Assembly: GCA_035573675.1 (NCBI GenBank)
Contig: DATMAB010000018.1
Span: 62,001 to 126,000 of the forward strand
Length of the DNA: 64,000 nucleotides
Reading direction: 5' to 3'
Source: Terriglobales bacterium
GTDB lineage: Bacteria > Acidobacteriota > Terriglobia > Terriglobales > Acidobacteriaceae
Below the pieces are notes generated by a model. The model was not told the DNA's origin and ran no database searches. It was given only the letters and a program-made list of their open reading frames with translations. Made by a program: the position numbers and the translations under genes. Positions within the stretch are counted from its first letter, which is position 1. Every line of letters starts with the position of its first letter. This document shows positions 1-64,000 of this stretch, piece by piece.

Positions 1-855
1 AAGGTCGAGCACGTGCCCACGCTTGCCTACGTTGCCGTGGCGCTCATGTTCGTGGGATTGGGATTCAAAGTCGCGTCGGCGCCCTTCCACATCTGGACGC
101 CCGACGTCTACGAAGGCGCGCCCGCGCCGGTCGTGGCCTTCATGTCCACCGCGCCCAAGGCCGCGGCCTTCGCGGTGCTGGCTCGCATCCTGCTCACGAC
201 CGGTGCCCCGGGCTGGTTCTGGCTCATCTGGCTCTCCGCCGCCCTCACCATGACCATCGGCAACCTGGGCGCGCTGGTGCAGAACAACGTGAAGCGACTG
301 CTCGGCTACTCCTCCATCGCTCACGCCGGCTATCTGCTGGTGGCGTTCGGCGCCGCCCCTGACCTCGGCGTCCGCGCCGTGCTCTTCTATACCGCCGCCT
401 ATGCCTTCATGAACGTAGGCGCCTTCGCCGTGGTCAGCCACCTGGCTGGCGCCGGCGAGCGCTACGTCTCCGTCGACGACTATGCCGGACTCGGCCGGCG
501 CTCGCCCGTTCTGGCTGCCGCCCTCACCCTATTCCTGCTCTCGCTCATCGGCATCCCGGCTACCGGGGGCTTCTTCGCCAAGTTCTACGTCTTCGCCGCC
601 GCCCTCAAGGCGAATCTGGTGTGGCTCACCGTCATCGGCCTGGTGAACAGCGCCATCGCGGCCTACTACTACCTGCGGTTGATCGTGGTGATGTACATGC
701 GCGACCCGCGCGAAGAAATGCCCGCTCTGACCATCCCGGCGCCGCTGGCCGCCGTCCTCACCCTCACGGCCGCCGCGACGCTCTACCTCGGCATCCTGCC
801 CGGCCGCGTTCTGGACTTCGCCGCCCGTTCCGCCGCCGACATCCTGCGCTTCTGA
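1..855 (+). CDS. nuoN: NADH-quinone oxidoreductase subunit N, C-terminal part (second complex I locus, cut by window edge)
   Basis: The open frame runs in from base 1, so the true start lies outside the window; about 284 residues are visible, ending at TGA 853-855. It is a polytopic antiporter-like membrane subunit of complex I. Near its visible start it carries the family signature PFHIWTPDVYEGAP, and later NNVKRLLGYSSIAHAGY, both conserved in NuoN. It is clearly diverged from the full-length NuoN at 4661-6223, so it is a paralogue and not an assembly duplicate. It runs rightward and converges on the leftward ABC/atp/nuo block, which implies a second nuo cluster immediately left of the window. 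Confidence 0.93.
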   Translation, partial: KVEHVPTLAYVAVALMFVGLGFKVASAPFHIWTPDVYEGAPAPVVAFMSTAPKAAAFAVLARILLTTGAPGWFWLIWLSAALTMTIGNLGALVQNNVKRLLGYSSIAHAGYLLVAFGAAPDLGVRAVLFYTAAYAFMNVGAFAVVSHLAGAGERYVSVDDYAGLGRRSPVLAAALTLFLLSLIGIPATGGFFAKFYVFAAALKANLVWLTVIGLVNSAIAAYYYLRLIVVMYMRDPREEMPALTIPAPLAAVLTLTAAATLYLGILPGRVLDFAARSAADILRF

Positions 856-872
856 TTTTCGTTTTTGGGGTT

Positions 873-928
873 TTGGCTGTTGGCTTATCGCTTATTGCTT
901 GTCGCTTATCGCTAATGGCTGAGTGCTG
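873..928. repeat. Heptad tandem array downstream of nuoN
   Basis: Eight consecutive 7-nt units share the pattern NTNGCTN (TTGGCTG, TTGGCTT, ATCGCTT, ATTGCTT, GTCGCTT, ATCGCTA, ATGGCTG, AGTGCTG), with the GCT triplet in strict 7-nt phase. The array fills most of the gap between two convergent stop codons (855 and 949). The function is unknown. It belongs to the same class as the arrays at 10261, 15904 and 38204. Confidence 0.85.
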
Positions 929-948
929 AGCGGCGCTCCTTCAGCGAG

Positions 949-1659
949 CTATTCCACCGCCACGGCAATATCCCTTCTCTCAAACACCCACGACGCCGCC
1001 ACCCAGAACACGACCGTCTGCACCACCGCAACGCCGAGTCCGCCCCACCCCGGGTTCCACGCTGGATCATAGGAGAAGCGCATCGCCGCCGCGCTCAGCG
1101 AATACACCGGGATGGCGTTGGCCCAGCCTGCTCCCAACAGGCGCTCCAGGGCCGCGGGCGCCGCGATCAGCAATGCCGTGGCCGCCGTCGCAGGCAGCGG
1201 GTCAAGGAAGGTGGCAAAGAACAGTGCGATCGCCGCCGCCACCGCGCACGTCATCACCAGCACGCTGGTCAGCAGGACGAATTGCCAGGCGGGAAAGTCC
1301 ATCTTGCGGGTGATCCACAGCGCACTCAGCCCGATGGAAACGCAGTACGCCGCGCAGCACAGCAGCACGCCCAGGAGCATCCCCGCCAAGTATTGCCGGC
1401 GTTCGATCGCTTTCGAGAGCACGGCCAGGATCCGCCGGGAGCGCCGTTCATTGTGCACGCTGAATGCGGCCACGAACGTGGCGAAGGCTACCGCATACAA
1501 CGCTTCTTGTCCGAGTAGGAAGACGAAGTCGTTCTGGATCAGTTCCTCTTCACCCCAGGTGAAGGCCAGCGCCACCACGCCCGACCACAACACCAGGAAC
1601 AGCATCGGCCAGCGCTGCTCGCGCACCAGGTTTCCCGCAATGAGGAAGATAGGCACCAC
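949..1659 (-). CDS. ABC-2 type transporter permease
   Basis: This is a 236-residue hydrophobic protein with about six membrane segments, the size of an ABC-2 permease half. It pairs with the ATP-binding protein encoded just upstream at 1754-2650, so the two probably form an exporter of unknown substrate in the inner membrane. The chosen start is GTG at 1659. The first residues (LIAGNLVREQRWP) look like the normal N-terminus of this family. The start codon is directly abutted by the heptad array 1660-1743 and no Shine-Dalgarno sequence remains, so translation initiation may be weak or depend on the upstream gene. Confidence 0.82.
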   Translation of the reverse strand: MVPIFLIAGNLVREQRWPMLFLVLWSGVVALAFTWGEEELIQNDFVFLLGQEALYAVAFATFVAAFSVHNERRSRRILAVLSKAIERRQYLAGMLLGVLLCCAAYCVSIGLSALWITRKMDFPAWQFVLLTSVLVMTCAVAAAIALFFATFLDPLPATAATALLIAAPAALERLLGAGWANAIPVYSLSAAAMRFSYDPAWNPGWGGLGVAVVQTVVFWVAASWVFERRDIAVAVE

Positions 1660-1743
1660 AGGTCTCAGGTCTCAGGTCTCAGGTCTCAGGTCTCAGGTTC
1701 AAGGTCATAGGTTCTTGGTTCTTAGTTCGTAGTTCAAAGTTCC
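1660..1743. repeat. Twelve in-phase heptads between the two ABC genes
   Basis: Five perfect AGGTCTC copies at 1660-1694 are followed without a phase break by seven decaying units (AGGTTCA, AGGTCAT, AGGTTCT, TGGTTCT, TAGTTCG, TAGTTCA, AAGTTCC). Divergence rises towards the upstream gene, as expected if the array grows from one end. It separates two genes that would normally be cotranscribed and touches the permease start codon. Confidence 0.95.
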
Positions 1744-1753
1744 TACTTGCCCT

Positions 1754-2650
1754 TCACTCTTCTCTCGTCAGTTCGACGAATATCTCCTCCAGCGTCTTCC
1801 GCACCGGATTCACGCTCACCACTTCGCCGCCCGCCGCCCACACTCGCTCGATCGCTTTCCGCTGCTCCTCTGCCGGGACGGAAAACGTCACCAGCCCGTC
1901 TCCTGCGGCCGTGCCACTGAACGCGACGACATCGATGCCTCGGGCCACGACCTCGCTCTCCGCGCGCGCTTCCAGCAGCTCGCGCACCGTGCCCGTCCTC
2001 CGCACTCTTCCCTGGTGCAGGATGGCCACCCGCGTCGAGATCAATTCGACCTCAGACAGCAGGTGCGAACTCAGAAACACGGTCTTCCCCGCGGCCTGTG
2101 CTGCCAGCAGCAGCTCCCGCACCGCGATGCGCGCCAGCGGATCGAGCGCCGCCGTCGGCTCATCCAGCAGCAGCAGTTCCGGATCATTCACCAGCGCCTG
2201 CGCCAGCCCCACGCGTTGCAGCATCCCGCGTGAAAAGCGCCCCACGTTGCGGTCCGCTTCCTCCGCCAGCCCCACGGCCTCCAACGCCTCACGCGCCCTC
2301 CGCTGCAACCCGGGATCGCGCAATCCATTGAGCTTCCCGTAGAACCGCACCAGCTTTTCCGCCGGACGGTGATACAGCGCCACGTGCTCCGCCAAAAAGC
2401 CCACGCGCTTTCGCGTTGCCGCATCGCCGAATGGTCTTCCCAGCATTCGTCCCTCGCCTGCGGTCGGACGCATGAATCCCATCGCCAGGTGCATGGCGGT
2501 GGTCTTCCCTGCTCCATTCGGGCCGAGGAATCCGAAAATCTCGCCCTGCTCCACGCGCAGGGAGAAATCGTCCAGCGCACGCACAGACTTCCTCCCGAAA
2601 AAGCCCCGATACTCCTTCGTGACTCCCTCGAACTCCAGCGCCGCCGCCAT
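1754..2650 (-). CDS. ABC transporter ATP-binding protein
   Basis: This ATPase subunit pairs with the ABC-2 permease downstream. Visible motifs are Walker A GPNGAGKT, a signature-like FSRGMLQR, Walker B LLLLDEPTAALDP, and the following switch-region SSHLLSEVE. After the roughly 215-residue ATPase domain there is a C-terminal extension of about 80 residues, common in drug/Na-type ABC-2 exporters. The frame is open up to 2722, but ATG 2650 (MAAALEFEGVTKEY) matches the family N-terminus. The upstream 72 nt encode an arginine/tryptophan-rich stretch unlike the family. Confidence 0.9.
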   Translation of the reverse strand: MAAALEFEGVTKEYRGFFGRKSVRALDDFSLRVEQGEIFGFLGPNGAGKTTAMHLAMGFMRPTAGEGRMLGRPFGDAATRKRVGFLAEHVALYHRPAEKLVRFYGKLNGLRDPGLQRRAREALEAVGLAEEADRNVGRFSRGMLQRVGLAQALVNDPELLLLDEPTAALDPLARIAVRELLLAAQAAGKTVFLSSHLLSEVELISTRVAILHQGRVRRTGTVRELLEARAESEVVARGIDVVAFSGTAAGDGLVTFSVPAEEQRKAIERVWAAGGEVVSVNPVRKTLEEIFVELTREE

Positions 2651-2764
2651 CGCGCCTATTGTAGTCACCACCGCCCACCGCGCCCACCGGACACGCAGCG
2701 CTTTCGCAAACACAAAGGCCACCGACCGCTCCCGCGACCGGTGGCCGAACTTGTTCCGCTTCGC

Positions 2765-3082
2765 CTAGCTGACTTTGGCGAAGATGATGACCAGCGTATA
2801 CAGCGCCAGCGACTCGATCAGCGCCAGTCCCAGGATCAGCGCCAACTGGATTCCCGGCCGTGCCGCCGGATTCCGCGCCAGCCCCTCGCAGGCTGCCGCC
2901 GTGGCCTTCGCCTGCGCCAGCCCGCACACTGCCGATGCGATGGCCATGGCGAACCCGGACGTGATGGCCACCCAGTTGGCCGTTCCCATGCCGCCGCCCG
3001 CGCCTCCTGCTTCCTGCGCGAACGCCGGCGTCGCCAACGTCACCAACGCCAGCCCGATGAACACATACATCAGTTTCCTCAT
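2765..3082 (-). CDS. atpE: ATP synthase F0 subunit c with N-terminal signal-like sequence
   Basis: This forms the proton-carrying ring of F0. It has 105 residues: a leader (residues 1-22, MRKLMYVFIG...TPAFA), a short Gly-rich segment, then two membrane helices joined by the polar loop GLARNPAARPG. The proton-binding glutamate is E90 in GLALIESLALY. ATG 3082 is preceded by a good AGGAG; the frame is open 48 nt further upstream but nothing there resembles the family. The gene is last of the atpZ-atpI-atpB-atpE run. Subunits b, delta, alpha, gamma, beta and epsilon are not in the window. The cleavable-looking leader is unusual for subunit c. Confidence 0.94.
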   Translation of the reverse strand: MRKLMYVFIGLALVTLATPAFAQEAGGAGGGMGTANWVAITSGFAMAIASAVCGLAQAKATAAACEGLARNPAARPGIQLALILGLALIESLALYTLVIIFAKVS

Positions 3083-3181
3083 GTTGCTTCTCCTTCCGAT
3101 GAATTGCCGCCAGTGGGTGGTTGGCGCCATCCTCGTGCAGACGCCCTCACGCTCGCGGCCAACAAGCCGGTATGAATGCGA

Positions 3182-3931
3182 TCAGTGCTCTTCGGCGACG
3201 GCGCCCGCCAGGTACACCGTCGTCAGCAGGACGAAAATGAACGACTGCAGGAACGACACGCCTACGTGCAGCATGTTGAACACCACCGGGATGCCCACCG
3301 GCACCAGCGAGAAGAACACCAGCGTCACCATGTCGCCTGCAAAGATGTTCGCGAACAAGCGGATGGTCAGCGACAGCATCCTCGCCAGGTGGCTGATGAT
3401 CTCAATCGGCACCATCAACGGCGCCAGCATCGGCATCGGTCCCGCAAAGTGCGCCGCGTAGTGCAGCACGCCCTGCTTCCGGATCCCCTGCCAGTTGTAA
3501 TAGACGAACGCGCACACGGCGCAGCCCAGAGGTACCGAAGGATTCGCGGTCGGCGACTCAAACCCCGGCACCAGCCCCAGCATGTTGCAGGTGAAGATGA
3601 ACAGTCCCAGCGCCATCAGGAACGGCGTGAAGCGCTCGCTGTGATGTCCGATGATCTCCCGGCTCTGGTTCTGGATGAACCCGTGCACGGCCTCGATCAA
3701 ATGCTGCCATCCGCCCGGAGTCTCCACCGAGAGCCGTGCGCGCAGAAACGCGAAGAACAGGATCAGCACGCCCGCCACCAGGAATTGCATCGCCATCCAG
3801 TTCGGGATGGGATGCGCCGGGTCGTGCGCATGCACGCCCACTTGCTCCATCACGGCCAGGGCCACGCCGCCAAACAGCTTGTTCATCAGGGCCGTGAAGG
3901 GAAGCTCGGCCGAGAAAGCGATCAGTGCCAT
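3182..3931 (-). CDS. atpB: ATP synthase F0 subunit a
   Basis: This is the stator half-channel subunit of F0, with 249 residues and about six membrane helices. The essential arginine is R191 in SLTIRLFANIFAGD, with the neighbouring MLGLVPGFESPTANPSVPLG loop also typical of subunit a. It is preceded by atpI (22 nt gap) and followed by atpE after about 100 nt. The order I-a-c is that of the first part of a normal atp operon. Confidence 0.95.
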   Translation of the reverse strand: MALIAFSAELPFTALMNKLFGGVALAVMEQVGVHAHDPAHPIPNWMAMQFLVAGVLILFFAFLRARLSVETPGGWQHLIEAVHGFIQNQSREIIGHHSERFTPFLMALGLFIFTCNMLGLVPGFESPTANPSVPLGCAVCAFVYYNWQGIRKQGVLHYAAHFAGPMPMLAPLMVPIEIISHLARMLSLTIRLFANIFAGDMVTLVFFSLVPVGIPVVFNMLHVGVSFLQSFIFVLLTTVYLAGAVAEEH

Positions 3932-3952
3932 GCAGATTTCGGGGACATCGCC

Positions 3953-4390
3953 TCAGATTCCGCGGCGCAGCGCCACCCAGGCTTCATAAGCGGCCTCGCA
4001 CGCGATCGCGCCCACCGGCAGGAACAACCCCGCCAGAAGACCGTAAACGCTGGGCGCCGAACTTTTCACTATAACATACGCGCCCACGGCCAACAGGACG
4101 TAGCGCAGCAGGAAGCGCAGCACCACGCCCCGCGCCGGCTCCGCTCTTCCCGACCCGGTAATGCGGTCGGCCACGGCGCTCACCGTGCGCTTCAGCCAAT
4201 GGAAATTCACCAGCGCGATGGCGCATCCCGCGGCCAGCCCTAAAGCGAACGCTGTGCCCTTCCACAGCCAGCCGAGCGGTACGAACACGACCGCCAGCAC
4301 CAGCATGAAGCGCACAATCCGCGGATACGCCGCTGCATAGAAGGCATCGGCCGACGGCTGCTCCGTTGCCACTCCCTCACCTTCGGTCAT
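3953..4390 (-). CDS. atpI: ATP synthase subunit I-like membrane protein
   Basis: This 145-residue protein has four predicted membrane segments. Its position between atpZ and atpB, its size and its pattern of helices fit the AtpI family, which assists c-ring assembly and Mg uptake in other bacteria. Sequence identity in this family is poor, so the call rests mostly on context. Its start (ATG 4390) overlaps the end of atpZ by 14 nt, indicating translational coupling. Confidence 0.75.
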   Translation of the reverse strand: MTEGEGVATEQPSADAFYAAAYPRIVRFMLVLAVVFVPLGWLWKGTAFALGLAAGCAIALVNFHWLKRTVSAVADRITGSGRAEPARGVVLRFLLRYVLLAVGAYVIVKSSAPSVYGLLAGLFLPVGAIACEAAYEAWVALRRGI

Positions 4391-4628
4391 CCGGCGTGCT
4401 CACGGTCCGTATCAGCTCGATGAATCCCGCCGCGATCCCCAGCAACAGCCCCACCAAATACAGCCACTTCGTCCCCAGCCAGCGATCGAGCGCCGCTCCC
4501 AGCAGCCAGCCCACCACGGTCGCGGTAGGCAGGACGAAGCCGAGCTGGCTGTAGCGCGCCAGTTGTACCCACATGTTCTTCTTCTTTTCATTCGACTTCT
4601 GGTCCGGAGGTGGGCGGGTTTCATCCAT
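4377..4628 (-). CDS. atpZ: AtpZ/AtpI family F0 accessory protein
   Basis: This 83-residue protein has a charged N-terminus (DETRPPPDQKSNEKKK) followed by two membrane helices around FVLPTATVVGWLLGAALDRW and LYLVGLLLGIAAGF, the usual AtpZ layout. ATG 4628 is the only sensible start. It lies 32 nt after nuoN and overlaps atpI, so complex I and F0 genes appear to be in one transcript. Confidence 0.82.
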   Translation of the reverse strand: MDETRPPPDQKSNEKKKNMWVQLARYSQLGFVLPTATVVGWLLGAALDRWLGTKWLYLVGLLLGIAAGFIELIRTVSTPDDRR

Positions 4629-4660
4629 GACCGCGGACTCTGAGAGAAAACGTCGTGCCC

Positions 4661-6223
4661 CTACCGCAGCCATCCCATCATCGCCGCTCCTCCTCCCGTG
4701 CGCAGCGACCACTCGGCGGCGCGGATGAAGAAGTCCGGGAACAGTCCGATGCCGACCGTCGCCGCGCCGGTGATGGCCAGCGTCAGCCCTACGCCCGGCG
4801 CCAGTCGTACTGGCTCGGCGTCCACCGCCTCGCGCATGAACATGGCATTGGCGATCCGCAGGTAGTAATACAGCGACACCGCCACGTAGAACACCGCCAG
4901 TGCTGCCAGGTAGAAGTTCAGCGGGCGGTCGGCGCTGCCCGTCTCCAGCAGCGACAGGAAGATGAAGTACTTCCCATAGAACCCGGCCAGCGGCGGGATC
5001 CCGGTGAGCGACAGCAGGAAGATGAACATCAGCACCGCCGACGTAGGCGCTTTGAAGTACAGTCCGGCGATGTCGTCCACTTCGTCGCCGATGATGTTCT
5101 GCCGCCGCAGCGCGGTGATCACCGCGAAGGCTCCCAGGTTCATGAAGGTGTAGACCAGCAGGTACAGCAGGATGCCCTTGATGCCGGTGGGGCTCGGATT
5201 GTTGGCGTCTCCCGCCACCAGCCCCAGCAGCATATAGCCCACGTGCGCGATGGAAGAGTACGCCAGCAGGCGTTTCAGGTTGGTCTGCGTCAGCGCCGCC
5301 AGGTTCCCGCCCGTCATGGTGGCGATGGCCACGAACACCAGCACCGGCAGATACAGCGGACGCAGCGCGTCCATGCCGTAGAGCACCAGGCGCAGCAGCA
5401 GCGCCCACGACGCCGCCTTCACCGCCACCGACATGAATCCGGTGATGGTGGTCGGCGCACCTTCGTACGCGTCCGGCGCCCACTGGTGGAACGGCACCGC
5501 CGCGATCTTGAAGAACAGGCCCGCGAGGGTGGTCACCATCGCCAGGATGGCCACCGGATCGTTCGGCTGCTGCTCGATGTGCTGTCCCAGCCGGAACGCG
5601 ATCTGCCCCAGGTTGGTGCTGCCCGCCAGCCCGTACAGCAGCGAGAGCCCGTAGGCGAAGATGCCCGAGGAGAACGCTCCCAGCAGCAGGTACTTCAGCG
5701 CCGCCTCGTTCGACCGGCGGTCGCTGCGCAGAAAGCCCACCAGCACGTAGGTCGAAATCGCCATGGTCTCCAGGCTGATGAACAGCAGCACGATGTCATA
5801 GCCGCAGGCCATGCCCATCATGCCCACCACGGCAAACAGCATCAGCGCGTAATATTCCCCGTGATGCTCGCGCTCCACTTCCAGGTAGCGCACCGACATC
5901 AGGATGGTGATCAGCGCGCCCGCCAGCACGAGATAAAAGAAGTAGATGGCGAAGCGGTCGAACAGCACCATGCCGCCGAATCCGCTGATGTCCAGCGCCA
6001 CTCCGCCTTGCAGCTCCGCCAGCCGGTAAGCGGCGTGTACCTTGTACACCGCCACCGTCGCGAACAGCAGCCCGATCACCGCCGTGAACGCGTTGGCGAT
6101 CTTCCACTCCTTGGGCAGCAGCAGGTCGATCAGCAGGATGCCGCAGCCGAACAGCGTCAGCAGCAGCATGGGCAGCGCCAGCGCGTAATCCGCACTGCTG
6201 AAGAATTGGGAAACCGGCGACAC
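4661..6223 (-). CDS. nuoN: NADH-quinone oxidoreductase subunit N
   Basis: This full-length antiporter-like subunit of the complex I membrane arm has 520 residues and about 14 helices. Signatures include PFHQWAPDAYEGAP and TNLKRLLAYSSIAHVGYM. The start is GTG 6223, which shares one base with the nuoM stop (TAGTG), so the two genes are coupled. It closes the nuo run and is followed by atpZ. Confidence 0.96.
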   Translation of the reverse strand: MSPVSQFFSSADYALALPMLLLTLFGCGILLIDLLLPKEWKIANAFTAVIGLLFATVAVYKVHAAYRLAELQGGVALDISGFGGMVLFDRFAIYFFYLVLAGALITILMSVRYLEVEREHHGEYYALMLFAVVGMMGMACGYDIVLLFISLETMAISTYVLVGFLRSDRRSNEAALKYLLLGAFSSGIFAYGLSLLYGLAGSTNLGQIAFRLGQHIEQQPNDPVAILAMVTTLAGLFFKIAAVPFHQWAPDAYEGAPTTITGFMSVAVKAASWALLLRLVLYGMDALRPLYLPVLVFVAIATMTGGNLAALTQTNLKRLLAYSSIAHVGYMLLGLVAGDANNPSPTGIKGILLYLLVYTFMNLGAFAVITALRRQNIIGDEVDDIAGLYFKAPTSAVLMFIFLLSLTGIPPLAGFYGKYFIFLSLLETGSADRPLNFYLAALAVFYVAVSLYYYLRIANAMFMREAVDAEPVRLAPGVGLTLAITGAATVGIGLFPDFFIRAAEWSLRTGGGAAMMGWLR

Positions 6224-8007
6224 TAGCGCGCTCCCTCGGTTCGCCTGTCATCCCGAGCGAGCGCCGCGATCGCCTTTTTCTTGTTTGTCATTCCGAGCGA
6301 GCCCGAGGAAGCGGAGCGACCGAGGCCGAGTCGAGGAATCCCTATCCCCTCGGCAACCGCCGGCCGTGCTTCTGTTTGGGACTCCCGCTCTGCTCGCGGC
6401 ATACTGGCAACTGGGTACTGGCTACTGGGTACTGGGGTTCCCGCCACCACCGCCGGCTTCAGCGGATACTCCGGCCGCACCACCTTCACGATGTTGTTCA
6501 CCGGCGGCGCCAGGATCTCGAAGAACGGCTTGGGATAGATCCCGATCCAGAATGCCAGCAGCACCAGCGGCGCAAAGGTCACGATCTCGCGCAGGTTCAG
6601 GTCCGCCAGCTCCTTGTTCTTGGGATTGTTCACCGGCCCGAAGAACACGCGCTGGTAAAGCCACAGCAGGTAGGCCGCGGCCAGCACTACGCCCCACACC
6701 GCCCACGCCGCCCACGCCTTGCTCTCCATGTAAGCGCCCTGCAGGATGGTGAACTCGCCGATGAACCCGTTCAGCAGCGGCAGCCCCAGCGACGACATGA
6801 ACATGATCAGCGTGATGGTGGCGTACCACGGCATCACGTGCGAGATGCCGCCGTACTCGGCGATCTCCCGCGTGTGCCTCCGTTCGTACAGCACGCCCAC
6901 GATCAAAAACAGCGCTCCCGTCGAAATCCCATGGTTGATCTGCTGCAGCACGCTCCCGCTCAGTCCCAGCGGGTTCACGGCAAAGATCCCCAGCGTGCAG
7001 AAGCCCAGGTGGCTCACGGACGAGTAGGCCACTAGCTTCTTCATGTCCTTCTGCATCAGGCTCACCAGCGCCCCGTAGATGATGGCCACGATGGAGAGCC
7101 CGATCATCCACGCCCGCACCTTCTCATCCATTGACACCGCAGGGAACATGGGCAGCGAGAACCGCACCAGGCCATACGTCCCCATCTTCAGCAACACGCC
7201 CGCCAGGATCACCGAGCCCGCCGTGGGCGCTTCCACGTGCGCGTCCGGCAGCCAGGTGTGGAACGGGAACATCGGCACCTTGATGGCGAAGGCCACGAAG
7301 AAGCCCAGGAACAGGAACAGTGCCGCCTGCCCCTGAATCTGCGGCGCCGTGCGGTACAAGGCCTCGATCCCGAAGGTGTAGAAGCCCGCCACCTGGTAGT
7401 GGTGGAAGTATAGGTACAGGATGCCCAGCAGCATCAGCACCGATCCCACCAGCGTGTACAGGAAGAACTTGATGGCGGCGTAAAGCTTTCGCGGCCCGCC
7501 CCAGATGCCGATCAGCAGGTACATGGGTACCAGCATCACTTCCCAGAACACGTAGAACAGGAAGAAATCCAGCGCCACGAACACGCCCAGCATCCCCGTC
7601 TGCAGCACCAGGAACCAGACGTAGTATTCCTTCACCCGCTCCGTGATCGCCGACCACGACGACAGGATGGAAAGGAAGCCCAGCAGCGTGGTCAGCATCA
7701 CCAGCAGGAACGAGATGCCGTCGATCCCAATCACGTAGCTCGCGCCAATCGAGGGAATCCAGTTGCCGGCAAAGTCGGCGCTCGCCGCGCGTCCCTCGAC
7801 GAACTGGAACCCGGCCACGCCCCGCACCGCCCAGAACCACGGCACCAGCGGCAGCGACACCAGGAACCCCGCGAAGGCGAACAGGTTGGCCAGCACCTTG
7901 ATCGCCTTCTCGTTCTCTTTGGGCACCAGCAGCACCACCAGCGCCCCCGCCAGCGGCGTGAACAGGATGATCGAAAGTATGTGGTTGTAAACCCAGCCCT
8001 CAGTCAT
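6223..8007 (-). CDS. nuoM: NADH-quinone oxidoreductase subunit M with repeat-derived C-terminal tail
   Basis: This proton-pumping antiporter-like subunit has 594 residues. Core signatures such as FPFHTWLPDAHVEAPTAGS and KKLVAYSSVSHLGFCTLG are present. Family similarity appears to end near VNNIVKVVRPEYPLKP. The last 70-75 residues are translated from a 7-nt array (6403-6437, reading PVPSSQYPVASMP) and REP-like elements (6247-6350), and have no membrane segment. The start is ATG 8007; heptads begin only 4 nt upstream of it and no Shine-Dalgarno is visible. Confidence 0.95.
   Translation of the reverse strand: MTEGWVYNHILSIILFTPLAGALVVLLVPKENEKAIKVLANLFAFAGFLVSLPLVPWFWAVRGVAGFQFVEGRAASADFAGNWIPSIGASYVIGIDGISFLLVMLTTLLGFLSILSSWSAITERVKEYYVWFLVLQTGMLGVFVALDFFLFYVFWEVMLVPMYLLIGIWGGPRKLYAAIKFFLYTLVGSVLMLLGILYLYFHHYQVAGFYTFGIEALYRTAPQIQGQAALFLFLGFFVAFAIKVPMFPFHTWLPDAHVEAPTAGSVILAGVLLKMGTYGLVRFSLPMFPAVSMDEKVRAWMIGLSIVAIIYGALVSLMQKDMKKLVAYSSVSHLGFCTLGIFAVNPLGLSGSVLQQINHGISTGALFLIVGVLYERRHTREIAEYGGISHVMPWYATITLIMFMSSLGLPLLNGFIGEFTILQGAYMESKAWAAWAVWGVVLAAAYLLWLYQRVFFGPVNNPKNKELADLNLREIVTFAPLVLLAFWIGIYPKPFFEILAPPVNNIVKVVRPEYPLKPAVVAGTPVPSSQYPVASMPRAERESQTEARPAVAEGIGIPRLGLGRSASSGSLGMTNKKKAIAALARDDRRTEGAR
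6247..6350. repeat. REP-like elements (CATTCCGAGCGA type) inside the nuoM 3' end
   Basis: A partial copy starts GTCATCCCGAGCGA at 6247 and a longer one GTCATTCCGAGCGA at 6287, ending in TCGAGGAATCCC near 6350. ATTCC at the left end can pair with GGAAT at the right end. Related copies at 8043-8070 and 28668-28695 show paired changes in the same stem. These lie inside the annotated nuoM frame, not in intergenic DNA. Confidence 0.75.
6403..6437. repeat. Five heptads inside the nuoM 3' end
   Basis: The units ACTGGCA, ACTGGGT, ACTGGCT, ACTGGGT and ACTGGGG keep CTGG in strict 7-nt phase. On the nuoM strand the array is translated as part of the C-terminal tail. A 7-nt unit cannot preserve a codon repeat, which argues that it is non-coding repeat DNA captured in the frame. 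Confidence 0.88.
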
Positions 8008-8011
8008 AGGT

Positions 8012-8140
8012 CAGTTCCCAGTTGCCGGTTGCGCCCTTGTTTGTCGTTCCGAGCGAAGCGAGGAGCCCCTCTACCCTCTACTGCCGCTCGCTCCACACTC
8101 CAATTCCGCAATTCGGCACTTCCGCAATTCTGCAATCCCT
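8012..8140. repeat. Repeat-filled gap between nuoL and nuoM
   Basis: Three heptads (CAGTTCC, CAGTTGC, CGGTTGC; 8012-8032) begin next to the nuoM start. They are followed by a REP-like GTTCCGAGCGAAGCGAGGAGC element (8043-8070, stem GTTCC/GGAGC with one wobble pair). Near the nuoL stop there is a looser series of CAATTCC/GCAATTC units (about 8101-8140). No coding sequence is apparent in this 133-nt gap. Confidence 0.7.
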
Positions 8141-10240
8141 TCACCGCCTCACGTAGTACAGAATCATCCCCGTCAGCCCCGCCACCATCACCAGCGCGTA
8201 CCACTGCACCAGGCCCCACTGCACCAGGCGCGTGAAATACGACAGCGGCTTCATCGCGTAAGCCGGCGCGTTCACAAGCAATCCATCAATGATCCACTTG
8301 TCCCACCACATCGAAACCACTGCCGAGGCTCGCGTCAGCCACCCGGTGGCGTTCACTGCTCCGTCGATTCCCAGCTCATCGAACCGGCGCGTGGCTTCCC
8401 CCACGCCCAGCGCGCCCAGACGCACCGGCCCCAGCTTCCGGCGGCCCGTGAACAGCATGTCATACAGCTCATCCACCCAGTACTTGTTGAAGAGCGCCTG
8501 ATACACGGGCGGCGCAGCCTGCGCCATCGGCTCGGCGTAGTCCTTCTCCGCTCCCGAGTAGAAACGCCTGGCCAGGAACCAGCCCACGCCCGCCGCCGCT
8601 ACGGACGCGATCATCAGCACGTACTCCATGGGATCATGCGCCGTGCCATGCCCCGCTTCCGCCGCCTTGCCCACGCGCTCGAACACCGGCTCGAGGAAAT
8701 GCTCGAAGCGATTGCTGCCTCCCAACGCCGCCGGCACGCCCAGGAATCCCGCCAGAGCCGCCCCCGCTGCCAGCACCACTAGCGGCATGGTCATGGAAGC
8801 TGGAGACTCATGCGCATGATGCTCCACCTCGTGCGACATCCGTGCCGGGCTCCAGAACGTCAGGTAGAAGAGCCGGAACATGTAGAACGCCGTCAGGATG
8901 GCGGTAACAAAACCCAGGCCCCACAGCACCGGCTGATGCGCCGCCCACACCTGCCACAGGATCTCGTCCTTCGAGAAGAAGCCCGCCAGCGGCGGGATGC
9001 CGGCAATTGCCAGCGTCGCCACCAGCATGGTCTTGTAGGTCGTGGGAGTCTTGTCCGCCAACCCTCCCATGTTGCGCAGGTCCTGTTCGCCGGAAAGCGC
9101 GTGGATCACTGACCCCGCCCCCAGAAACAGCAGCGCCTTGAAGAAGGCATGCGTGAACACGTGGAACACGCCCGCCGCGAAGGCGCCCACGCCCAGCGCC
9201 AGGAACATGTAGCCCAGTTGCGAGACCGTCGAATACGCCAGCACCCGCTTGATGTCGTTCTGCACTAGCCCGATGGTGGCCGCGAAGATGGCTGTGAGCG
9301 CTCCCACCACCGCCACCGCCGTCATCGACGCCGGCGCCAGTTGGAAGAGCGCGTTTGAGCGCGCCACCATGTAGACACCCGCCGTCACCATGGTGGCCGC
9401 ATGGATCAGCGCCGAGACCGGTGTCGGGCCCTCCATCGCGTCCGGCAGCCAGGTGTAGAGCGGCAACTGCGCGCTCTTGCCGCACGCTCCCACAAACAGC
9501 AGCAGCGTGGCCATGGTGATGATGGGATCGCCCGCCAGGAACGCCCCGCTCTTCGCCCCTTCGTGCACGATCTCGTTCACGCGCGTGTACTGCAGCGACC
9601 CGAAGTACCAGGCGATGGTGAACATCCCCAGCAGGAACGCCGCATCGCCCACTCGGTTCACGATGAACGCTTTATTGGCCGCGTCGGTGGCCGACTTCCG
9701 GTCGAAGTAGAAACCGATCAGCAGGTAGGAGCACAGGCCCACGCCTTCCCAGCCCACGAACATCAGCGCGTAGTTGTTCCCCAGCACCAGCGTCAGCATG
9801 GAGAACATGAACAGATTCAGGTAACCGAAGAAGCGGTAATACCCGCCTTCATGCCCCATGTACCCGATGGAGTAGATGTGGATGAGCATGCCCACGCCGG
9901 TGACGAACAGCAGCCATATGCTCGAAAGCGGATCGAGCAGGAAGCCCGCATCGGCCCGGAAGTGCGCTACGTGGTTGCCCGCGCCCACGTACGCCAGTTC
10001 GCCCGTGCCCGTTCCCAGCCACGTGAACAGGACCTTCTCGAACGGCTTGCCCGGCTGCGCGTGTGCGTAATCCATGTACTGCCACACCGCTCCGCATGCC
10101 AGCGCGAAGGCCAGCACCACCGAGCCCACGCACACGATGCTCACCGCGCGGTTCGAAATCCTCCGCCCGAAGAAGAACATCGTCGCTGCCCCTGACGCCG
10201 GCAGCAGCGGTATCAGCCAGATGTTGTCTAGGAAAAACAC
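8141..10240 (-). CDS. nuoL: NADH-quinone oxidoreductase subunit L
   Basis: This is the distal antiporter-like subunit of complex I, with 699 residues and 15 or more helices. The motif GPTPVSALIHAATMVTAGVY is diagnostic, and FIVNRVGDAAFLLG is also conserved. The C-terminus carries the long amphipathic region and final helix expected for NuoL. The start is GTG 10240 (MFFLDNIWLIPLLP); a 7-nt array lies 20 nt upstream, and no Shine-Dalgarno is evident. Confidence 0.96.
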   Translation of the reverse strand: MFFLDNIWLIPLLPASGAATMFFFGRRISNRAVSIVCVGSVVLAFALACGAVWQYMDYAHAQPGKPFEKVLFTWLGTGTGELAYVGAGNHVAHFRADAGFLLDPLSSIWLLFVTGVGMLIHIYSIGYMGHEGGYYRFFGYLNLFMFSMLTLVLGNNYALMFVGWEGVGLCSYLLIGFYFDRKSATDAANKAFIVNRVGDAAFLLGMFTIAWYFGSLQYTRVNEIVHEGAKSGAFLAGDPIITMATLLLFVGACGKSAQLPLYTWLPDAMEGPTPVSALIHAATMVTAGVYMVARSNALFQLAPASMTAVAVVGALTAIFAATIGLVQNDIKRVLAYSTVSQLGYMFLALGVGAFAAGVFHVFTHAFFKALLFLGAGSVIHALSGEQDLRNMGGLADKTPTTYKTMLVATLAIAGIPPLAGFFSKDEILWQVWAAHQPVLWGLGFVTAILTAFYMFRLFYLTFWSPARMSHEVEHHAHESPASMTMPLVVLAAGAALAGFLGVPAALGGSNRFEHFLEPVFERVGKAAEAGHGTAHDPMEYVLMIASVAAAGVGWFLARRFYSGAEKDYAEPMAQAAPPVYQALFNKYWVDELYDMLFTGRRKLGPVRLGALGVGEATRRFDELGIDGAVNATGWLTRASAVVSMWWDKWIIDGLLVNAPAYAMKPLSYFTRLVQWGLVQWYALVMVAGLTGMILYYVRR

Positions 10241-10260
10241 GCTTTTGGGCTCTTGGCTTT

Positions 10261-10338
10261 TTGGCTTTTAGCTTTTTGGCTTTTAGCTTTTGGCTTTTAG
10301 CTTTTCGCTTACTGCTTATCGCTTATTGCTTATTGCTT
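10261..10338. repeat. Eleven GCTT heptads between nuoK and nuoL
   Basis: The units have the form NNGCTTN: TTGGCTT, TTAGCTT, then alternating GGCTT/AGCTT, then CGCTT/TGCTT. They recur every 7 nt at 10263, 10270, 10278 (one 8-nt step), 10285, 10292, 10299, 10306, 10313, 10320, 10327 and 10334. The consensus matches the arrays at 873-928 and 15904-15950. Confidence 0.93.
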
Positions 10339-10353
10339 GTTACCTCTCGCCGT

Positions 10354-10659
10354 TCACCATTTCAACAAGTCGATCTCATCCGCATTGACCGTCTCTTTAT
10401 TGCGGAAGAATGCGATCAGGATGCCCAGGCCGACGGCCGCTTCCGCCGCCGCGTCCGCCACTACGAAGATGGAGAACACCTGGCCTTCCAGCCCGTACAT
10501 GCGCGAGAACGCCACCAGGTTCAGGTTCACCGCGTTCAGGATCAGTTCGATGGACATCAGCACGATCACCACGTTCCGCCGCGTCAGCACCCCGATGGTG
10601 CCGATGGCGAACAGGATCGCCGCCACGATCACATAGTGCACTGTGCCGATCTCACCCAT
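10354..10659 (-). CDS. nuoK: NADH-quinone oxidoreductase subunit K
   Basis: At 101 residues it has three membrane helices, exactly the NuoK size. Conserved features are the [24 protein letters not shown] stretch (quoted only in part by family as [18 protein letters not shown]) and the membrane glutamates within it and in helix 3. ATG 10659 is a clear start. Confidence 0.95.
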
Positions 10660-10721
10660 GTCAGTTGTCAGTCGCCGGTACCCGGTTGCCCAGTCACCGT
10701 AGCCGGCGCTTCACGGTTCTT

Positions 10722-10749
10722 CAGTTCACAGTTCATACTTCGCACTTCA
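10722..10749. repeat. Short heptad array between nuoJ and nuoK
   Basis: The units CAGTTCA, CAGTTCA, TACTTCG and CACTTCA keep TTC in 7-nt phase. The rest of the nuoJ-nuoK gap (10660-10764) is less regular but of similar composition. No gene is seen in it. Confidence 0.75.
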
Positions 10750-10764
10750 CCAATCGCCCGATGG

Positions 10765-11274
10765 CTAGATCCGCTTCTTGGCCATCACCACCGCCCCCAC
10801 AATCGCCACCAGCAGCAGCACAGAGGCGATCTCGAACGGCAGCAGGTACTGCCCGTACAGCATCAGGCCGATCTGTTGCGTGTTCTGCCCTTCCGGGAGT
10901 TGCGTCATGGGCGCGGCGAAGGCCGCCCGGTCCTTGAGATAGACGAACAGCAGCAGCGCCCCCAGCAGCGCCGTGGCCACCAGCCCCACCGGCCACATGC
11001 GGTTGAACTGTTCTTCTTTCTGCGCTTTTTCCAGGCTCACCAGCATGATGACGAACAGGAACAGCACCATGATGCCGCCCACGTACAGGATGATCTGCAC
11101 GCCGGCCACGAAGGGCGCGTAGAGCATCATGTAAAGACCGGCGAGCGAAAGCAGCGTGAAGATCAGCGAGATGGCCGAATGCACGGCGTTACGCTGCGTC
11201 ACCACCAGGATGGCGCTCACCACGGCAAGTCCGGCCAGAAAGTAGAAGAAGAAGGTCGTGGCGACGGGCGTCAT
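10765..11274 (-). CDS. nuoJ: NADH-quinone oxidoreductase subunit J
   Basis: This 169-residue membrane subunit has five helices. Typical features are NAVHSAISLIFTLLSLAGLY and the glycine-rich YVGGIMVLFLFVIML segment that holds the pi-bulge helix in NuoJ. It starts at ATG 11274, 16 nt after the nuoI stop, in normal nuo order. Confidence 0.95.
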   Translation of the reverse strand: MTPVATTFFFYFLAGLAVVSAILVVTQRNAVHSAISLIFTLLSLAGLYMMLYAPFVAGVQIILYVGGIMVLFLFVIMLVSLEKAQKEEQFNRMWPVGLVATALLGALLLFVYLKDRAAFAAPMTQLPEGQNTQQIGLMLYGQYLLPFEIASVLLLVAIVGAVVMAKKRI

Positions 11275-11290
11275 CGGGTGGGCTCTGCGC

Positions 11291-11752
11291 TCACTTCCTG
11301 TACACCGTCGGTTGCGGTCCCTGCTCCAGCGCCTGCCGGTCCCAGATGGCGCCTTCGCGGGTGTAGTTGGCCAGCTCGAAGTCCTGCGTCAGTTCCAGCG
11401 CGTCGGTCGGGCAGGCGTCCTCGCACAATCCGCAGAACATGCAGCGGCTCAGGTCGTAGGTGAAGGTGGTCAGTTCCTTGCGTCGCGTCTTCTCGTTACG
11501 CTCGCTGGTGACCACGATCAGGTGCTCCGGACACGCCAGCGCGCACAGGTCGCAGGCGATGCACAGCGTCTCGTCCGTCTCCGGGTTCACGTTCAGCCGC
11601 GGCGCGCCCCGGTAGCGCTCCGCCACCTGCGGCCGCTCCAGCGGATACTGCTCCGTGTACACCTCTTTCGGGTGCTGGTAGCGGAACGTCAGCGCCAGCC
11701 CCTGCAGCAGGTCCACCAGAAAGATCTTCCGCGCCAGCCGCTTTACGTCCAT
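11291..11752 (-). CDS. nuoI: NADH-quinone oxidoreductase subunit I (2x 4Fe-4S)
   Basis: This peripheral ferredoxin-like subunit carries clusters N6a and N6b towards quinone. Two classic motifs are intact: C64-x2-C67-x2-C70-x3-C74 and C104-x2-C107-x2-C110-x3-C114. It has 153 residues and starts at ATG 11752, 4 nt after the nuoH stop. Confidence 0.97.
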   Translation of the reverse strand: MDVKRLARKIFLVDLLQGLALTFRYQHPKEVYTEQYPLERPQVAERYRGAPRLNVNPETDETLCIACDLCALACPEHLIVVTSERNEKTRRKELTTFTYDLSRCMFCGLCEDACPTDALELTQDFELANYTREGAIWDRQALEQGPQPTVYRK

Positions 11753-11756
11753 CGCT

Positions 11757-13037
11757 TCACCGTCCCACCCGGGCCGCCAGTTCCGGCGCGATCCCCACCA
11801 GCGCCGTCCCGATCAGCGCCGCCAGGCTCAGCGGAATCATCACCTTCCATCCCACTTTCATCAGTTGATCGAACCGGTACCGCGGAAACGTCCCCCGATA
11901 CCAAATGTAGAGGTACATGAAGAACGCGACCTTCAGCGAAAACCAGTATATGTCCTGCACGCGGTCGCGAACAGGGGGCAGGAGCAGGAGCGCGCCGATC
12001 AGGGCCAGCAGCGCGGCGAAGCCGGCGAGGCCCAACGTCTGCAGGCGGAACAGCGGGTGCCTGGGCATGCGGATGGTGCCCACGAAGGCCATGGCCGCGA
12101 GCGCGAAGAAGGTCAGCGCCGGGAAGAGCGAGAACACCAGGTCCCAGGCCGGGCCGGTGAGCGTGCCGGAGAAAGGACGCAGCCAGCCGCCCAGCCACAG
12201 CGTCACTGCGACCGACGACACTGCGATCATGGCCGCGTACTCGGCCAGGAAGAACAGCGACCAGCGGAATCCGCTGTACTCGGTGTGGAAGCCGGCAACC
12301 AGTTCGGACTCGGCCTCCGGCAAATCGAAGGGGGCGCGGTTGGTTTCGGCCACCATGGCTACGCAAAAAACGAAGAAGCTGATAAGGCCGAGCGGGAAGA
12401 ACTTGAACAGGAACCAGACGCCTTGAGCTTCCTGGGCGCGCACGATGCCGATCATGCTCAGCGTTCCGGTGCCTGTCGCCATGCTGCTCATGATGATGGC
12501 GGAAACCACGCTCAAGCCCATGGCGACCTCGTAGGAGACCATCTGGGCGCTGGAGCGCAGCGAGCCGAGCAGCGGGTAGTGCGAGTTGGAGGCCCAGCCG
12601 GCCATGATGACGCCCAGGGTGCCGAGCGACGACACGCCCAGCATGAACAGCAGGGCGATATTCATGTCGGTGACAGCGTGCGTGGGCCCGAAGGGGATGA
12701 CGATGTAGACGGTGAAGGCGGTGATGACCACGGTGACCGGCGCAAGCCAGAAGACTACGCGGTCAGCGCCCTCGGGCATGATGTCTTCCTTGATCAGGAG
12801 CTTGAGGGCGTCGGCGATGGGCTGCAGCAATCCGTGCGGGCCGACGCGCATCGGGCCGAGGCGCACCTGCATGTGGGCCAGGATCTTGCGCTCCAGCCAG
12901 TTCATGGCGATGACGGCGATGGACACGCCCAGGAAGATGAGCAGGATGTAGATGAGCGCCCAGAGGACGTTGCCGGCCTCGCCAGGAGTGACGTTCTGGT
13001 CGAGGTAGCCGAGAATGTAGTTGCGTAGGTCAGCCAT
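11757..13037 (-). CDS. nuoH: NADH-quinone oxidoreductase subunit H
   Basis: This quinone-site membrane subunit joins the peripheral and membrane arms. It has 426 residues and about eight helices. Conserved segments include RLGPMRVGPHGLLQPIADALKL and the acidic loop NRAPFDLPEAESELVAGFHTEYSG (given here as family landmarks ending in EAESELVAGFHTEY). ATG 13037 is preferred to the TTG one codon upstream. The octad array begins 6 nt upstream and no Shine-Dalgarno is visible. Confidence 0.96.
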   Translation of the reverse strand: MADLRNYILGYLDQNVTPGEAGNVLWALIYILLIFLGVSIAVIAMNWLERKILAHMQVRLGPMRVGPHGLLQPIADALKLLIKEDIMPEGADRVVFWLAPVTVVITAFTVYIVIPFGPTHAVTDMNIALLFMLGVSSLGTLGVIMAGWASNSHYPLLGSLRSSAQMVSYEVAMGLSVVSAIIMSSMATGTGTLSMIGIVRAQEAQGVWFLFKFFPLGLISFFVFCVAMVAETNRAPFDLPEAESELVAGFHTEYSGFRWSLFFLAEYAAMIAVSSVAVTLWLGGWLRPFSGTLTGPAWDLVFSLFPALTFFALAAMAFVGTIRMPRHPLFRLQTLGLAGFAALLALIGALLLLPPVRDRVQDIYWFSLKVAFFMYLYIWYRGTFPRYRFDQLMKVGWKVMIPLSLAALIGTALVGIAPELAARVGR

Positions 13038-13043
13038 CAATCC

Positions 13044-13074
13044 AATTTGGTAATTGCGTAATTTGGTAATTTGG
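13044..13074 (+). repeat. Left inverted repeat made of octads, flanking the four-helix-bundle gene
   Basis: Units AATTTGGT, AATTGCGT and AATTTGGT have AATT every 8 nt and continue to about 13083. The 31 bases match the reverse complement of 13475-13505 at 27 positions. The repeat abuts the nuoH start. Confidence 0.85.
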
Positions 13075-13095
13075 AAATTGACTGCTTCACTCTTT

Positions 13096-13464
13096 CTATC
13101 TCCGACGCGCGGTTTGAGCGGAAGTGCTGAAGATGGCGGTCAACTCGCGAGCTCTTTCAGAAGACTGGCCAGCCTTTTCGCAGGCACGATGTCCGCTTCG
13201 ATCATCAACTCCAGCCAGAAAACCGTCAGCTTCCTCCGCCACAATTCTCATCCTGGAAATGAACTCGGCCCGCGAGCGAGCCCGGCAAGCGGCGCGGTAG
13301 TTTGCACCCACTGAGGTCCCACTTCGCAATACTTGCTTGCCCAGCACCTGGGCTTCCGTGCTTCGCGGAAGAGCTCGATAGAGCCGGATCAAGCGCAGCG
13401 CGAAGCCCTTGGTTCTGCGCCTGAGTTCCTCGCGTGGATCCTTGAACTCGACCATTTCAGCCAT
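13096..13464 (-). CDS. Four-helix-bundle (S23-type) protein, middle out of frame
   Basis: The N-terminal half (FALRLIRLYRALP, QVLRSGTSVGANYRAA) and C-terminal end (ARELTAIF) match the four-helix-bundle family also found as 23S rRNA intervening-sequence proteins. These are about 120 residues long with no known catalytic activity. Between the two halves, about 24 codons (roughly 13151-13222) read as an unrelated sequence. The same DNA read one base over gives WLELMIEADIVPAKR, which is the family sequence. So two compensating indels, near 13220 and 13151, have scrambled helix 3. ATG 13464 is chosen over TTG 13479. It sits inside the nuo operon. Confidence 0.8.
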   Translation of the reverse strand: MAEMVEFKDPREELRRRTKGFALRLIRLYRALPRSTEAQVLGKQVLRSGTSVGANYRAACRARSRAEFISRMRIVAEEADGFLAGVDDRSGHRACEKAGQSSERARELTAIFSTSAQTARRR

Positions 13465-13474
13465 CGCGAATTTA

Positions 13475-13505
13475 CCCAATTACCAAATTACGAAATCACC
13501 AAATC
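13475..13505 (-). repeat. Right inverted repeat made of octads
   Basis: AAT recurs every 8 nt (13478, 13486, 13494, 13502) in units such as ACCAAATT. The reverse complement matches 13044-13074 at 27 of 31 positions. It ends 2 nt before the nuoD stop codon (13508), so the two repeats and the enclosed gene fill the whole nuoD-nuoH gap. Confidence 0.85.
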
Positions 13506-13507
13506 CG

Positions 13508-14662
13508 TTACCGGTCCACCTCGCCCAGCACAATGTCGATGGTGCCGATGACGGCGACGACGTCGGCGACCATGGAGCCTTCGACCATCTTGCCCAGGGC
13601 CTGCAGGTTGACGAACGAGGGCGGCCGCACGCGCACACGGTAGGGCTGCGTGGAACCGTCGCTCACGATGAAGTAGCCCAGCTCGCCCTTGGGAGCCTCG
13701 ATGGAATGGTAGATCTCGCCCACGGGCGGCTTCAGCACCTTGGGGATCTTGGCCATGATGGGGCCGTCGGGAATCCGCTCCACCGCCTGACGGCAGATGC
13801 GCACCGATTGGCGCATCTCCGCGATGCGGACGAGGTACCGGTCGTAGGTGTCGCCGTTCTGGCCGGTGGGGATCTCGAAGTCCATTTCAGAGTAGGCGGC
13901 GTAGGGCTGGGCCTTGCGCAAGTCCCACTTCACGCCGGAGGCGCGCAGCACCGGCCCGGTGACGCCAAAGGCCTTGCAGTCCTCGGCGGAGATGACGCCG
14001 ACGCCTTTGGTTCTCTCCAGCCAGATGCGGTTCGTGGTGAGCAGCGTTTCGTATTCGTCGATCTTGGGAGTAACGAAGTCGCAGAACCTGCGCACGTCGT
14101 CCTCGAAGCCGTCGTAGGTTTCGTACAGGCAGCCGCCGATGCGGAAGGCGTGGGTGGTGAGGCGCGCGCCGCAATACTTCTCGAAGATCTTCAGGATCTC
14201 TTCGCGGTCGCGGAAGGTGTAGAACAGCGGCGTGATGGCGCCAATATCGAGGGCGTGCGTGCCCAGCCAGAGCATGTGGCTGGCCAGGCGGTTGAGCTCG
14301 GTGAGGATGGTGCGGATGTAGCGGGCGCGGGGCGGCGCTTCCACGTTCATCAGCTTCTCGACCGCTTCGCAGTAACCCAGGCCGTTGGAGACCGCAGCCA
14401 CGTAATCCATGCGGTCCACGTAGGGATTGAACATGGCGTAGGTGCGGTTCTCGGCGATCTTTTCCACGCCGCGGTGCAGGTAGCCGATGACGCATTCGGT
14501 GCCCAGGACGCGCTCGCCATCGAGCTTGAGGATGACGCGCAGCACGCCGTGCGTGGAAGGGTGCTGCGGCCCCATGTTGAGGATGATCTCGTTGGCGTCG
14601 AGGTGGGTCTGGTCGGCGTCGCGCAGGTCCCAACTGGGGAATTTGGTGGTGACGTCGCTCAT
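13508..14662 (-). CDS. nuoD: NADH-quinone oxidoreductase subunit D
   Basis: This 49-kDa subunit forms the quinone-binding cavity together with NuoB and NuoH. It has 384 residues. The N-terminal motif [14 protein letters not shown] holds the quinone-site histidine, and the C-terminal end [12 protein letters not shown] is the family terminus. ATG 14662 overlaps the nuoC stop (ATGA). The frame is open 36 nt further upstream, but that segment lies inside nuoC and is not family-like. Confidence 0.97.
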
Positions 14663-15285
14663 TGGCCGCTCTTGATCCCCAGGTTGATCTGCACCCACTC
14701 CTGATCCTGTTGAATGATGCCGTAGTCCTTGCGCAGCGGGTGGCCCTTCCAGTCGTCGGGCAGCAGGATGCGGCGCATGTCAGGATGGCCCTCGAAGCGG
14801 ATGCCGAACATGTCGTAGCACTCGCGCTCCAGCCAGTTACAGGTCGGCCAGAGGGCGACGGCGGAGGGCGCGGTTTCGCCGTCGGCGATGCGCGTCTTCA
14901 CGCGCATGCGCTCGTTGCGCGCGAACGAATAGAGGATCCACACGACGTCGAACTGTTTCTCGCGCCCGGGGTAGTGGACGGCGGTCACGTCCACGCAGTA
15001 GTCGAACTGCTCGTCGTCGCGCAGAAGCCGCAGGACGTCGTGGGCGATGGAGCGGTCCACGACCAGGTAGTTCTGCTTGAGGTAGGTGACGGCTTCCTGG
15101 ATGCCGGAGCCGAAGCGCTGCTTCAGGCGCGCGACCCTCTCCGATTCCCAGGGCTCGGCGGTAGGCCCGGCGGGCTTGGGAGGAGGAGCGTGAGCGGGCT
15201 TTTCGGCGGCGGCAGCAGCAGGTTGCGCCGTGGGCTTTTCGGCGCCTTGGGGCGAGGGCGGAGTGGGCTTGGTCTCGTCGGCCAT
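14659..15285 (-). CDS. nuoC: NADH-quinone oxidoreductase subunit C with Pro/Ala-rich N-terminal extension
   Basis: This is the 30-kDa subunit of the peripheral arm. It has 208 residues. Residues 1-45 are low-complexity Pro/Ala/Lys-rich, then the NuoC domain follows with [20 protein letters not shown], the family signature, and GHPLRKDYG near the end. ATG 15285 is taken as the start; upstream in-frame sequence lacks family similarity. It has its own candidate promoter (15329-15357) and is coupled to nuoD. nuoB, which normally lies between nuoA and nuoC, is absent. Confidence 0.94.
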
Positions 15286-15328
15286 TCGTGGCTCAGGCGA
15301 ACCGGCTGGCTCACGACAGGAACAGAGT

Positions 15329-15357
15329 TTTGTAACAGCCGGGCCGGATAGTGTCAA
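15329..15357 (-). promoter_or_regulatory. Candidate sigma-70 promoter for nuoC onward
   Basis: On the minus strand a perfect TTGACA (15357-15352) is followed after 17 nt by TACAAA (15334-15329), four of six matches to TATAAT. The predicted transcript would start near 15322, about 35 nt upstream of the nuoC ATG. It would separate nuoC-nuoN from nuoA. Confidence 0.5.
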
Positions 15358-15498
15358 TTGTATACGGCGGCGATGGGGCGGCTCGAGCGTGACCCTCGCG
15401 CGTTCCTCGTCCGCCGTGGGGCGGACTCGTCCGAGCGACGGCCACGGGAAGCAGAGTTGCCAGCTCGTCACGGCACGGCTAAAAGCCCTGCCGTTCCC

Positions 15499-15858
15499 CT
15501 AGACCCATTCCAGGGCGCCCTTCTTCCAGATCCAGATGTAGCCCACGACCAGGATGCCGAGGAAGATCATCATCTCGACGAAGCCGAACAGGCCCAGCAG
15601 CTTGTACTGCACGGCCCAGGGGAACAGGAAGATGGTCTCGACGTCGAACACCACGAACAGGATGGCCACGATGTAGAAGCGGACGGAGTAGCGGCCGCGG
15701 GCGTCGCCGACGGGGTCAATGCCGCACTCGTAGGGCAGGAGCTTGCCCTTTTCCGTGGGATTATCCGGGCGGACGAGCTTGGCGATGAGCAGCGTGACCA
15801 CGGGGATGGCCAGGGCCACGACCATGAAGAGAAAGATGGGAACGTAGTTCTGCGGCAT
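15499..15858 (-). CDS. nuoA: NADH-quinone oxidoreductase subunit A
   Basis: This is a three-helix membrane subunit of 119 residues. Landmarks are LLPYECGIDPVGDARGRYSVRFY and FDVETIFLFPWA (the latter quoted in full), both diagnostic for NuoA. ATG 15858 is the start. A 213-nt gap with no gene separates it from nuoC, where nuoB would be expected. Confidence 0.96.
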   Translation of the reverse strand: MPQNYVPIFLFMVVALAIPVVTLLIAKLVRPDNPTEKGKLLPYECGIDPVGDARGRYSVRFYIVAILFVVFDVETIFLFPWAVQYKLLGLFGFVEMMIFLGILVVGYIWIWKKGALEWV

Positions 15859-15903
15859 GACGGAAACATCCTACATCTGCGATGTGTGAAGTGGGAAGGG
15901 CTT

Positions 15904-16053
15904 TTGGCTTTTGGCGGTTGGCGGTTGGCTTTTGGCTCTTGGCTCTTGCCAAGGAGATTTGAACGACTACGCCCGGAGGTGAGTGCGGTGGTGAGTTCCA
16001 CTTCGTGTTGTCCGGATAGCATTCAGCCAAAGGCCGGCAGCCGAAAGCCAAGA
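15904..16053. repeat. Two oppositely oriented heptad arrays in the nuoA-lysS divergent gap
   Basis: At 15904-15950, GGC recurs every 7 nt (15906, 15913, 15920, 15927, 15934, 15941, then TGCC) in TTTTGGC/GGTTGGC units. At 16024-16053, GCC recurs every 7 nt (16026, 16033, 16040, 16047) in AGCCAAA-type units, the reverse complement of the first. They flank about 70 nt of unique sequence. Confidence 0.85.
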
Positions 16054-16063
16054 GCGCTTCCTT

Positions 16064-16069
16064 TATAAT
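16064..16069 (+). promoter_or_regulatory. TATAAT -10 element upstream of lysS
   Basis: A perfect TATAAT lies 33 nt before the lysS GTG. No good TTGACA-like hexamer is present at the normal distance, so it is a -10 match only. Similar TATAAT boxes stand close to the starts at 21622 and 53997. Confidence 0.4.
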
Positions 16070-16102
16070 CCGTCCTTTGCGTTTTGACGCTCGGACCGGC
16101 CC

Positions 16103-17653
16103 GTGTCCCTGGACGAAAAAATCTACGAATTGCGGCGCGAGAAGCTGAAGCAGATCGAAGCGCTGGGCTACCCGTCCTATCCGTACCGCTACGAGCCGAC
16201 GCACACCGTGCCGCAGATCCTGGAGGCGTACACGGCGAAGTCCGCCGAGGAGCTGGAAAAGCCGCGGGTCGAAGTGCGGGTGGCGGGGCGCATCATGGCC
16301 CTGCGCCTGATGGGCAAGGCGGCGTTCGCGCATCTGCAGCAGGACGGCCGGCGCCTGCAGATCTACGTGAAGAAGGACGCGGTGGGCGAGAAGGGTTTCG
16401 CCCTGTTCCAGTTGCTCGACATCGGCGACGTGGTGGGCGCGCGCGGCTACCTGTTCCGCACCAGGACCGGCGAGCTGACCGTGCACGTGGACGAGGTCAC
16501 GCTGCTGGTAAAAGACCTGCTGCCGCTACCGGAGAAGTGGCACGGCCTGCAGGACGTGGAGCTGCGCTACCGGCGGCGGTATCTCGACCTGGTGATGAAT
16601 CCGGAAGTGCGCGAGGTCTTCCTGACGCGCAGCCGGATCGTGCAGGCGCTGCGCAAGTTCTTCGATGCGCGCGGCTTCGTGGAAGTGGAAACGCCCATGA
16701 TGCAGCCCATCGCGGGCGGCGCCGTGGCGCGCCCGTTCGTCACCCATCACAACGCGCTGGATATCGACCTGTACCTGCGCATCGCCCCGGAGCTCTACCT
16801 GAAGCGGCTGGTGGTCGGGGGCCTGGAGCGCGTCTACGAGATCAACCGCAATTTCCGCAATGAGGGCATCTCGACGCAACACAATCCCGAGTTCACGATG
16901 TTGGAGTTCTACCAGGCCTACGCCGATTACCACGACCTCATGGACCTGACCGAGGAGATGTTTCCGTTCGTGGCGCGCGAAGCGAAGGGCTCGACGCGCG
17001 TCACCTACGGCGGCGAAGAGATCGACTTCGCGAAGTGGCAGCGGCTCACCATGCGCGAGGCCATCATCCAGTACTGGCCGGAAGCGGCGGGCGCGCGGCC
17101 CGAGATGAGCGACTTCGCCGCGGCGGAATCGGTCGGCCGGCTGGTGAAGCGCTTCAACGCCGTCCACACGCACATGCCGTACGATCCGGATGCTCCGGCG
17201 GGCAAGACCATCGCCGACCTGTTCGCGGCGGTGTGCGAAGAGCACCTGGTACAGCCCACCATCATCTATGACTTTCCCGTCGAGGTCTCTCCGCTCTCCA
17301 AGGTCAAGCGCGATGAGCCCGGCTGGGTGGAGCGCTTCGAGGTGTTCATCGGGCGGCTGGAGTGCGGCAACGCGTTCAGCGAATTGAACGACCCCGAGGA
17401 TCAGCGCCGCCGCTTCGAGATGCAACTGGCGCAGCGCACCAAGGGCGACGAGGAAGCTCACGTGATGGACGAAGACTACATCCGCGCGCTCGCCTACGGG
17501 CTGCCACCGTCGGCGGGATACGGAGTCGGCATCGACCGGCTGACCATGCTCCTGACCGATTCCAGGTCCATCCGCGACGTCATCCTGTTTCCGCTGCTGC
17601 GGCCAAGGAAGGCGGAAGAGGAAGCGGCCGAGGAGAGAGAAGGCGGGAAGTGA
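16103..17653 (+). CDS. lysS: Lysyl-tRNA synthetase, class II
   Basis: This charges tRNA-Lys. It has 516 residues. The N-terminal OB-fold anticodon-binding domain (about residues 50-160) is followed by the class II core, with motif 2 FRNEGISTQHNPEFTMLE and motif 3 GYGVGIDRLTMLL. GTG 16103 gives MSLDEKIYELRREKL, the usual N-terminus. The stop codon is the first bases of an octad array. A tRNA-Lys gene lies about 6 kb away. Confidence 0.97.
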   Translation: MSLDEKIYELRREKLKQIEALGYPSYPYRYEPTHTVPQILEAYTAKSAEELEKPRVEVRVAGRIMALRLMGKAAFAHLQQDGRRLQIYVKKDAVGEKGFALFQLLDIGDVVGARGYLFRTRTGELTVHVDEVTLLVKDLLPLPEKWHGLQDVELRYRRRYLDLVMNPEVREVFLTRSRIVQALRKFFDARGFVEVETPMMQPIAGGAVARPFVTHHNALDIDLYLRIAPELYLKRLVVGGLERVYEINRNFRNEGISTQHNPEFTMLEFYQAYADYHDLMDLTEEMFPFVAREAKGSTRVTYGGEEIDFAKWQRLTMREAIIQYWPEAAGARPEMSDFAAAESVGRLVKRFNAVHTHMPYDPDAPAGKTIADLFAAVCEEHLVQPTIIYDFPVEVSPLSKVKRDEPGWVERFEVFIGRLECGNAFSELNDPEDQRRRFEMQLAQRTKGDEEAHVMDEDYIRALAYGLPPSAGYGVGIDRLTMLLTDSRSIRDVILFPLLRPRKAEEEAAEEREGGK

Positions 17654-17689
17654 TTCGGTAATTGCGTAGTCTGGTTCCTTGCGTGATTG
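17650..17689. repeat. Octad array starting at the lysS stop codon
   Basis: Five 8-nt units (GTGATTCG, GTAATTGC, GTAGTCTG, GTTCCTTG, CGTGATTG) follow one another. The first contains the lysS TGA. The consensus resembles the octads at 13044 and 28153. Confidence 0.65.
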
Positions 17690-17830
17690 TTACCACGCGA
17701 TCGCCGGGACTGCGATTCAGGCCTTGGCGCACTCCTCGCCCGACTTTGGTTTCCCAGAGGTTCATGCCACAATGCTTGTTTGCAGACCGTGTTTGGCGGC
17801 CCCCATCCCATCCTGAAACGGCGAACGACT

Positions 17831-19900
17831 ATGCGAATCGCACGACTCTTTGTTGCCCTGCTTCTCTGCTCCTCCCCGATGTGGGCGCAGGACTCCGCGC
17901 CGAAAAAGGAAGCCCCGGCGGAGACTCCGCTGAAGGCGCTGCCCTACATCCCCAGCCTCGACCTTTCCGCCATGGATCGCAGTGTGAACCCGTGCGCGGA
18001 CTTCTACAAGTTCTCCTGCGGCGGCTGGGAGAAGAAGAATCCCATTCCGGGCGACCAGGCCGCGTGGAGCGTCTACGGCAAGCTGAACGACGACAACTTC
18101 CGCTTCCTGTGGGGCATCCTCGAAGACGCCGCCAGGCCCGATGCCAGGCGCACGAAAGTGGAAACGCAGATCGGCGATTTCTTCGCCGCTTGCATGGATG
18201 AGAGCGCCATCGACAAGCGGGGCGCGGCGCCGCTCCAGCCCACGCTGGACGCCATCGCGAAGATCTCGTCGAAAGAGCAGATCGCCGGCGTGCTGGCCCG
18301 CGAGCACATGAGCGGTGGCGCGGGCATGTTCAATTTCTTCTCCGAGCAGGACGCCAAGGATTCCACGCAGTACATCGCTGCGGTGTACCAGGGCGGACTC
18401 GGATTGCCCGACCGGGACTACTACGTCAAAGATGACGGCAAGTTCCCGGAGATCCGCGACAAATACCTCGAGCACGTGCAGAAGATGTTCGAGCTGATCG
18501 GCGACTCGCCGGAGAAAGCCAGGGCCGGAGCGGAAACGGTGATGGCCATCGAGACGGCGCTGGCGAAGGCGTCGCTCACGCGGGTGGAGCGCCGCGACCC
18601 GTACAAGAACTATCACAAGCTCAAGGTCGAAGAGCTGGAACAAACCGCACCCAGCTTCGCCTGGCGGACTTACTTCGCGGGCTCGGGCCTTCCCGGATTG
18701 AAGGATCTGAACGTGCAACACCCGGCGTTCGTCGCCGAACTGGAGAGCCAGCTCAAAACGCGCAGCCTGGACGACTGGAAGACGTATCTGCGCTGGCACG
18801 CCGCGCGCAGCCATGCGCAGTTGCTCTCCCAGCCGTTTCGCGACGAGAACTTCGCCTTCTACCGGCGGTATCTGCGCGGGGTCGAGCAGCCGCCGCCGCG
18901 ATGGAAGACCTGTGTGCGCCGGGTGGACGAGGACCTGGGCGAAGCCCTGGGACAGGTGTACGTCGAGCGCGCCTTCAGTCCGCAGCTCAAGGCGGACGCG
19001 CTGGATATGGTGAAGCGCATTCAAACACAGATGGCGGCGCGCCTGAAGAACCTCGCGTGGATGAGCGAGGAGACGAAGCAGCAGGCGCTGCGCAAGCTGC
19101 ATACCATGGTCAACAAGATCGGCTATCCGGACAAGTGGCGCGACTACAGTTCGGTGCGCGTGGAGCGCGACGATTATTTCGGCAACGTGGAGCGCGCCAC
19201 GCTCTTTGAGAGCAAGCGGCAGCTCGATCGCATCGGGAAGCCCCTCGACCGCGGCGAATGGTTCATGACGCCGCCCACGGTCAACGCCTACTACAACCCG
19301 CAGATGAACGACATCAACTTCGCCGCGGGCGTGCTGCAGCCGCCCCTCTACGACCCCAGGATGGATGACGCGCCCAACTACGGCAACACCGGCGCCACCA
19401 TCGGGCACGAGCTGATCCACGGCTTCGACGACGAAGGCCGCCAGTTCGACGCCGAAGGCAACCTGAAGGATTGGTGGACCCAGGAAGACGACAAGAAGTT
19501 CCGCGAGCGGGCGGCCTGCGTCATCGATCAGTACTCGCAGTACGTGATCGTGGACGACATCAAGATCAATGGCAACCTGACCGCAGGCGAAGACATCGCC
19601 GACCTGGCGGGCGTCATCCTGGCTTGGGAAGCGTGGAAGGAGAAGACCAAGGGCCAGAAACTCGAAGCCCGCGACGGCTTCACGCCCGAACAGCGCTTCT
19701 TCATCGGCTACGCGCAATGGGACTGCAACAACGAGCGCGACGAGAACAAGCGCGTCAACGCGGTCACCAATCCGCACTCGCCGGGGGTGTATCGCATCAA
19801 CGGCGTGGTGGTGAACATGCCGGAGTTCGGCCAGGCCTTCGCCTGCAAGGCCGGCGATCCCATGGTCAAACCGCCGGACAAGGTGTGCAGGATCTGGTGA
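17831..19900 (+). CDS. Secreted M13 family (neprilysin-like) metallopeptidase
   Basis: This is a zinc endopeptidase of 689 residues. An N-terminal signal peptide (MRIARLFVALLLCSSPMWAQ) directs export. The family N-terminus DRSVNPCADFYKFSCGGW is present. The zinc site is H526-E-L-I-H530 with third ligand E587 in GEDIADLAG. The NAYYNPQMNDINFAAGVLQPP segment (family landmark) precedes it and the protein ends with the typical C-x2-W (CRIW). ATG 17831 is chosen because it begins the signal peptide; the frame is open 144 nt further upstream without it. Confidence 0.95.
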   Translation: MRIARLFVALLLCSSPMWAQDSAPKKEAPAETPLKALPYIPSLDLSAMDRSVNPCADFYKFSCGGWEKKNPIPGDQAAWSVYGKLNDDNFRFLWGILEDAARPDARRTKVETQIGDFFAACMDESAIDKRGAAPLQPTLDAIAKISSKEQIAGVLAREHMSGGAGMFNFFSEQDAKDSTQYIAAVYQGGLGLPDRDYYVKDDGKFPEIRDKYLEHVQKMFELIGDSPEKARAGAETVMAIETALAKASLTRVERRDPYKNYHKLKVEELEQTAPSFAWRTYFAGSGLPGLKDLNVQHPAFVAELESQLKTRSLDDWKTYLRWHAARSHAQLLSQPFRDENFAFYRRYLRGVEQPPPRWKTCVRRVDEDLGEALGQVYVERAFSPQLKADALDMVKRIQTQMAARLKNLAWMSEETKQQALRKLHTMVNKIGYPDKWRDYSSVRVERDDYFGNVERATLFESKRQLDRIGKPLDRGEWFMTPPTVNAYYNPQMNDINFAAGVLQPPLYDPRMDDAPNYGNTGATIGHELIHGFDDEGRQFDAEGNLKDWWTQEDDKKFRERAACVIDQYSQYVIVDDIKINGNLTAGEDIADLAGVILAWEAWKEKTKGQKLEARDGFTPEQRFFIGYAQWDCNNERDENKRVNAVTNPHSPGVYRINGVVVNMPEFGQAFACKAGDPMVKPPDKVCRIW

Positions 19901-19963
19901 GGCCTGCAGCCACAAAGACACAGAGACCCAAGCGCTGCGGCATCCAGGGATCGAAATTCGTGC

Positions 19964-21112
19964 TTAGACAATCCTCGCCAGCTCTTCCAGACACCTCGCC
20001 ACATCCTCCTCGCCGTTGAACACGTGCGGGGCGAGGCGCACGGCGCCCAGGCGCGCAGCGCAGACGATGCCGCGCTCGCGCAGGGCGGCCACGATCTCGG
20101 CAGCGGGCCGCTGCGGGAAACGCGCGGCGACGATGCCCGCTCGCTGGGCATCTTCACGCGGCGTCACCAGGCGCGCCCCCATCCGTTCCACGCCCTCCAT
20201 CAACAGGGCCGCCAGCGCGAGGTCGTGCCGCTCGATGCGCTCGATTCCGAGGTCACACAGGTAATCGATGGCCGCGGCCATGCCCAGGCCGGCGCCGTAG
20301 GCCACGGTGGCGTACTCCATGCGGCGGGCAGCCTCGGCCAGGTCGATGGCGGTGGCGTCGAAGGCGAACGTCACTTTGGTCGAGTGCCAGCCCACAAACG
20401 GCGGGTCGAACTTGCGCCAGACGTCCGGATGCATGTAGCAGAAAGCCGCGCCCCCGGGTCCGCACAGCCACTTGTAGGCGCTGGACAGCACGAAGTCGAA
20501 CTTCGCTTTGCGCACCTCGAGCGGAATCACGCCGGAAGACTGCGTGGTGTCCAGCACCAGGAGCGCGCCGTGGGCGTGGGCCAGATCGGCGAGTTGCACC
20601 GGGTCCAGGCGATGCCCGGTGGCGTACTGCACGTGGCTGATGCAGAGGGCGGCCGTGTTCTTGTCCACCAGGCGCGCGATGGCGTCGATACCGAACGATT
20701 CGGGATTTTCCTGAGCTTTCACCAGGCGGACTTCGCACCCGCTGTCTTTCGCCACTCGCAGCCAGGGATAGGTCACGCTGGGGAAGTCGATATCGGCGGA
20801 GACTACGTTCTTCCCTTTTCCCGGCTTCAGCCACCAGGCGATCTGCCCCAGGCACTCGGTGGCGCTGGTCATGATGGCGATGTCGTCCGGTGTGGCGTGG
20901 AGCAGCCGGGCCACCGACGCGCGCGCGCCGTCATAGACCCGGGCTTCGGCGGCATCGTCGAAGCTGACCGTGCCCGAACTCGCGATTTGGCGCTCGAAGG
21001 TTTGCATCTCGTCCATCACCGGCTTGGGGGTGACGGAGATGGAAGCCGAGTTGAGATAGGTGATGCCAGCCAAGCCCGGGAAGTCGGTGGCGGGAGCCAG
21101 CGGGTCTCTCAT
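19964..21112 (-). CDS. Class V aminotransferase (PLP-dependent, cysteine desulfurase-like fold)
   Basis: At 382 residues it shows the fold-type I pattern: TYLNSASISVTPKPVMDEM at the N-terminus, an ATECLGQ cofactor-loop region, LVLDTTQSSG (PLP-ring aspartate), and the Schiff-base lysine in SSAYKWLCGPGG. The active-site cysteine loop of true desulfurases is not obvious, so the substrate is unknown; isopenicillin-epimerase-like or kynureninase-like members have this form. ATG 21112 fits the family start. It converges with the M13 peptidase gene. Confidence 0.85.
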   Translation of the reverse strand: MRDPLAPATDFPGLAGITYLNSASISVTPKPVMDEMQTFERQIASSGTVSFDDAAEARVYDGARASVARLLHATPDDIAIMTSATECLGQIAWWLKPGKGKNVVSADIDFPSVTYPWLRVAKDSGCEVRLVKAQENPESFGIDAIARLVDKNTAALCISHVQYATGHRLDPVQLADLAHAHGALLVLDTTQSSGVIPLEVRKAKFDFVLSSAYKWLCGPGGAAFCYMHPDVWRKFDPPFVGWHSTKVTFAFDATAIDLAEAARRMEYATVAYGAGLGMAAAIDYLCDLGIERIERHDLALAALLMEGVERMGARLVTPREDAQRAGIVAARFPQRPAAEIVAALRERGIVCAARLGAVRLAPHVFNGEEDVARCLEELARIV

Positions 21113-21249
21113 TCGTTTTGCTGCGTGAAGGACGCAGGAGCTAGATGGTACACCACGCACCTCCTTTACTCAGAAGGACGCGCGCTCACGATTGGGACGC
21201 TTGGTGTCCCCTGGTGGTTGACGTGGCAGGTGGTACATGCGGTACTTTT

Positions 21250-21319
21250 AAGGGCCAGCGGTCGGCAGCGCGCGGTCTTGGACACCGCGCACCCTGTGTC
21301 CCCACACCAGCTGGCCCTT
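21250..21319 (+). ncRNA. Candidate structured RNA element (two nested stems)
   Basis: The outer stem is 10 perfect base pairs (21250-21259 with 21310-21319). Inside, GCGCGGT (21270-21276) pairs perfectly with ACCGCGC (21284-21290), or alternatively GGACAC (21280-21285) pairs with GTGTCC (21296-21301). These two inner pairings exclude each other, a switch-like feature. The strand is uncertain. No known RNA family was recognised. Confidence 0.3.
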
Positions 21320-21533
21320 TCTCAACCGGGGCGGCAACGCATTTGGAGCGCGTACCGCCTCGATGCTCTGATGGTAGTGAGGTTGCGTTCTTTTACAAGA
21401 CCGAGTTATCCACAGCGTCCCAGAAGCAACTTGTTTGTTTCCTCCCTTTGTTCTTAAGAGCTTATTGCTATGTGCACCTGGAATGATGCAATCGACAATG
21501 TTCGGCAGTTGTTCGCCGTGGAGCGCCTCGGTG

Positions 21534-21572
21534 CCCCACGTTCGCGCCGTGCTTTTCGGCGCGTACGTGGGG
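21534..21572. promoter_or_regulatory. 16-bp hairpin upstream of the phospholipid cluster
   Basis: CCCCACGTTCGCGCCG (21534-21549) pairs with 21557-21572 at 15 of 16 positions around the 7-nt loop TGCTTTT. It lies 29 nt upstream of the TATAAT at 21601. It could be a terminator for an upstream RNA, an operator, or a structured leader; the T-run is in the loop, not after the stem. Confidence 0.6.
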
Positions 21573-21600
21573 ATCTCGTCGCTCGCTCGCGATTCCGCCC

Positions 21601-21606
21601 TATAAT
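21601..21606 (+). promoter_or_regulatory. TATAAT -10 element, near-leaderless start
   Basis: The TATAAT ends 15 nt before the ATG at 21622, so a transcript from it would have a leader of about 9 nt. No Shine-Dalgarno is visible there. The -35 region is poor. Confidence 0.45.
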
Positions 21607-21621
21607 GCGCGGCCATACGTC

Positions 21622-22284
21622 ATGGAATCGCCCAGTCCCAAGGCCGCCCGCCGCCCGCTGAAATCGCGACAGGCGGCGTGGGCCAAGACGCTGGCGTCGT
21701 GGCTGACGCGCGCTGGCGTCCGGCCCAATCACATTTCGCTGCTCAGCATCTTGTTTGCCGCCGCCGCGGCTGCGGCCCTGTACTGCGGACGCGATGCCGA
21801 AGCCTCGCCGCGCATAGCGTTGTTCTTCGCCGCCGCCGCAGGCATCCAACTGCGCCTGTTGTGCAACCTGCTGGACGGCATGGTGGCGGTCGAAGGCGGC
21901 ATGAAGACCAAGACCGGCGAGCTGTACAACGACATCCCAGACCGCATCGCTGACGCGCTCATCTTCGTGGCCGCCGGCTACTCGCTCACCTGGCCCGGGT
22001 ATGGCCCGGAGCTGGGCTGGACCGCCGCCCTGCTGGCGGTGATGACCGCCTACGTGCGCGTGCTCGGAGGCTCCGTCGGGGTGACGCAGTACTTCATCGG
22101 GCCGGCGGCCAAACAGCAGCGCATGGCCATCCTGACCGGCGCGTGCCTGCTTGGGATTGCGGAGACGGCACTCGCCCGGCCGCCGCGCATCCTTGCCATC
22201 GCGCTGGCGGTCATCATCGCCGGAGAGATCGTCACCCTGGTCCGGCGTGTGGCACGCATCGCACGCGATATGGAAGCGCGGTGA
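21622..22284 (+). CDS. CDP-alcohol phosphatidyltransferase family membrane protein
   Basis: This likely transfers a phosphatidyl group from CDP-diacylglycerol to an unknown alcohol at the inner membrane. It has 220 residues and about six helices. The CDP-OH-P motif is recognisable as DGMVAVEGGMKTKTGELYND followed by IPD, but the canonical DGxxAR has AV for AR, and the third acidic residue is N (G-ELY-N-DIP-D), so catalysis may differ. It is the first gene of a three-gene overlapping unit with an acyltransferase and a CdsA-like protein, all in phospholipid synthesis. Confidence 0.82.
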   Translation: MESPSPKAARRPLKSRQAAWAKTLASWLTRAGVRPNHISLLSILFAAAAAAALYCGRDAEASPRIALFFAAAAGIQLRLLCNLLDGMVAVEGGMKTKTGELYNDIPDRIADALIFVAAGYSLTWPGYGPELGWTAALLAVMTAYVRVLGGSVGVTQYFIGPAAKQQRMAILTGACLLGIAETALARPPRILAIALAVIIAGEIVTLVRRVARIARDMEAR

Positions 22285-22919
22285 AAGTCCATCCGCTGGC
22301 CAGCGTACTTGCCGGCTTGGCCCGGCTGATCAGCGGCGCCAACGCTCGCTGGCTGGACTGCGAGCCTTCCCTGCGCCAGCGCGTCTACTTCGCCAACCAC
22401 ACCAGCCACCTGGACTTCGTGGTGCTCTGGGCGTCGCTTCCGCCCGAAGTCCGCGCCCGCACCCGTCCGGTGGCCGCTCGCGACTACTGGGAGAAAGGAC
22501 GCCTGCGCCGCCTGCTGGCACAGGATGTCTTCCGCGCCGTTCTGATCGAGCGCGACTTCGCGCGCGCCACGCCCGGCGAAGGCATGACCGCCGCGCGCAG
22601 TCTGATGGACCGGTTGGTCGAAGCCCTCGGTGAGGAGTCCTCTCTCATCCTTTTTCCTGAAGGCACGCGCGGCTCGGGCGAGCAAGTGGGAGCGTTCCGC
22701 AGCGGCCTGTATCATCTGTGCCGCCGCATGCCCGGACTGGAGCTGGTGCCCGTATACATGGAGAACCTGAACCGCATCCTGCCCAAAGGCGAAGTGCTGC
22801 CCGTGCCGCTGCTGAGTTCGGTGACCTTCGGCCCGCCTATGCAACTTGCCGAGGGCGAAGACAAGCGTGAATTCCTGGAGCGCGCGCGCCAGGCGTTGGT
22901 CAAGCTGAGGCCGCAATGA
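22281..22919 (+). CDS. Lysophospholipid acyltransferase (PlsC-like)
   Basis: This 212-residue protein has the acyltransferase motifs NHTSHLD (HX4D catalytic pair) and FPEGTRG. It probably makes phosphatidic acid or acylates a related lysolipid at the inner membrane. The start is GTG 22281, overlapping the previous stop as GTGA, which indicates translational coupling. The neighbours use phosphatidate and CDP-diacylglycerol, matching this role. Confidence 0.87.
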   Translation: MKVHPLASVLAGLARLISGANARWLDCEPSLRQRVYFANHTSHLDFVVLWASLPPEVRARTRPVAARDYWEKGRLRRLLAQDVFRAVLIERDFARATPGEGMTAARSLMDRLVEALGEESSLILFPEGTRGSGEQVGAFRSGLYHLCRRMPGLELVPVYMENLNRILPKGEVLPVPLLSSVTFGPPMQLAEGEDKREFLERARQALVKLRPQ

Positions 22920-23893
22920 GCCTGCGCATCGATCGCGACTTGCAACTCGTCTTCAGCGGCGTGCTGGCGGCGCTGGTACTGGCCAGCCTACTGGGCTGGG
23001 TGCTTTCGCGCACGGTGAAGTCCGAGGCCGGCCGCGACACCGTCGCCAATCTCAACGCCCGCACCCGTGCCTGGTGGGTGATGAGCGTGGTCTTCGCGTT
23101 CACGCTCGCCACCGGACGAATCGGGTCGCTGGTGCTGTTCGCGCTGTTATCGTTTCTGGCGCTGCGCGAATACCTGACGCTGACGCCCACGCGCCCCGCC
23201 GATCATCGCACGCTGTTCTGGTCGTTCTTCGTGTTCACGCCGCTGCAGTACGTGCTGGTGGGCATCCGCTGGTACGGATTGTTCACGATTCTTATTCCCA
23301 TTTACGCCTTCCTGTTCGTGCCCACGCGCATCGCCATGGCCGGCGACACCGAACGCTTTCTGGAGCGCGCCGCCAAGCTCCAGTGGGGGCTGATGATCTG
23401 CGTCTTCTGCGTGAGCCACGCTCCCGGCCTGCTGATGTTGGAGATTCCCGGCTACGCAGGCCAGAACGCCAAGCTGCTGCTCTACCTGGTTGTCGTGGCG
23501 CAGTTGAGCGACGTGATGCAGTACGTGTGGGGAAAGCTCACGGGCCGGCACAAGATCGCGCCCCACGTCAGCCCCGGCAAGACCTGGGAGGGATTCCTGG
23601 GCGGAGTGGCCACGGCCACCGCGGTGGGAGCGGCGCTCTACTGGATGACGCCGTTTTCGCCGCCGGCCGCCGCAGGCATGGCGCTCTCCATCACCCTGAT
23701 GGGCTTTTTCGGAGGCCTGGTGATGTCCGCCATCAAGCGCGACCGCGGCGTGAAGGACTACGGCAGCTTCATCGAGGGCCACGGCGGCATCCTCGACCGC
23801 ATCGACTCCATCTGTTTCTCCGCCCCGTTCTTCTTCCACCTGGTCAATTACTTCTACACGCCCGGCAGCTACCCTCTGCCCTGGCTGCGGTAG
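22916..23893 (+). CDS. Phosphatidate cytidylyltransferase (CdsA family)
   Basis: This makes CDP-diacylglycerol from phosphatidate and CTP in the membrane. It has 325 residues and about eight helices. The family signature is complete near the C-terminus: SAIKRDRGVKDYGSFIEGHG followed by GILDRIDS. VSPGKTWEG earlier is also conserved. ATG 22916 overlaps the acyltransferase stop (ATGA). Together the three genes could go from lysophosphatidate to a finished phospholipid. Confidence 0.92.
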   Translation: MSLRIDRDLQLVFSGVLAALVLASLLGWVLSRTVKSEAGRDTVANLNARTRAWWVMSVVFAFTLATGRIGSLVLFALLSFLALREYLTLTPTRPADHRTLFWSFFVFTPLQYVLVGIRWYGLFTILIPIYAFLFVPTRIAMAGDTERFLERAAKLQWGLMICVFCVSHAPGLLMLEIPGYAGQNAKLLLYLVVVAQLSDVMQYVWGKLTGRHKIAPHVSPGKTWEGFLGGVATATAVGAALYWMTPFSPPAAAGMALSITLMGFFGGLVMSAIKRDRGVKDYGSFIEGHGGILDRIDSICFSAPFFFHLVNYFYTPGSYPLPWLR

Positions 23894-23942
23894 GGTTGCT
23901 TTGTGAGTGCAGGGATTGTGGAGGGATTATCGCTGGAGGGCA

Positions 23943-24019
23943 TGGTGAGCGCGGAAGGATTTGAACCTTCGACCCACGGCTTAAAAGGCCGTTGCTCTAC
24001 CAGGCTGAGCTACGCGCCC
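23943..24019 (-). tRNA. tRNA-Lys (anticodon UUU)
   Basis: The minus strand folds as a cloverleaf. The acceptor GGGCGCG pairs with CGCGCTC (one G-U), followed by A73 and an encoded CCA (23943-23945). The D arm starts GCTCAGCCTGG, the anticodon stem ACGGC/GCCGT encloses loop CTTTTAA with anticodon TTT, and the T arm contains GGTTCAAATCC. The length is 77 nt including CCA. Confidence 0.96.
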
Positions 24020-24226
24020 CACAATCGCCAATCTAACACACGAAGTGGGCGGGAGGAGATGCGCCCCGGGGGCAAGCCGCTGCCGAGGCCGGTCTCGCTT
24101 ACCAAACTATTACACGCAAAAACGCAGGTTTTGCTGGACTGGAGGCTCAGACCCAAGTAAGGTCTTGCAGGCCCTTCGGGGGCTTTTGCATATCTGAGCG
24201 CTTGAAAAAGGACTCCTTGACCCCGC

Positions 24227-25075
24227 ATGAGTGAAGCTGCCGCGGCTGTGCTCCGTCCCTGGGAAGAACCCTTCTGGAAACCGGCGAAAGGACGCGAACT
24301 GGTCCTCGCCTATCTGGTGCTGATCCATGTGCTGGCGCTAGTGGGGCTGGTGCTCTATCCCATTCCCAGCCTGCCGGTGCTGGCCATCACGCTAGGGGCG
24401 GCGATGCTGGGTGGGTTGGGCACAACGGTGTGCTTCCATCGCATGCTGGCGCATCGCACGGTGAAGCTGAACCCGGTGCTGGAGAACTTGCTGATCTTCT
24501 TCACCATCTTCAACGGCTCGGGGAATCCGACCAGTTGGGTGGCCTTCCACCGCCGGCATCACGCGCGTTCGGACACGCCGGACGACATCTCCAGCCCGAA
24601 ACATGGCGGATTCTGGTGGGCGCACCTGAGGTGGCTGTACCAGAATCCCCCGGAGAGCCTGGAGAAGTGGGCGCCGGATCTGAACAAGCCCATCTACCGC
24701 TTCTGGACGCGGATGGAAGCGCCCATCGTGGTGGCCTCGCTGCTGTGCGGACTTTTCTTCGGCTGGGAAGGATTCTTCTGGATGGGCGCGCTGCGCATGG
24801 TGTACTCGCTGCACGGGCAGTGCGCGGTGAACAGCCTGACCCACATGGGCGAGCACCGGGGCGATTCCAGCAAGAACCTGTGGTGGCTGGGACCGCTGCA
24901 ACTGGCGGCCTGGGGCGAGAACTGGCACCGTAACCACCACTCGCAGACCAACTCGGCGCGCTTCGGGTGGAAGTGGTGGGAAGTGGATATTGGCTGGTAT
25001 TTCATACGGGCAATGGCGGCGGTGGGGCTGGCGAGCGATGTGAAAGTGCCGAAGAAACAATTGGAGATTGGGTAA
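24227..25075 (+). CDS. Acyl-CoA/fatty-acid delta-9 type desaturase
   Basis: This membrane diiron enzyme introduces a double bond into acyl chains. It has 282 residues and four helices. The three histidine boxes are present: HRMLAH, HRRHH and HRNHH. The third lies in NWHRNHHS, as in stearoyl-CoA desaturases. No cytochrome b5 domain is attached. A weak hairpin with a T-run (about 24170-24187) precedes it. The last codons (EIG, TAA) merge into a 7-nt array. Confidence 0.92.
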   Translation: MSEAAAAVLRPWEEPFWKPAKGRELVLAYLVLIHVLALVGLVLYPIPSLPVLAITLGAAMLGGLGTTVCFHRMLAHRTVKLNPVLENLLIFFTIFNGSGNPTSWVAFHRRHHARSDTPDDISSPKHGGFWWAHLRWLYQNPPESLEKWAPDLNKPIYRFWTRMEAPIVVASLLCGLFFGWEGFFWMGALRMVYSLHGQCAVNSLTHMGEHRGDSSKNLWWLGPLQLAAWGENWHRNHHSQTNSARFGWKWWEVDIGWYFIRAMAAVGLASDVKVPKKQLEIG

Positions 25076-25130
25076 TCGGGAATTCTGGTAATTTGGATTG
25101 AATCAGTGGATCATTGAATCAATGAATCAC
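25067..25130. repeat. Irregular heptads and TGAATCA repeats after the desaturase
   Basis: Units such as ATTGGGT, AATCGGG, AATTCTGGT and AATTTGG start within the desaturase stop region. They are followed by three TGAATCA copies (from about 25099, 25115 and 25123). The phase is looser than in other arrays. Confidence 0.5.
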
Positions 25131-25399
25131 TGAGGCGGATTCGTTTCGCCCTTGCCATAGGCGGTCAGAACCTCGACTGACACGATTTCCTGGAAACGAA
25201 TCAAGTATGCGGGTTGACGATCGAATTTCTCGTATTTCGATTCGTCAGTGGTGGAAAGCATCTCATACACCACCTCTCCATCTTCAACATCAACAGTATC
25301 AATCTTTCCCACAATGACTTCGCCATCGGTGCAGTGCAACCTCACAACGTTGTTAATGCTGCACTGAAGCAGGCGGGCATCCTCTGACGTCATACCCAA
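25127..25399 (-). CDS. Small protein of unknown function, Sm-like pattern
   Basis: I do not recognise the family. It has 90 residues, is acidic and lacks membrane segments. The stretch INNVVRLHCTDGEVIVGKID followed by VEDGEVVYEML resembles the small beta-barrel pattern of Sm/SH3-like proteins, with a conserved-looking DGE turn. Its codon use is clearly AT-richer than its neighbours, suggesting transfer or weak codon selection. ATG 25399 or 25393 could start it. It lies between the desaturase and aroA. Confidence 0.55.
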   Translation of the reverse strand: MGMTSEDARLLQCSINNVVRLHCTDGEVIVGKIDTVDVEDGEVVYEMLSTTDESKYEKFDRQPAYLIRFQEIVSVEVLTAYGKGETNPPQ

Positions 25400-25432
25400 T
25401 CCTCCACAATGTGTGTGTAGATTCCCACGGCC

Positions 25433-26722
<1,290 letters not shown>

Positions 26723-26811
26723 GCTGAATTGAGTTTACACAGGCCCGGCAGGACAGAAAGTGTGAACTATGAACGAAACCAGTTCTTTCTTTTCAGGTTA
26801 CCAGCCGAGCT

Positions 26812-27219
26812 TCAGGTGCGCGTACGGGCGGTGGCAGAGACTTCTGCGAGCACGTCCTTGGGAACTTCGCGCAGCGTGACATGAAGCTCGAACATGGGGG
26901 TGAGGGAGCCGCGGCCCCAGCGGTTGACGTCCCAGTGGGCGCGCAGGAACTTGATGTCCGGCTGGCCGGTCAGGTCGACCAGCAGCGGGTGCTGGCCGCG
27001 ATAGAACTTCTGCGGAAACCTGGCGACCGGCTGGGTGCCCCAGGCGGCGCCGTCCGCGGAACCCCAGATGCTGACGTCGAGCGCTTCCTGCTCGACGATA
27101 TCGGTGATGACGAGCGTAGCGAGGAAGACGCGATGGCCGGCGGCGGAGATGTCGACCGCGGCGCCGTCGCCCGCTGCGGTGACGCGGGTCGAGGGAGGGA
27201 TGAGGTAAGTCTCAACCAT
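26812..27219 (-). CDS. Conserved-looking protein of unknown function
   Basis: I do not recognise the family. It has 135 residues with no signal peptide or membrane helix. Regular hydrophobic strands (VFLATLVITDI, ALDVSIWGSADG, IKFLRAHWDVNRWG, FELHVTLREVP) suggest a beta-sandwich. ATG 27219 is the start. It is leftward like aroA but separated by about 90 nt. Confidence 0.6.
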   Translation of the reverse strand: MVETYLIPPSTRVTAAGDGAAVDISAAGHRVFLATLVITDIVEQEALDVSIWGSADGAAWGTQPVARFPQKFYRGQHPLLVDLTGQPDIKFLRAHWDVNRWGRGSLTPMFELHVTLREVPKDVLAEVSATARTRT

Positions 27220-27239
27220 GACGGTGGGATTCTAGCAAA

Positions 27240-27276
27240 ATTGACGAATGACGAATTTTCGAATTGACGAATTGAG
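27240..27276. repeat. Octad array upstream of the unknown gene at 26812
   Basis: Units ATTGACGA, ATGACGA, ATTTTCGA, ATTGACGA and ATTGAG begin about 20 nt upstream of the ATG at 27219. The spacing is 8 nt with one 7-nt step. Confidence 0.7.
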
Positions 27277-27320
27277 TCCGAGCAGCCATCCCGCAAGGGT
27301 CAAGCCCCGGGAGACAGGAT

Positions 27321-28118
27321 TCAGCCGATATTCAGCGAATCGAGGAAGCTGCGCAGGAGGCGGCCGGCGGCTTCGGGTTGTTCGAAGGGAGCGTAGTGGC
27401 CGGCGCGCGCGATGACCTCCAGGCGGCTGCCGACAATGCCCTGCTGAATGCGCTCCTGCTCTTCGCGCGGGGTGAGCGTGTCCTCCTCTCCGGCGATGAC
27501 CAGCGTGGGCACCTTAATGGTCTTCAGTGTGGGGAAGGAGTCCGGGCGCTCGGCCATGCCGCGCTGGATGGCGGCGAGCGCAGGCGCGGTCATGCGCCGC
27601 ATCATCCGGAGCGCGGATTCGACCAGGTCGGGGCGCGTGCTGCGCGTGGTCTCGCCCATGAACTTCGGGAGCATGGACTGGAAAAAGGGCTCGGTGCCGT
27701 GGGCTTCGGCTTCGTCGGCGGAGCGCAGGCGGGCGAGGCGGCCCTCTTCGGTATCGGCCCCGGCTTTGGTGTTGGCCAGGATAAGGGCGGCCACGCGCTC
27801 CGGGTAGCGGCGCCAGAACTCGAACAGGATGTAGCCGCCGATGGAGACGCCGGCAAAGACGGCGCGACCCACGCCCGCGGCATCGCAGACGCGGGCGATA
27901 TCGGCGGCGTGCTTCGGCATGGTGGCAGGGCCATCGCCGGCGGTGGACTCGCCGTGGCCGCGGAGGTCGGGCAGCAGCAGGCGATAGCGCGAGGCCAGCA
28001 GGTCGGCAACCGGCAGCCAGAAATGGTGATGAGTAGGAAAGGGATGCAACAGGACCACCGGCGGTCCGTCGCCGAGGAGCTGGCAGAAGATGTCGGCATC
28101 GCGGGAGACGGTGTGCAT
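27321..28118 (-). CDS. Alpha/beta-fold hydrolase
   Basis: This 265-residue protein has the hydrolase triad in order: nucleophile serine in AGVSIGGYI (GxSxG), aspartate in AGEEDTLTP, and histidine in AGHYAPFEQP. The oxyanion-loop region is LLHPFPTHHHFW. The substrate cannot be told; the type is similar to 3-oxoadipate enol-lactonase-like and other small esterases. ATG 28118 is preferred; the upstream open frame is repeat-derived. Confidence 0.85.
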   Translation of the reverse strand: MHTVSRDADIFCQLLGDGPPVVLLHPFPTHHHFWLPVADLLASRYRLLLPDLRGHGESTAGDGPATMPKHAADIARVCDAAGVGRAVFAGVSIGGYILFEFWRRYPERVAALILANTKAGADTEEGRLARLRSADEAEAHGTEPFFQSMLPKFMGETTRSTRPDLVESALRMMRRMTAPALAAIQRGMAERPDSFPTLKTIKVPTLVIAGEEDTLTPREEQERIQQGIVGSRLEVIARAGHYAPFEQPEAAGRLLRSFLDSLNIG

Positions 28119-28152
28119 CGCGGGCAGGAATGATAAACCAGTGAGGGAAGTT

Positions 28153-28184
28153 GTGATTTGGTGATTTGGTGATTTGGTGATTTG
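28153..28184. repeat. Four perfect octads GTGATTTG
   Basis: Four identical 8-nt copies stand head to tail, about 35 nt upstream of the hydrolase start. The unit is close to the octads flanking the nuoD-nuoH insert. Confidence 0.95.
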
Positions 28185-28190
28185 AGGGCC

Positions 28191-28241
28191 AGGGCTAAAG
28201 CCCTCCGCAGACCGCTTCAAAAAAGCCGGGCTGAAGCCCGG
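28191..28241. repeat. Doublet of GGGCTNAAGCCC palindromes
   Basis: AGGGCT-AA-AGCCCT (28191-28204) and CCGGGCT-GA-AGCCCGG (28226-28241) are two perfect short palindromes 21 nt apart. They have the layout of a paired REP element. They lie directly after the octad array. Confidence 0.85.
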
Positions 28242-28275
28242 GTCTCCCACCGGATGCTGACAGCCCTGGCTTAGA

Positions 28276-28593
28276 TCAGTGGTTGCGGGCCTCGGCGGGC
28301 GTGCCCTGGGGAGCAGGGACAATCTCCGGCTCCTCGGGCATCACGATCCAACCGATGACGTAGGCCAGCACGCCGCCACCACCGAACAGCGCCACCACAA
28401 CCCAGAGGACGCGGATCAGGCTGACGTCGAGGTCAAAGTATTCCGCGAAGCCCTGGCAGACGCCGGCGATCTTGCGTCCGACGCGCGGGCGAACCAGCCG
28501 CTTGCGGGCCACCACCACGCCCACGCGCTTGCCGCAATAGGCGCAGAGGTTGGCGTCGTCCTGGATGACCTTGCCGCAGTAGTTGCAGTACAT
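28276..28593 (-). CDS. Zinc-ribbon plus PspC-domain membrane protein
   Basis: This 105-residue protein starts with a zinc ribbon (C3-x2-C6 and C17-x2-C20), followed by a PspC domain with RKIAGVCQGFAEYFDLDVSLIR and one membrane segment (WVVVALFGGGGVLAYVIGWIV, quoted as its boundaries). PspC proteins sense or stabilise the inner membrane under stress. The start is ATG 28593 with a strong AGGAGG. It stands alone, without pspA. Confidence 0.88.
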   Translation of the reverse strand: MYCNYCGKVIQDDANLCAYCGKRVGVVVARKRLVRPRVGRKIAGVCQGFAEYFDLDVSLIRVLWVVVALFGGGGVLAYVIGWIVMPEEPEIVPAPQGTPAEARNH

Positions 28594-28667
28594 GGAGTGC
28601 CTCCTCCTCAGAAAATGATACGCAGGAATCGCGCCCGAGGTTCAGGTTTTCGGCAGAAGGCTCTCAT

Positions 28668-28695
28668 TCCCGTCCCGAGCGAAGCGAGGGACCCC
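28668..28695. repeat. REP-like GAGCGAAGCGAG element
   Basis: GTCCC (28672-28676) and GGGAC (28688-28692) bracket the core GAGCGAAGCGA. Compared with ATTCC/GGAAT at 6287-6350, the stem bases changed in a paired way. The surrounding gap (28594-28883, 290 nt) contains no gene that I can support. Confidence 0.7.
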
Positions 28696-28883
28696 TACTC
28701 CGAGCAACGTCGGTCGGGTTCACGGCTGAGACCTGCGGCTTGACCTTGACGCCGAGTCTACGTGGCAGAACCAACTTTGGTGTTACGGATCCCTGCCCTC
28801 TCCTTACGCTCCGGTGCTGTCCCCTAGGTCAACCCAACAACTCCCAACAGCAGTGCAAACTGAGAAACTGTCATGAGCGTCCT

Positions 28884-29771
28884 TTAGGACCCTGGCAATT
28901 CGACGACTATGCTCCCAACGCCGTATTCGCTCTCGGGCACATAGAGCCGCACAGCATTTGGTGCTGCTTCTTCAAGCCGCGTTACTTTGACGAATGCCGG
29001 ATTCTCCCCGGCTTTCTTGAACTCGCGTTTGGGAATCTCGATTCTCGTAAGTTTGGGCTTGTGCATTCCTTCTGCAAGGGAAATCATCACCACGTAGTTC
29101 TTCAGGTCTTTGAATTCCTTGCCTTCGCTCGAGACAAAGACAAAATGCTTGGAGGGGAGCAGCAGGAAATTCGGTGTGCCGAGGACGTGGCGGGCGAGTG
29201 ACACGCTTTCCACGTGGTTCACGTACGAAGAGCCCTCGGCGTTGGCCTCCGGGTAGATCGGTACTCCCACTTCTATGGGCGAGTCGTGTTTGCCCGGAGG
29301 GAGAGGGCCGGCGTGCCTCTTCAGCCGGTTCTCTGCCGGAGTCTTGCCAAGATCGTAGAGTAGGACCACATCCGTCGGCTCACCTTCACCCAGAGCCGGG
29401 TAGTATTCGACGTAGACGATCCACCTTTCCGAAAGGCGTTGTGGCTTGTAGCAATAGAACCAGTCAACCTTCGTCCGATGTATGAGGTCGAAGATGACCA
29501 CCGCTTGTGCCCTCCCAGCTTCGCCCAGGAGAACCAGTTCATTACCGGAGACAAAGTGCTCCGTTATTCTCGTCAGGGGAACACCATCAGACAATTCGAA
29601 AGACCTTGTTCCCTCACCCCTCACAACAGTCGCATGGAACCGCCGCTCGAACTCGTCCATCGGCTGGAGGCTCATACTCTGAATCCGCCAAGATTCCTCA
29701 GAACCACGTGCCAATCCGGAACTGAGCAAGGCATAGAGAATAAGCAACGAAGCTAAAGATTGCATTCTCAT
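28884..29771 (-). CDS. Secreted protein of unknown function next to the YD-repeat relic
   Basis: I do not recognise the family. It has 295 residues with an N-terminal signal peptide (LASLLILYALLSSGLARG). The rest is a soluble, beta-rich sequence with no catalytic motif that I can see. It starts 8 nt after the end of the YD-repeat relic, so it may have been cotranscribed with it. Base composition is lower in GC than flanking housekeeping genes, like the relic, suggesting both arrived together. Confidence 0.65.
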   Translation of the reverse strand: MRMQSLASLLILYALLSSGLARGSEESWRIQSMSLQPMDEFERRFHATVVRGEGTRSFELSDGVPLTRITEHFVSGNELVLLGEAGRAQAVVIFDLIHRTKVDWFYCYKPQRLSERWIVYVEYYPALGEGEPTDVVLLYDLGKTPAENRLKRHAGPLPPGKHDSPIEVGVPIYPEANAEGSSYVNHVESVSLARHVLGTPNFLLLPSKHFVFVSSEGKEFKDLKNYVVMISLAEGMHKPKLTRIEIPKREFKKAGENPAFVKVTRLEEAAPNAVRLYVPESEYGVGSIVVELPGS

Positions 29772-29778
29772 GGTTACC

Positions 29779-31942
29779 TCAATATAGCCTGATTGTTAAG
29801 GCGGGAGCCGCAGTGAGATCCTGAATCCCGCTGCACCTCGTATCTGTCGTGTAATTGTCGAGGTGAGTTACATCGATGCAGCATGCAGGGCATCGGTCTG
29901 TAACCGACTTCACCCCCACTCCTCGGATAAACACTCTCATGTTTGCTTGATAGAGTTCGCTTGTGCCGCATACCGCGACAGTAGAGTTATTCACCGGACC
30001 CAATGTTCCCGTTATCGTTTGGAAACTGCGGAAGTCCCCTCTGTTTGAGCAAAAGAACTCCTGCTTCACGTCTCCAAAACTGATGGAATGACCGCTACCA
30101 GTTCCTCCTTGCGGGTTTGTCACCCTAAACACAAAGCCATCAATCATAGTTGCGGCAGTTGCCGAGCAGTTGTTGTTATAAACTGTAACGGGAGTCGGAT
30201 TGCCAGTACAGCGGTTCTCAGCCGGAGTGTTGTACTGGCTCTGGCGATAGCTTCCAAGCACCTTGAAATGTGTCGCTTGGGTACTGACGCCCGCGATGCT
30301 ATTCACTGTCCAGGTCGCTGTCGTCGTAAAGTACTCTCCAATGGGAATCGTGTTGAGGTCGAACGTATAGTTGTAGGTGCCCGCCGCAAGCGAGCTGGTC
30401 CCTGTGTTGATGACCTGAATGGGCGGCTGACCATTCGCGCCCTTGACTTCGAGCCTGAGGCTGCCAGTCCCTGGCCCCACAAGCTCTAGAGTAATCAGGT
30501 CTTGCGTGATATCTGCGCTGGTTATCGTCACACCAGGCGTGACCTTGAAGTTTTTGGCGTTAGAGCCATCCACTCTCACGCTGTGATTTCCGAGCGGTGC
30601 ATTCTGGTTGATCGAAAACGTTGCCTGAAGCTGTGTGTCGCTAGTCATTAGCACCCCTGTAACCGTGATTCCGCTCCCAGCAGTCACGGACGCACCCTGC
30701 TCGAAACCCTCGCCGGAGATGATGACAGTGACAATTTGACCGCTCGCTCCCTGCGAAGGGGTGATGCTGTAGATGACTGGCCCGTATGTGCCCGGATCGC
30801 ACGGCGGGCACTCTTCGCCGGGCAGGCACAACGGGCAGCAATTGACACTGGCATACTCGGGTGGCAGGAACATCAGGTTCGACGGCTTCTGGAACTCCCC
30901 GATTCGCTCATCCAGCGGTACTCCGTAGTCGTACAGCCGCAGTTTCTCCAGGGCAGTCAGCACCCTGCTTTCAGGCGTGACAACTTCCTCGCCCTCAGTT
31001 CCTGAAAGCTGGAACCGGCCCAGCGCCTCCGAATACCGCACCGCTCCAAAGTCGGATGCCAGGCTGCGGGTCGCCGCCACCTCCCAATAGCTGGCAAACG
31101 TCAGCCCGCTATCCCGCCGTTCCCCCGCCGACAGGCTGGCTCCGTGGTCGTACCGCGCTACTAGCGAGCGCTCCCCCGGTGCGTAGCTGTACGTGAGCCG
31201 CTGGCCCTCTGCCGTCACTACCCCTGTCAACCGGTTCAGGCCATCGTACTCAAAGCGCGTTGCCGACGTGGCCGACCGGGCTTCGGTGAGATTGCCGTTC
31301 TTGTCGTATTGGAAGGTGTATTCGCCGCCGCTCGACAGGGTTTGCTTCACAATCTGGTAAGACCCGTCGAGCAACAGCTTCTGCCCCGTCTGCGACCCAT
31401 CCGCATGGAGCACCTTAATCTCGGTCAGGTTGCCCGCCGGATCGTACCACTAGTCCACCCTGCCGCCGTTGCTGTACTCCTGCTTCCGCCTCAGGCCCAG
31501 GCTGTCGAACTCCATCCCCACGGTTGTCCCGTTCCCAAAGTCGGCCTCCAGCGGCCGGCCCGTCGAACTGTAACGGAACGCCGTCCGGTATCCCGGCTCA
31601 CTTTCACCTCGATCGTTTCCGCCGCTGACAAATGCCAGCCCGGCCCGAACTCTACGCTGCCCCGCCCGGCCGAGTCATGGACCCGTGCTACCACCACTGG
31701 CATTCGGCCTACCGTCACCAGGTCGCGCCTGACGAACGTCAGGTTGCCGCGCCCCACGTTCACAGAGTTCACCTGCGCCCCATAGAAGATGGACTGCTCG
31801 TTGGGGAAGTAGATGTTCGCCCGCCGCCGCTGGCTGGATTCCCGCCATACGCCTGCGCCGATACCGTCTCGGGTGGAAGGGATACCAGCACGTAGGAAAC
31901 AAAGACGAGAATCAGCAGGACCCCGATCGCGACTCGTGGCAT
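29779..31942 (-). pseudogene. Decayed YD-repeat (Rhs-like) secreted protein gene with TIG domain
   Basis: The reading starts at ATG 31942 with a signal peptide (VLLILVFVSYVLVSLPPETVSA). It shifts frame near 31820-31832 into FYGAQVNSVNVGRGNLTF, and shifts again near 31595-31612 into GYRTAFRYSSTGRPLEADFG. It then hits an in-frame TAG (31450-31452) where the family has tyrosine before WYDPAGNLTEI. From 31449 to 29779 the frame is open: a few YD repeats (YQYDKNGNL-like), a cysteine cluster, an IPT/TIG domain (about 30570-30790), and a Cys-rich end. Most of the Rhs core is missing. Base composition is AT-richer than the neighbours. Confidence 0.85.
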
Positions 31943-32303
31943 GCGCTCACCCTTTCGACCGCCGAAGGTTGCGCGCCACCCTACCCCAATTCCCGACCCC
32001 TGCTACACGCAACCTCGTTTTTGTTCCGCTATCGGAACACCGCCCTTCGAGGGCCTGAATTTGGAACTTGACAAGTCCTTTGCACTATGCTTTAATCACA
32101 TTGCTGTGTTTATCATTGTGAGATTCAGGAGGCGTCCCGAAATCCACTAGCCCCTTTGTTTCAGAGACTTTACCTCTAAGTCCTTTAGATCCCGGGACCG
32201 GCCGGGAGCTCGGCCCGTAACCTGATGATTCCATTAGAGGCCTATAGGGGGGAGGGGTAACCAAGGACGAATTAACTCGAACGTTAATCCCCTTCCCGGT
32301 CCG
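31943..32303. other. 361-nt gap with an orphan promoter and small hairpins
   Basis: No gene is seen. It holds a very good plus-strand promoter (32068-32096), a GGAGG-like site near 32131 with no start codon after it, TCTAA/TTAGA and GGCCG/CGGCC hairpins between about 32175 and 32220, and runs of G near 32250. The sequence may be debris of a lost gene or encode a small RNA. Confidence 0.5.
32068..32096 (+). promoter_or_regulatory. Strong sigma-70-like promoter with no gene after it
   Basis: TTGACA (32068-32073), a 17-nt spacer and TTTAAT (32091-32096) match the consensus at 11 of 12 positions. It points rightward into the gap and then antisense into the TPR gene. No rightward gene follows until thiD at 33638. 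Confidence 0.6.
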
Positions 32304-33530
32304 CTAATCCCGCTTGTAGGGTTCCTTGAGGTGCTTGCGGGCGGCGGAGGCCCAGCGCGAGTCGCGGGGAGCAGCGGCGATGACGGCCTGATAGCGGGCC
32401 AGGGCTTGCTGGCGCTGGCCCATGAGGTCGTAGACCTGGCCGGCGTAGAGGTCGGCGCGCAGCTTGAGTTCGGCCTCGACGCGCGGCTGTTTGGCGACGT
32501 TGGCGTAGGCCTCCGCGGCCTCCGGGTAGCGGCGCTGCCCCTTGAGGCTTTCGCCCAAGCCGAAGTAGGCCAGCTCCAAATGGGGCTGGTAGAAGCGGGA
32601 GGCGTTTTCGATGACGCGCTGGTAGGCGGCGATGGCCTCGGGGCCATGACCGGAGTCGTTGAGGATGTTGGCCACTTCGAGCGCGAAGAGGAAATTGCGC
32701 GGATAGAGCGTGGTCAGGCTGCGGGCGATGCCGAGGGCCTCATCGTAGCGCTGCTCGCGGCGGAGGAAGAGGCCGAGAGCGATCTTGGCGTCCACGGCGC
32801 TCTCTCCGCCCGCGTTGCCTGCTTCATACAAATAGCGGATGCCTTTCTCCCGGTTTCCGCGGTAGCCGGCGAGGAAGGCCATCATCTTCACCATCAAAGG
32901 CAGGCTGCCAGCGATGTACTCGTGCACGCCCACGACGGTCTTGGCGTCAACGTAGCCGGGGTCGAGCTCGAGGATGCGCTCGTGGTCGTCGCGTGCGCCC
33001 TTGGCGTTGCGCAACGCGGCGATCCAGCTTTTCTCCACCAGGCCCATGTAGGTGGACTGCAGGCCGCGAGCGACGCCGCGGGCGTAGAGAGCGTCCACGT
33101 CATTGGGGTCGGCCGCCAGACGCTGCTCGCAGAGCTGGGTGACACGGCTGATCAGGTCCTGGATGCGGGCGCGCGCCCTGGGGTCAGGCGGATGTTGCTT
33201 GCGCTCCAAGAAACTGTTGTTGGCGTACAGGCCGGTGTCAAAAGCGCCGATGCGGTAGAGCTCCTGGAACAGGACCGCGGCCAACAGGTGGTTGAGCGCG
33301 AAAGGATCGGCGGGATGGGCGGCCGCAACCCGTTCAAAGTCGCGGATGGCGGAGCCATAGTCCAAGCTGTAGTAGGCCTCGAAGCCGGAGCGGGTGAGCG
33401 GATCCAGCCGCGCTCCGGAAGCAGGACGCGGGGACGACGCGGCTGCGCTGAGCGCCTGGCCGGGAGCGGTCGAAACCAGGGCCAGCACCAGCAGCACAAC
33501 GACGGGCGAACGCAGGCGAGCCACGAGCAT
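32304..33530 (-). CDS. Secreted TPR-repeat protein
   Basis: This 408-residue protein has a signal peptide (SPVVVLLVLALVSTAPGQA) and then several tetratricopeptide-like helical pairs, including DYGSAIRDFERVAAAHPADP, GPEAIAAYQRVIENAS and RYPEAAEAYANVAKQP. It probably acts as an envelope scaffold; no enzyme motif is seen. ATG 33530 begins the signal peptide; the frame is open 45 nt upstream. It is divergent from thiD. Confidence 0.8.
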   Translation of the reverse strand: MLVARLRSPVVVLLVLALVSTAPGQALSAAASSPRPASGARLDPLTRSGFEAYYSLDYGSAIRDFERVAAAHPADPFALNHLLAAVLFQELYRIGAFDTGLYANNSFLERKQHPPDPRARARIQDLISRVTQLCEQRLAADPNDVDALYARGVARGLQSTYMGLVEKSWIAALRNAKGARDDHERILELDPGYVDAKTVVGVHEYIAGSLPLMVKMMAFLAGYRGNREKGIRYLYEAGNAGGESAVDAKIALGLFLRREQRYDEALGIARSLTTLYPRNFLFALEVANILNDSGHGPEAIAAYQRVIENASRFYQPHLELAYFGLGESLKGQRRYPEAAEAYANVAKQPRVEAELKLRADLYAGQVYDLMGQRQQALARYQAVIAAAPRDSRWASAARKHLKEPYKRD

Positions 33531-33637
33531 GGGACAACGGTTCGACCTCGAGTTTACCGCACGGGTGAGAAGCACGGACTCCGGAAGGCGCGGCCGGCTC
33601 TTCCCACTGAGGCGGGTTTCCGTTAGAGTGCGCGCGT

Positions 33638-34483
33638 ATGCCCTCGGCGCCGCCCGTGGTGTTGACCATCGCAGGCTTTGATCCGTCGTCGGGTGCGGGA
33701 GTGTCGGCCGACATCAAGACGATTGCGGCGCATGGCTGCTACGGCATCGCCTGCATCACGGCGCTTACGGTCCAGTCCACGACCGGAGTGCGGCGCGTGG
33801 AGGCGGTCTCGGCGCGCCTGGTGCGGGAAACGCTGGACGAGGTAGCGGCGGACATGAAGCCGGCAGCGGTGCGGATCGGCATGCTGGTTTCCGCGCCCAT
33901 CGTGGACGCGGTGGCCGATTTCCTGGAGGCGCGCAAGCCGCCGAACGTAGTCCTGGATCCGGTGATGCGGTCGTCGTCCGGGTCGGAGCTGCTGGACGCG
34001 AAGGGCATCGAGCGGCTGAGCCGCCGCCTGCTACCGAGGGTCGCCGTGGTCACTCCCAACATCGACGAGGCAGCCACCCTCACCAGCCGACCGGTTACTG
34101 ATCTGACTGGGATGAAGGCCGCCGCCCGGGAGCTGCACCGGATGGGTGCGAGGGTGGTGGTCGTGACCGGGGGACATCTGGAGCGGGCCGTGGACCTGCT
34201 CAGCGTGGCCGGGGAGGGCGAGCCGGAGCAATCGGAGTTCGCCTCAGAACGTCTGGCCACTACCTCCACCCATGGCACGGGATGCGCCTTTGCCACCGCG
34301 CTGGCTTCCAACCTTGCCCTCGGGCGGCAGGTGAAGGACGCGGTGGTTCTGGCCAAGGCCTACGTGACCCAGGCGATTGCCCGCTCATTCCCTATAGGGC
34401 ATGGAAGCGGGCCGATCCATCACCTCTTCCGCATGGAGCAAGCACCCCGTCCCGTGCCGGACTTGCCAGAACCCTCACATTAG
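33638..34483 (+). CDS. thiD: Hydroxymethylpyrimidine/phosphomethylpyrimidine kinase
   Basis: This phosphorylates HMP and HMP-P in thiamine synthesis. It has 281 residues of ribokinase-type fold. Landmarks are LTIAGFDPSSGAGVSADIKT at the N-terminus, VVLDPVMRSSSGSELL, and the ATP-site/catalytic motif THGTGCAFATALASNLA near the C-terminus. No other thiamine gene is adjacent, though a ThiF-like gene is at 54 kb. Confidence 0.93.
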   Translation: MPSAPPVVLTIAGFDPSSGAGVSADIKTIAAHGCYGIACITALTVQSTTGVRRVEAVSARLVRETLDEVAADMKPAAVRIGMLVSAPIVDAVADFLEARKPPNVVLDPVMRSSSGSELLDAKGIERLSRRLLPRVAVVTPNIDEAATLTSRPVTDLTGMKAAARELHRMGARVVVVTGGHLERAVDLLSVAGEGEPEQSEFASERLATTSTHGTGCAFATALASNLALGRQVKDAVVLAKAYVTQAIARSFPIGHGSGPIHHLFRMEQAPRPVPDLPEPSH

Positions 34484-34547
34484 AGCAGCTCGTAGGGGTC
34501 ACCCATCTCCCTCTGATTGACGTTCTGGCTCTTAACAGCTCAGGAAC

Positions 34548-34576
34548 TTGACTTTTCCTACCATTTTTCATATAGT
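34548..34576 (+). promoter_or_regulatory. Sigma-70-like promoter for rlpA
   Basis: TTGACT (34548-34553), a 17-nt spacer and TATAGT (34571-34576) match the consensus at 10 of 12 positions. The transcript would begin near 34583, giving a leader of about 58 nt before the rlpA ATG. Confidence 0.65.
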
Positions 34577-34641
34577 TACCGGATATTCTTGGGGTGGGGG
34601 ACGCAGTATAGCGAGTACGCATTAGTTGAATCGGAGGTTGA

Positions 34642-35118
34642 ATGAGACGAGTTTTAGCCAGTTTGGTGGCCGTGGCTCTACTGGCGGTCGCCGGAGGGGC
34701 GGAACCCACTCGAAACACCCCCAAGACAAAGCCCGACACGGGGCTACGCACCAGAGCCCGCCAAGGGATACCCAAGGACAAGCCCTACCAGGTGGGGAAA
34801 GCGTCGTGGTACGGGAAGCGCTTCCATGGCCGGACCACAGCCAGCGGCGAGCGCTTCAACATGTACCAGTTCACGGCCGCCCACCGGCAACTGCCTCTAG
34901 GGACATGGGTTAAGGTCACCAACCTAAAGAACGGCCGGTGGGTCGTGGTGCGCATCAACGACCGCGGGCCGGTGCCGGCCAACCGGATTATCGACCTGAC
35001 CTACGGCGTAGCCCAGCTCCTGGGCTTCCACCACCGGGGAATCGCCCGGGTGCGGCTGGACGTGGTCGAGCCGCCTGCCACTTTTGCCCAAGTCCACAAT
35101 CTGTCTGGTCTGAACTAG
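34642..35118 (+). CDS. rlpA: RlpA-like septal lytic transglycosylase domain protein
   Basis: This is an exported protein of 158 residues: a signal peptide (VLASLVAVALLAVAGGAE) followed by a double-psi beta-barrel with the RlpA motifs GKASWYGKRFHGRTTASGE, TAAHRQLPLGTWVKVTNL and VVRINDRGPV. RlpA proteins cleave denuded peptidoglycan or bind it at septa. There is no C-terminal SPOR domain, and no lipobox cysteine is seen. ATG 34642 has a CGGAGG ribosome site 6 nt upstream. Confidence 0.9.
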   Translation: MRRVLASLVAVALLAVAGGAEPTRNTPKTKPDTGLRTRARQGIPKDKPYQVGKASWYGKRFHGRTTASGERFNMYQFTAAHRQLPLGTWVKVTNLKNGRWVVVRINDRGPVPANRIIDLTYGVAQLLGFHHRGIARVRLDVVEPPATFAQVHNLSGLN

Positions 35119-35141
35119 GGGCGGGGTATAGACTGGGCGCG

Positions 35142-35900
35142 ATGCCTGAGGGTACCTGTGTACGCCCACTCGCCGCTGCCGCCGAGCGGCTGATCGTGGC
35201 GCTGGACGTGGCTACGGCAAGCGAAGCGAAGAGGCTGGTGCAAGCCATCGGGCCGGGGCCGGGCTATAAAATCGGTAAACAGCTTTTCGTGGCCGAGGGG
35301 CCGGGCCTGGTACGGGAGCTAACGGGCAGCGGACGGAGAGTCTTCCTCGACCTGAAGTTCCACGACATCCCCAACACGGTGGCCGGTGCCGTGCGCTCGG
35401 CGGCCGAGCTGGGCGTTTCCATGCTGACTGTCCATGCCTGCGGGGGGCGCAGGATGCTGGAGGCGGCGGTGGAGGCGGCGGGCAAGGCCGGGAGCCCTCC
35501 GCTGGTGTTGGCCGTGACCGTGCTCACCAGCCTGGGCGAAGCTGACCTGGGCGAAATCGGCGTTCCCGTCGGGCTCACGGAACAGGTGATTCGGCTGGCA
35601 CGGCTGGCCCAGCAGGCCGGCTGCGGCGGAGTGGTGGCGTCACCCCGGGAAACGGCCGAACTAAGGCGGGAACTGGGAGCGGAAATGGTGCTCGTCACCC
35701 CGGGCGTGCGGCCTGCGGGGAGCGCGTCCGGTGACCAGGCACGCACGGCCACACCCGGGGAAGCAATCCGGGCGGGAGCGGACTACATCGTGGTGGGCAG
35801 ACCCATAACCGGGGCACCCGATCCGGGTGAGGCGGCGCGGGCAGTGGTCGTGGAGATCACCCGAGCTGCCGAAGGACGCTCGCTCGTGGTCCCGGCGTGA
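35142..35900 (+). CDS. pyrF: Orotidine 5'-phosphate decarboxylase
   Basis: This is the last step of UMP synthesis. It has 252 residues. The catalytic D-x-K-x2-D motif is in FLDLKFHDIPNTV, and ALDVATASEA near the N-terminus and TPGVRPAGSASGDQ towards the C-terminus hold the phosphate site. ATG 35142 is chosen; it lies 23 nt after rlpA, so cotranscription with it is likely. Confidence 0.95.
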   Translation: MPEGTCVRPLAAAAERLIVALDVATASEAKRLVQAIGPGPGYKIGKQLFVAEGPGLVRELTGSGRRVFLDLKFHDIPNTVAGAVRSAAELGVSMLTVHACGGRRMLEAAVEAAGKAGSPPLVLAVTVLTSLGEADLGEIGVPVGLTEQVIRLARLAQQAGCGGVVASPRETAELRRELGAEMVLVTPGVRPAGSASGDQARTATPGEAIRAGADYIVVGRPITGAPDPGEAARAVVVEITRAAEGRSLVVPA

Positions 35901-35909
35901 GCAAGCAGC

Positions 35910-36095
35910 CTAAAGCTTCTCGCAGAACTCGCAAGCCGAACAGGAAATGTAGATGCCGCCGGGGACGCCGCGCTCGCGGTCCTTGACGCGCTTGACCACC
36001 CGGGTGGGTTTGCCGCACTTGGGGCAGTCGGTGCTCTTGGCCGTATCCATGACCTTCTGACGGTCGGCCGTCTTGGCGATTTTTGCGCCTCGCAT
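35910..36095 (-). CDS. Small zinc-ribbon protein
   Basis: This 61-residue protein has two CxxC pairs (DCPKCGKP and SCSACEFCEK), which make a treble-clef/zinc-ribbon site. The N-terminal half is basic. The start is ATG 36095 with a good AAGGAG. The function is unknown; it may bind nucleic acid. It converges with pyrF, 9 nt apart. Confidence 0.7.
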   Translation of the reverse strand: MRGAKIAKTADRQKVMDTAKSTDCPKCGKPTRVVKRVKDRERGVPGGIYISCSACEFCEKL

Positions 36096-36134
36096 GAATC
36101 AGTTCTCCTTGAGATTGGGGGCGGCATGAAGGAC

Positions 36135-36341
36135 CTAGCGGTCCTGCTGGTCCCGCCACTCCCCGACGCCGATAAACAGGTACAGCAAAAAGCCCAGCAG
36201 AAATAGCATAACGGCGCGCAGGTCCTGCGTCCAGATGCTGAAACCCAGGCAGAGCACGAACAGTGCCGTGACGGCGCGCCGCAGCGTGAAGCGGCGGCGA
36301 CGGCCGGGAACCGCCGGGGAAGAAGCTGGCGGAGCGGGCAT
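36135..36341 (-). CDS. Small membrane protein of unknown function
   Basis: This 68-residue protein has a Pro/Ala- and Arg-rich N-terminus, then two hydrophobic segments (AVTALFVLCLGFSIW and AVMLFLLGFLLYLFIGV). I do not recognise it. ATG 36341 is the likely start. It lies 39 nt upstream of the zinc-ribbon gene in the same direction, so the two may be cotranscribed. Confidence 0.55.
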   Translation of the reverse strand: MPAPPASSPAVPGRRRRFTLRRAVTALFVLCLGFSIWTQDLRAVMLFLLGFLLYLFIGVGEWRDQQDR

Positions 36342-36430
36342 CGGCGAATATTCTAATTCGGAGGGTGAGCACGGTAACCTCCGGGCGGCCTTGGCCATCT
36401 ATCCGGTACACATATCCCAAGGAGAGAATC

Positions 36431-36793
36431 ATGAAGCGAGTCGTGTTGTCTTTGGCGGTGGTGGCATTGGCGGCCACGATTGCCCTGGCCGGGGGCAAGA
36501 AGCAAACCCTGAGCGGACACCTGGTGGACATCGCCTGCAGCAACGAGCATGCCCCGGAAGGCGAGGCATTCGGGGCCAAGCACAGCAAGGAGTGCCTGCT
36601 GATGTCCGACTGTGTGAAGAGCGGCTATGCGGTGCTGACCGCCGACAAGCAGGTGATCAAATTCGACGCCAAGGGCAACGAGGAAGCAAAGAAACAACTG
36701 GCCGGCCTGGCGAAAGAGAAGGATATCCGCGTCTCGGTGACAGGAACGGTGGAGGGAGACAGCATCCAGGTGGCCTCGCTGAAGGTCGAGTAG
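36431..36793 (+). CDS. Small secreted protein of unknown function, possible OB fold
   Basis: This 120-residue protein has a clear signal peptide (MKRVVLSLAVVALAATIALA). The mature part has three to four cysteines (DIACS, SKECLLMSDCVKSG) and ends with strands ISVTGTVEGD-like and IQVASLKVE, which resembles a small OB-type barrel. The start is ATG 36431 with AAGGAGA. A rho-independent terminator follows at 36854-36884. Confidence 0.7.
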   Translation: MKRVVLSLAVVALAATIALAGGKKQTLSGHLVDIACSNEHAPEGEAFGAKHSKECLLMSDCVKSGYAVLTADKQVIKFDAKGNEEAKKQLAGLAKEKDIRVSVTGTVEGDSIQVASLKVE

Positions 36794-36853
36794 CGCCTGC
36801 GTCAGGGACGGAACCGGGTTGCAGGCTCCAGATCGTCGGTCTGGGGTGTTGAG

Positions 36854-36884
36854 GGCGCAGCACAGTCGTGGCTGCGCCTTTTTT
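36854..36884 (+). terminator. Rho-independent terminator
   Basis: GGCGCAGC (36854-36861) pairs perfectly with GCTGCGCC (36871-36878), followed directly by six T residues (36879-36884). It ends the transcript of the small secreted protein. Confidence 0.9.
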
Positions 36885-37021
36885 CCCGCATGTCCCTCGT
36901 TGTTTGCACCCTGCCTTGCGGCTTTGTTAAGTTCTAAGGGTCTCACCGAGCGGGTGCGCGGCACCGAGCGCCCGCACTGCCGAGCCATCATCAACCCCGA
37001 GCGTGAAGCGAGAAGACCGTC

Positions 37022-38200
37022 ATGGCCATGAAATTCCGGGGAGTGGACTTCATCGAGTTTGATTCCCTGCTGAACGACGAGGAACGGCTGGTGCGCGACA
37101 GCACGCGCAAGTTCATCGAGGACAACCTGACCCCCATCATCGAGCAGTGCAACCGCGAGGGGCGCTTCCCGCGCGAACTGGTGAAGCCCATGGGCGACCT
37201 GGGCTACTACGGCGCGAGCCTGAAGGGCTACGGCTGCGCGGAGATGTCGAACGTGGAGTATGGCCTGGTGATGCAGGAGCTGGAGCGCGGCGACAGCGGC
37301 GTGCGCTCGTTCGTGAGCGTGCAATCCGCGCTCTGCATGTATCCCATTTACGAGTTCGGCAGCGAAGAGCAGAAGCAGAAGTGGCTGCCGGCCATGCAGA
37401 AGGGCGAGAAGCTGGGGTGTTTCGGGCTCACGGAACCGCAGTTCGGCTCCAATCCGGGCGGGATGCTGACTCGAGCCAAGAAAGACGGCGACAGCTACAT
37501 CCTGAACGGAGAAAAGATGTGGATCACGTCGGGCACGATCGCCGACCTGGCCATCATCTGGGCCAAGGTGGCCGACGAGGGCGACCGCATCCGGGGATTC
37601 ATCGTGGAGACCGACCGGCCGGGCTTCTCGGCGCAGGATGTGCACGGGAAGTGGTCGCTCAGGGCGAGCGTGACGTCGGGGCTGTCGCTGCAGGACGTGC
37701 GCGTGCCGGCGTGCAACCTGCTGCCGAAATCGGGGGGATTGAAGTCGCCGCTCATGTGCCTGAACCAGGCGCGCTACGGGATCGCGTGGGGCGCCGTGGG
37801 AGCCGCCATGTCCTGCTACGACACCGCGCTGCAATACGCGCAGGTGCGCAAGCAGTTCCACGACCAGCCCATCGCCTCCCACCAACTGGTGCAGGAGAAA
37901 CTGGTGTGGATGATCAGCGAAATCACCAAGGCGCAACTGCTGGTGCTGCAGGTGGGACGCATGAAGGACCAGGGCCGGGCGCAGCACTACCACATCTCCA
38001 TGGCCAAGCGGAACAACGTGTGGATGGCGCTGGAGTGCGCGCGGCTGGCGCGCGACATCCTGGGAGCGAACGGAGTGGCCGACGACTATCCCATCATGCG
38101 GCACATGATGAACCTGGAGTCGGTGAAGACGTACGAAGGTACGCACGATATCCATACGCTGATCATCGGAGCGCAGATCACGGGGATCGATGCGTTCTAA
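37022..38200 (+). CDS. gcdH: Acyl-CoA dehydrogenase, glutaryl-CoA dehydrogenase type
   Basis: This is an FAD-dependent dehydrogenase of 392 residues. The catalytic glutamate is E372 in KTYEGTHDIHTLI, the context typical of glutaryl-CoA dehydrogenase. FAD and substrate regions GCFGLTEPQFGSNPGG and KMWITSG are present. The substrate is probably glutaryl-CoA (lysine/tryptophan breakdown), but no pathway partner is next to it. ATG 37022 (or 37028) starts it. Confidence 0.88.
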   Translation: MAMKFRGVDFIEFDSLLNDEERLVRDSTRKFIEDNLTPIIEQCNREGRFPRELVKPMGDLGYYGASLKGYGCAEMSNVEYGLVMQELERGDSGVRSFVSVQSALCMYPIYEFGSEEQKQKWLPAMQKGEKLGCFGLTEPQFGSNPGGMLTRAKKDGDSYILNGEKMWITSGTIADLAIIWAKVADEGDRIRGFIVETDRPGFSAQDVHGKWSLRASVTSGLSLQDVRVPACNLLPKSGGLKSPLMCLNQARYGIAWGAVGAAMSCYDTALQYAQVRKQFHDQPIASHQLVQEKLVWMISEITKAQLLVLQVGRMKDQGRAQHYHISMAKRNNVWMALECARLARDILGANGVADDYPIMRHMMNLESVKTYEGTHDIHTLIIGAQITGIDAF

Positions 38201-38203
38201 AGG

Positions 38204-38238
38204 CAGTGGCTAGTGGTCGGTGGCCAGTGGCCAGTACA
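38204..38238. repeat. Heptad array just after the gcdH stop codon
   Basis: Units CAGTGGC, TAGTGGT, CGGTGGC, CAGTGGC and CAGTACA have GTGG every 7 nt and begin 4 nt after the stop. A second short series (TGGCGAT, TAGCACT, TGGCACT) follows near 38247-38267. Confidence 0.88.
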
Positions 38239-38314
38239 ACGGCATCTGGCGATTAGCACTTGGCACTGAGCCGCCAACCGTTGCAGCAGAATCGGCCGGA
38301 GAGTGGAGGCGCGA

Positions 38315-39349
<1,035 letters not shown>

Positions 39350-39408
39350 TTAGTTCCCGGTTCTCAGTCCTCCGAAGAGAACGCCCACCGAAGGAGCGCT
39401 GCCTGCCA

Positions 39409-40593
39409 CTAGCTCGCTGCCTGCCACTCGGCGGGCGGCCATTCCACGGGCGTACCTTCGAACAGCGGAACGCAGTTCTCGATGCGGCGCGTGCCGTCGT
39501 GGATGGCGAAGCGGGTGGGCTTGCCGCTGGAAGTGCGATTCCACATCGAGACCCCGGCGTAAGCGCCGTCGTTGCGCAGGATGTAGAAGATCATCTCGAC
39601 GAAGCGCAGGCGGGTCATGTCGTTGTTGTAGTTGCGGGCGATGCGACGCAAGGCATCGAGGCCGGCTTCCGTGGGTTCCATGCCGCGGCGCATGTTCTCC
39701 ACAATGGTGTGCGCGCCGCAGATCTTGATGCAGTCCTCTCCCCGGCCGGTGGCTCCCGCTGAACCGACATCCTGGTCGGTCCAGCAGCCGGCCCCAATGA
39801 TGGGCGAATCGCCGACGCGGCCGGGGATCTTCCAGGCCAGGCCGCTGGTGGTGGTGGCTCCGGACATCTCACCTTTCTCGTTCACGACAGAGACGTGGAT
39901 GGTACCCGTGGGCGGAAAGAGCACGCGCTCGATGGCCTGGCGGCGGAACTCGGGCTCGATGCCCAGACGCGCGGCGACTTCTTCCATCCAACGAATTTGT
40001 TGCTTGAGGGCATCGAGAGGAGGCACGGTGGTGGGCGGCGTCCATTTGGGATCGGCGAGACCGGGCCCCCAGGAATCGGCGCGCGACATGGTCTCCTTCC
40101 AAAGCAGCCAGGTCTTGCGGGAACGTTCGGTGAGCAGGTTCACTTCCGGGAAGCCGTGCGCGCGGGCAAAGCGCGCAGCGCCTTCGCCAACCAGCAGAAG
40201 GTGGTCGGTGCGCTCCATCACCGTTCTGGCGAGCATGGAGACGTTCCTGATGCCGCGGACCGAAGCTACGGCGCCGGCGCGGCGGGTGGGGCCGTGCATG
40301 CAACAGGCATCCAGCTCGACCACACCTTCCTCGTTGGGCAGGCCGCCGAGGCCGACGGAGTCGTCGGTGGGGTCATCCTCCTGCGCGCGACAGACGAACA
40401 GAGCTGCGTCCAGGGTGTCGCCGCCACGCTGCAGCAACTGGTAGGCCCCGTCCTGAGACGGACTGCCAGTGACTTTGCTGATGATCGCGGGACGGCGCGG
40501 AGACGACGGCGGCTGTTGAGCTTCAAGGTCAAGCCCAACAGCGGCGGCGGTCATGCTGCTGGCGACCAGGAAATCCCGGCGGGAAGTTTTCAT
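39409..40593 (-). CDS. Exported N4-(beta-N-acetylglucosaminyl)-L-asparaginase (Ntn hydrolase)
   Basis: This aspartylglucosaminidase-type enzyme has 394 residues and cleaves N-glycan-linked asparagine. It carries a Tat-type leader (RRDFLVASSMTAAAVGLDLEA). Autoprocessing would expose T231 in PPTG-TIHVSVVNEKG, followed by GLAWKIPGRVGDSPIIGAG, the conserved family block. ATG 40593 has a strong AGGAGG. It suggests periplasmic breakdown of glycopeptides. Confidence 0.9.
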   Translation of the reverse strand: MKTSRRDFLVASSMTAAAVGLDLEAQQPPSSPRRPAIISKVTGSPSQDGAYQLLQRGGDTLDAALFVCRAQEDDPTDDSVGLGGLPNEEGVVELDACCMHGPTRRAGAVASVRGIRNVSMLARTVMERTDHLLLVGEGAARFARAHGFPEVNLLTERSRKTWLLWKETMSRADSWGPGLADPKWTPPTTVPPLDALKQQIRWMEEVAARLGIEPEFRRQAIERVLFPPTGTIHVSVVNEKGEMSGATTTSGLAWKIPGRVGDSPIIGAGCWTDQDVGSAGATGRGEDCIKICGAHTIVENMRRGMEPTEAGLDALRRIARNYNNDMTRLRFVEMIFYILRNDGAYAGVSMWNRTSSGKPTRFAIHDGTRRIENCVPLFEGTPVEWPPAEWQAAS

Positions 40594-40677
40594 GAGAGAT
40601 CCTCCTGGAAGGGCGAAAGAATAGCACGAGGGCGGTGGTGGTCCGCCCTCGCGGCAATACACGTCGTTATAGCTTGC

Positions 40678-41847
40678 CTATCCCGCGATGGCCTGCGAAG
40701 CGCCCCGGTCGGCGCGGAAGCGCAGCAGCGCGCCGATGCGGCCGGCGGCTGACAGTCCGGCATGCTCAGGCACACAGACCAGGTCCGCCCCGCCCCGCAG
40801 GGCGCGGGTCACCAGATGGTCGGTGACGTCCTCCAGCTCGCGGGTAGGCTGACCGCAGACGCCGCAGTTCGCCGCCACGCGGTAGTCGAGATGGCCGCAG
40901 TGGGGACACTCGGAGGCTTGGGCCTGGAAGCCTTCGCCGAGTAACAGGGTTTGGACTTCGCCGCGCTCCAGGGCATTCAGCACACGGCGCAGGCCAAGCG
41001 CGCCGCGGCCGTTGCGGCGCGCCTCAGCCATCACGTCCTCGACCAGGGCGCTACGGCGTTGCGCTTCGAGCTGGTCCAGGCGGAGCTCGACGTGGTCGCG
41101 AATCTCATCGGGCGTGGTCTGCACGGGATCGAGTGGGTCGCGCCCCAGCAGTCGCCCCTTGAGGTAGGGATGCAGCAGGGGCTCGAACTCAGCCCAGACG
41201 TCGTCGCGGCACAGGACCAGCAGCCGGTCGCAGCCGCCGGTGAGCATCAGGTCACGGGCGCGGGTGGCGACCCGGCGGAAGTGCCGGTGCGCCTCCGCCG
41301 CCAGGTGGCGTTGAGAATGGCCGGCATCATAGCCCAGGAACCCCTCGCTGGCGCCGTGGGGAGGCAGGGCATCCATGAATTCGTCCTTGAGCCGGATCTC
41401 ACCCATTTCGACCTCGAAGAAGCGGGCGTGCTCGCGGTCGAGAGCGACCACGAGGCAGCGCGAAAGCTGTTCACCCAGGGCGAGCAACGGGCGAAGCTGG
41501 AAGCGTGAGTCAAGGAAGAGTTCGGTGCGTCCCAGGCGGGCCGGCAGGTCGTACTGACGCCAGAAATCGCGGGCGGAACAGGCGAAGATGGCGCGGGCGC
41601 GGCGATGGTCACCGTGCCAGAGTTCGTTCATGGCCAAAATCCGTTCCAGGTCGCGGCGGACCGCGGCCGCTGAGCTGCCGTTGGCCGGCAGGCGGCGCAG
41701 GGCTTCGCGCACTTTCTCCCTCACGGCCACAATCTCACCGTGGTGGGACTTATCCTGAGGACGGGGCGGTTGAAAGTAGAAACTGACGGCAGCACCTTCC
41801 GGCGATTCCAATTCGGCCAGATGGCGAAGCTCGTCGCGAGTGATCAT
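40678..41847 (-). CDS. Bacterial eRF1/Pelota-like (BaeRF family) protein without GGQ
   Basis: It has 389 residues. Residues about 130-240 look like eRF1 domain 2 (RCLVVALDREHARFFEV, then LLVLCRDDVWAEFEPLLHPY). Where eRF1 has GGQ, this protein has GYDAGHSQRH (172-181), so it should not hydrolyse peptidyl-tRNA. The C-terminal part (265-389) resembles domain 3 with a zinc ribbon, C314-x2-C317 and C328-x2-C331. It starts at ATG 41847 with GGAGG, 23 nt after the HPF-sigma gene, clearly in one operon. Known GGQ-less relatives such as Balon are hibernation factors; the role here is inferred. Confidence 0.8.
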   Translation of the reverse strand: MITRDELRHLAELESPEGAAVSFYFQPPRPQDKSHHGEIVAVREKVREALRRLPANGSSAAAVRRDLERILAMNELWHGDHRRARAIFACSARDFWRQYDLPARLGRTELFLDSRFQLRPLLALGEQLSRCLVVALDREHARFFEVEMGEIRLKDEFMDALPPHGASEGFLGYDAGHSQRHLAAEAHRHFRRVATRARDLMLTGGCDRLLVLCRDDVWAEFEPLLHPYLKGRLLGRDPLDPVQTTPDEIRDHVELRLDQLEAQRRSALVEDVMAEARRNGRGALGLRRVLNALERGEVQTLLLGEGFQAQASECPHCGHLDYRVAANCGVCGQPTRELEDVTDHLVTRALRGGADLVCVPEHAGLSAAGRIGALLRFRADRGASQAIAG

Positions 41848-41870
41848 AAGGGCCTCCGGGGAAAACAGAA

Positions 41871-42908
41871 TCAGGCTGTTCTGGAGTAATGCAGAAGGCG
41901 TTCGCGGAAGACCTCCGGGCCCGGCAGGGTGCGGCGCAAGTGCTCACGCGCGGCGGCGATGGAGGCGCGGACGTCAGTCACGGAGCGGTCGGTCGCGGCG
42001 GCGATCTCCTCGATGGTAAAGCCCTCAATGGCGAACAGGACGAAGGCTTCGCGGTCGCGGGCAGGGGCGTGCAACAGAGCGCGCTCCACCTGCTGGAGGA
42101 CCTCGTCGGAGGCCGCAATCTCCTCCGGGGTGAGGGCGCGGCGGTCGGCGATGACCTCTTCTTCGAGAAGAAGCTCATCGGGTTGGTGATACTGAAGCTG
42201 GGAGTCGTCGGTAGCGCGGACGTTCTGCTTGCGGGCGGAGGTTTCCAGTGGTACCGCCGCAGGAACGTGCTCGTGGTCACGCGCGTCAATCTCCGAGAGG
42301 GCGCGGATGGAAAGCCTATAAAGCCAGCGCTCCAGTGAGAGCGGCTGGGGGCGCTCCTCGCCGTTGGCCAAGGCGGTGGCGATGGCCTCATCAATGACGT
42401 CCTCACGGGTGATCCAGCCGGGGTCGATCAGGCCGGCGGCTTCGCGATAGCGCAGCTCGCGCTCCACGAAGCGCTCCAGGCGCGCCAGGTTCACATTCAC
42501 GTAGGAGCGGATGTCCGCGTTGGTGACGCCGGGGGCCGGTACGGCAGCCACGGTTTTCTCGAAGGGGACGGCTGAAGCCGTCTGGCGGGAATGCCGGCGC
42601 CACTTGTGTTGGCTGCGCAGCAGCTCCTTGTGCTTGTTGAGCTGCGCCATCAGGTCGGAGAAGGCGGCCTTGGCGGCCTGTACGCCCGTAGGCGCCGAGT
42701 CGTGCACGGCCAACTGCCCGGAGGGCAGGCGCAGGTTCAAGGCAACGCTGACGGAAGCGCGCGTGGAGTTAGGCTCTATGCTGCCGTGCAGGTGCACCAG
42801 TTCCGGGCGGAAGGCGTGCAACCGTCGTTCGAGCTTCTCTATCTGGTTCTGGAGTTCCTTTTCGACTTCGGGGGTCTTGGCGGCTTTGTAGCTGAAGTGC
42901 ACGTTCAT
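41871..42908 (-). CDS. HPF/RaiA ribosome-hibernation domain fused to sigma-70-like domains
   Basis: It has 345 residues in three parts. Residues 1-108 are an HPF/RaiA (S30AE) domain: MNVHFSYKAAKTPEVEKELQ, with the ASVSVALNLRLPSG strands and a basic C-terminal helix. A linker follows (109-128). Residues 130-210 resemble sigma region 2 (ITREDVIDEAIATAL, ERWLYRLSIRALSEID), and 268-330 resemble sigma region 4 (REAFVLFAIEGFTIEEIAAA, then TDVRASIAAAREHLRRTL). The C-terminal domain normal for long HPF is absent. ATG 42908 has GAGG 6 nt upstream. The eRF1-like gene follows in the same operon. Confidence 0.82.
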   Translation of the reverse strand: MNVHFSYKAAKTPEVEKELQNQIEKLERRLHAFRPELVHLHGSIEPNSTRASVSVALNLRLPSGQLAVHDSAPTGVQAAKAAFSDLMAQLNKHKELLRSQHKWRRHSRQTASAVPFEKTVAAVPAPGVTNADIRSYVNVNLARLERFVERELRYREAAGLIDPGWITREDVIDEAIATALANGEERPQPLSLERWLYRLSIRALSEIDARDHEHVPAAVPLETSARKQNVRATDDSQLQYHQPDELLLEEEVIADRRALTPEEIAASDEVLQQVERALLHAPARDREAFVLFAIEGFTIEEIAAATDRSVTDVRASIAAAREHLRRTLPGPEVFRERLLHYSRTA

Positions 42909-43060
42909 GGGAGCCTCGGAATAAGAGAGTCCAACTGCACCCACGATTGAGGACGGCCTTACAGGCTGCCGACAAATTGATTCTACACCCGCGGAAAAAC
43001 GTCAAGAGCAAAACCGCCGGGATGGTCCTTTTCGCCTTGACTTTTCCCGCGAAGAGGGAG

Positions 43061-44185
43061 TCAGACGGCGACGGTGAAGGAGGCTTCGTTCCGCGTGACC
43101 GGGCGATAGAGCGTGTCGCGCTCGACCGGTTCGCGGCCAGCCTCGCGGATGAGCCGGATCAGCTCCTGGCGGCGGAGTCCTTGCGGGGTAGTGGCGCCGG
43201 CGTCGTGGTAGATCTTCTCTTCGATGACGGTGCCATCGATGTCGTCGGCGCCGAAGCGTAATGTGATTTGCGCGATTTTGGGCGTCACCATCTGCCAGTA
43301 CGATTTGATGTGGGGAAAGTTGTCCAGCACCAGGCGGCCGATGGCGATGTTCTTCACGTCGGCCAGGCCTGTGGTTTTGGGCAGATGGCGCAGAGCCGTG
43401 TTCTCGGGGTGGAAAGCCAGTGGAATAAAGGTCTGGAAGCCGCCGGTCTCATCCTGCAGAGCGCGGAGCTTGAGCAGATGGTCGACGCGGTCTTCGTCAG
43501 TTTCGACGTGCCCGTAGAGCATGGTGGCGTTGGAGCGGAGACCGATCTGGTGGGCGATGCGCGCCGTATCCAGCCACTGGTCGCCATCGATCTTGTGGTC
43601 GCAGATGATGTGGCGCACGCGGTCGGCGAAGATCTCCGCCCCGCCTCCGGGAAGCGACTCCACCCCGGCCGCCTTGAGCTGCTCCAGCGTCTGGCGGATG
43701 GAAAGTTTCGCGCGTTTGGCCATATAGGCGACCTCCACCATGGTGAAGGCCTTCAGGTGCACCTGCGGGAAGCGTTCCTTCAGTCCACGGATGAGATCGA
43801 GGAAGTACTGGAAGGGCAGGTCGGGATGCAGTCCGCCGACGATGTGGAACTCGGTGATGGCATCGTTCCAGCCGGAAGCCGCCGTCTGGAACGCTTCTTC
43901 CAGGGCCATGGTGTAGGCACCGGGGGAGTCCTGCTTGCGGCCGAAGGCGCACAGGCGGCAGGCTGCCACGCAAACGTTGGTCGGATTGATGTGGCGGTTC
44001 ACATTGAACCAGGCCACATTGCCGTGCATGCGTTCGCGCACATGGTTGGCCAGCCAGCCCAGGGCCAGCACGTCGGCGGAGCGGTAGAGGGCAAGGGCGT
44101 CTTCGGCATCCAAGCGGACACCCGCCATCACTTTCTCATGGATGGGATGCAGGCGCGGGTCGTCGGTCTGGAAGGGATGTGCCAT
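43061..44185 (-). CDS. mqnE: Aminofutalosine synthase (radical SAM)
   Basis: This builds aminodeoxyfutalosine in the futalosine route to menaquinone. It has 374 residues. The radical-SAM cysteines are C72-x3-C76-x2-C79 in NPTNVCVAACRLCAFGR. ITEFHIVGGLHPDLPFQYF and ATMLYGHVET are conserved in MqnE/MqnC, and the context fits MqnE. A MqnP-like prenyltransferase gene is close by (44682-45542), separated by cspA. Confidence 0.9.
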   Translation of the reverse strand: MAHPFQTDDPRLHPIHEKVMAGVRLDAEDALALYRSADVLALGWLANHVRERMHGNVAWFNVNRHINPTNVCVAACRLCAFGRKQDSPGAYTMALEEAFQTAASGWNDAITEFHIVGGLHPDLPFQYFLDLIRGLKERFPQVHLKAFTMVEVAYMAKRAKLSIRQTLEQLKAAGVESLPGGGAEIFADRVRHIICDHKIDGDQWLDTARIAHQIGLRSNATMLYGHVETDEDRVDHLLKLRALQDETGGFQTFIPLAFHPENTALRHLPKTTGLADVKNIAIGRLVLDNFPHIKSYWQMVTPKIAQITLRFGADDIDGTVIEEKIYHDAGATTPQGLRRQELIRLIREAGREPVERDTLYRPVTRNEASFTVAV

Positions 44186-44281
44186 GCGTGCATTTGATGA
44201 TACCGCACGGCTGCCCTCCGCCGTCGTACCGGGTGGGGACGCACGAACCCCTCGAAACGAACAGATGCGGCGAACTGAATG

Positions 44282-44306
44282 AAAAACCTGGCTGGCGGAC
44301 GCCGGC
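44282..44306 (-). terminator. Probable terminator of cspA
   Basis: On the minus strand GCCGGCG-TC-CGCCAGC (44306-44291) forms a 6-of-7 bp stem followed, after 4 nt, by TTTTT (44286-44282). It lies just after the cspA stop codon. Confidence 0.55.
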
Positions 44307-44308
44307 GG

Positions 44309-44512
44309 TCAGACGCGGACTACGTTGGACGCCTGCAATCCCTTCGGTCCCTGGGTAACCTCGAACTCGACTGTTTCGCCCTCGTTAAGCGTGCGGTAGC
44401 CATCGGACTGGATGGCGGAGTAGTGGACGAAGACGTCGCCTCCCTTCTCCCGCTGGATGAAACCGTAGCCCTTCGTGGCATTGAACCACTTCACCGTGCC
44501 TCGTTCCCTCAT
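44309..44512 (-). CDS. cspA: Cold-shock domain protein
   Basis: This is a single OB-fold nucleic-acid chaperone of 67 residues. RNP1 KGYGFIQ and RNP2 VFVHYSAI are intact, with the N-terminal [14 protein letters not shown] 44512 is the start. A -10 element and a structured leader of about 110 nt precede it, as is common for cold-shock genes. Confidence 0.96.
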
Positions 44513-44556
44513 CGCTGCTGTTGCTCCTTGCTGCTGGCCGCCGTCCTAAAGACAAA

Positions 44557-44634
44557 GGCCCCGAGGGCATAAGCGCCCCGGGGCTTCGGTCATGAGAACC
44601 GTCGCTCACCACGCCAGACTCAAGGGCGATTATA
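44557..44634 (-). promoter_or_regulatory. cspA leader: -10 element and hairpin
   Basis: TATAAT lies at 44634-44629 on the minus strand, without a good -35 at 17 nt. Downstream, GCCCCG (44558-44563) pairs with CGGGGC (44579-44584) with an interrupted inner GGC/GCC, making a hairpin in the predicted leader. It could equally be a terminator for the upstream mqnP operon, since a T-rich stretch follows. Confidence 0.5.
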
Positions 44635-44681
44635 GGGGGAAAGTCAAGGGTTTGGATAGAGCCAAGCGGCTTCCGGTACGG

Positions 44682-45542
44682 TCAGCCGAGGAGGAGGTCA
44701 CCGGCGACAAAGGCGAAAAACGCCAGGGAAATGACGCCGTTCATGGTGAAAAACGCGGCGTTCAGCCGGCTGAGGTCCTGCGGCGAAACCAGGGTGTGCT
44801 CGTAGGTCAGGAGAACCCCGACCACCACAACACCCGCCATCGCGAGGTAGTTGAGCGAGAACAGGGCCACCAGAGCCGCTAGGAGCAACAGCATGGCCCC
44901 GTGCAGGATGCGTGCGATCCACAGCGCCCACGCGATACCGAAGGCGCTCGGAATCGAGTGCAGGCCGGTTTGCCGGTCGAACTCGTAATCCTGACAGGCA
45001 TAGAGGATGTCAAAACCAGCGACCCACAGAGTGACGGCGGCCGTCAGCACCAGGATGCGGGGATCCAGCGAGCCTCGGACGGCGATCCAAGCCGCGGCTG
45101 GCGACATCCCCAGCGCGAAACCCAGCACCAGGTGGGACCAGCGCGTGTAGCGCTTGCTGTACGAGTAAAGCAGGATCACGGCCAGCGCGACCGGAGACAG
45201 CGCAAAGGTGAGCCGGTTCAGCTGCCCCGCCGCAAACACAAACAGGGCGGCCGAGGCGAGCACGAACAGGGAGACGAAACGGCGCGAGAGGGTACCCGCC
45301 GGAAGCGCGCGGGTGCGGGTGCGGGGATTGGCGGCGTCGAGAACTTGATCGGCCAGGCGATTGAAAGCCATGGCTGCCGATCGTGCCGCCACCATGGCTA
45401 CGACAATCCACAGCAGTTGGTGGGCCGTCGGCCAGCCGCCGGCCGCCAGCATGGCCCCGCAGAGCGCGAACGGCAGCGCGAAGACGGAGTGCTCCCATTT
45501 GATCATTTCCAGCGTGATGCGGATGTTGCGGATCAGGGCCAC
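44682..45542 (-). CDS. mqnP: UbiA-family prenyltransferase, MqnP type
   Basis: This probably attaches the polyprenyl chain to the naphthoate or its precursor in futalosine-pathway menaquinone synthesis. It has 286 residues and eight or nine helices. The first Asp-rich motif is NRLADQVLDAANPRTRTRAL and the second DYEFDRQTGLHSIPSAFG. Starting N-terminus ITLEMIKWEHSVFALPFALCG is typical of this subgroup. The start is GTG 45542. The role is supported by mqnE nearby. Confidence 0.87.
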   Translation of the reverse strand: MALIRNIRITLEMIKWEHSVFALPFALCGAMLAAGGWPTAHQLLWIVVAMVAARSAAMAFNRLADQVLDAANPRTRTRALPAGTLSRRFVSLFVLASAALFVFAAGQLNRLTFALSPVALAVILLYSYSKRYTRWSHLVLGFALGMSPAAAWIAVRGSLDPRILVLTAAVTLWVAGFDILYACQDYEFDRQTGLHSIPSAFGIAWALWIARILHGAMLLLLAALVALFSLNYLAMAGVVVVGVLLTYEHTLVSPQDLSRLNAAFFTMNGVISLAFFAFVAGDLLLG

Positions 45543-45563
45543 AGGGAGATTGTAGCGGCGGAA

Positions 45564-46229
45564 TCAGGAAGCGGAAAAACCCTCGCGGCCGATGAGCGGC
45601 ACGAAGCGGCAGCCATCCAGATGGGTGACGAAGGTGCGGCCAGACTGCTTGCGGATGAGCTGCAACTCCTGCGCGAAGGTCGAACCGACCGGCACAATCA
45701 TGCGGCCGCCCTCCCGTAACTGCTCGAAGAGAGTCGGAGGGACCTGAGGCGACGCGGCGGCGACGATGATAGCGTCGAAAGGACCAACCTCGGGCCAGCC
45801 CAGGGTGCCATCACCGACGCGCAGATGCACGTTGGCGTAGCCCAACGCCAGGAGCTCCTCTTCCGCACGCATGGCGAGGCGCGGCTGGCGCTCGATGCTG
45901 TAGACCTCGCGCGCCAGCTCGGCGAGCAGCGCGGTCTGGTAGCCGGAACCGGTCCCGATCTCCAGTACGAGATCCTCGGGCCGGAGCGCGAGCGCCTCCA
46001 GCATGGCCGCCACCACGTAAGGCTGGGAGATGGTCTGGCCCTCGCCGATGGGCAACGGGAAATCGCCGTAGGCGTCATCCTGATGCTCGGGCGGCACGAA
46101 GCGATGGCGTTCCACCCGCGCCATGGCAGCGAGGACGCGCTCGTCGCGAATGCCGCGGGCGCGCAACTGCACCTCCACCATGGCCAGGCGGCGCAGCAGA
46201 TAGGGGTCGGCTTGGGAAGCGCCGGCCAA
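45564..46229 (-). CDS. pcm: Protein-L-isoaspartate O-methyltransferase
   Basis: This repairs isoaspartyl damage with SAM. It has 221 residues. Landmarks are MVEVQLRARGIRDERVLAAM, GEGQTISQPYVVAAMLEAL, and motif I VLEIGTGSGYQTALLAEL. The start is TTG 46229, supported by a GGGAGG ribosome site 4 nt upstream; ATG 46181 would cut into the family N-terminus. It follows tamB by 22 nt in the same operon. Confidence 0.93.
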   Translation of the reverse strand: MAGASQADPYLLRRLAMVEVQLRARGIRDERVLAAMARVERHRFVPPEHQDDAYGDFPLPIGEGQTISQPYVVAAMLEALALRPEDLVLEIGTGSGYQTALLAELAREVYSIERQPRLAMRAEEELLALGYANVHLRVGDGTLGWPEVGPFDAIIVAAASPQVPPTLFEQLREGGRMIVPVGSTFAQELQLIRKQSGRTFVTHLDGCRFVPLIGREGFSAS

Positions 46230-46251
46230 CTGCCTCCCTCGACTCCCTGTT

Positions 46252-49200
46252 CTACTTCTTTCGCTGCCGGATTCTCAACTCAAAACCGACCACGCCGTTC
46301 TGGTCGCGCACCGCCACCAGCGAGACGGTCCGGCTAAGGTAGAACTCGCCCTGTATGACCTGCTGCGAGGACTGGGACAGGTTCGTGATGTAGGTGAGCG
46401 TGACGTGCGGCGAAACCTGCTGCTCGATCGTGAGGCGGGCGTTGGGATTGTTCTCCGGACCGGCGACCTGCGGGTCGATCTTGATGCGGCTGACGCCGAA
46501 CAGCCGCTGCACACGGCTGCTGAGCGTGGCATTCAAGGCGGAGCCCAGCAACGCACTGGCCTCATCCTGGCCGAACGTGTCCGTGGTTTGCCGGGTCATG
46601 ACGGTCTCCTCGCGGGTACGGCCCAAGGCGAGCAACGCGATGATGTCCGGGGTGGGCAGGGGCGGGTCGGAGCGGTAGGTGGTGGTCAGGTGGTCGATCG
46701 GGCCGTGCAAGCCGATGGAGATGTCGTACTGACGGACCCGGGCGGAGGCGTCCAGGTCGAGCACCGGCTCCACCCGCACCGGGTTGGAGAACGTAATCTC
46801 GCCCTGGTTGATGCGATACTCCGTGCCGCTGAAGACGATGCGGCCTTCGGTGATGTCGACGCGCCCCAGCACCGCGGGGGCCGCGGCCGTGCCGCGCAGG
46901 CGAAGGTCCACGTCCCCGGAGATGCGGGCCAGAGAGGTCTGCACCTCCAGGGAAGGCGTGGAGGTGATGTGCACGTCGAACCGCAATTTTTCCACCAGGT
47001 TCGCGGGTCCCGGAAGGGCCATCGGCGCCCGCCGCGAAACCAGGTAGGCGGCAAAGTCGAACTTGGGGCTGACCGTGAAACGCCGTACCGTGACTTCGCC
47101 GGAGAGCAGCGAGCCCGCGGCCGAGCCCACGAACCGCAGGTCGGCATCTGCGACCGAACTGATGCCGGGAGGATGGCGCAGGCGAATCTCGCGCCCACGG
47201 GCGGTGAGATCGAAGAAAAGACCGCGGGAATAGGCGACCGAGCCTCCCAGGTCGAGCGTGCCTCCGCCGGTGCGGGCCGTGAGCGATTCGATCTGCAGGC
47301 GATTCTGGTTGAACGTCATCTGGCCGTTGATTTCGCTCAAGGCATTGGGCGCGTCGATGAAGGCCAGGGACGCGTCTGCGATGCGCAGCTTGCCGAACAG
47401 ATTGGGCTGCTGCGCGGTGCCGGTGATGGTCAGGTCCATGGTGGCGTCGCCCGAAGCCTGGAAGTTCGGGTCGAGGGACTGCAGCAGGCGGAAGTTCACA
47501 CGTCCCTGGGAGCGAAGGTCCAGACGGCGCGCACCCAGGAGTTCGGCGCGGCCCTGGGCCGAAAGGTCCGTGCCCGTGCCGACGATGTGGAAGCGCCTCA
47601 CCTCCAGCGTCCCGTTGCGCACCGCGAACTGGATGAGGCCGTCGTTCTCCAGGCGGACGCCGGCAATCTCCGCGGCCAACTGTGAAACCTCCGCATCCAG
47701 GGAAAGGGCTTTGCGGTCACCGAGCGGCCCCTCGATTCGGAGCTGACCTGCCATAGCGGAATGTCCGGTGATTCGCCCGGGCACCACCGCTCGCAGCAGC
47801 GGATCGATGTCGAGCCGGGCGAAGCGTACTGCGAGTTGGGCGGGCCAGCCGGCGCGCAAGCCGATCTGGCCATCGGCGTCGAGCTCGGCCTGTTGGAATG
47901 CGGAGCGGGCCCTGAGATGCAACGTTCCCGCGCGGGTGACGGCGTGAGCTTCGAGGTCGCCCGCTTCCTCTCCGTTGAGCACGAGGTCGGTCAGACGCAC
48001 ATCCGCCGAAAGGTCAGGCTGGGCGAGAGTTCCGCGACCCTGCAGCCGGAACGCAAACTGACCGCCAGTCGAGAACTGCGGACGCTGCAGGCGCCGGAAC
48101 CTCGAAAGCTGGAAACCTGAACCATCGAGATCGAGCCGGAAAGAGCGATCGGCAAAACGCCAGGCGGCCGTGCCTGCAGCGCGCCCACCGTTTTGCGCCA
48201 TCACGAGTTCACTGAGCTCGAGTTCCCCTTGCCGGACGCGGAGGCCGGAAGCGAACGCCCGGAACGGCTCACCGAACAGTTCTGCCTCTCTTACCTCCAG
48301 CCTGCCCTCGCCTCGTGGATCGAGCCACGTGCCGCGGGCGGAGAACTCGAGGTCCAGAACGCCGCGAAGCGGATAGCTGGTCCCGGCCAGCGACTGCAGC
48401 CGGTCGAGGGAGGCATCCCGTATCCGGACGTTGCTCGTCAGCGGCGCCGATGGCTCCAGGCGGCCGTGGCGAAGCTCGGTCGCCAGGTCGAATGCGATGT
48501 GGGCCGCATCATGCAGCAGCTCAGCATTGCGGATTTCGAGGTGCGCAGCCGAATAGTCCAGGTCAGCGGAGAACGCGTCAAAATGCATGGTCAGCGGGCT
48601 GCCTTCCGCACCCGTGGGCCGCGTTACGGCAAATTCCGCCGCGGTGAATCGGCCTTGGAGCCGTGGCGACCCAAGTGCTCCGCTCAGGCGCCCGTCGAAA
48701 GCGGCCCGCCCTTCAGGCTCCAGGTGGAGCGGAAGCGACGAAGCGAATATGTCCAGAACCTTGCGCGCCTCAGCCAGGCGATCCAGGCGCAGCGAGACCT
48801 CCATCGAAGCCCCCGGCGAACCGAGCGAACCGACAGCCTCCAGCCGCGAAGCCGGTGTGGCTAAGTGCAGATGCTCCAGACTGAGAGATCGCGCCTCGGA
48901 GCGATAGGCGCCCACAATCGCGCCCCTAAGCGGCCAGTCTTCCGATTGCGGCGCGGCCGGTGGAACGATATCGAGCGCGAATGCCCAGTTCGCAGCCGCA
49001 AGAGCGCCGCGCCAGGCCAGCTTCACGGTGCCCGCCGCGCTGCCGGCAAACTTCAGGCGCGCAAGTGGAAGCGATTCCGTGGAAACTGCGCCGGCCAGCG
49101 CGGCCAGGCGGATGCCGGTGAGCTTGAGGTTCGCCACACCCCGTGGCGCAGACTTTTCGTCAGCGCGCCACGGCGTCCAGTTCTCGACCGCGACCGACCC

Positions 49201-50244
49201 GGTAAGATTGCCTCCCATCGCGTGGGCGAAGACGTTGGAAAAAGCGAGGCGCTCTCGGCTGCCGGTGAACTGCGCTCCTCCCGCAAGGCCGGAGAGGCGA
49301 ACCCCGGGCGTCTGCCAGCTGACATCCGCCCAACGCATGCGCCCGGAAAAGGTGAGTTCCCGCGGTGGGCCGCTGCCCTCGCCGCTGAACTCGATCCGGC
49401 CGCTCCGTAGGGCCGGCCGGTGAACCAGCGGGCCAAACTCGCGCAGATCCAGCGCTCCCGAGTAGTTCACGCGAAGATCGGGTTCCACGAAGCTCTCGAC
49501 GCGGGCCGTCGCCTCAAGGCGTGATGTTTTCGAGTCCCAGCGCAGGCTGGAGATTTCCGCCGCCTTGGGCCAGATGCGGAAGATCACCCGTGTCCGCGAG
49601 GTCAGTGGTGGGGCTCCGCCATAGCGGAACTCGATGTTCCCCAGCGAAAGGTCTCCGTCGTACCTGCGGTCGAACCGTGCGAACGCCAGAGAGAGCGTGA
49701 CGCCTCGAACTGTAAGGTCGAGCGGAATGCGGCGTTCGTTCCAGGACAATTCGCCGCCGGTGATGTCGAGGCGGTCGACCGAGAGCGCATGGAGGTTCGC
49801 CGGCGTGCCTGCGCCTTTCGGTCGGCTGGTGCCGGGCATCGGCACGTTGAGCGAGCCATCCGGAAAGGTAATGATGCGGACGACCGGCCGCGTCACCACG
49901 ATTTCGCGCACGCCAAAACTCGGCCGGAACAGTGACAGCACCTTCAGGCGAACGCTGAGGGATTCGATGCGAGCGAGCGCGGGCTCTCCCTTCGGCTCGC
50001 GACCGTGCAGCACCATCTCGCGAGCCTCAAAGCCCAGGTTCCAGAGGTCCCAGTGGAAAGAGCCGATTTCGACGCGAGTCCCAATCGCTTCCTCGATGCC
50101 CTCCACCATTTGCGCGCGCAAGCGGGCTTCGAAGGCCTCACTCGACAAGTACCATCCCACAAGCAACCCGCTTGCCAGCACGAAGATGACGAGACGCAGC
50201 AGCCATCGGCCACGGCGGCGCGGCTTGGGCACGGACTCGTTCAT
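46252..50244 (-). CDS. tamB: TamB-like translocation and assembly protein
   Basis: This is a very long inner-membrane-anchored periplasmic protein (1330 residues) that forms a hydrophobic groove for lipid or protein transfer to the outer membrane. It has a basic N-terminus and a signal anchor (LLRLVIFVLASGLLVGWYLS), then extended beta repeats of AsmA/DUF490 type. The C-terminal TamB domain includes RVQRLFGVSRIKIDP and ends LRIRQRKK. ATG 50244 overlaps the previous stop (ATGA); the frame is open 42 nt further up. It is in an operon with an Omp85 protein. Confidence 0.93.
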   Translation of the reverse strand: MNESVPKPRRRGRWLLRLVIFVLASGLLVGWYLSSEAFEARLRAQMVEGIEEAIGTRVEIGSFHWDLWNLGFEAREMVLHGREPKGEPALARIESLSVRLKVLSLFRPSFGVREIVVTRPVVRIITFPDGSLNVPMPGTSRPKGAGTPANLHALSVDRLDITGGELSWNERRIPLDLTVRGVTLSLAFARFDRRYDGDLSLGNIEFRYGGAPPLTSRTRVIFRIWPKAAEISSLRWDSKTSRLEATARVESFVEPDLRVNYSGALDLREFGPLVHRPALRSGRIEFSGEGSGPPRELTFSGRMRWADVSWQTPGVRLSGLAGGAQFTGSRERLAFSNVFAHAMGGNLTGSVAVENWTPWRADEKSAPRGVANLKLTGIRLAALAGAVSTESLPLARLKFAGSAAGTVKLAWRGALAAANWAFALDIVPPAAPQSEDWPLRGAIVGAYRSEARSLSLEHLHLATPASRLEAVGSLGSPGASMEVSLRLDRLAEARKVLDIFASSLPLHLEPEGRAAFDGRLSGALGSPRLQGRFTAAEFAVTRPTGAEGSPLTMHFDAFSADLDYSAAHLEIRNAELLHDAAHIAFDLATELRHGRLEPSAPLTSNVRIRDASLDRLQSLAGTSYPLRGVLDLEFSARGTWLDPRGEGRLEVREAELFGEPFRAFASGLRVRQGELELSELVMAQNGGRAAGTAAWRFADRSFRLDLDGSGFQLSRFRRLQRPQFSTGGQFAFRLQGRGTLAQPDLSADVRLTDLVLNGEEAGDLEAHAVTRAGTLHLRARSAFQQAELDADGQIGLRAGWPAQLAVRFARLDIDPLLRAVVPGRITGHSAMAGQLRIEGPLGDRKALSLDAEVSQLAAEIAGVRLENDGLIQFAVRNGTLEVRRFHIVGTGTDLSAQGRAELLGARRLDLRSQGRVNFRLLQSLDPNFQASGDATMDLTITGTAQQPNLFGKLRIADASLAFIDAPNALSEINGQMTFNQNRLQIESLTARTGGGTLDLGGSVAYSRGLFFDLTARGREIRLRHPPGISSVADADLRFVGSAAGSLLSGEVTVRRFTVSPKFDFAAYLVSRRAPMALPGPANLVEKLRFDVHITSTPSLEVQTSLARISGDVDLRLRGTAAAPAVLGRVDITEGRIVFSGTEYRINQGEITFSNPVRVEPVLDLDASARVRQYDISIGLHGPIDHLTTTYRSDPPLPTPDIIALLALGRTREETVMTRQTTDTFGQDEASALLGSALNATLSSRVQRLFGVSRIKIDPQVAGPENNPNARLTIEQQVSPHVTLTYITNLSQSSQQVIQGEFYLSRTVSLVAVRDQNGVVGFELRIRQRKK

Positions 50245-50891
50245 CGCACCTGAATCTCCGTTTGTGTACGCAGCGCTTTCAGCCACGAGGCCACGAGCTC
50301 ATTCACGCGTTGTTCCGTGAGCAGGCGCTCGATCCGCTCGCGCACTTCAGCCAGCGACGGCACAGGCGCGTTCTTCGCCTGGAGCTGCGGCGCAAGCTGG
50401 TCGCGGTAGTAGGCTTCGACGGCGGCCGGCTCGACATAGACGGTGGAGCGGAAACGCTGGTCGATGTAACGCTCCAGGTCGAGCTGGAGGGCCAGGCGCT
50501 GGCGAAGCGTGTCTTCGGTCAGTCCGTAACGAGCGAGCAGGGCGTGCCACGCAGCGTCGTCCTGTCCCTGGGGAAGGCGCTCCCGGACGTTGCGCAGGCG
50601 CTCTGCTACGTCCTCCGAGGTGGCAGGCTCGAAGCCGGTGTTCTCCATCTGCTGCTGCAGCAAGGCTTGATCGATCAAGCGCTGGAGAGTGGCCTGGCGG
50701 TCGGCGGCGCCAATCTGTTCGACCGGGCGGCCCTCCAACAGGCACTCCACACGCACCGCCTCCTCCCACTCGCTCTCGGCGATGATGCGCGAATCGACGG
50801 TGGCGACGATGCGATCCAGGAGCTGGCCGGCGTGCATCACGGGCGCCGCAGCCAGGAAGACAAGCAAGGCGATTCGTAAGCGACAAATCAT
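50241..50891 (-). CDS. SurA-N-like periplasmic chaperone without PPIase domain
   Basis: This 216-residue protein has a signal peptide (LRIALLVFLAAAPVMHAG), then LLDRIVATVDSRIIAESEWEEA, the start of the SurA N-terminal chaperone domain, and a long helical segment. The rotamase (parvulin) domain is missing, so it should be a chaperone only. Both ends overlap neighbours by 4 nt (ATGA with the Omp85 gene, and with tamB), which indicates tight coupling. Confidence 0.82.
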   Translation of the reverse strand: MICRLRIALLVFLAAAPVMHAGQLLDRIVATVDSRIIAESEWEEAVRVECLLEGRPVEQIGAADRQATLQRLIDQALLQQQMENTGFEPATSEDVAERLRNVRERLPQGQDDAAWHALLARYGLTEDTLRQRLALQLDLERYIDQRFRSTVYVEPAAVEAYYRDQLAPQLQAKNAPVPSLAEVRERIERLLTEQRVNELVASWLKALRTQTEIQVR

Positions 50892-53836
50892 CAGAATGTC
50901 TGCCCGATGCTGAAGAAGATGTTGAAGTGCCGCAGCGTTTCCGATCGGCCCTCCTCGCGGATGGGAAACGTGGGCGGGTTGAGGTTGTATCCGAAGTCGA
51001 CGCGCACCGGGCCGATGGGGGTCTGGTAGCGGAGGCCGCCTCCGACGGCATTGGACATGTAATTGAGGTCGCAGCGGGCGTTCAGGGTCAGCAGGCGGCA
51101 CTGGGCGGGGTTCGGCTGGGACCAGCGCCCGAGGCCGCGGAACAGGTCGCGGGCGCTCTCGAAGACGTTGCCGGCATCATGGAACAGGACAAAGCTCACG
51201 TTCTCGCGCAGGTAGGGCAAGGTAACCGGCGGAAGGCGCAGTTCCACGTTGTTCAGGAACAGGGCCTGCCCGCCGAGCGGGAACCCGGTCTCGCGGTCGC
51301 GCGGGCCGGCCTGGTTGATGGCAAAGCCGCGATGCGAATTGCCGCCGCCGCTGAACAGCCGCTCGGGCAGCGGGATGATGTCTGTGGTATCGAACGGCTC
51401 GGTGAATCCGATGCGAGTCGAGCGCGCCAGCACGATGCTGCGCCGCCGGAAAGCGTGGTAGGTGGTGTTCTGCAGGAACAGCCGCCAGTAATCGGCCTCC
51501 GAACCGAAGATCTTGCTGGAGATGCCCAGGTCGCTGGTGAGGTACCAGCCCCGGGTCGAGTTGATGGGGTCGTCGCGCGTATCGCGAATGTAGGTGACGC
51601 TCGGAATGCCGACGCGCACCGGCTGCGACAGCAGGGGAATCAGGGCCGGCTCGATCCTCAGGCTGGATTCGTCCACCTGGACCCGGCGGAAGGCGAACCG
51701 GTAGAGCAGCGTCGTGGCCTTGCTGAGTACGTGATCGGCCTGGATGGAACCTTCGAGGCGCTCGGAGGTGAAGGTGCGGACGTCGCTGGTGCTGTCATAG
51801 AAGGCGGTAAGAGACAGCCGCAGGTTCTCCTTGTCAAACCAGCGTGGCGCAATATAGCCGATGAGCCCTCGCTGCTGCAGGCGCCCGACGCGCGACTTAA
51901 AGACCAGGGAGTGGTCGCGTCCGCGGAAGTTGATGCGTGTCACGTCGAAAGAGAATCGGGGGCTGGCTTCAAGGTCGCCCTGGGGCTCGACCCCGGCGGC
52001 CCCGGTCTGCACCTCGAACCCGGCGCCGTAGTCGAACGTCCATCGACTGGCTTCCTCCACCTGGATGAGCACGTTCTTGTTGCGCGCATTCCCGTCAGGA
52101 TTCTGCACGCCGATATCGACTTCGTTGAACAACCCCAGGTCGTAAAGACGGCGCTGGGTCTCCAGCATGTCCGACAGCGAGAGAGGTCCGCCCGGCGAGA
52201 TGCGCACCTGCCGGTTCACCGTCTCCGGGCGGGTGTAGCGGAGACCGCTTACGATCACCTGATCGGCGAAGAACTGCGGGCCTTCATGGATCTCGAGGGT
52301 CACGTGCATGCGCGTGGCGTCGGCCGGATCGGGCTGCGAGGAGAATTCCAGCGTGGCCTCCGGGAACCCGCGGTTGAAGTAGAAGTTGCGCACCAGGTCG
52401 CGGTCGCTCAGGACGTTCGCCTCTGAGAACGGCTGCCCCTCAATGATGGAAATCATCGAGCGGATCTGTTCCTCGGCCACGGCCTTGTTTCCGCGGATGG
52501 CCAGCGACGCCACGCGGGTTTGTGGCCCCTCCTCGATGCTCAGCACCACCCGCAGGCGGTCGCCCTCGAACTGCTCGACGCGGCTGGAAACCTTCACCTG
52601 CGCGAATCCGTTCGAGGTATAGAGCGCCCGAACGGCCTCAATGTCGCTGGCCAGAATGGACTGGCTGAAGCGCCCGTGGGAAAGCAGCCACCCGGCTTCG
52701 TGCATCCACAGGCGTTCCCGGATGAGGTCGTCTGCGAAGTAGTGGTTGCCGGTAATGACGATCTCCGCCAGCTGGTGACGTTGGCCGCGTTCCACCTGGT
52801 AGACGATGGTGCGGCGGTCGGCCGCGGGATCGTCCTGTGTGGCGTACCCGACCGTGGCGTCGAAGTACCCGCGCGTCTGCATGTGGTCGCGCAGGTTGCG
52901 GCGTCCTTCGTTCAGCAGGTCCTCGTCCACGGCGTTCTCCTCGTAGACGGGGAAGAGCCTGCGGATCTCGCTGCGGCTGGGGCGCGCGCCTTCCACTTTG
53001 ATCTCCACCTGAGGTCCGCGGCGAAGGTCGAACACATAGTCCACGGTGTTGGTCTTCTCCTGGTAGAGGCGGCTCTTGAGCGCGACCTCGGACTCCAGCC
53101 TTTGCTGCTTCTGATACGCCTTTCGCAGCCGCTCGAGCGCCCGCGTCAGGCGCTTCTGGGTGACCGCATCGCCGGGACGGAGCTTGGCGATCCGTATGAC
53201 TTCGGCGTCGCTGAAGCCGGGGTCGCCCTCGACCCGCACGTCCCCTACGCGGGCGCGCTCGCCGGGCGTGACCCGGAAGTGAAGGTCCACGAGCTGCGTC
53301 GCCGGACGCTCGCTGTGTTCAAATCCGACCTGGGCACGAAAGTAGCCCTCGTCGGCCAGAACATCTCTCATTCTCGCGAGCGCCGCCTCCATCTGGTTCG
53401 GCGCCCAGGGCTCACCCAACTGCAGCTTGGCTGCCGCCAGCACCTGCTTGCCGCTGGGTTCGCTGCCGGGAGCACCCTCGATGGTCAGCGATCCGATGAA
53501 ATAGCGCGGGGCCGTCAGGAACACAAGGTCGACCTGGCCTTCGGCGACCGGTTCCGCCTCGGCGCGAATATCGGAAAAGAAGCCGGATGCGTACAGCGCC
53601 TGTACGCTCTGGCGGACCCGTGTGCGATCCAGCGGTTGGCCCACGGGCTGCGCCACGCGCTCCAGCAGGTGCTGGGCCTGCCCGGCCATGGCGCCGCGCA
53701 ACTCCACCCTGCGGACCGTCTTGCCGTAGACGTCGGAGTCCGGGCTAACAGGTGCGGCTTCTTGACCGCCCAGGGGCAGGACGCACCCGGACAGCACTAA
53801 AAGAGCGCCGATACGTGCCGCGCACTTCCCCGTCAA
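50891..53836 (-). CDS. Omp85-family outer-membrane assembly protein with seven POTRA domains
   Basis: It has 981 residues. The export leader is ARIGALLVLSGCVLPLGG, with a possible lipobox LSGC. Seven POTRA-like repeats can be traced at about residues 37-111, 112-195, 196-277, 278-355, 356-440, 441-522 and 523-600. Then comes a beta-barrel with RGFAINQAGPRD at the VRGY/F site and a terminal phenylalanine (FFSIGQTF). BamA has five POTRAs and TamA three, so the assignment is open; the tamB neighbour favours a TamA-like role. The start is TTG 53836 with GAGG 6 nt upstream. Confidence 0.88.
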   Translation of the reverse strand: MTGKCAARIGALLVLSGCVLPLGGQEAAPVSPDSDVYGKTVRRVELRGAMAGQAQHLLERVAQPVGQPLDRTRVRQSVQALYASGFFSDIRAEAEPVAEGQVDLVFLTAPRYFIGSLTIEGAPGSEPSGKQVLAAAKLQLGEPWAPNQMEAALARMRDVLADEGYFRAQVGFEHSERPATQLVDLHFRVTPGERARVGDVRVEGDPGFSDAEVIRIAKLRPGDAVTQKRLTRALERLRKAYQKQQRLESEVALKSRLYQEKTNTVDYVFDLRRGPQVEIKVEGARPSRSEIRRLFPVYEENAVDEDLLNEGRRNLRDHMQTRGYFDATVGYATQDDPAADRRTIVYQVERGQRHQLAEIVITGNHYFADDLIRERLWMHEAGWLLSHGRFSQSILASDIEAVRALYTSNGFAQVKVSSRVEQFEGDRLRVVLSIEEGPQTRVASLAIRGNKAVAEEQIRSMISIIEGQPFSEANVLSDRDLVRNFYFNRGFPEATLEFSSQPDPADATRMHVTLEIHEGPQFFADQVIVSGLRYTRPETVNRQVRISPGGPLSLSDMLETQRRLYDLGLFNEVDIGVQNPDGNARNKNVLIQVEEASRWTFDYGAGFEVQTGAAGVEPQGDLEASPRFSFDVTRINFRGRDHSLVFKSRVGRLQQRGLIGYIAPRWFDKENLRLSLTAFYDSTSDVRTFTSERLEGSIQADHVLSKATTLLYRFAFRRVQVDESSLRIEPALIPLLSQPVRVGIPSVTYIRDTRDDPINSTRGWYLTSDLGISSKIFGSEADYWRLFLQNTTYHAFRRRSIVLARSTRIGFTEPFDTTDIIPLPERLFSGGGNSHRGFAINQAGPRDRETGFPLGGQALFLNNVELRLPPVTLPYLRENVSFVLFHDAGNVFESARDLFRGLGRWSQPNPAQCRLLTLNARCDLNYMSNAVGGGLRYQTPIGPVRVDFGYNLNPPTFPIREEGRSETLRHFNIFFSIGQTF

Positions 53837-53923
53837 TAAGGCCTCGTAGCTCCGGTTGCGAGCAACGGAGTGAATGAATTCCTGTAATGCGATGAGCGCG
53901 CACAGCCTTCGCGTTGCACTCCC

Positions 53924-53959
53924 GGCCGCCGTCCGCTGCGGTCGATTCGGACGGCGGCC
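53924..53959. promoter_or_regulatory. 12-bp perfect inverted repeat between the Omp85 and thiF genes
   Basis: GGCCGCCGTCCG (53924-53935) is the exact reverse complement of 53948-53959, separated by 12 nt. It covers the -35 region of the TATAAT at 53971. No T-run follows on either side, so an operator is more likely than a terminator. Confidence 0.65.
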
Positions 53960-53970
53960 ACGCGCCCTCC

Positions 53971-53976
53971 TATAAT
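53971..53976 (+). promoter_or_regulatory. TATAAT -10 element before the thiF-like gene
   Basis: This is a perfect TATAAT. Transcription would begin near 53983, after the ATG at 53979, so the ATG at 53997 is the likely start. The -35 region is inside the inverted repeat. Confidence 0.45.
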
Positions 53977-53996
53977 AAATGCGTCGAGGTCCAAGG

Positions 53997-55019
53997 ATGC
54001 CGGGGTCACCGGAAAGTCGTTACTCGAGGCAGGAGCTGTTCGCGGGCATCGGGCCCGAAGGCCAGCGGAAGGTGCAGGCCGCGCGGGTGGCCATTGTGGG
54101 CTGTGGCGCCACCGGGTCGGGAGCCGCCGGCCTGCTGGCGCGCGCCGGCGTGGGTTCTTTGCGCATTGTGGATCGCGACTACGTCGAGCCAAGCAACCTG
54201 CAGCGGCAGTCGCTATTCGACGAGCAGGATGCGGCTGAGAGCGTGCCCAAGGCCATCGCTGCCGCGCGCAAGATTGCGGCCTTCAATTCCGGCATCGTTG
54301 TCGAGCCGGAAGTGGCCGATCTGACCCCGGGCAACGTTGAGCGTTTGCTTTCCGGCATCCAGCTCATCCTCGATGGAACCGACAACTTCGAGACCCGGTA
54401 CCTGATCAACGACTGGGCGGTGAAAACCCGCATCCCCTGGATCTACACCGCCGCGGTGGGTAGCTATGCCGTCACCCTGAACATCGTTCCCGGAGAGACA
54501 GCGTGCCTCGCCTGCTTGTTTCCCGAACCGCCGCGCGGGACGGTGGAAACCTGCGACACGGCCGGCATCCTCAATCCCGCGGCGCAACTGGCGGCGTCGC
54601 TCGAAGCTGCTGAGGCGCTGAAGTTCCTCGCAGGCGCCCGGGAGCGTTTGCGTCCTACGCTGCTTTCCTGGGACGTGTGGACCAACCAGCGCTCGGAGAT
54701 CGATGCCTCACGTCCCCGCGCGAACTGTCGCGCCTGCGGCGCGGGGGACTTCATCCATCTGGCGGGTCAGGGACGGCCACACATCACCCTGTGCGGGCGC
54801 AACTCGGTGCAGATCCACGAGCGCGAGCGACCCATCGACTTCGCGGAGATGACGCGCCGCCTGGAACCCCACGGGCGCGTGCGCCACAACCAGTTTGTCC
54901 TCAAGTTCTGGCGGGATGACTACGAAATGACGCTGTTCCCCGACGGCCGCGCCATCGTCAAGGGGACCACCGATACTGCGGCGGCGCGCAGCCTGTATGC
55001 CCGCTACGTTGGTTCCTAG
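53997..55019 (+). CDS. ThiF/MoeB family E1-like adenylyltransferase
   Basis: This activates the C-terminal Gly-Gly of a sulfur-carrier protein (ThiS or MoaD). It has 340 residues. The nucleotide site is VAIVGCGATGSGAAGLLARA, with LILDGTDNFETRYLIND following. Zinc-binding CxxC pairs are CLAC and CRAC. A C-terminal extension of about 80 residues (ITLCGRNSVQIHERERPIDF onward) resembles that of Bacillus-type ThiF. The start is discussed under the -10 element. Confidence 0.88.
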   Translation: MPGSPESRYSRQELFAGIGPEGQRKVQAARVAIVGCGATGSGAAGLLARAGVGSLRIVDRDYVEPSNLQRQSLFDEQDAAESVPKAIAAARKIAAFNSGIVVEPEVADLTPGNVERLLSGIQLILDGTDNFETRYLINDWAVKTRIPWIYTAAVGSYAVTLNIVPGETACLACLFPEPPRGTVETCDTAGILNPAAQLAASLEAAEALKFLAGARERLRPTLLSWDVWTNQRSEIDASRPRANCRACGAGDFIHLAGQGRPHITLCGRNSVQIHERERPIDFAEMTRRLEPHGRVRHNQFVLKFWRDDYEMTLFPDGRAIVKGTTDTAAARSLYARYVGS

Positions 55020-55123
55020 GTTCCCGACGGGTCGCACCATGCCCAGCGAACGCATGAATCTGTTATCTTCTAGCCTTCGTCCGGCCGGGAACCGCAGGCC
55101 CTTCGCCGCGCGATCTATCTTCC

Positions 55124-56398
55124 ATGGGAACTCCAATCTCTCTCGCTCAGCCGGAGCCTCCGAAGTGGTATCGCTGGATGGTGCTGATGTTCATCAGCCT
55201 GGCGATGTTCGGCAACTACTACCTGTATGACAGCATTGCGCCTGTCGCTGACCTGCTGAAGCAACAGCTCAACTTCACCGACGAGCAGTACGGACTGCTG
55301 TCTTCGGTGTATTCCTGGAGCGCCATTCCGTTCCTGTTGTTCGGCGGGCCCATCATTGACCGCCGGGGCACCCGCGTGGCCACTCTCCTGTTCGGAGCCA
55401 TCTGCGCGATTTCCGGCTTCATGATGATTGCTTCCACCGACTACCGCGTCATGGTAGTGGGACGGTTCCTGCTGGCCAGCGCCGAACCGCTGATTGCCGC
55501 CATCACCGCGGCCATCGCCAAGTGGTTCAAGGGCAAGGAACTGGGGTTCGCTCTGGGCGTGAACCTGGTCATCGCGCGCCTGGGCCAGACGGCCGCCGAC
55601 TGGTCTCCCACCTGGGCGCGAGCTGCCTACGGCGACTGGCGGACCCCCCTGGTCGTCGCCGCCTTCCTCGGAACCACCTGTGTGATCGGCGCGGCGATCT
55701 ACTGGGTGCTGGAGAAGAAAGCCGAGCGCAAGTATTCGCTCGGGGAGGCCGGATCGACCGACAAGCTGGTCCTCTCCGACCTCATCAGGTTCAATCGCGC
55801 TTTCTGGTACATCACCGCCGTCTGCGTGGCGTTCTATTCCGTCATCTTTCCGTTCCGCAGCTTCTCCATCAAGTTCTTCATTGAAGCGCACCAGGCAGAG
55901 CGCTCCTTCGCGGGCCAGCTGAACAGCGTCATGCCGGTTGCAGCCATGTTTGCCACCGTGCTTTTCGGTCTGCTCTCGGATCGCATCGGGCGCCGTGCTT
56001 CGCTCATGCTGCTGGGCACGCTGATCCTGGTTCCCGTCTTTCCCATCCTGGGATACACGCAGGTGACGCTCTATCTGCCGATCGCCATGGTGGGAATCGC
56101 GTTTTCTCTGGTCCCCGCCCTGATGTGGCCTTCGGTAGCCTACCTGGTGGAGCAGAACCGGCTGGGGAGCGCCTATGCCTTAATGTTCTTGCTGCAGCAG
56201 ATCGGGGTCGGCGCTCTGGACTGGCTGGTGGGCCGCGCCAACGACTACGCCGGGGCCAGCGCCGTCAACCCCGCCGGCTACCTGCCCATGATGTGGATTT
56301 TCACTGTCCTGGGTATGATTGCCCTGGTCTTCGCCTTCCTGCTGTGGCGCACGGAAACCGGGCCCCAGGCGCGGGGTCTGGAAACCATCCGGGCGTAG
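55124..56398 (+). CDS. Major facilitator superfamily transporter
   Basis: This 424-residue protein has 12 membrane helices. The MFS loop 2-3 motif is GGPIIDRRGTRVATL and loop 8-9 FGLLSDRIGRRASLML. The overall style resembles the MFSD1/sugar-phosphate-like group, but the substrate is unknown. ATG 55124 is the start. It stands 104 nt after the thiF-like gene. Confidence 0.88.
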   Translation: MGTPISLAQPEPPKWYRWMVLMFISLAMFGNYYLYDSIAPVADLLKQQLNFTDEQYGLLSSVYSWSAIPFLLFGGPIIDRRGTRVATLLFGAICAISGFMMIASTDYRVMVVGRFLLASAEPLIAAITAAIAKWFKGKELGFALGVNLVIARLGQTAADWSPTWARAAYGDWRTPLVVAAFLGTTCVIGAAIYWVLEKKAERKYSLGEAGSTDKLVLSDLIRFNRAFWYITAVCVAFYSVIFPFRSFSIKFFIEAHQAERSFAGQLNSVMPVAAMFATVLFGLLSDRIGRRASLMLLGTLILVPVFPILGYTQVTLYLPIAMVGIAFSLVPALMWPSVAYLVEQNRLGSAYALMFLLQQIGVGALDWLVGRANDYAGASAVNPAGYLPMMWIFTVLGMIALVFAFLLWRTETGPQARGLETIRA

Positions 56399-56569
56399 CC
56401 AGAAACCCTGATTTTGCGGGCCCCCGAAGCGCCGCCCCGTTGACGGTACCCTTCCCCGGCCTTTACCCTCGCCCCGGGACCCTTTTGGGGGGTACCCGGA
56501 CGGGCTAAGCGATACAACGGAATACCACTTCGGCCGCATCTATTTAGGCAGCGGCCTGACAAGGGCCGA

Positions 56570-57175
56570 TTGAGTCAGAAAAAGCCAGCACCCGCGGGTG
56601 GGCTATCGGAAGCGGAAGCCATCGCCGGAGCCCAAAAGGGGGACGCAGAAGCGTTCGAGGTCTTGTACAGCCTCCACAAGCGCCGCGTTTACTCCCTGTG
56701 CCTGCGGATGACCAGCAATACGGCTGAGGCCGAGGACCTGACGCAGGAAGCGTTCCTGCAGTTGTTCCGGAAGATCGGTACGTTCCGTGGCGAGTCGGCG
56801 TTCTCGACCTGGCTGCACCGGCTCTCGGTCAACGTAGTGCTGATGCACCTACGGAAAAAGGGGCTTCCGTCGGTGCCGCTCGAGGAGGTACTCGAGCCGC
56901 AGCAGGAAGACGGCCCACGGAAAGAGTTCGGGGAGAACGACCTCGCCCTGGTGGGCTCGGTCGATCGCGTTAACCTCGAACGCGCCATCGCGGAACTGCC
57001 GGTGGGCTATCGGACGATCTTCGTGCTGCACGACGTGCAAGGCTTCGAGCACAACGAAATCGCCGCAATGATTGGTTGCTCGGTGGGCAACAGCAAGTCG
57101 CAGCTTCACAAGGCACGGTTGAAGCTGCGGGAATTGCTGCGGCTGGAAAGGGCGGCCAGGCGGGAGAAGGAGTAA
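56570..57175 (+). CDS. ECF RNA polymerase sigma factor (RpoE-like)
   Basis: This 201-residue protein has region 2 ([38 protein letters not shown]) and region 4 ([18 protein letters not shown], then [20 protein letters not shown]). The start is TTG 56570 with an AAGGG 6 nt upstream. It is followed by a zinc-type anti-sigma factor and a DUF4097 protein, a typical envelope-signalling unit. The preceding 170 nt are G/C-rich without a gene. Confidence 0.92.
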
Positions 57176-57239
57176 ACACAGGAAGTGACGATACGGCTTG
57201 CGTGCCGGGCCGAAAACGCGGAAGATTTGAGGTAGCGTC

Positions 57240-57872
57240 ATGACGTGTACGGAGTTTCAAAAGGTCTTGGGCGACACCCTGGAGGGCCCGACGGGCGCTG
57301 AGCAGCAGGCGCATCTGGATGCCTGCGCGGTGTGCGCTGTCCTGGTACAGGACCTGCACCTGATCCGCGAGGAGGCAGCCCGGCTGCCGCTCGCCGAGCC
57401 CGGCCCGCAGGTCTGGCTGGGAATTCACCAGGCTCTGGAGAAGGAAGGCCTGATCAAGGACGCAGAACCCGCGCGGGTGCTGCGTCCGGTTTGGTCTTTG
57501 CCGCGCTTCCTCGGGTCGCCAGGTTGGCAGGTCGGCGCGATGGCTGCCGCCCTTGCGGTGGTCTGCGGCATGATCCTTTCCGACGCCATCGCTCCCCGGC
57601 TGGCGCCGGACGCGACCCAGGCGCTGCTGCAGAGCGCGCTGCCCGAGGACGACGTGACCTTGCTGCAAGCCGTTGAGGCTCGCTCGCCTGCCCTGCGTCC
57701 GGCTTACGAGGAAAGCTTGCGCGGAGCCAACGCTTACATCGCCGACGTGCAGCAGTCCCTGGTCGAGAATCCTAATGACGCGCGCGCGCGTGAGATGCTG
57801 ATGCGCGCCTACCAGCAGAAGGCCGCCATCTACGAGATGGCCATGGCTCATTCGGCGGAACCGATTCAATGA
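57240..57872 (+). CDS. Membrane-anchored zinc anti-sigma factor
   Basis: This 210-residue protein has the N-terminal ZAS motif H25-x3-C29-x2-C32 (HLDACAVC), one membrane helix (VGAMAAALAVVCGMILSDA), and a helical periplasmic part. It should hold the ECF sigma factor inactive until a signal arrives. It starts at ATG 57240, 64 nt after the sigma gene, and overlaps the next gene by ATGA. Confidence 0.85.
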   Translation: MTCTEFQKVLGDTLEGPTGAEQQAHLDACAVCAVLVQDLHLIREEAARLPLAEPGPQVWLGIHQALEKEGLIKDAEPARVLRPVWSLPRFLGSPGWQVGAMAAALAVVCGMILSDAIAPRLAPDATQALLQSALPEDDVTLLQAVEARSPALRPAYEESLRGANAYIADVQQSLVENPNDARAREMLMRAYQQKAAIYEMAMAHSAEPIQ

Positions 57873-58723
57873 CACGCTGGCACCCGGCCGCGGGTTTCTT
57901 GGCAGTCACCCTCTTCGCCCTCTCCGCTCCGGCAGCGGAAACGCGGGAGGACTTTCGCTACGCCGTCGGCCCGCAGGCCACGCTCAACCTCTCCAACGAA
58001 TACGGAGCCATTGTCGTCAAGCCCTCCGCCGCAGTCCGGCAGGTGACGGTGTCGGCGACCACCCGCTCCGGCAAGGTGTACGTGGCTGCCGGCCAGCGCG
58101 GTAACCGCATCGAAATCCGCACCACGGTGCTGGAACCGCTGCTCTCGGGCGATGAGGGCCGCGTGGACTACGATGTGGCGGTGCCGGCCGGCACCAACGT
58201 CAGCGTGCATGCCGGCAGCGGCTCCGTGATGATGGAAGGGCTGCGGGGAGATATCGAGGCGGAGAGCGAATCCGCGCCCGTCGAGGTGCGCGACGTCGCC
58301 GGCGTCCATGTGCATGTCCGTTCTCTCTCCGGCGATATCACGCTTACCCGCGTCCGCAACGCCCACGTCGAGATCCAGTCGCAGAGCGGCGAAGTCAAGC
58401 TGGAGAACGTCAGCGGTCCGCTGCTGGCGGTCAATTCCACTCGCGGAAACATCCGCTACTCCGGCGACTTTGGCTTCGGCGGCCGCTACTCGCTCACCAG
58501 CCACGCGGGCGATATCGACGTCTCCCTGCCCGAAACGGCTTCCGTGGACCTTACGGCGCATTCTGAAAAGGGTTCGGTAAGGAACGAGGTGCCGATGTTC
58601 ACCCGCGGGTCGGCCAGTGTCCCTCCTCCTGCCGGTCGTTCCTTCGCAGGTACTTCCCACTCAGGTTCCTCCACGGTTCGGCTGCTCTCCTTCAGTGGTA
58701 GAATCCGCGTGAAAAAGCAGTAG
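57869..58723 (+). CDS. Secreted DUF4097-type beta-repeat protein
   Basis: This 284-residue protein has a signal peptide (FLAVTLFALSAPAAE). It then carries regular right-handed beta-helix-like repeats, seen as GSGSVMMEGLRGDIEAESES, SLSGDITLTRVRNAHVEIQS, QSGEVKLENVSGP and SHAGDIDVSLPETA. These are typical of DUF4097 proteins found downstream of ECF sigma/anti-sigma pairs. The molecular role is unknown. It is translationally coupled to the anti-sigma gene. Confidence 0.85.
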   Translation: MTRWHPAAGFLAVTLFALSAPAAETREDFRYAVGPQATLNLSNEYGAIVVKPSAAVRQVTVSATTRSGKVYVAAGQRGNRIEIRTTVLEPLLSGDEGRVDYDVAVPAGTNVSVHAGSGSVMMEGLRGDIEAESESAPVEVRDVAGVHVHVRSLSGDITLTRVRNAHVEIQSQSGEVKLENVSGPLLAVNSTRGNIRYSGDFGFGGRYSLTSHAGDIDVSLPETASVDLTAHSEKGSVRNEVPMFTRGSASVPPPAGRSFAGTSHSGSSTVRLLSFSGRIRVKKQ

Positions 58724-58757
58724 CGGTTTGCACGAATTTACGGCAGCCAACGCCCGC

Positions 58758-59297
58758 ATGGGAGCCCAGCCGCCACCCCGGGTTGTGTTCCTGACCGGCT
58801 TTATGGGAGCGGGCAAGACCAGCGTGGGCCGGGCACTGGCCACCCGGCTGGATTGGCAGTTCGTGGACCTGGACGAGCGGGTGGAACAGCAGCAAGGGCG
58901 CAGCATCGCGCAGATCTTCCGTGAATCCGGCGAAGCGGCGTTTCGCGTGGCTGAACACGCGGCCCTCGCTTCCCTGCTGCAGCAGGCGGCGGAACACGCC
59001 ATGGTGACGGCGCTGGGAGGCGGTACTCTGAGCCAGCCCCAGAATGCTCAGCGGCTGCGCCAGGCGGCGGCTGCGCTGGTGTTTTTGGATGCGCCCCTGG
59101 AGGTCTTGCTGGCGCGCTGCCGGCCGGCGGCTTCACAGCGGCCGCTGTTCAAGGACGAGGCCTCCTTCCGGAGGCTCTACGAGTCACGGCTTCCCGATTA
59201 CCGGAGCGCCTCCCTTCGCGTAGACACCGCGAACCGGACTCCGGAGGACGTGGCGGCAGAGATTGCTACAGCCCTCGGTCTGGACCGGCGGGCATGA
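58758..59297 (+). CDS. aroK: Shikimate kinase
   Basis: This phosphorylates shikimate. It has 179 residues. The P-loop is LTGFMGAGKTSVG, the shikimate-binding DLDERVEQQQGRSIAQIF follows, and ALGGGTLSQPQN is the glycine-rich Walker-B-like loop. ATG 58758 is preferred; TTG 58728 would add ten residues. Neither has a clear ribosome site. It is 34 nt after the DUF4097 gene. Confidence 0.93.
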   Translation: MGAQPPPRVVFLTGFMGAGKTSVGRALATRLDWQFVDLDERVEQQQGRSIAQIFRESGEAAFRVAEHAALASLLQQAAEHAMVTALGGGTLSQPQNAQRLRQAAAALVFLDAPLEVLLARCRPAASQRPLFKDEASFRRLYESRLPDYRSASLRVDTANRTPEDVAAEIATALGLDRRA

Positions 59298-59312
59298 CTG
59301 AGAGGAGGTGAC

Positions 59313-60062
59313 GTGAAGAAAGTCCTGGGTGCTACGCTGCTCCTTCCCCTGCTTCTCGGTGTCGGTGGCCCGGCACTGGCTCAGAAATCCAAGGACAAGG
59401 CCAGAGGTGGCAACAAGATCCTGGATTCCGGCTCATTCGGCGTCTTCGTGGCCGGAAAGCGGGTAGCGACCGAGACTTTTCAGGTGGAGGAAACCCCCTC
59501 TAAGAGCATTGCCACGGCCGAGTTCAAGACCGTGGACGGGAGCGGCGCGGCTCAAACCTCCCAGCTCGAACTGGCGCCCAACGGCAACCTCCTGCGCTAC
59601 GAGTGGAAAGAACTCAGCCCGGGCAAGGCCAGCGCCGTGGTCGGTATCAAGGACCAGTTCCTGGTCGAGCACATCGTCACCGCTCCCAATGAAAAGCCGA
59701 CCGAGCTGCCGTTCATCCTTCCTGCGTCCACCCTCATCGTGGATGACAACTTCTTTCTGCACCGTCAGATCCTCGCCTGGCACTACCTGGCCACTAGTTG
59801 CACTCCCGCGCCCGAAAGGCCGGGCCAGTGCCGCCTGACACGGACCCAGTTCGGCATCTTCATTCCGCAACAGCACCGTCCCGTGATGGTCAGTCTGGAA
59901 TATATGGGAAAGGAAAAGCTGCCGATCGCCGGCGTGGAGCGCGAGCTGGATCGCGTGAAGCTGGAAGCCGAAGGCGTCGAGTGGTCGCTCTGGCTGGACA
60001 GCCAGTACAGGCTCATTCGCGTGCTGGTGGCCGGGCAGAACGTCGAAATCCTGCGCGACTAG
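59313..60062 (+). CDS. Secreted protein of unknown function
   Basis: I do not recognise the family. It has 249 residues with a signal peptide (LGATLLLPLLLGVGGPALAQ). The mature part is beta-rich (SFGVFVAGKRVATETFQVEE, LRYEWKELSPGKASAVVGIK), with a possible disulfide pair in SCTPAPERPGQC. GTG 59313 has a strong GAGGAGG. It is 15 nt after aroK and so probably cotranscribed. Confidence 0.7.
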   Translation: MKKVLGATLLLPLLLGVGGPALAQKSKDKARGGNKILDSGSFGVFVAGKRVATETFQVEETPSKSIATAEFKTVDGSGAAQTSQLELAPNGNLLRYEWKELSPGKASAVVGIKDQFLVEHIVTAPNEKPTELPFILPASTLIVDDNFFLHRQILAWHYLATSCTPAPERPGQCRLTRTQFGIFIPQQHRPVMVSLEYMGKEKLPIAGVERELDRVKLEAEGVEWSLWLDSQYRLIRVLVAGQNVEILRD

Positions 60063-60111
60063 CGTCGCGGGCTGTGCGGTTCGTCTCCTGCTACCATACA
60101 CGGCCAGAACC

Positions 60112-61179
60112 ATGGCCTCCGAGCACCGATCCACGATCCTGTTTGCCGTGCTGGTCGGCATTGCGTTGTACGCCGCCTATCTGGTGCGCGACGTCCTGCT
60201 GCTGGTCTACGTCAGCGCCCTGTTCGCCGTGGTGCTCTCCCCGATATTGCAGGCCATCCAGCGGCTGCGCGTTCGCTCGTGGCAGCCGAGCCCGGGCTTT
60301 GCCATCATCGTGCTGCTCATGGCCGGCGCTGGGCTGCTCGCCCTGTTCTTCGGACTGGCTGTGCCGCCCATCTACCGCGATATCCGCGAGCTGGCGCAGG
60401 ACTGGCCCCGGCAGCTTGCGGCCGCAGCCGAAAAACTGCGCCACCTGCCGCTGGGAGTGGAGTTCGATCCCGCATCCTTGCAGCAATACGCGGACGAGGC
60501 GATCGGCGGCGCCTTCGGCGTGTTTAAGCGCGTCGCCGGGGGAGTTTTCTGGCTGTTCAGTTGGTTGATCCTTACCGTCTATTTCATTCTGGACGGAGAG
60601 CGGACGTTCCGCTGGGCGATGTCCATGGTGCCGCATGAGCACCGACCACGGCTGGAAGCTACCCTGCTCCGGGCTCGCCAGCGGATGAGCCTATGGCTCA
60701 TCGGCCAGGGCATGCTCATGCTGGCGCTCGGCGTGCTGAGCGCGATCGCCCTCGGACTGTTGGGTGTGCGCTATTTCTATGCGCTCGCCGTGCTGGGCGG
60801 CCTGGCCAACCTGGTTCCCATCATTGGTCCGGTGGCTACCGTCGTCGTGGCTGGAGTCGTGGCCCTGATCGATGGTTGGGGCAAGCTTGTGGGTGTACTG
60901 GCCTTCTATCTCGCCTACCAGCAGCTCGAGAATGCCTTCCTGACGCCGCGCATCATGCGCCACACCGTAAACCTGCCGCCACTTGCCGTCATCACCGCCT
61001 TGACCGTGGGAGGCGCGCTGGCGGGCGTGTTGGGGGCGCTGGTCGCCGTCCCCAGCGCCGCCCTCGCGGCCGTCCTCATCGACGAGTATTTAGTGCGCAA
61101 GGAAGCCGTCCTGGTTACGGCGGCGGTCGCCGAGCCGCAACCTGCCGTCGCCCATCCCTCCCCGCCGGCCACTTCCTGA
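60112..61179 (+). CDS. AI-2E family (PerM-like) transporter
   Basis: This 355-residue protein has about eight helices. Typical segments are LLVYVSALFAVVLSPILQAI and, near the end, LANLVPIIGPVATVVVAGVV and YQQLENAFLTPRIMRHTVNL, the conserved C-terminal block of this family. Members export AI-2-like signals or exchange Na/H; the substrate here is unknown. It converges with galT. Confidence 0.88.
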   Translation: MASEHRSTILFAVLVGIALYAAYLVRDVLLLVYVSALFAVVLSPILQAIQRLRVRSWQPSPGFAIIVLLMAGAGLLALFFGLAVPPIYRDIRELAQDWPRQLAAAAEKLRHLPLGVEFDPASLQQYADEAIGGAFGVFKRVAGGVFWLFSWLILTVYFILDGERTFRWAMSMVPHEHRPRLEATLLRARQRMSLWLIGQGMLMLALGVLSAIALGLLGVRYFYALAVLGGLANLVPIIGPVATVVVAGVVALIDGWGKLVGVLAFYLAYQQLENAFLTPRIMRHTVNLPPLAVITALTVGGALAGVLGALVAVPSAALAAVLIDEYLVRKEAVLVTAAVAEPQPAVAHPSPPATS

Positions 61180-61189
61180 CCGGGGCCGC

Positions 61190-62212
61190 TCACTGACCGA
61201 AGCCGGGCAGGCTGTCCACGTTCACGTTGCGCAGGAACTCGGCGGCCGCTTCCGGCAGTACGGTGTTGATGAACATGCCCGTGCCCAGCTCGAAGCCCGC
61301 CACCTTGGTGAGCCGCGGGATCACGCTGATGTACCAGTGAAAGTAGGGCTCCCCTTCAGAACCCACGGGTCCGGAGCGCACCGTGTAGTTGAAGTCCGGG
61401 TTCTCCAGTCCGACGTACAGCTTGCCCAGGATGGTCTTCAAAACGCGCCCCAGGTCTTCGAGCTCGGCGTCATTGGCGGCCCCGAACGTGGCCATGTGCC
61501 GGCGCGGAAAGATGTGCAGGTTGAACGGCGAGGGCGACGCAAACGGCACCAGCGCCGTGAAGTGGTCCGTGGTCAGCACCACGCGCGTTCCCTCCGTCAA
61601 TTCTTCGTCCATGATCTGGCAGAAGATGCACTCCCCGAACTCATCGTAGTGGCGCACCGCTTCGTACATGCGGGCGCGCACCTGGGAGGAAACGACGGGC
61701 GTGGCGATCATTTGGGAATGGGCGTGCTCCAGGCTGGCTCCGGCCGCCGATCCGTGGTTCTTGAACAGGATGACGTGAGCGATGCGGGAGTCTGCGATGG
61801 CAGCGTCATGGCGGGCCTTGTAGGCGCGCACGATGTCCACGACGTGCGATTCCGGCAACAGGGCCGGTGTCAGGGAATGATCCGGCGTCTCCACCAGCAC
61901 GTCGTGCAGGCCGACGGCGTAAACGGTGCGCCGCGACTGTTGCACCTGGCGGGTCGGTTGGCCCTCGCGCGCCAGGGCCGAGAACTTGTTGGGGATGACG
62001 CGCACGCGCCAACCGCCATCGTTGTCCGCCGGCAGCCGCATGATCTCCGGCGGCGCCAGGTGTTCGTTGCCGGCGCAGAAGGGGCAGGTGGCGGAGTACG
62101 GCTCCGCGGGCTTCGCTTCCTTTTTCTGCACCATCTGGTCGGGACGCTTGGCGCGCTCGGTGGCGATCACCACCCACTCCTTGGTCACACGGTTCTGGCG
62201 CAATTCCGGCAT
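61190..62212 (-). CDS. galT: Galactose-1-phosphate uridylyltransferase
   Basis: This is a Leloir pathway enzyme with 340 residues. The catalytic HxH is in GASLEHAHSQMIATP. Zinc-site cysteines are in CPFCAGNE. A HIT-type second half follows with FNLHIFPRRHMATF. ATG 62212 has GGGAGG. No galK or galE is nearby, so it may act with another sugar phosphate such as in trehalose or glycogen metabolism. Confidence 0.92.
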   Translation of the reverse strand: MPELRQNRVTKEWVVIATERAKRPDQMVQKKEAKPAEPYSATCPFCAGNEHLAPPEIMRLPADNDGGWRVRVIPNKFSALAREGQPTRQVQQSRRTVYAVGLHDVLVETPDHSLTPALLPESHVVDIVRAYKARHDAAIADSRIAHVILFKNHGSAAGASLEHAHSQMIATPVVSSQVRARMYEAVRHYDEFGECIFCQIMDEELTEGTRVVLTTDHFTALVPFASPSPFNLHIFPRRHMATFGAANDAELEDLGRVLKTILGKLYVGLENPDFNYTVRSGPVGSEGEPYFHWYISVIPRLTKVAGFELGTGMFINTVLPEAAAEFLRNVNVDSLPGFGQ

Positions 62213-62355
62213 GGGCCACCTCCCTTCTGGGCGCGGCTGAGGCTGCGGAGAATACCACACGCGCCGCGAGCTGGCGCGCGCCGTTGCCGCCCCCGGAACC
62301 CCGCGCCGGTCCGGCTGCCGTGTCTAAACCGGTGCGTGTACAATCCGAAACAGGC

Positions 62356-63411
62356 ATGAGCAGCAGCAAGATTCCAGTTGGAATCCTGGGCGCTACCGGG
62401 ACGGTGGGCCAGCGCTTCGTCCAGCTCCTCGAGCATCATCCCTGGTTCCAGGTGGTATGGCTCGCAGCTTCGGAGCGCTCCGCCGGCCAGGCCTACGGCG
62501 ACGCCGTCCGCTGGCGGTTGAAGACCCCCGTGCCGGCTGGTGTGGCGTCGCTGAAGATTTCCACGCCCCAGCCGCACGATGCGCCAAAGGTCATCTTCGC
62601 CGCTCTCGACGCCGATGTGGCACGGGAGCTCGAGCCGCGTTTTGCCGAAGCCGGTTGCGCCGTGGTTTCCAACTCCGGCGCCTTCCGCATGCAGCCGGAC
62701 GTTCCCCTGGTCATCCCGGAGGTCAACCCGGACCACCTCAAGCTGCTTGAGTGCCAGTCCTGGCGGCGCAAGTCGGGCGGCTTCATGCTGACTAACGCCA
62801 ACTGCACCGCGATCGGCCTGGTCCTGGCGCTGGCGCCGCTGGCGCAGCAGTTTGGCTTGGCGCGCGTGTTCATGGTCAGCATGCAGGCGGTGAGCGGCGC
62901 GGGCTATCCCGGCGTAGCGTCGCTCGACATCCTGGGCAACGTGATTCCTTACATTCCCAGGGAAGAAGAGAAGGTGGAGGCGGAATCCCGCAAGATGCTC
63001 GGCGCCCTGGACGGATCGCGTGTGGATCCGGCCGCCTTTGGCATCAGCGTACACTGCAATCGCGTGGCCGTTGAGGATGGGCACACGGAATCCGTCTCCG
63101 TGGAACTCAAGGAGCGGGGCACGGCCGAGGACCTCATCGCTGCCTGGCGCGGGTTTCGCGGTGTGCCGCAGCAGCTTGCTTTGCCCAGCGCTCCGCCACA
63201 ACCTGTGATCTACGAAACCGCCGCCGACCGGCCGCAGCCGCGTCTGGACGCCGAGCGCGGAAGCGGCATGGCCGTCACCGTGGGCCGGCTGCGCGACTGT
63301 TCCCTGCTGCACTGGAAGTTCACTGTCCTCTCGCACAACACCATCCGCGGCGCGGCCGGAGCGGCCCTGCTGAACGCGGAATTGCTCAAGGCGCAAGGCT
63401 ACCTGGATTGA
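62356..63411 (+). CDS. asd: Aspartate-semialdehyde dehydrogenase
   Basis: This NADPH-dependent enzyme is the second step of the aspartate family pathway. It has 351 residues. NADP site GILGATGTVGQRFVQLL, catalytic C150 in LTNANCTAIGL, and the histidine in SVHCNRVAVEDGH are present. Its sequence is of the yeast/archaeal type. ATG 62356 is the start. An aspartokinase gene follows 22 nt downstream, so the first two steps of the pathway are adjacent. Confidence 0.95.
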   Translation: MSSSKIPVGILGATGTVGQRFVQLLEHHPWFQVVWLAASERSAGQAYGDAVRWRLKTPVPAGVASLKISTPQPHDAPKVIFAALDADVARELEPRFAEAGCAVVSNSGAFRMQPDVPLVIPEVNPDHLKLLECQSWRRKSGGFMLTNANCTAIGLVLALAPLAQQFGLARVFMVSMQAVSGAGYPGVASLDILGNVIPYIPREEEKVEAESRKMLGALDGSRVDPAAFGISVHCNRVAVEDGHTESVSVELKERGTAEDLIAAWRGFRGVPQQLALPSAPPQPVIYETAADRPQPRLDAERGSGMAVTVGRLRDCSLLHWKFTVLSHNTIRGAAGAALLNAELLKAQGYLD

Positions 63412-63433
63412 ACCGGACCGGCGGAACCCGACC

Positions 63434-64000
63434 ATGATCGTAATGAAGTTCGGCGGCACTTCGGTGGAGGACGCGGCTGCCATCGAACGCGCGGCCGCCA
63501 TCGTGCGCGCCCGCCTGGCCCGCCGGCCGGTGGTGATCGTCAGCGCGCTCGCCCGCGTCACCGACCAGTTGCTGGCCATGGGCCGGGCCGCGGGTGCAGG
63601 AGATCTCGCCGCCGCTCTCGAGTTGGCACGGGCGCTGCGCGAACGCCATTACACGGTCGCGGGAGAACTGCTGCACACCGGCCTGTTCACCCAGTTCCAC
63701 CGCACCCTAGAGCAGGAGTGCGACGCGCTGGAAGAACTGCTGCGCGGCATCGCCGCCGTGGGCGAACTCACGCCTCGCACCTCGGACGCCGTCGCTGGCT
63801 TCGGGGAGCGCTTGTCGAGCGGCATCATCTCGGCCGCATTCACGCTGCGCGACGTCCCCGCGCGACTGGTGGATTCCCGGCGCATTATCGTCACCGACAA
63901 TTCGCACGGCCGCGCCCTCCCGCAGTTCGACGAAACCAATGATCGCCTGGCCGCCGAGGTGCGCCCGCTGGCAGAGAACGGCACTGTACCGGTGATGGGG
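63434..64000 (+). CDS. Aspartokinase, N-terminal part (cut by window edge)
   Basis: The frame is open from ATG 63434 to the window end: 189 residues. It starts MIVMKFGGTSVEDAAAIERA, the aspartokinase signature (KFGGTS), and has AGFGERLSS further on, where the substrate site lies. Whether it is fused to homoserine dehydrogenase (ThrA/MetL type) cannot be told. It is coupled with asd. Confidence 0.93.
   Translation, partial: MIVMKFGGTSVEDAAAIERAAAIVRARLARRPVVIVSALARVTDQLLAMGRAAGAGDLAAALELARALRERHYTVAGELLHTGLFTQFHRTLEQECDALEELLRGIAAVGELTPRTSDAVAGFGERLSSGIISAAFTLRDVPARLVDSRRIIVTDNSHGRALPQFDETNDRLAAEVRPLAENGTVPVMG

Follow-up and report, generated by a model that had tools for sequence, protein, structure and literature searches.

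A bacterial HPF/RaiA protein family with an ECF sigma-like C-terminal module: a candidate hibernation operon with a Balon-like protein in Terriglobales

The 64,000-nucleotide stretch of a Terriglobales bacterium genome analysed here (the window) carries on its minus strand, as do all features given below with coordinates, a gene for a 345-residue protein (41871..42908, ATG at 42908). In this protein an HPF/RaiA domain is followed by a sigma2-like domain, a linker with a QPDE motif and a sigma4-like domain. Proteins of this architecture form a widespread family that was found described nowhere among the literature matches listed, subscription journals and preprints lying outside the search. A gene for a homologue of Balon follows 23 nt downstream. 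The pair is best read as a hibernation operon in which the former sigma module of the fusion would be a docking or regulatory platform and not a promoter-choosing sigma factor, a reading to which a probability slightly above one half (about 0.52) is given. It points to a class of bacterial hibernation factors in which an HPF domain has been joined to the scaffold of a sigma factor. A parallel is the archaeal HibA, which the accessible part of PMC13324472 describes as an HPF/RaiA-CBS fusion; the present protein is bacterial and has a sigma-like module instead.

The fusion gene is supported by its open reading frame, Pfam and NCBIfam matches, homologues and an AlphaFold2 model. Its N-terminal residues M1-N2-V3-H4 are invariant in all 16 aligned close relatives. 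The suspicion that a frameshift had joined two separate genes is refuted by the many intact homologues, which also rule out a misassembly.

The HPF/RaiA domain assigned to the N-terminal end in the first-pass annotation (about residues 1-108; 42585..42908) is confirmed by sequence profiles and by the model, the fold spanning residues 1-105. Pfam S30AE matches with an E-value of 2.7e-5 and 25.3 bits, above the cut-off of 23.7, and the model superposes on V. cholerae HPF (4hei) with Z 14.9 and an rmsd of 1.3 over 88 residues, and on RaiA of 8rd8 with Z 14.2 and an rmsd of 1.6 over 98. A profile of the HPF part only, built from 21 members, finds 24 distinct PDB sequences, solved HPFs among them, at E<=0.01, the strongest match having an E-value of 3.5e-9. 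The domain shares the N-terminal beta-alpha-beta-beta-beta-alpha fold of HPF/RaiA factors (PF02482, TIGR00741) and, with the solved HPFs, the L..Q..KHK..L motif of helix 2. Long HPFs end in a C-terminal dimerisation domain of their own, whereas in the fusion about 215 residues of sigma2, linker and sigma4 take this place. A Pfam search with the fusion, read up to E 10, did not show PF16321, the C-terminal domain of long HPFs, and residues 130-328 are sigma-like, so the proposed replacement of the usual domain holds. Since the same genome keeps a separate, ordinary long HPF, encoded behind rpoN and matching PF16321 (E 4.6e-8), the fusion is an added copy.

The sigma-like module consists of a sigma2-like three-helix domain (residues 130-213; 42270..42521) and a sigma4-like helix-turn-helix domain (residues 271-328; 41925..42098). 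In the latter, Sigma70_r4_2 (PF08281) matches residues 272-324 with an E-value of 9.6e-11. The NCBIfam model of the ECF superfamily (TIGR02937) covers residues 145-327 with an E-value of 1.5e-9 and 37.7 bits, under its cut-off of 42.9. At E<=0.01, all 42 members of the family match the ECF model and 41 of the 42 match Sigma70_r4_2; in a Paracoccus plasmid member, Sigma70_r4 scores over its cut-off (E 3.1e-6). Residues 125-331 of the model match ECF sigma factors with Z 9.3-10.4, values that can be common for helical bundles. Both segments named in the first-pass annotation are thus upheld, by the fold, the ECF profile and Sigma70_r4_2. Region 2 by itself is weak in Pfam (PF04542 reaches E<=0.01 in one of 42 relatives), and the sigma2 assignment is carried by fold and superfamily profile, not by Pfam alone.

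In ECF sigma factors, a clamp helix with a Gln binds the polymerase core, while basic sigma2.3-2.4 and recognition-helix segments read the -10 and -35 DNA. The fusion family shares with these proteins the sigma2 and sigma4 folds and a signature motif in the linker, but lacks both the DNA-reading charge and the clamp-helix Gln. The comparison set 12 ECF sigma factors encoded in this genome against a 42-row family alignment that left out L023 (truncated), L033 (internal deletion), L036 and L037 (near-duplicates), L039 (ambiguous residue), and L097 and L101 (unannotated plasmid records). The clamp-helix Gln is present in 12/12 ECF sigma factors and in 0/42 family members; the fusion has Asp173 at this column. 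The net charge of the recognition helix is -0.74 in the family (n=42) versus +2.5 in the ECF sigma factors (n=12), and that of sigma2.3-2.4 is -0.17 (n=41) versus +4.08 (n=12), related sequences being treated as independent in both comparisons. What the family has gained lies in the linker, where the motif YHQPDE (42174..42191) fits a pattern, [FYW][YHWF]QPD[ED], found in 40 of 42 members; QPD occurs in none of the 12 ECF sigma factors.

Under the hibernation reading, the fusion and the Balon-like gene would serve ribosome hibernation under stress. By analogy with the solved factors, the HPF domain would block an idle ribosome at its decoding centre, in the mRNA/tRNA channel, and the Balon-like protein would fill that ribosome's A site, as RaiA and Balon jointly do in Psychrobacter; 8rd8 holds both on one ribosome, according to its title. 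What was presumably an ECF sigma factor would sit where a long HPF has its dimerisation domain. It has lost most of its DNA-reading chemistry while keeping two helical domains and the nearly invariant QPD(E/D) linker, which makes a platform for protein docking or regulation its most likely role. Candidate partners would be the core enzyme of RNA polymerase, a proteostasis factor or the protein's own HPF domain.

One alternative makes the first of these partners the whole function: the module would tether the RNA polymerase core without promoter specificity, its acidic QPDE linker lying where ECF linkers thread the polymerase, so that the fusion bridges idle ribosomes and polymerase or hibernates with both. 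It is favoured by the retained sigma2-sigma4 architecture, by an acid kept at position 174, beside the lost Gln, in 34 of 42 members, and by the location of the nearly invariant motif in the sigma2-sigma4 linker. However, the Gln that would be expected to hold the core is missing from every member, and 4/4 members from the heat-resistance island (tLST) have lost Trp195, a residue that 40 of 42 possess. Such a tether is unlikely, though it deserves to be kept in view. If the sigma remnant does touch RNA polymerase, the shutdown of translation and transcription would be linked in one molecule. The fullest form of this idea has the HPF end silence the ribosome and the sigma-derived end park the polymerase, the acidic linker taking the place of an ECF linker, so that one factor, encoded beside the Balon-like protein in Terriglobales and spread as Orf11 on heat-resistance islands, would put both processes to sleep; we consider it rather improbable.

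A further alternative is a working ECF sigma factor with a ribosome sensor on board, held by its HPF domain on idle ribosomes and released to stress promoters. The family-wide matches to the ECF and region 4 profiles speak for it, as does one -35-contact column that has Lys or Arg in 15/20 close-clade members and in 18/42 overall; with the helix-turn-helix recognised by Pfam in 41/42, this column makes DNA binding conceivable. Against it stand the basic charge missing from the two DNA-reading segments, the recognition helix of the plasmid members, which is the most acidic (mean -2.5, n=6), and the marginal helix-turn-helix of the tLST members, in which Sigma70_r4_2 reaches E-values of only 0.002-0.013 in three of four, under the cut-off, although the linker motif is kept. 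The coupling of ribosome storage to promoter choice that the first-pass annotation proposed is not borne out: the basic charge of the -10- and -35-reading segments is not kept, apart from the one column that is still basic in most close-clade members. Judged from its sequence, the fusion is unlikely to choose promoters, and a sensor of this kind seems a poor prospect.

The upstream region also argues against a working sigma factor. A conserved -10-like element, GGTGTAGAAT (42980..42989), is recognised by comparison of close-clade loci: GG[TA]GTAnAAT lies 58-93 nt upstream of the fusion start in 24/24, with 0.24 expected by shuffling, and one close-clade locus has the variant GGTGTAAGAT. In the window this element is the only match to GGWGTANAAT, and the whole genome has six GGTGTANAAT sites. 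Since its TAnAAT end resembles an ordinary -10 box, the element does not hint at a promoter that the fusion itself would read. The idea that the gene regulates itself through a promoter of ECF type was rejected, the TAnAAT-type element being the only conserved one found upstream. No constant -35 spacing was seen by eye, and a strict sigma-70 scan gave no match. A hairpin suspected by eye in the 5' leader was dropped after RNAalifold gave 0 pairs, and Rfam had no match between positions 38000 and 45000.

Very unlikely is an auto-regulated hibernation factor, kept closed by its linker motif docking on its HPF domain until stress opens it. ECF41, whose linker motif and C-terminal SnoaL domain are in contact according to the accessible parts of PMC8999054 and PMC7730460, offers a precedent, and the structural matches include SigG1 (7qh5, Z 9.7), an ECF sigma factor to which a SnoaL domain is fused. 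Against this reading, the linker is modelled with too little confidence to reveal a contact (pTM 0.32; pLDDT < 50 at residues 214-256, which are likely disordered), and the alignment behind the model is shallow, at 16 sequences. ECF41 and ECF56 likewise have fused domains and linker motifs; in the fusion the extension is instead N-terminal and is the HPF domain, and its QPD(E/D) differs from the YVGPWLPEP given in the available text of PMC7730460.

The second gene of the proposed hibernation operon (40678..41847) encodes a 389-residue homologue of the Balon family, with baeRF family 10 as best Pfam match. The NCBIfam hibernation-factor models match it with E-values of 3.6e-19 (residues 5-377) and 2.8e-13 (residues 45-377), and its score of 69 bits against an equivalog cut-off of 480 makes it a homologue outside those equivalogs. 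Its fold agrees with M. smegmatis Balon in 8v9l (TM 0.79/0.81) and with the solved Balon of 8v9k (0.73/0.78). A single-sequence search of the PDB gave no match at E<=0.01, while a 14-sequence profile did match. Like the Balon family (MSMEG_1130, Rv2629, P. urativorans Balon; NCBIfam NF052287-9), the protein has a full-length aeRF1-like fold, has no GGQ in its sequence and is encoded next to an HPF-type gene; RaiA is the commonest gene neighbour of Balon in the portion of PMC10901736 available. In the fold match it shares about 20% of its residues with the solved Balons and, unlike them, has a Cys4 ribbon and its best Pfam match in baeRF family 10. The loop GYDAGHSQRH (41305..41334) stands without GGQ at the start of the long domain 2 helix (modelled at 173-204), and G172, Y173, D174, G176, H177 and R180 are invariant in 14/14 aligned relatives, as are the four Cys of the zinc-ribbon-like segment (C314, C317, C328, C331; 40855..40908). 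The description of this neighbour as a GGQ-less eRF1-like protein with a zinc ribbon was thus correct. Behind the gene lies a terminator-like stem-loop with an 11-bp stem (40625..40653), the longest among three sites found in 2.7 kb, where 1.9 were expected.

The family was surveyed in sampled Acidobacteriota genomes, a plasmid collection and E. coli genomes. The fusion occurs in 24 of 396 sampled Acidobacteriota genomes, three of the matches being partial. Among 24 close-clade loci, 20 have the Balon-like gene 10-78 nt downstream, so the pair is conserved. The neighbour is missing from the other 4/24, from 16/17 other loci of the phylum and from 8/8 plasmid loci, so that any joint action of the two proteins would be at most clade-specific. 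A survey confined to Acidobacteriota, as first proposed, proved too narrow, for relatives also lie on proteobacterial plasmids and in the heat-resistance island. The neighbours of these relatives are Hsp20, FtsH, AAA ATPases (ClpK in tLST records), HdeD, or GroEL and DnaK. The tLST gene set (Hsp20-ClpK-YfdX-HdeD-Orf11-Trx-KefB) is absent among the immediate neighbours of the fusion in the window, which are a radical SAM (MqnC/CofH-like) gene and an asparaginase-2 family gene.

On sequence grounds, the unexplained Orf11 gene of the heat-resistance islands (tLST/LHR) of E. coli and other bacteria belongs to the fusion family. The family profile matches tLST Orf11 along its length with 143-153 bits, and EFYQPDD is present in 4/4 tLST members. 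A profile-profile comparison matches residues 90-333 with 98.1% probability; for the HPF end, the evidence is the family profile and not this match. Orf11 is much diverged, single-protein scans giving no S30AE or sigma match at the Pfam curated cut-off, and, unlike those of the Terriglobales fusion, its annotated neighbours include no Balon-like gene. Membership would give Orf11 of this much-studied island its first testable function. Some observations weigh against the best reading: in E. coli MG1655 lacZ::LHR, single deletions of 7 of 13 genes lowered heat or chlorine resistance and orf11 was not among them (PMC8407380), orf11 is disrupted in LHR2 islands according to the accessible part of PMC5383660, and many loci are without a Balon-like neighbour. 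An alphaproteobacterial family gene gave no blastn match in E. coli genomes, so this relation is at the protein level only. Of 5,426 complete E. coli genomes, 152 contain the orf11 DNA itself, and 144 of these have at least 80% of the gene.

The fusion gene (41871-42908, minus strand) is an intact reading frame, and the HPF/RaiA start that the first-pass annotation had ascribed to it is borne out: Pfam finds S30AE with E 2.7e-5, the N-terminal part of a 42-member family profile matches solved HPFs (best 4.5e-8), and the model resembles V. cholerae HPF with a Z of 14.9 in structure comparison. The sigma-like segments read after the HPF part also hold, with Sigma70_r4_2 at E 9.6e-11 (Pfam), the NCBIfam ECF superfamily model at E 1.5e-9 over residues 145-327, which is under that model's cut-off, and solved ECF sigma factors matched by the C-terminal part of the family profile (best 9.8e-15). 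In the AlphaFold2 model (16 sequences, mean pLDDT 71.8, pTM 0.32), the HPF topology of residues 1-106 is followed by three helices (130-213), a low-confidence linker (214-256) and four helices (268-327). Residues 125-331 of the model match ECF sigma factors with Z 9.3-10.4, with a high rmsd in several, and because helical bundles can often reach such scores, as the structure tool itself warns, the sigma assignment rests on profiles too. Across the family, S30AE is found in 38/42 members, Sigma70_r4_2 in 41/42 and the ECF superfamily in 42/42 (E<=0.01), and sigma2 is weak by Pfam alone (PF04542 in 1/42). The fusion is an added HPF copy, since a separate long HPF of the usual kind, complete with C-terminal domain PF16321, is encoded behind a sigma-54 gene in the same genome (L063, G000:C22). 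No description of an HPF-sigma fusion was found in the open-access literature searched; HibA (available text of PMC13324472) is an example of an HPF fusion that is a genuine hibernation factor.

ECF sigma factors touch DNA or core through particular segments, and this assignment underlies the charge comparison. The controls are 12 ECF sigma factors from this genome, namely the 14 places matched minus two: the fusion, and the weakest match, L115, which the family profile does not recover. An ordinary ECF sigma factor gene at 56444-57172 (plus strand), 13.5 kb off, is among them. The sigma4 recognition helix has a mean net charge of -0.74 in the family (n=42) versus +2.5 in the controls (n=12), and sigma2.3-2.4 has -0.17 (n=41) versus +4.08 (n=12); the P values, 3.9e-6 and 8.9e-7 respectively, ignore relatedness and serve as a guide only. 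The charge of the clamp helix is nearly equal (-2.43 versus -1.83, p 0.026), while its Gln, present in 12/12 controls, occurs in 0/42 family members, 38 of which have Asp. The linker motif [FYW][YHWF]QPD[ED] is found in 40/42 members, and QPD in none of the 12 controls. Of the regions compared, the segment around it (238-256), chosen after the motif was seen, is on average the most conserved. Recognition-helix charge falls from +0.15 in 20 members of the close clade (the clade of the window's own fusion) to -1.19 in 16 others of the phylum and -2.5 in six from plasmids. Two observations count against a loss of DNA reading: Lys or Arg stands at column 314 in 18/42 members, and Pfam still sees the HTH in 41/42. 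From these sequence comparisons we conclude that the family has probably given up DNA reading largely and kept a specific interface. The proposed coupling to promoter choice appears to lose its footing with the basic charge of the two DNA-facing segments, even though 15/20 close-clade members still have Lys or Arg at column 314.

The Balon-like gene (40678-41847, minus strand) is also intact and lies 23 nt from the fusion. It had been described as a GGQ-less eRF1-like neighbour with a zinc ribbon, and so it proves: GGQ is absent from the protein sequence and the Cys4 ribbon is invariant. Residues 5-377 match hibernation-factor models with E 3.6e-19, far under the equivalog cut-offs. A 14-sequence profile scarcely separates archaeal pelota (1.4e-9) from solved Balon 8v9j (1.5e-9, over residues 6-375) and finds eRF1s too; the fold search settles on Balon, the model matching 8v9l with TM 0.79/0.81. 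A conserved GGTGTAGAAT element upstream of the fusion (42980-42989, minus strand), of a pattern common to the close clade, and a terminator-like stem (40625-40653, minus strand) suggest that the two genes may form a two-gene operon. GG[TA]GTAnAAT occurs 58-93 nt 5' of the fusion start in all 24 close-clade loci, one of which reads GGTGTAAGAT, and the entire genome has six GGTGTANAAT sites. Directly beside the pair lie a gene for a radical SAM protein (MqnC/CofH-like) and one of the asparaginase-2 family.

Conservation of the pair in relatives stands within the close clade and mostly fails outside it. The Balon-like gene follows the fusion at 10-78 nt in 20/24 close-clade loci (the exceptions are L031, L038, L042 and L047; L034, L036 and L037 are near one another), versus 1/17 other loci of the phylum (L049, 313 nt off), several of which end at contig ends or, in L022-L024, have short flanks, and 0/8 plasmid loci. 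Single-sequence searches find a Balon-like relative in 86/396 genomes of the phylum, 11 of these 86 being among the 23 with the fusion. On these counts the partnership is real, though clade-bound.

In the mechanism proposed here, the HPF domain would sit in the decoding channel, and the Balon-like protein would join it in the clade having both. RaiA and Balon share one ribosome in 8rd8, by its title, and the available text of PMC10901736 gives raiA as the most frequent Balon gene neighbour and also lists alternative sigma70 factors. The sigma-derived module might dock elsewhere via its helices and QPDE linker. A fair rival is intramolecular control, in which the linker motif would contact the fused domain, because in ECF41 a fused domain touches the linker motif (PMC8999054 and PMC7730460, in their available text). 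The boldest reading still in play is that the sigma module may be a tether to RNA polymerase.

The fusion is found in 23/396 sampled genomes of the phylum by single-sequence search (E<=1e-10) and in 24/396 by an HPF+sigma2+linker profile, three of them partial (G188, G226, G338); this profile gives HPF-only matches in 10 further genomes. A genome-contig search, which reaches close relatives only, names 17 fusion loci, all Acidobacteriota judging by title. Among plasmids, 26 records match by tblastn, with at least 80% of the query covered in 16, and Proteobacteria account for 20/20 among the matches listed of these 26. HdeD lies alongside the fusion on alphaproteobacterial plasmids (Paracoccus, Shinella, Roseomonas, Sphingomonas), the first three also having three Hsp20s, MarR, FtsH and an AAA ATPase, and in Burkholderia and Paraburkholderia the fusion is flanked by Hsp20 genes and GroES-GroEL-DnaK. 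With the Paracoccus protein as query, islands of Pseudomonas fragi, Raoultella, E. coli and Acinetobacter yield an uncharacterised protein whose gene stands just before trx-GI; the gene ahead of the matched one is labelled hdeD-GI in three islands and DUF308 in P. fragi. The place of orf11, the unexplained gene of the heat-resistance island (tLST or LHR), is directly before trx-GI, after the hdeD-GI position (available text of PMC8290217), and the identification of the island homologue as Orf11 rests on this gene order. Four island proteins score 143-153 bits with the family profile (best of 200 shuffles 9.3) and 47-59 bits with a Terriglobales-only profile (best shuffle 5.0), and all four keep EFYQPDD. 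Profile-profile comparison gives 98.1% probability over 90-333, with most of the HPF part outside; the alignment of the island proteins to the family profile starts at residue 1. The fusion family gives Orf11 a name.

Counting against the proposed role, Orf11 is dispensable for the classic phenotypes, on the evidence of deletion results and a disrupted copy. According to the available text of PMC8407380, 7/13 gene deletions made E. coli MG1655 lacZ::LHR less resistant to heat or chlorine, that of orf11 being outside the seven, and orf11 deletion left lipid oxidation unchanged; that of PMC5383660 gives orf11 as disrupted in LHR2 islands. Eleven LHR proteins are expressed, one a 'hypothetical protein' that the available text of PMC7010813 does not state to be Orf11.

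In the midpoint-rooted tree, plasmid and island members group together (99/96) and the Terriglobales form another group (100/100), L049 being the earliest branch of the Acidobacteriota side, at lower support (90/76). This locus (G377:C100) has FtsH, the fusion, the Balon-like gene, a phosphoglycerate kinase plus Usp ORF and an M48 peptidase; tLST also has FtsH, and two island records have an HtpX-type protease. Its content is reminiscent of the Balon pairing as well as of the tLST genes. In loci from other families of the phylum, the fusion is followed by an aminotransferase-like gene (L050-L053, L058, L061) and preceded by an HD-domain/OB-fold-like gene (L052, L053, L055, L061), both seen by eye and Pfam-checked in L053 only. 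In L022, some 100 nt separate the fusion from a downstream STAS-domain gene (1018-1416) of the anti-anti-sigma type.
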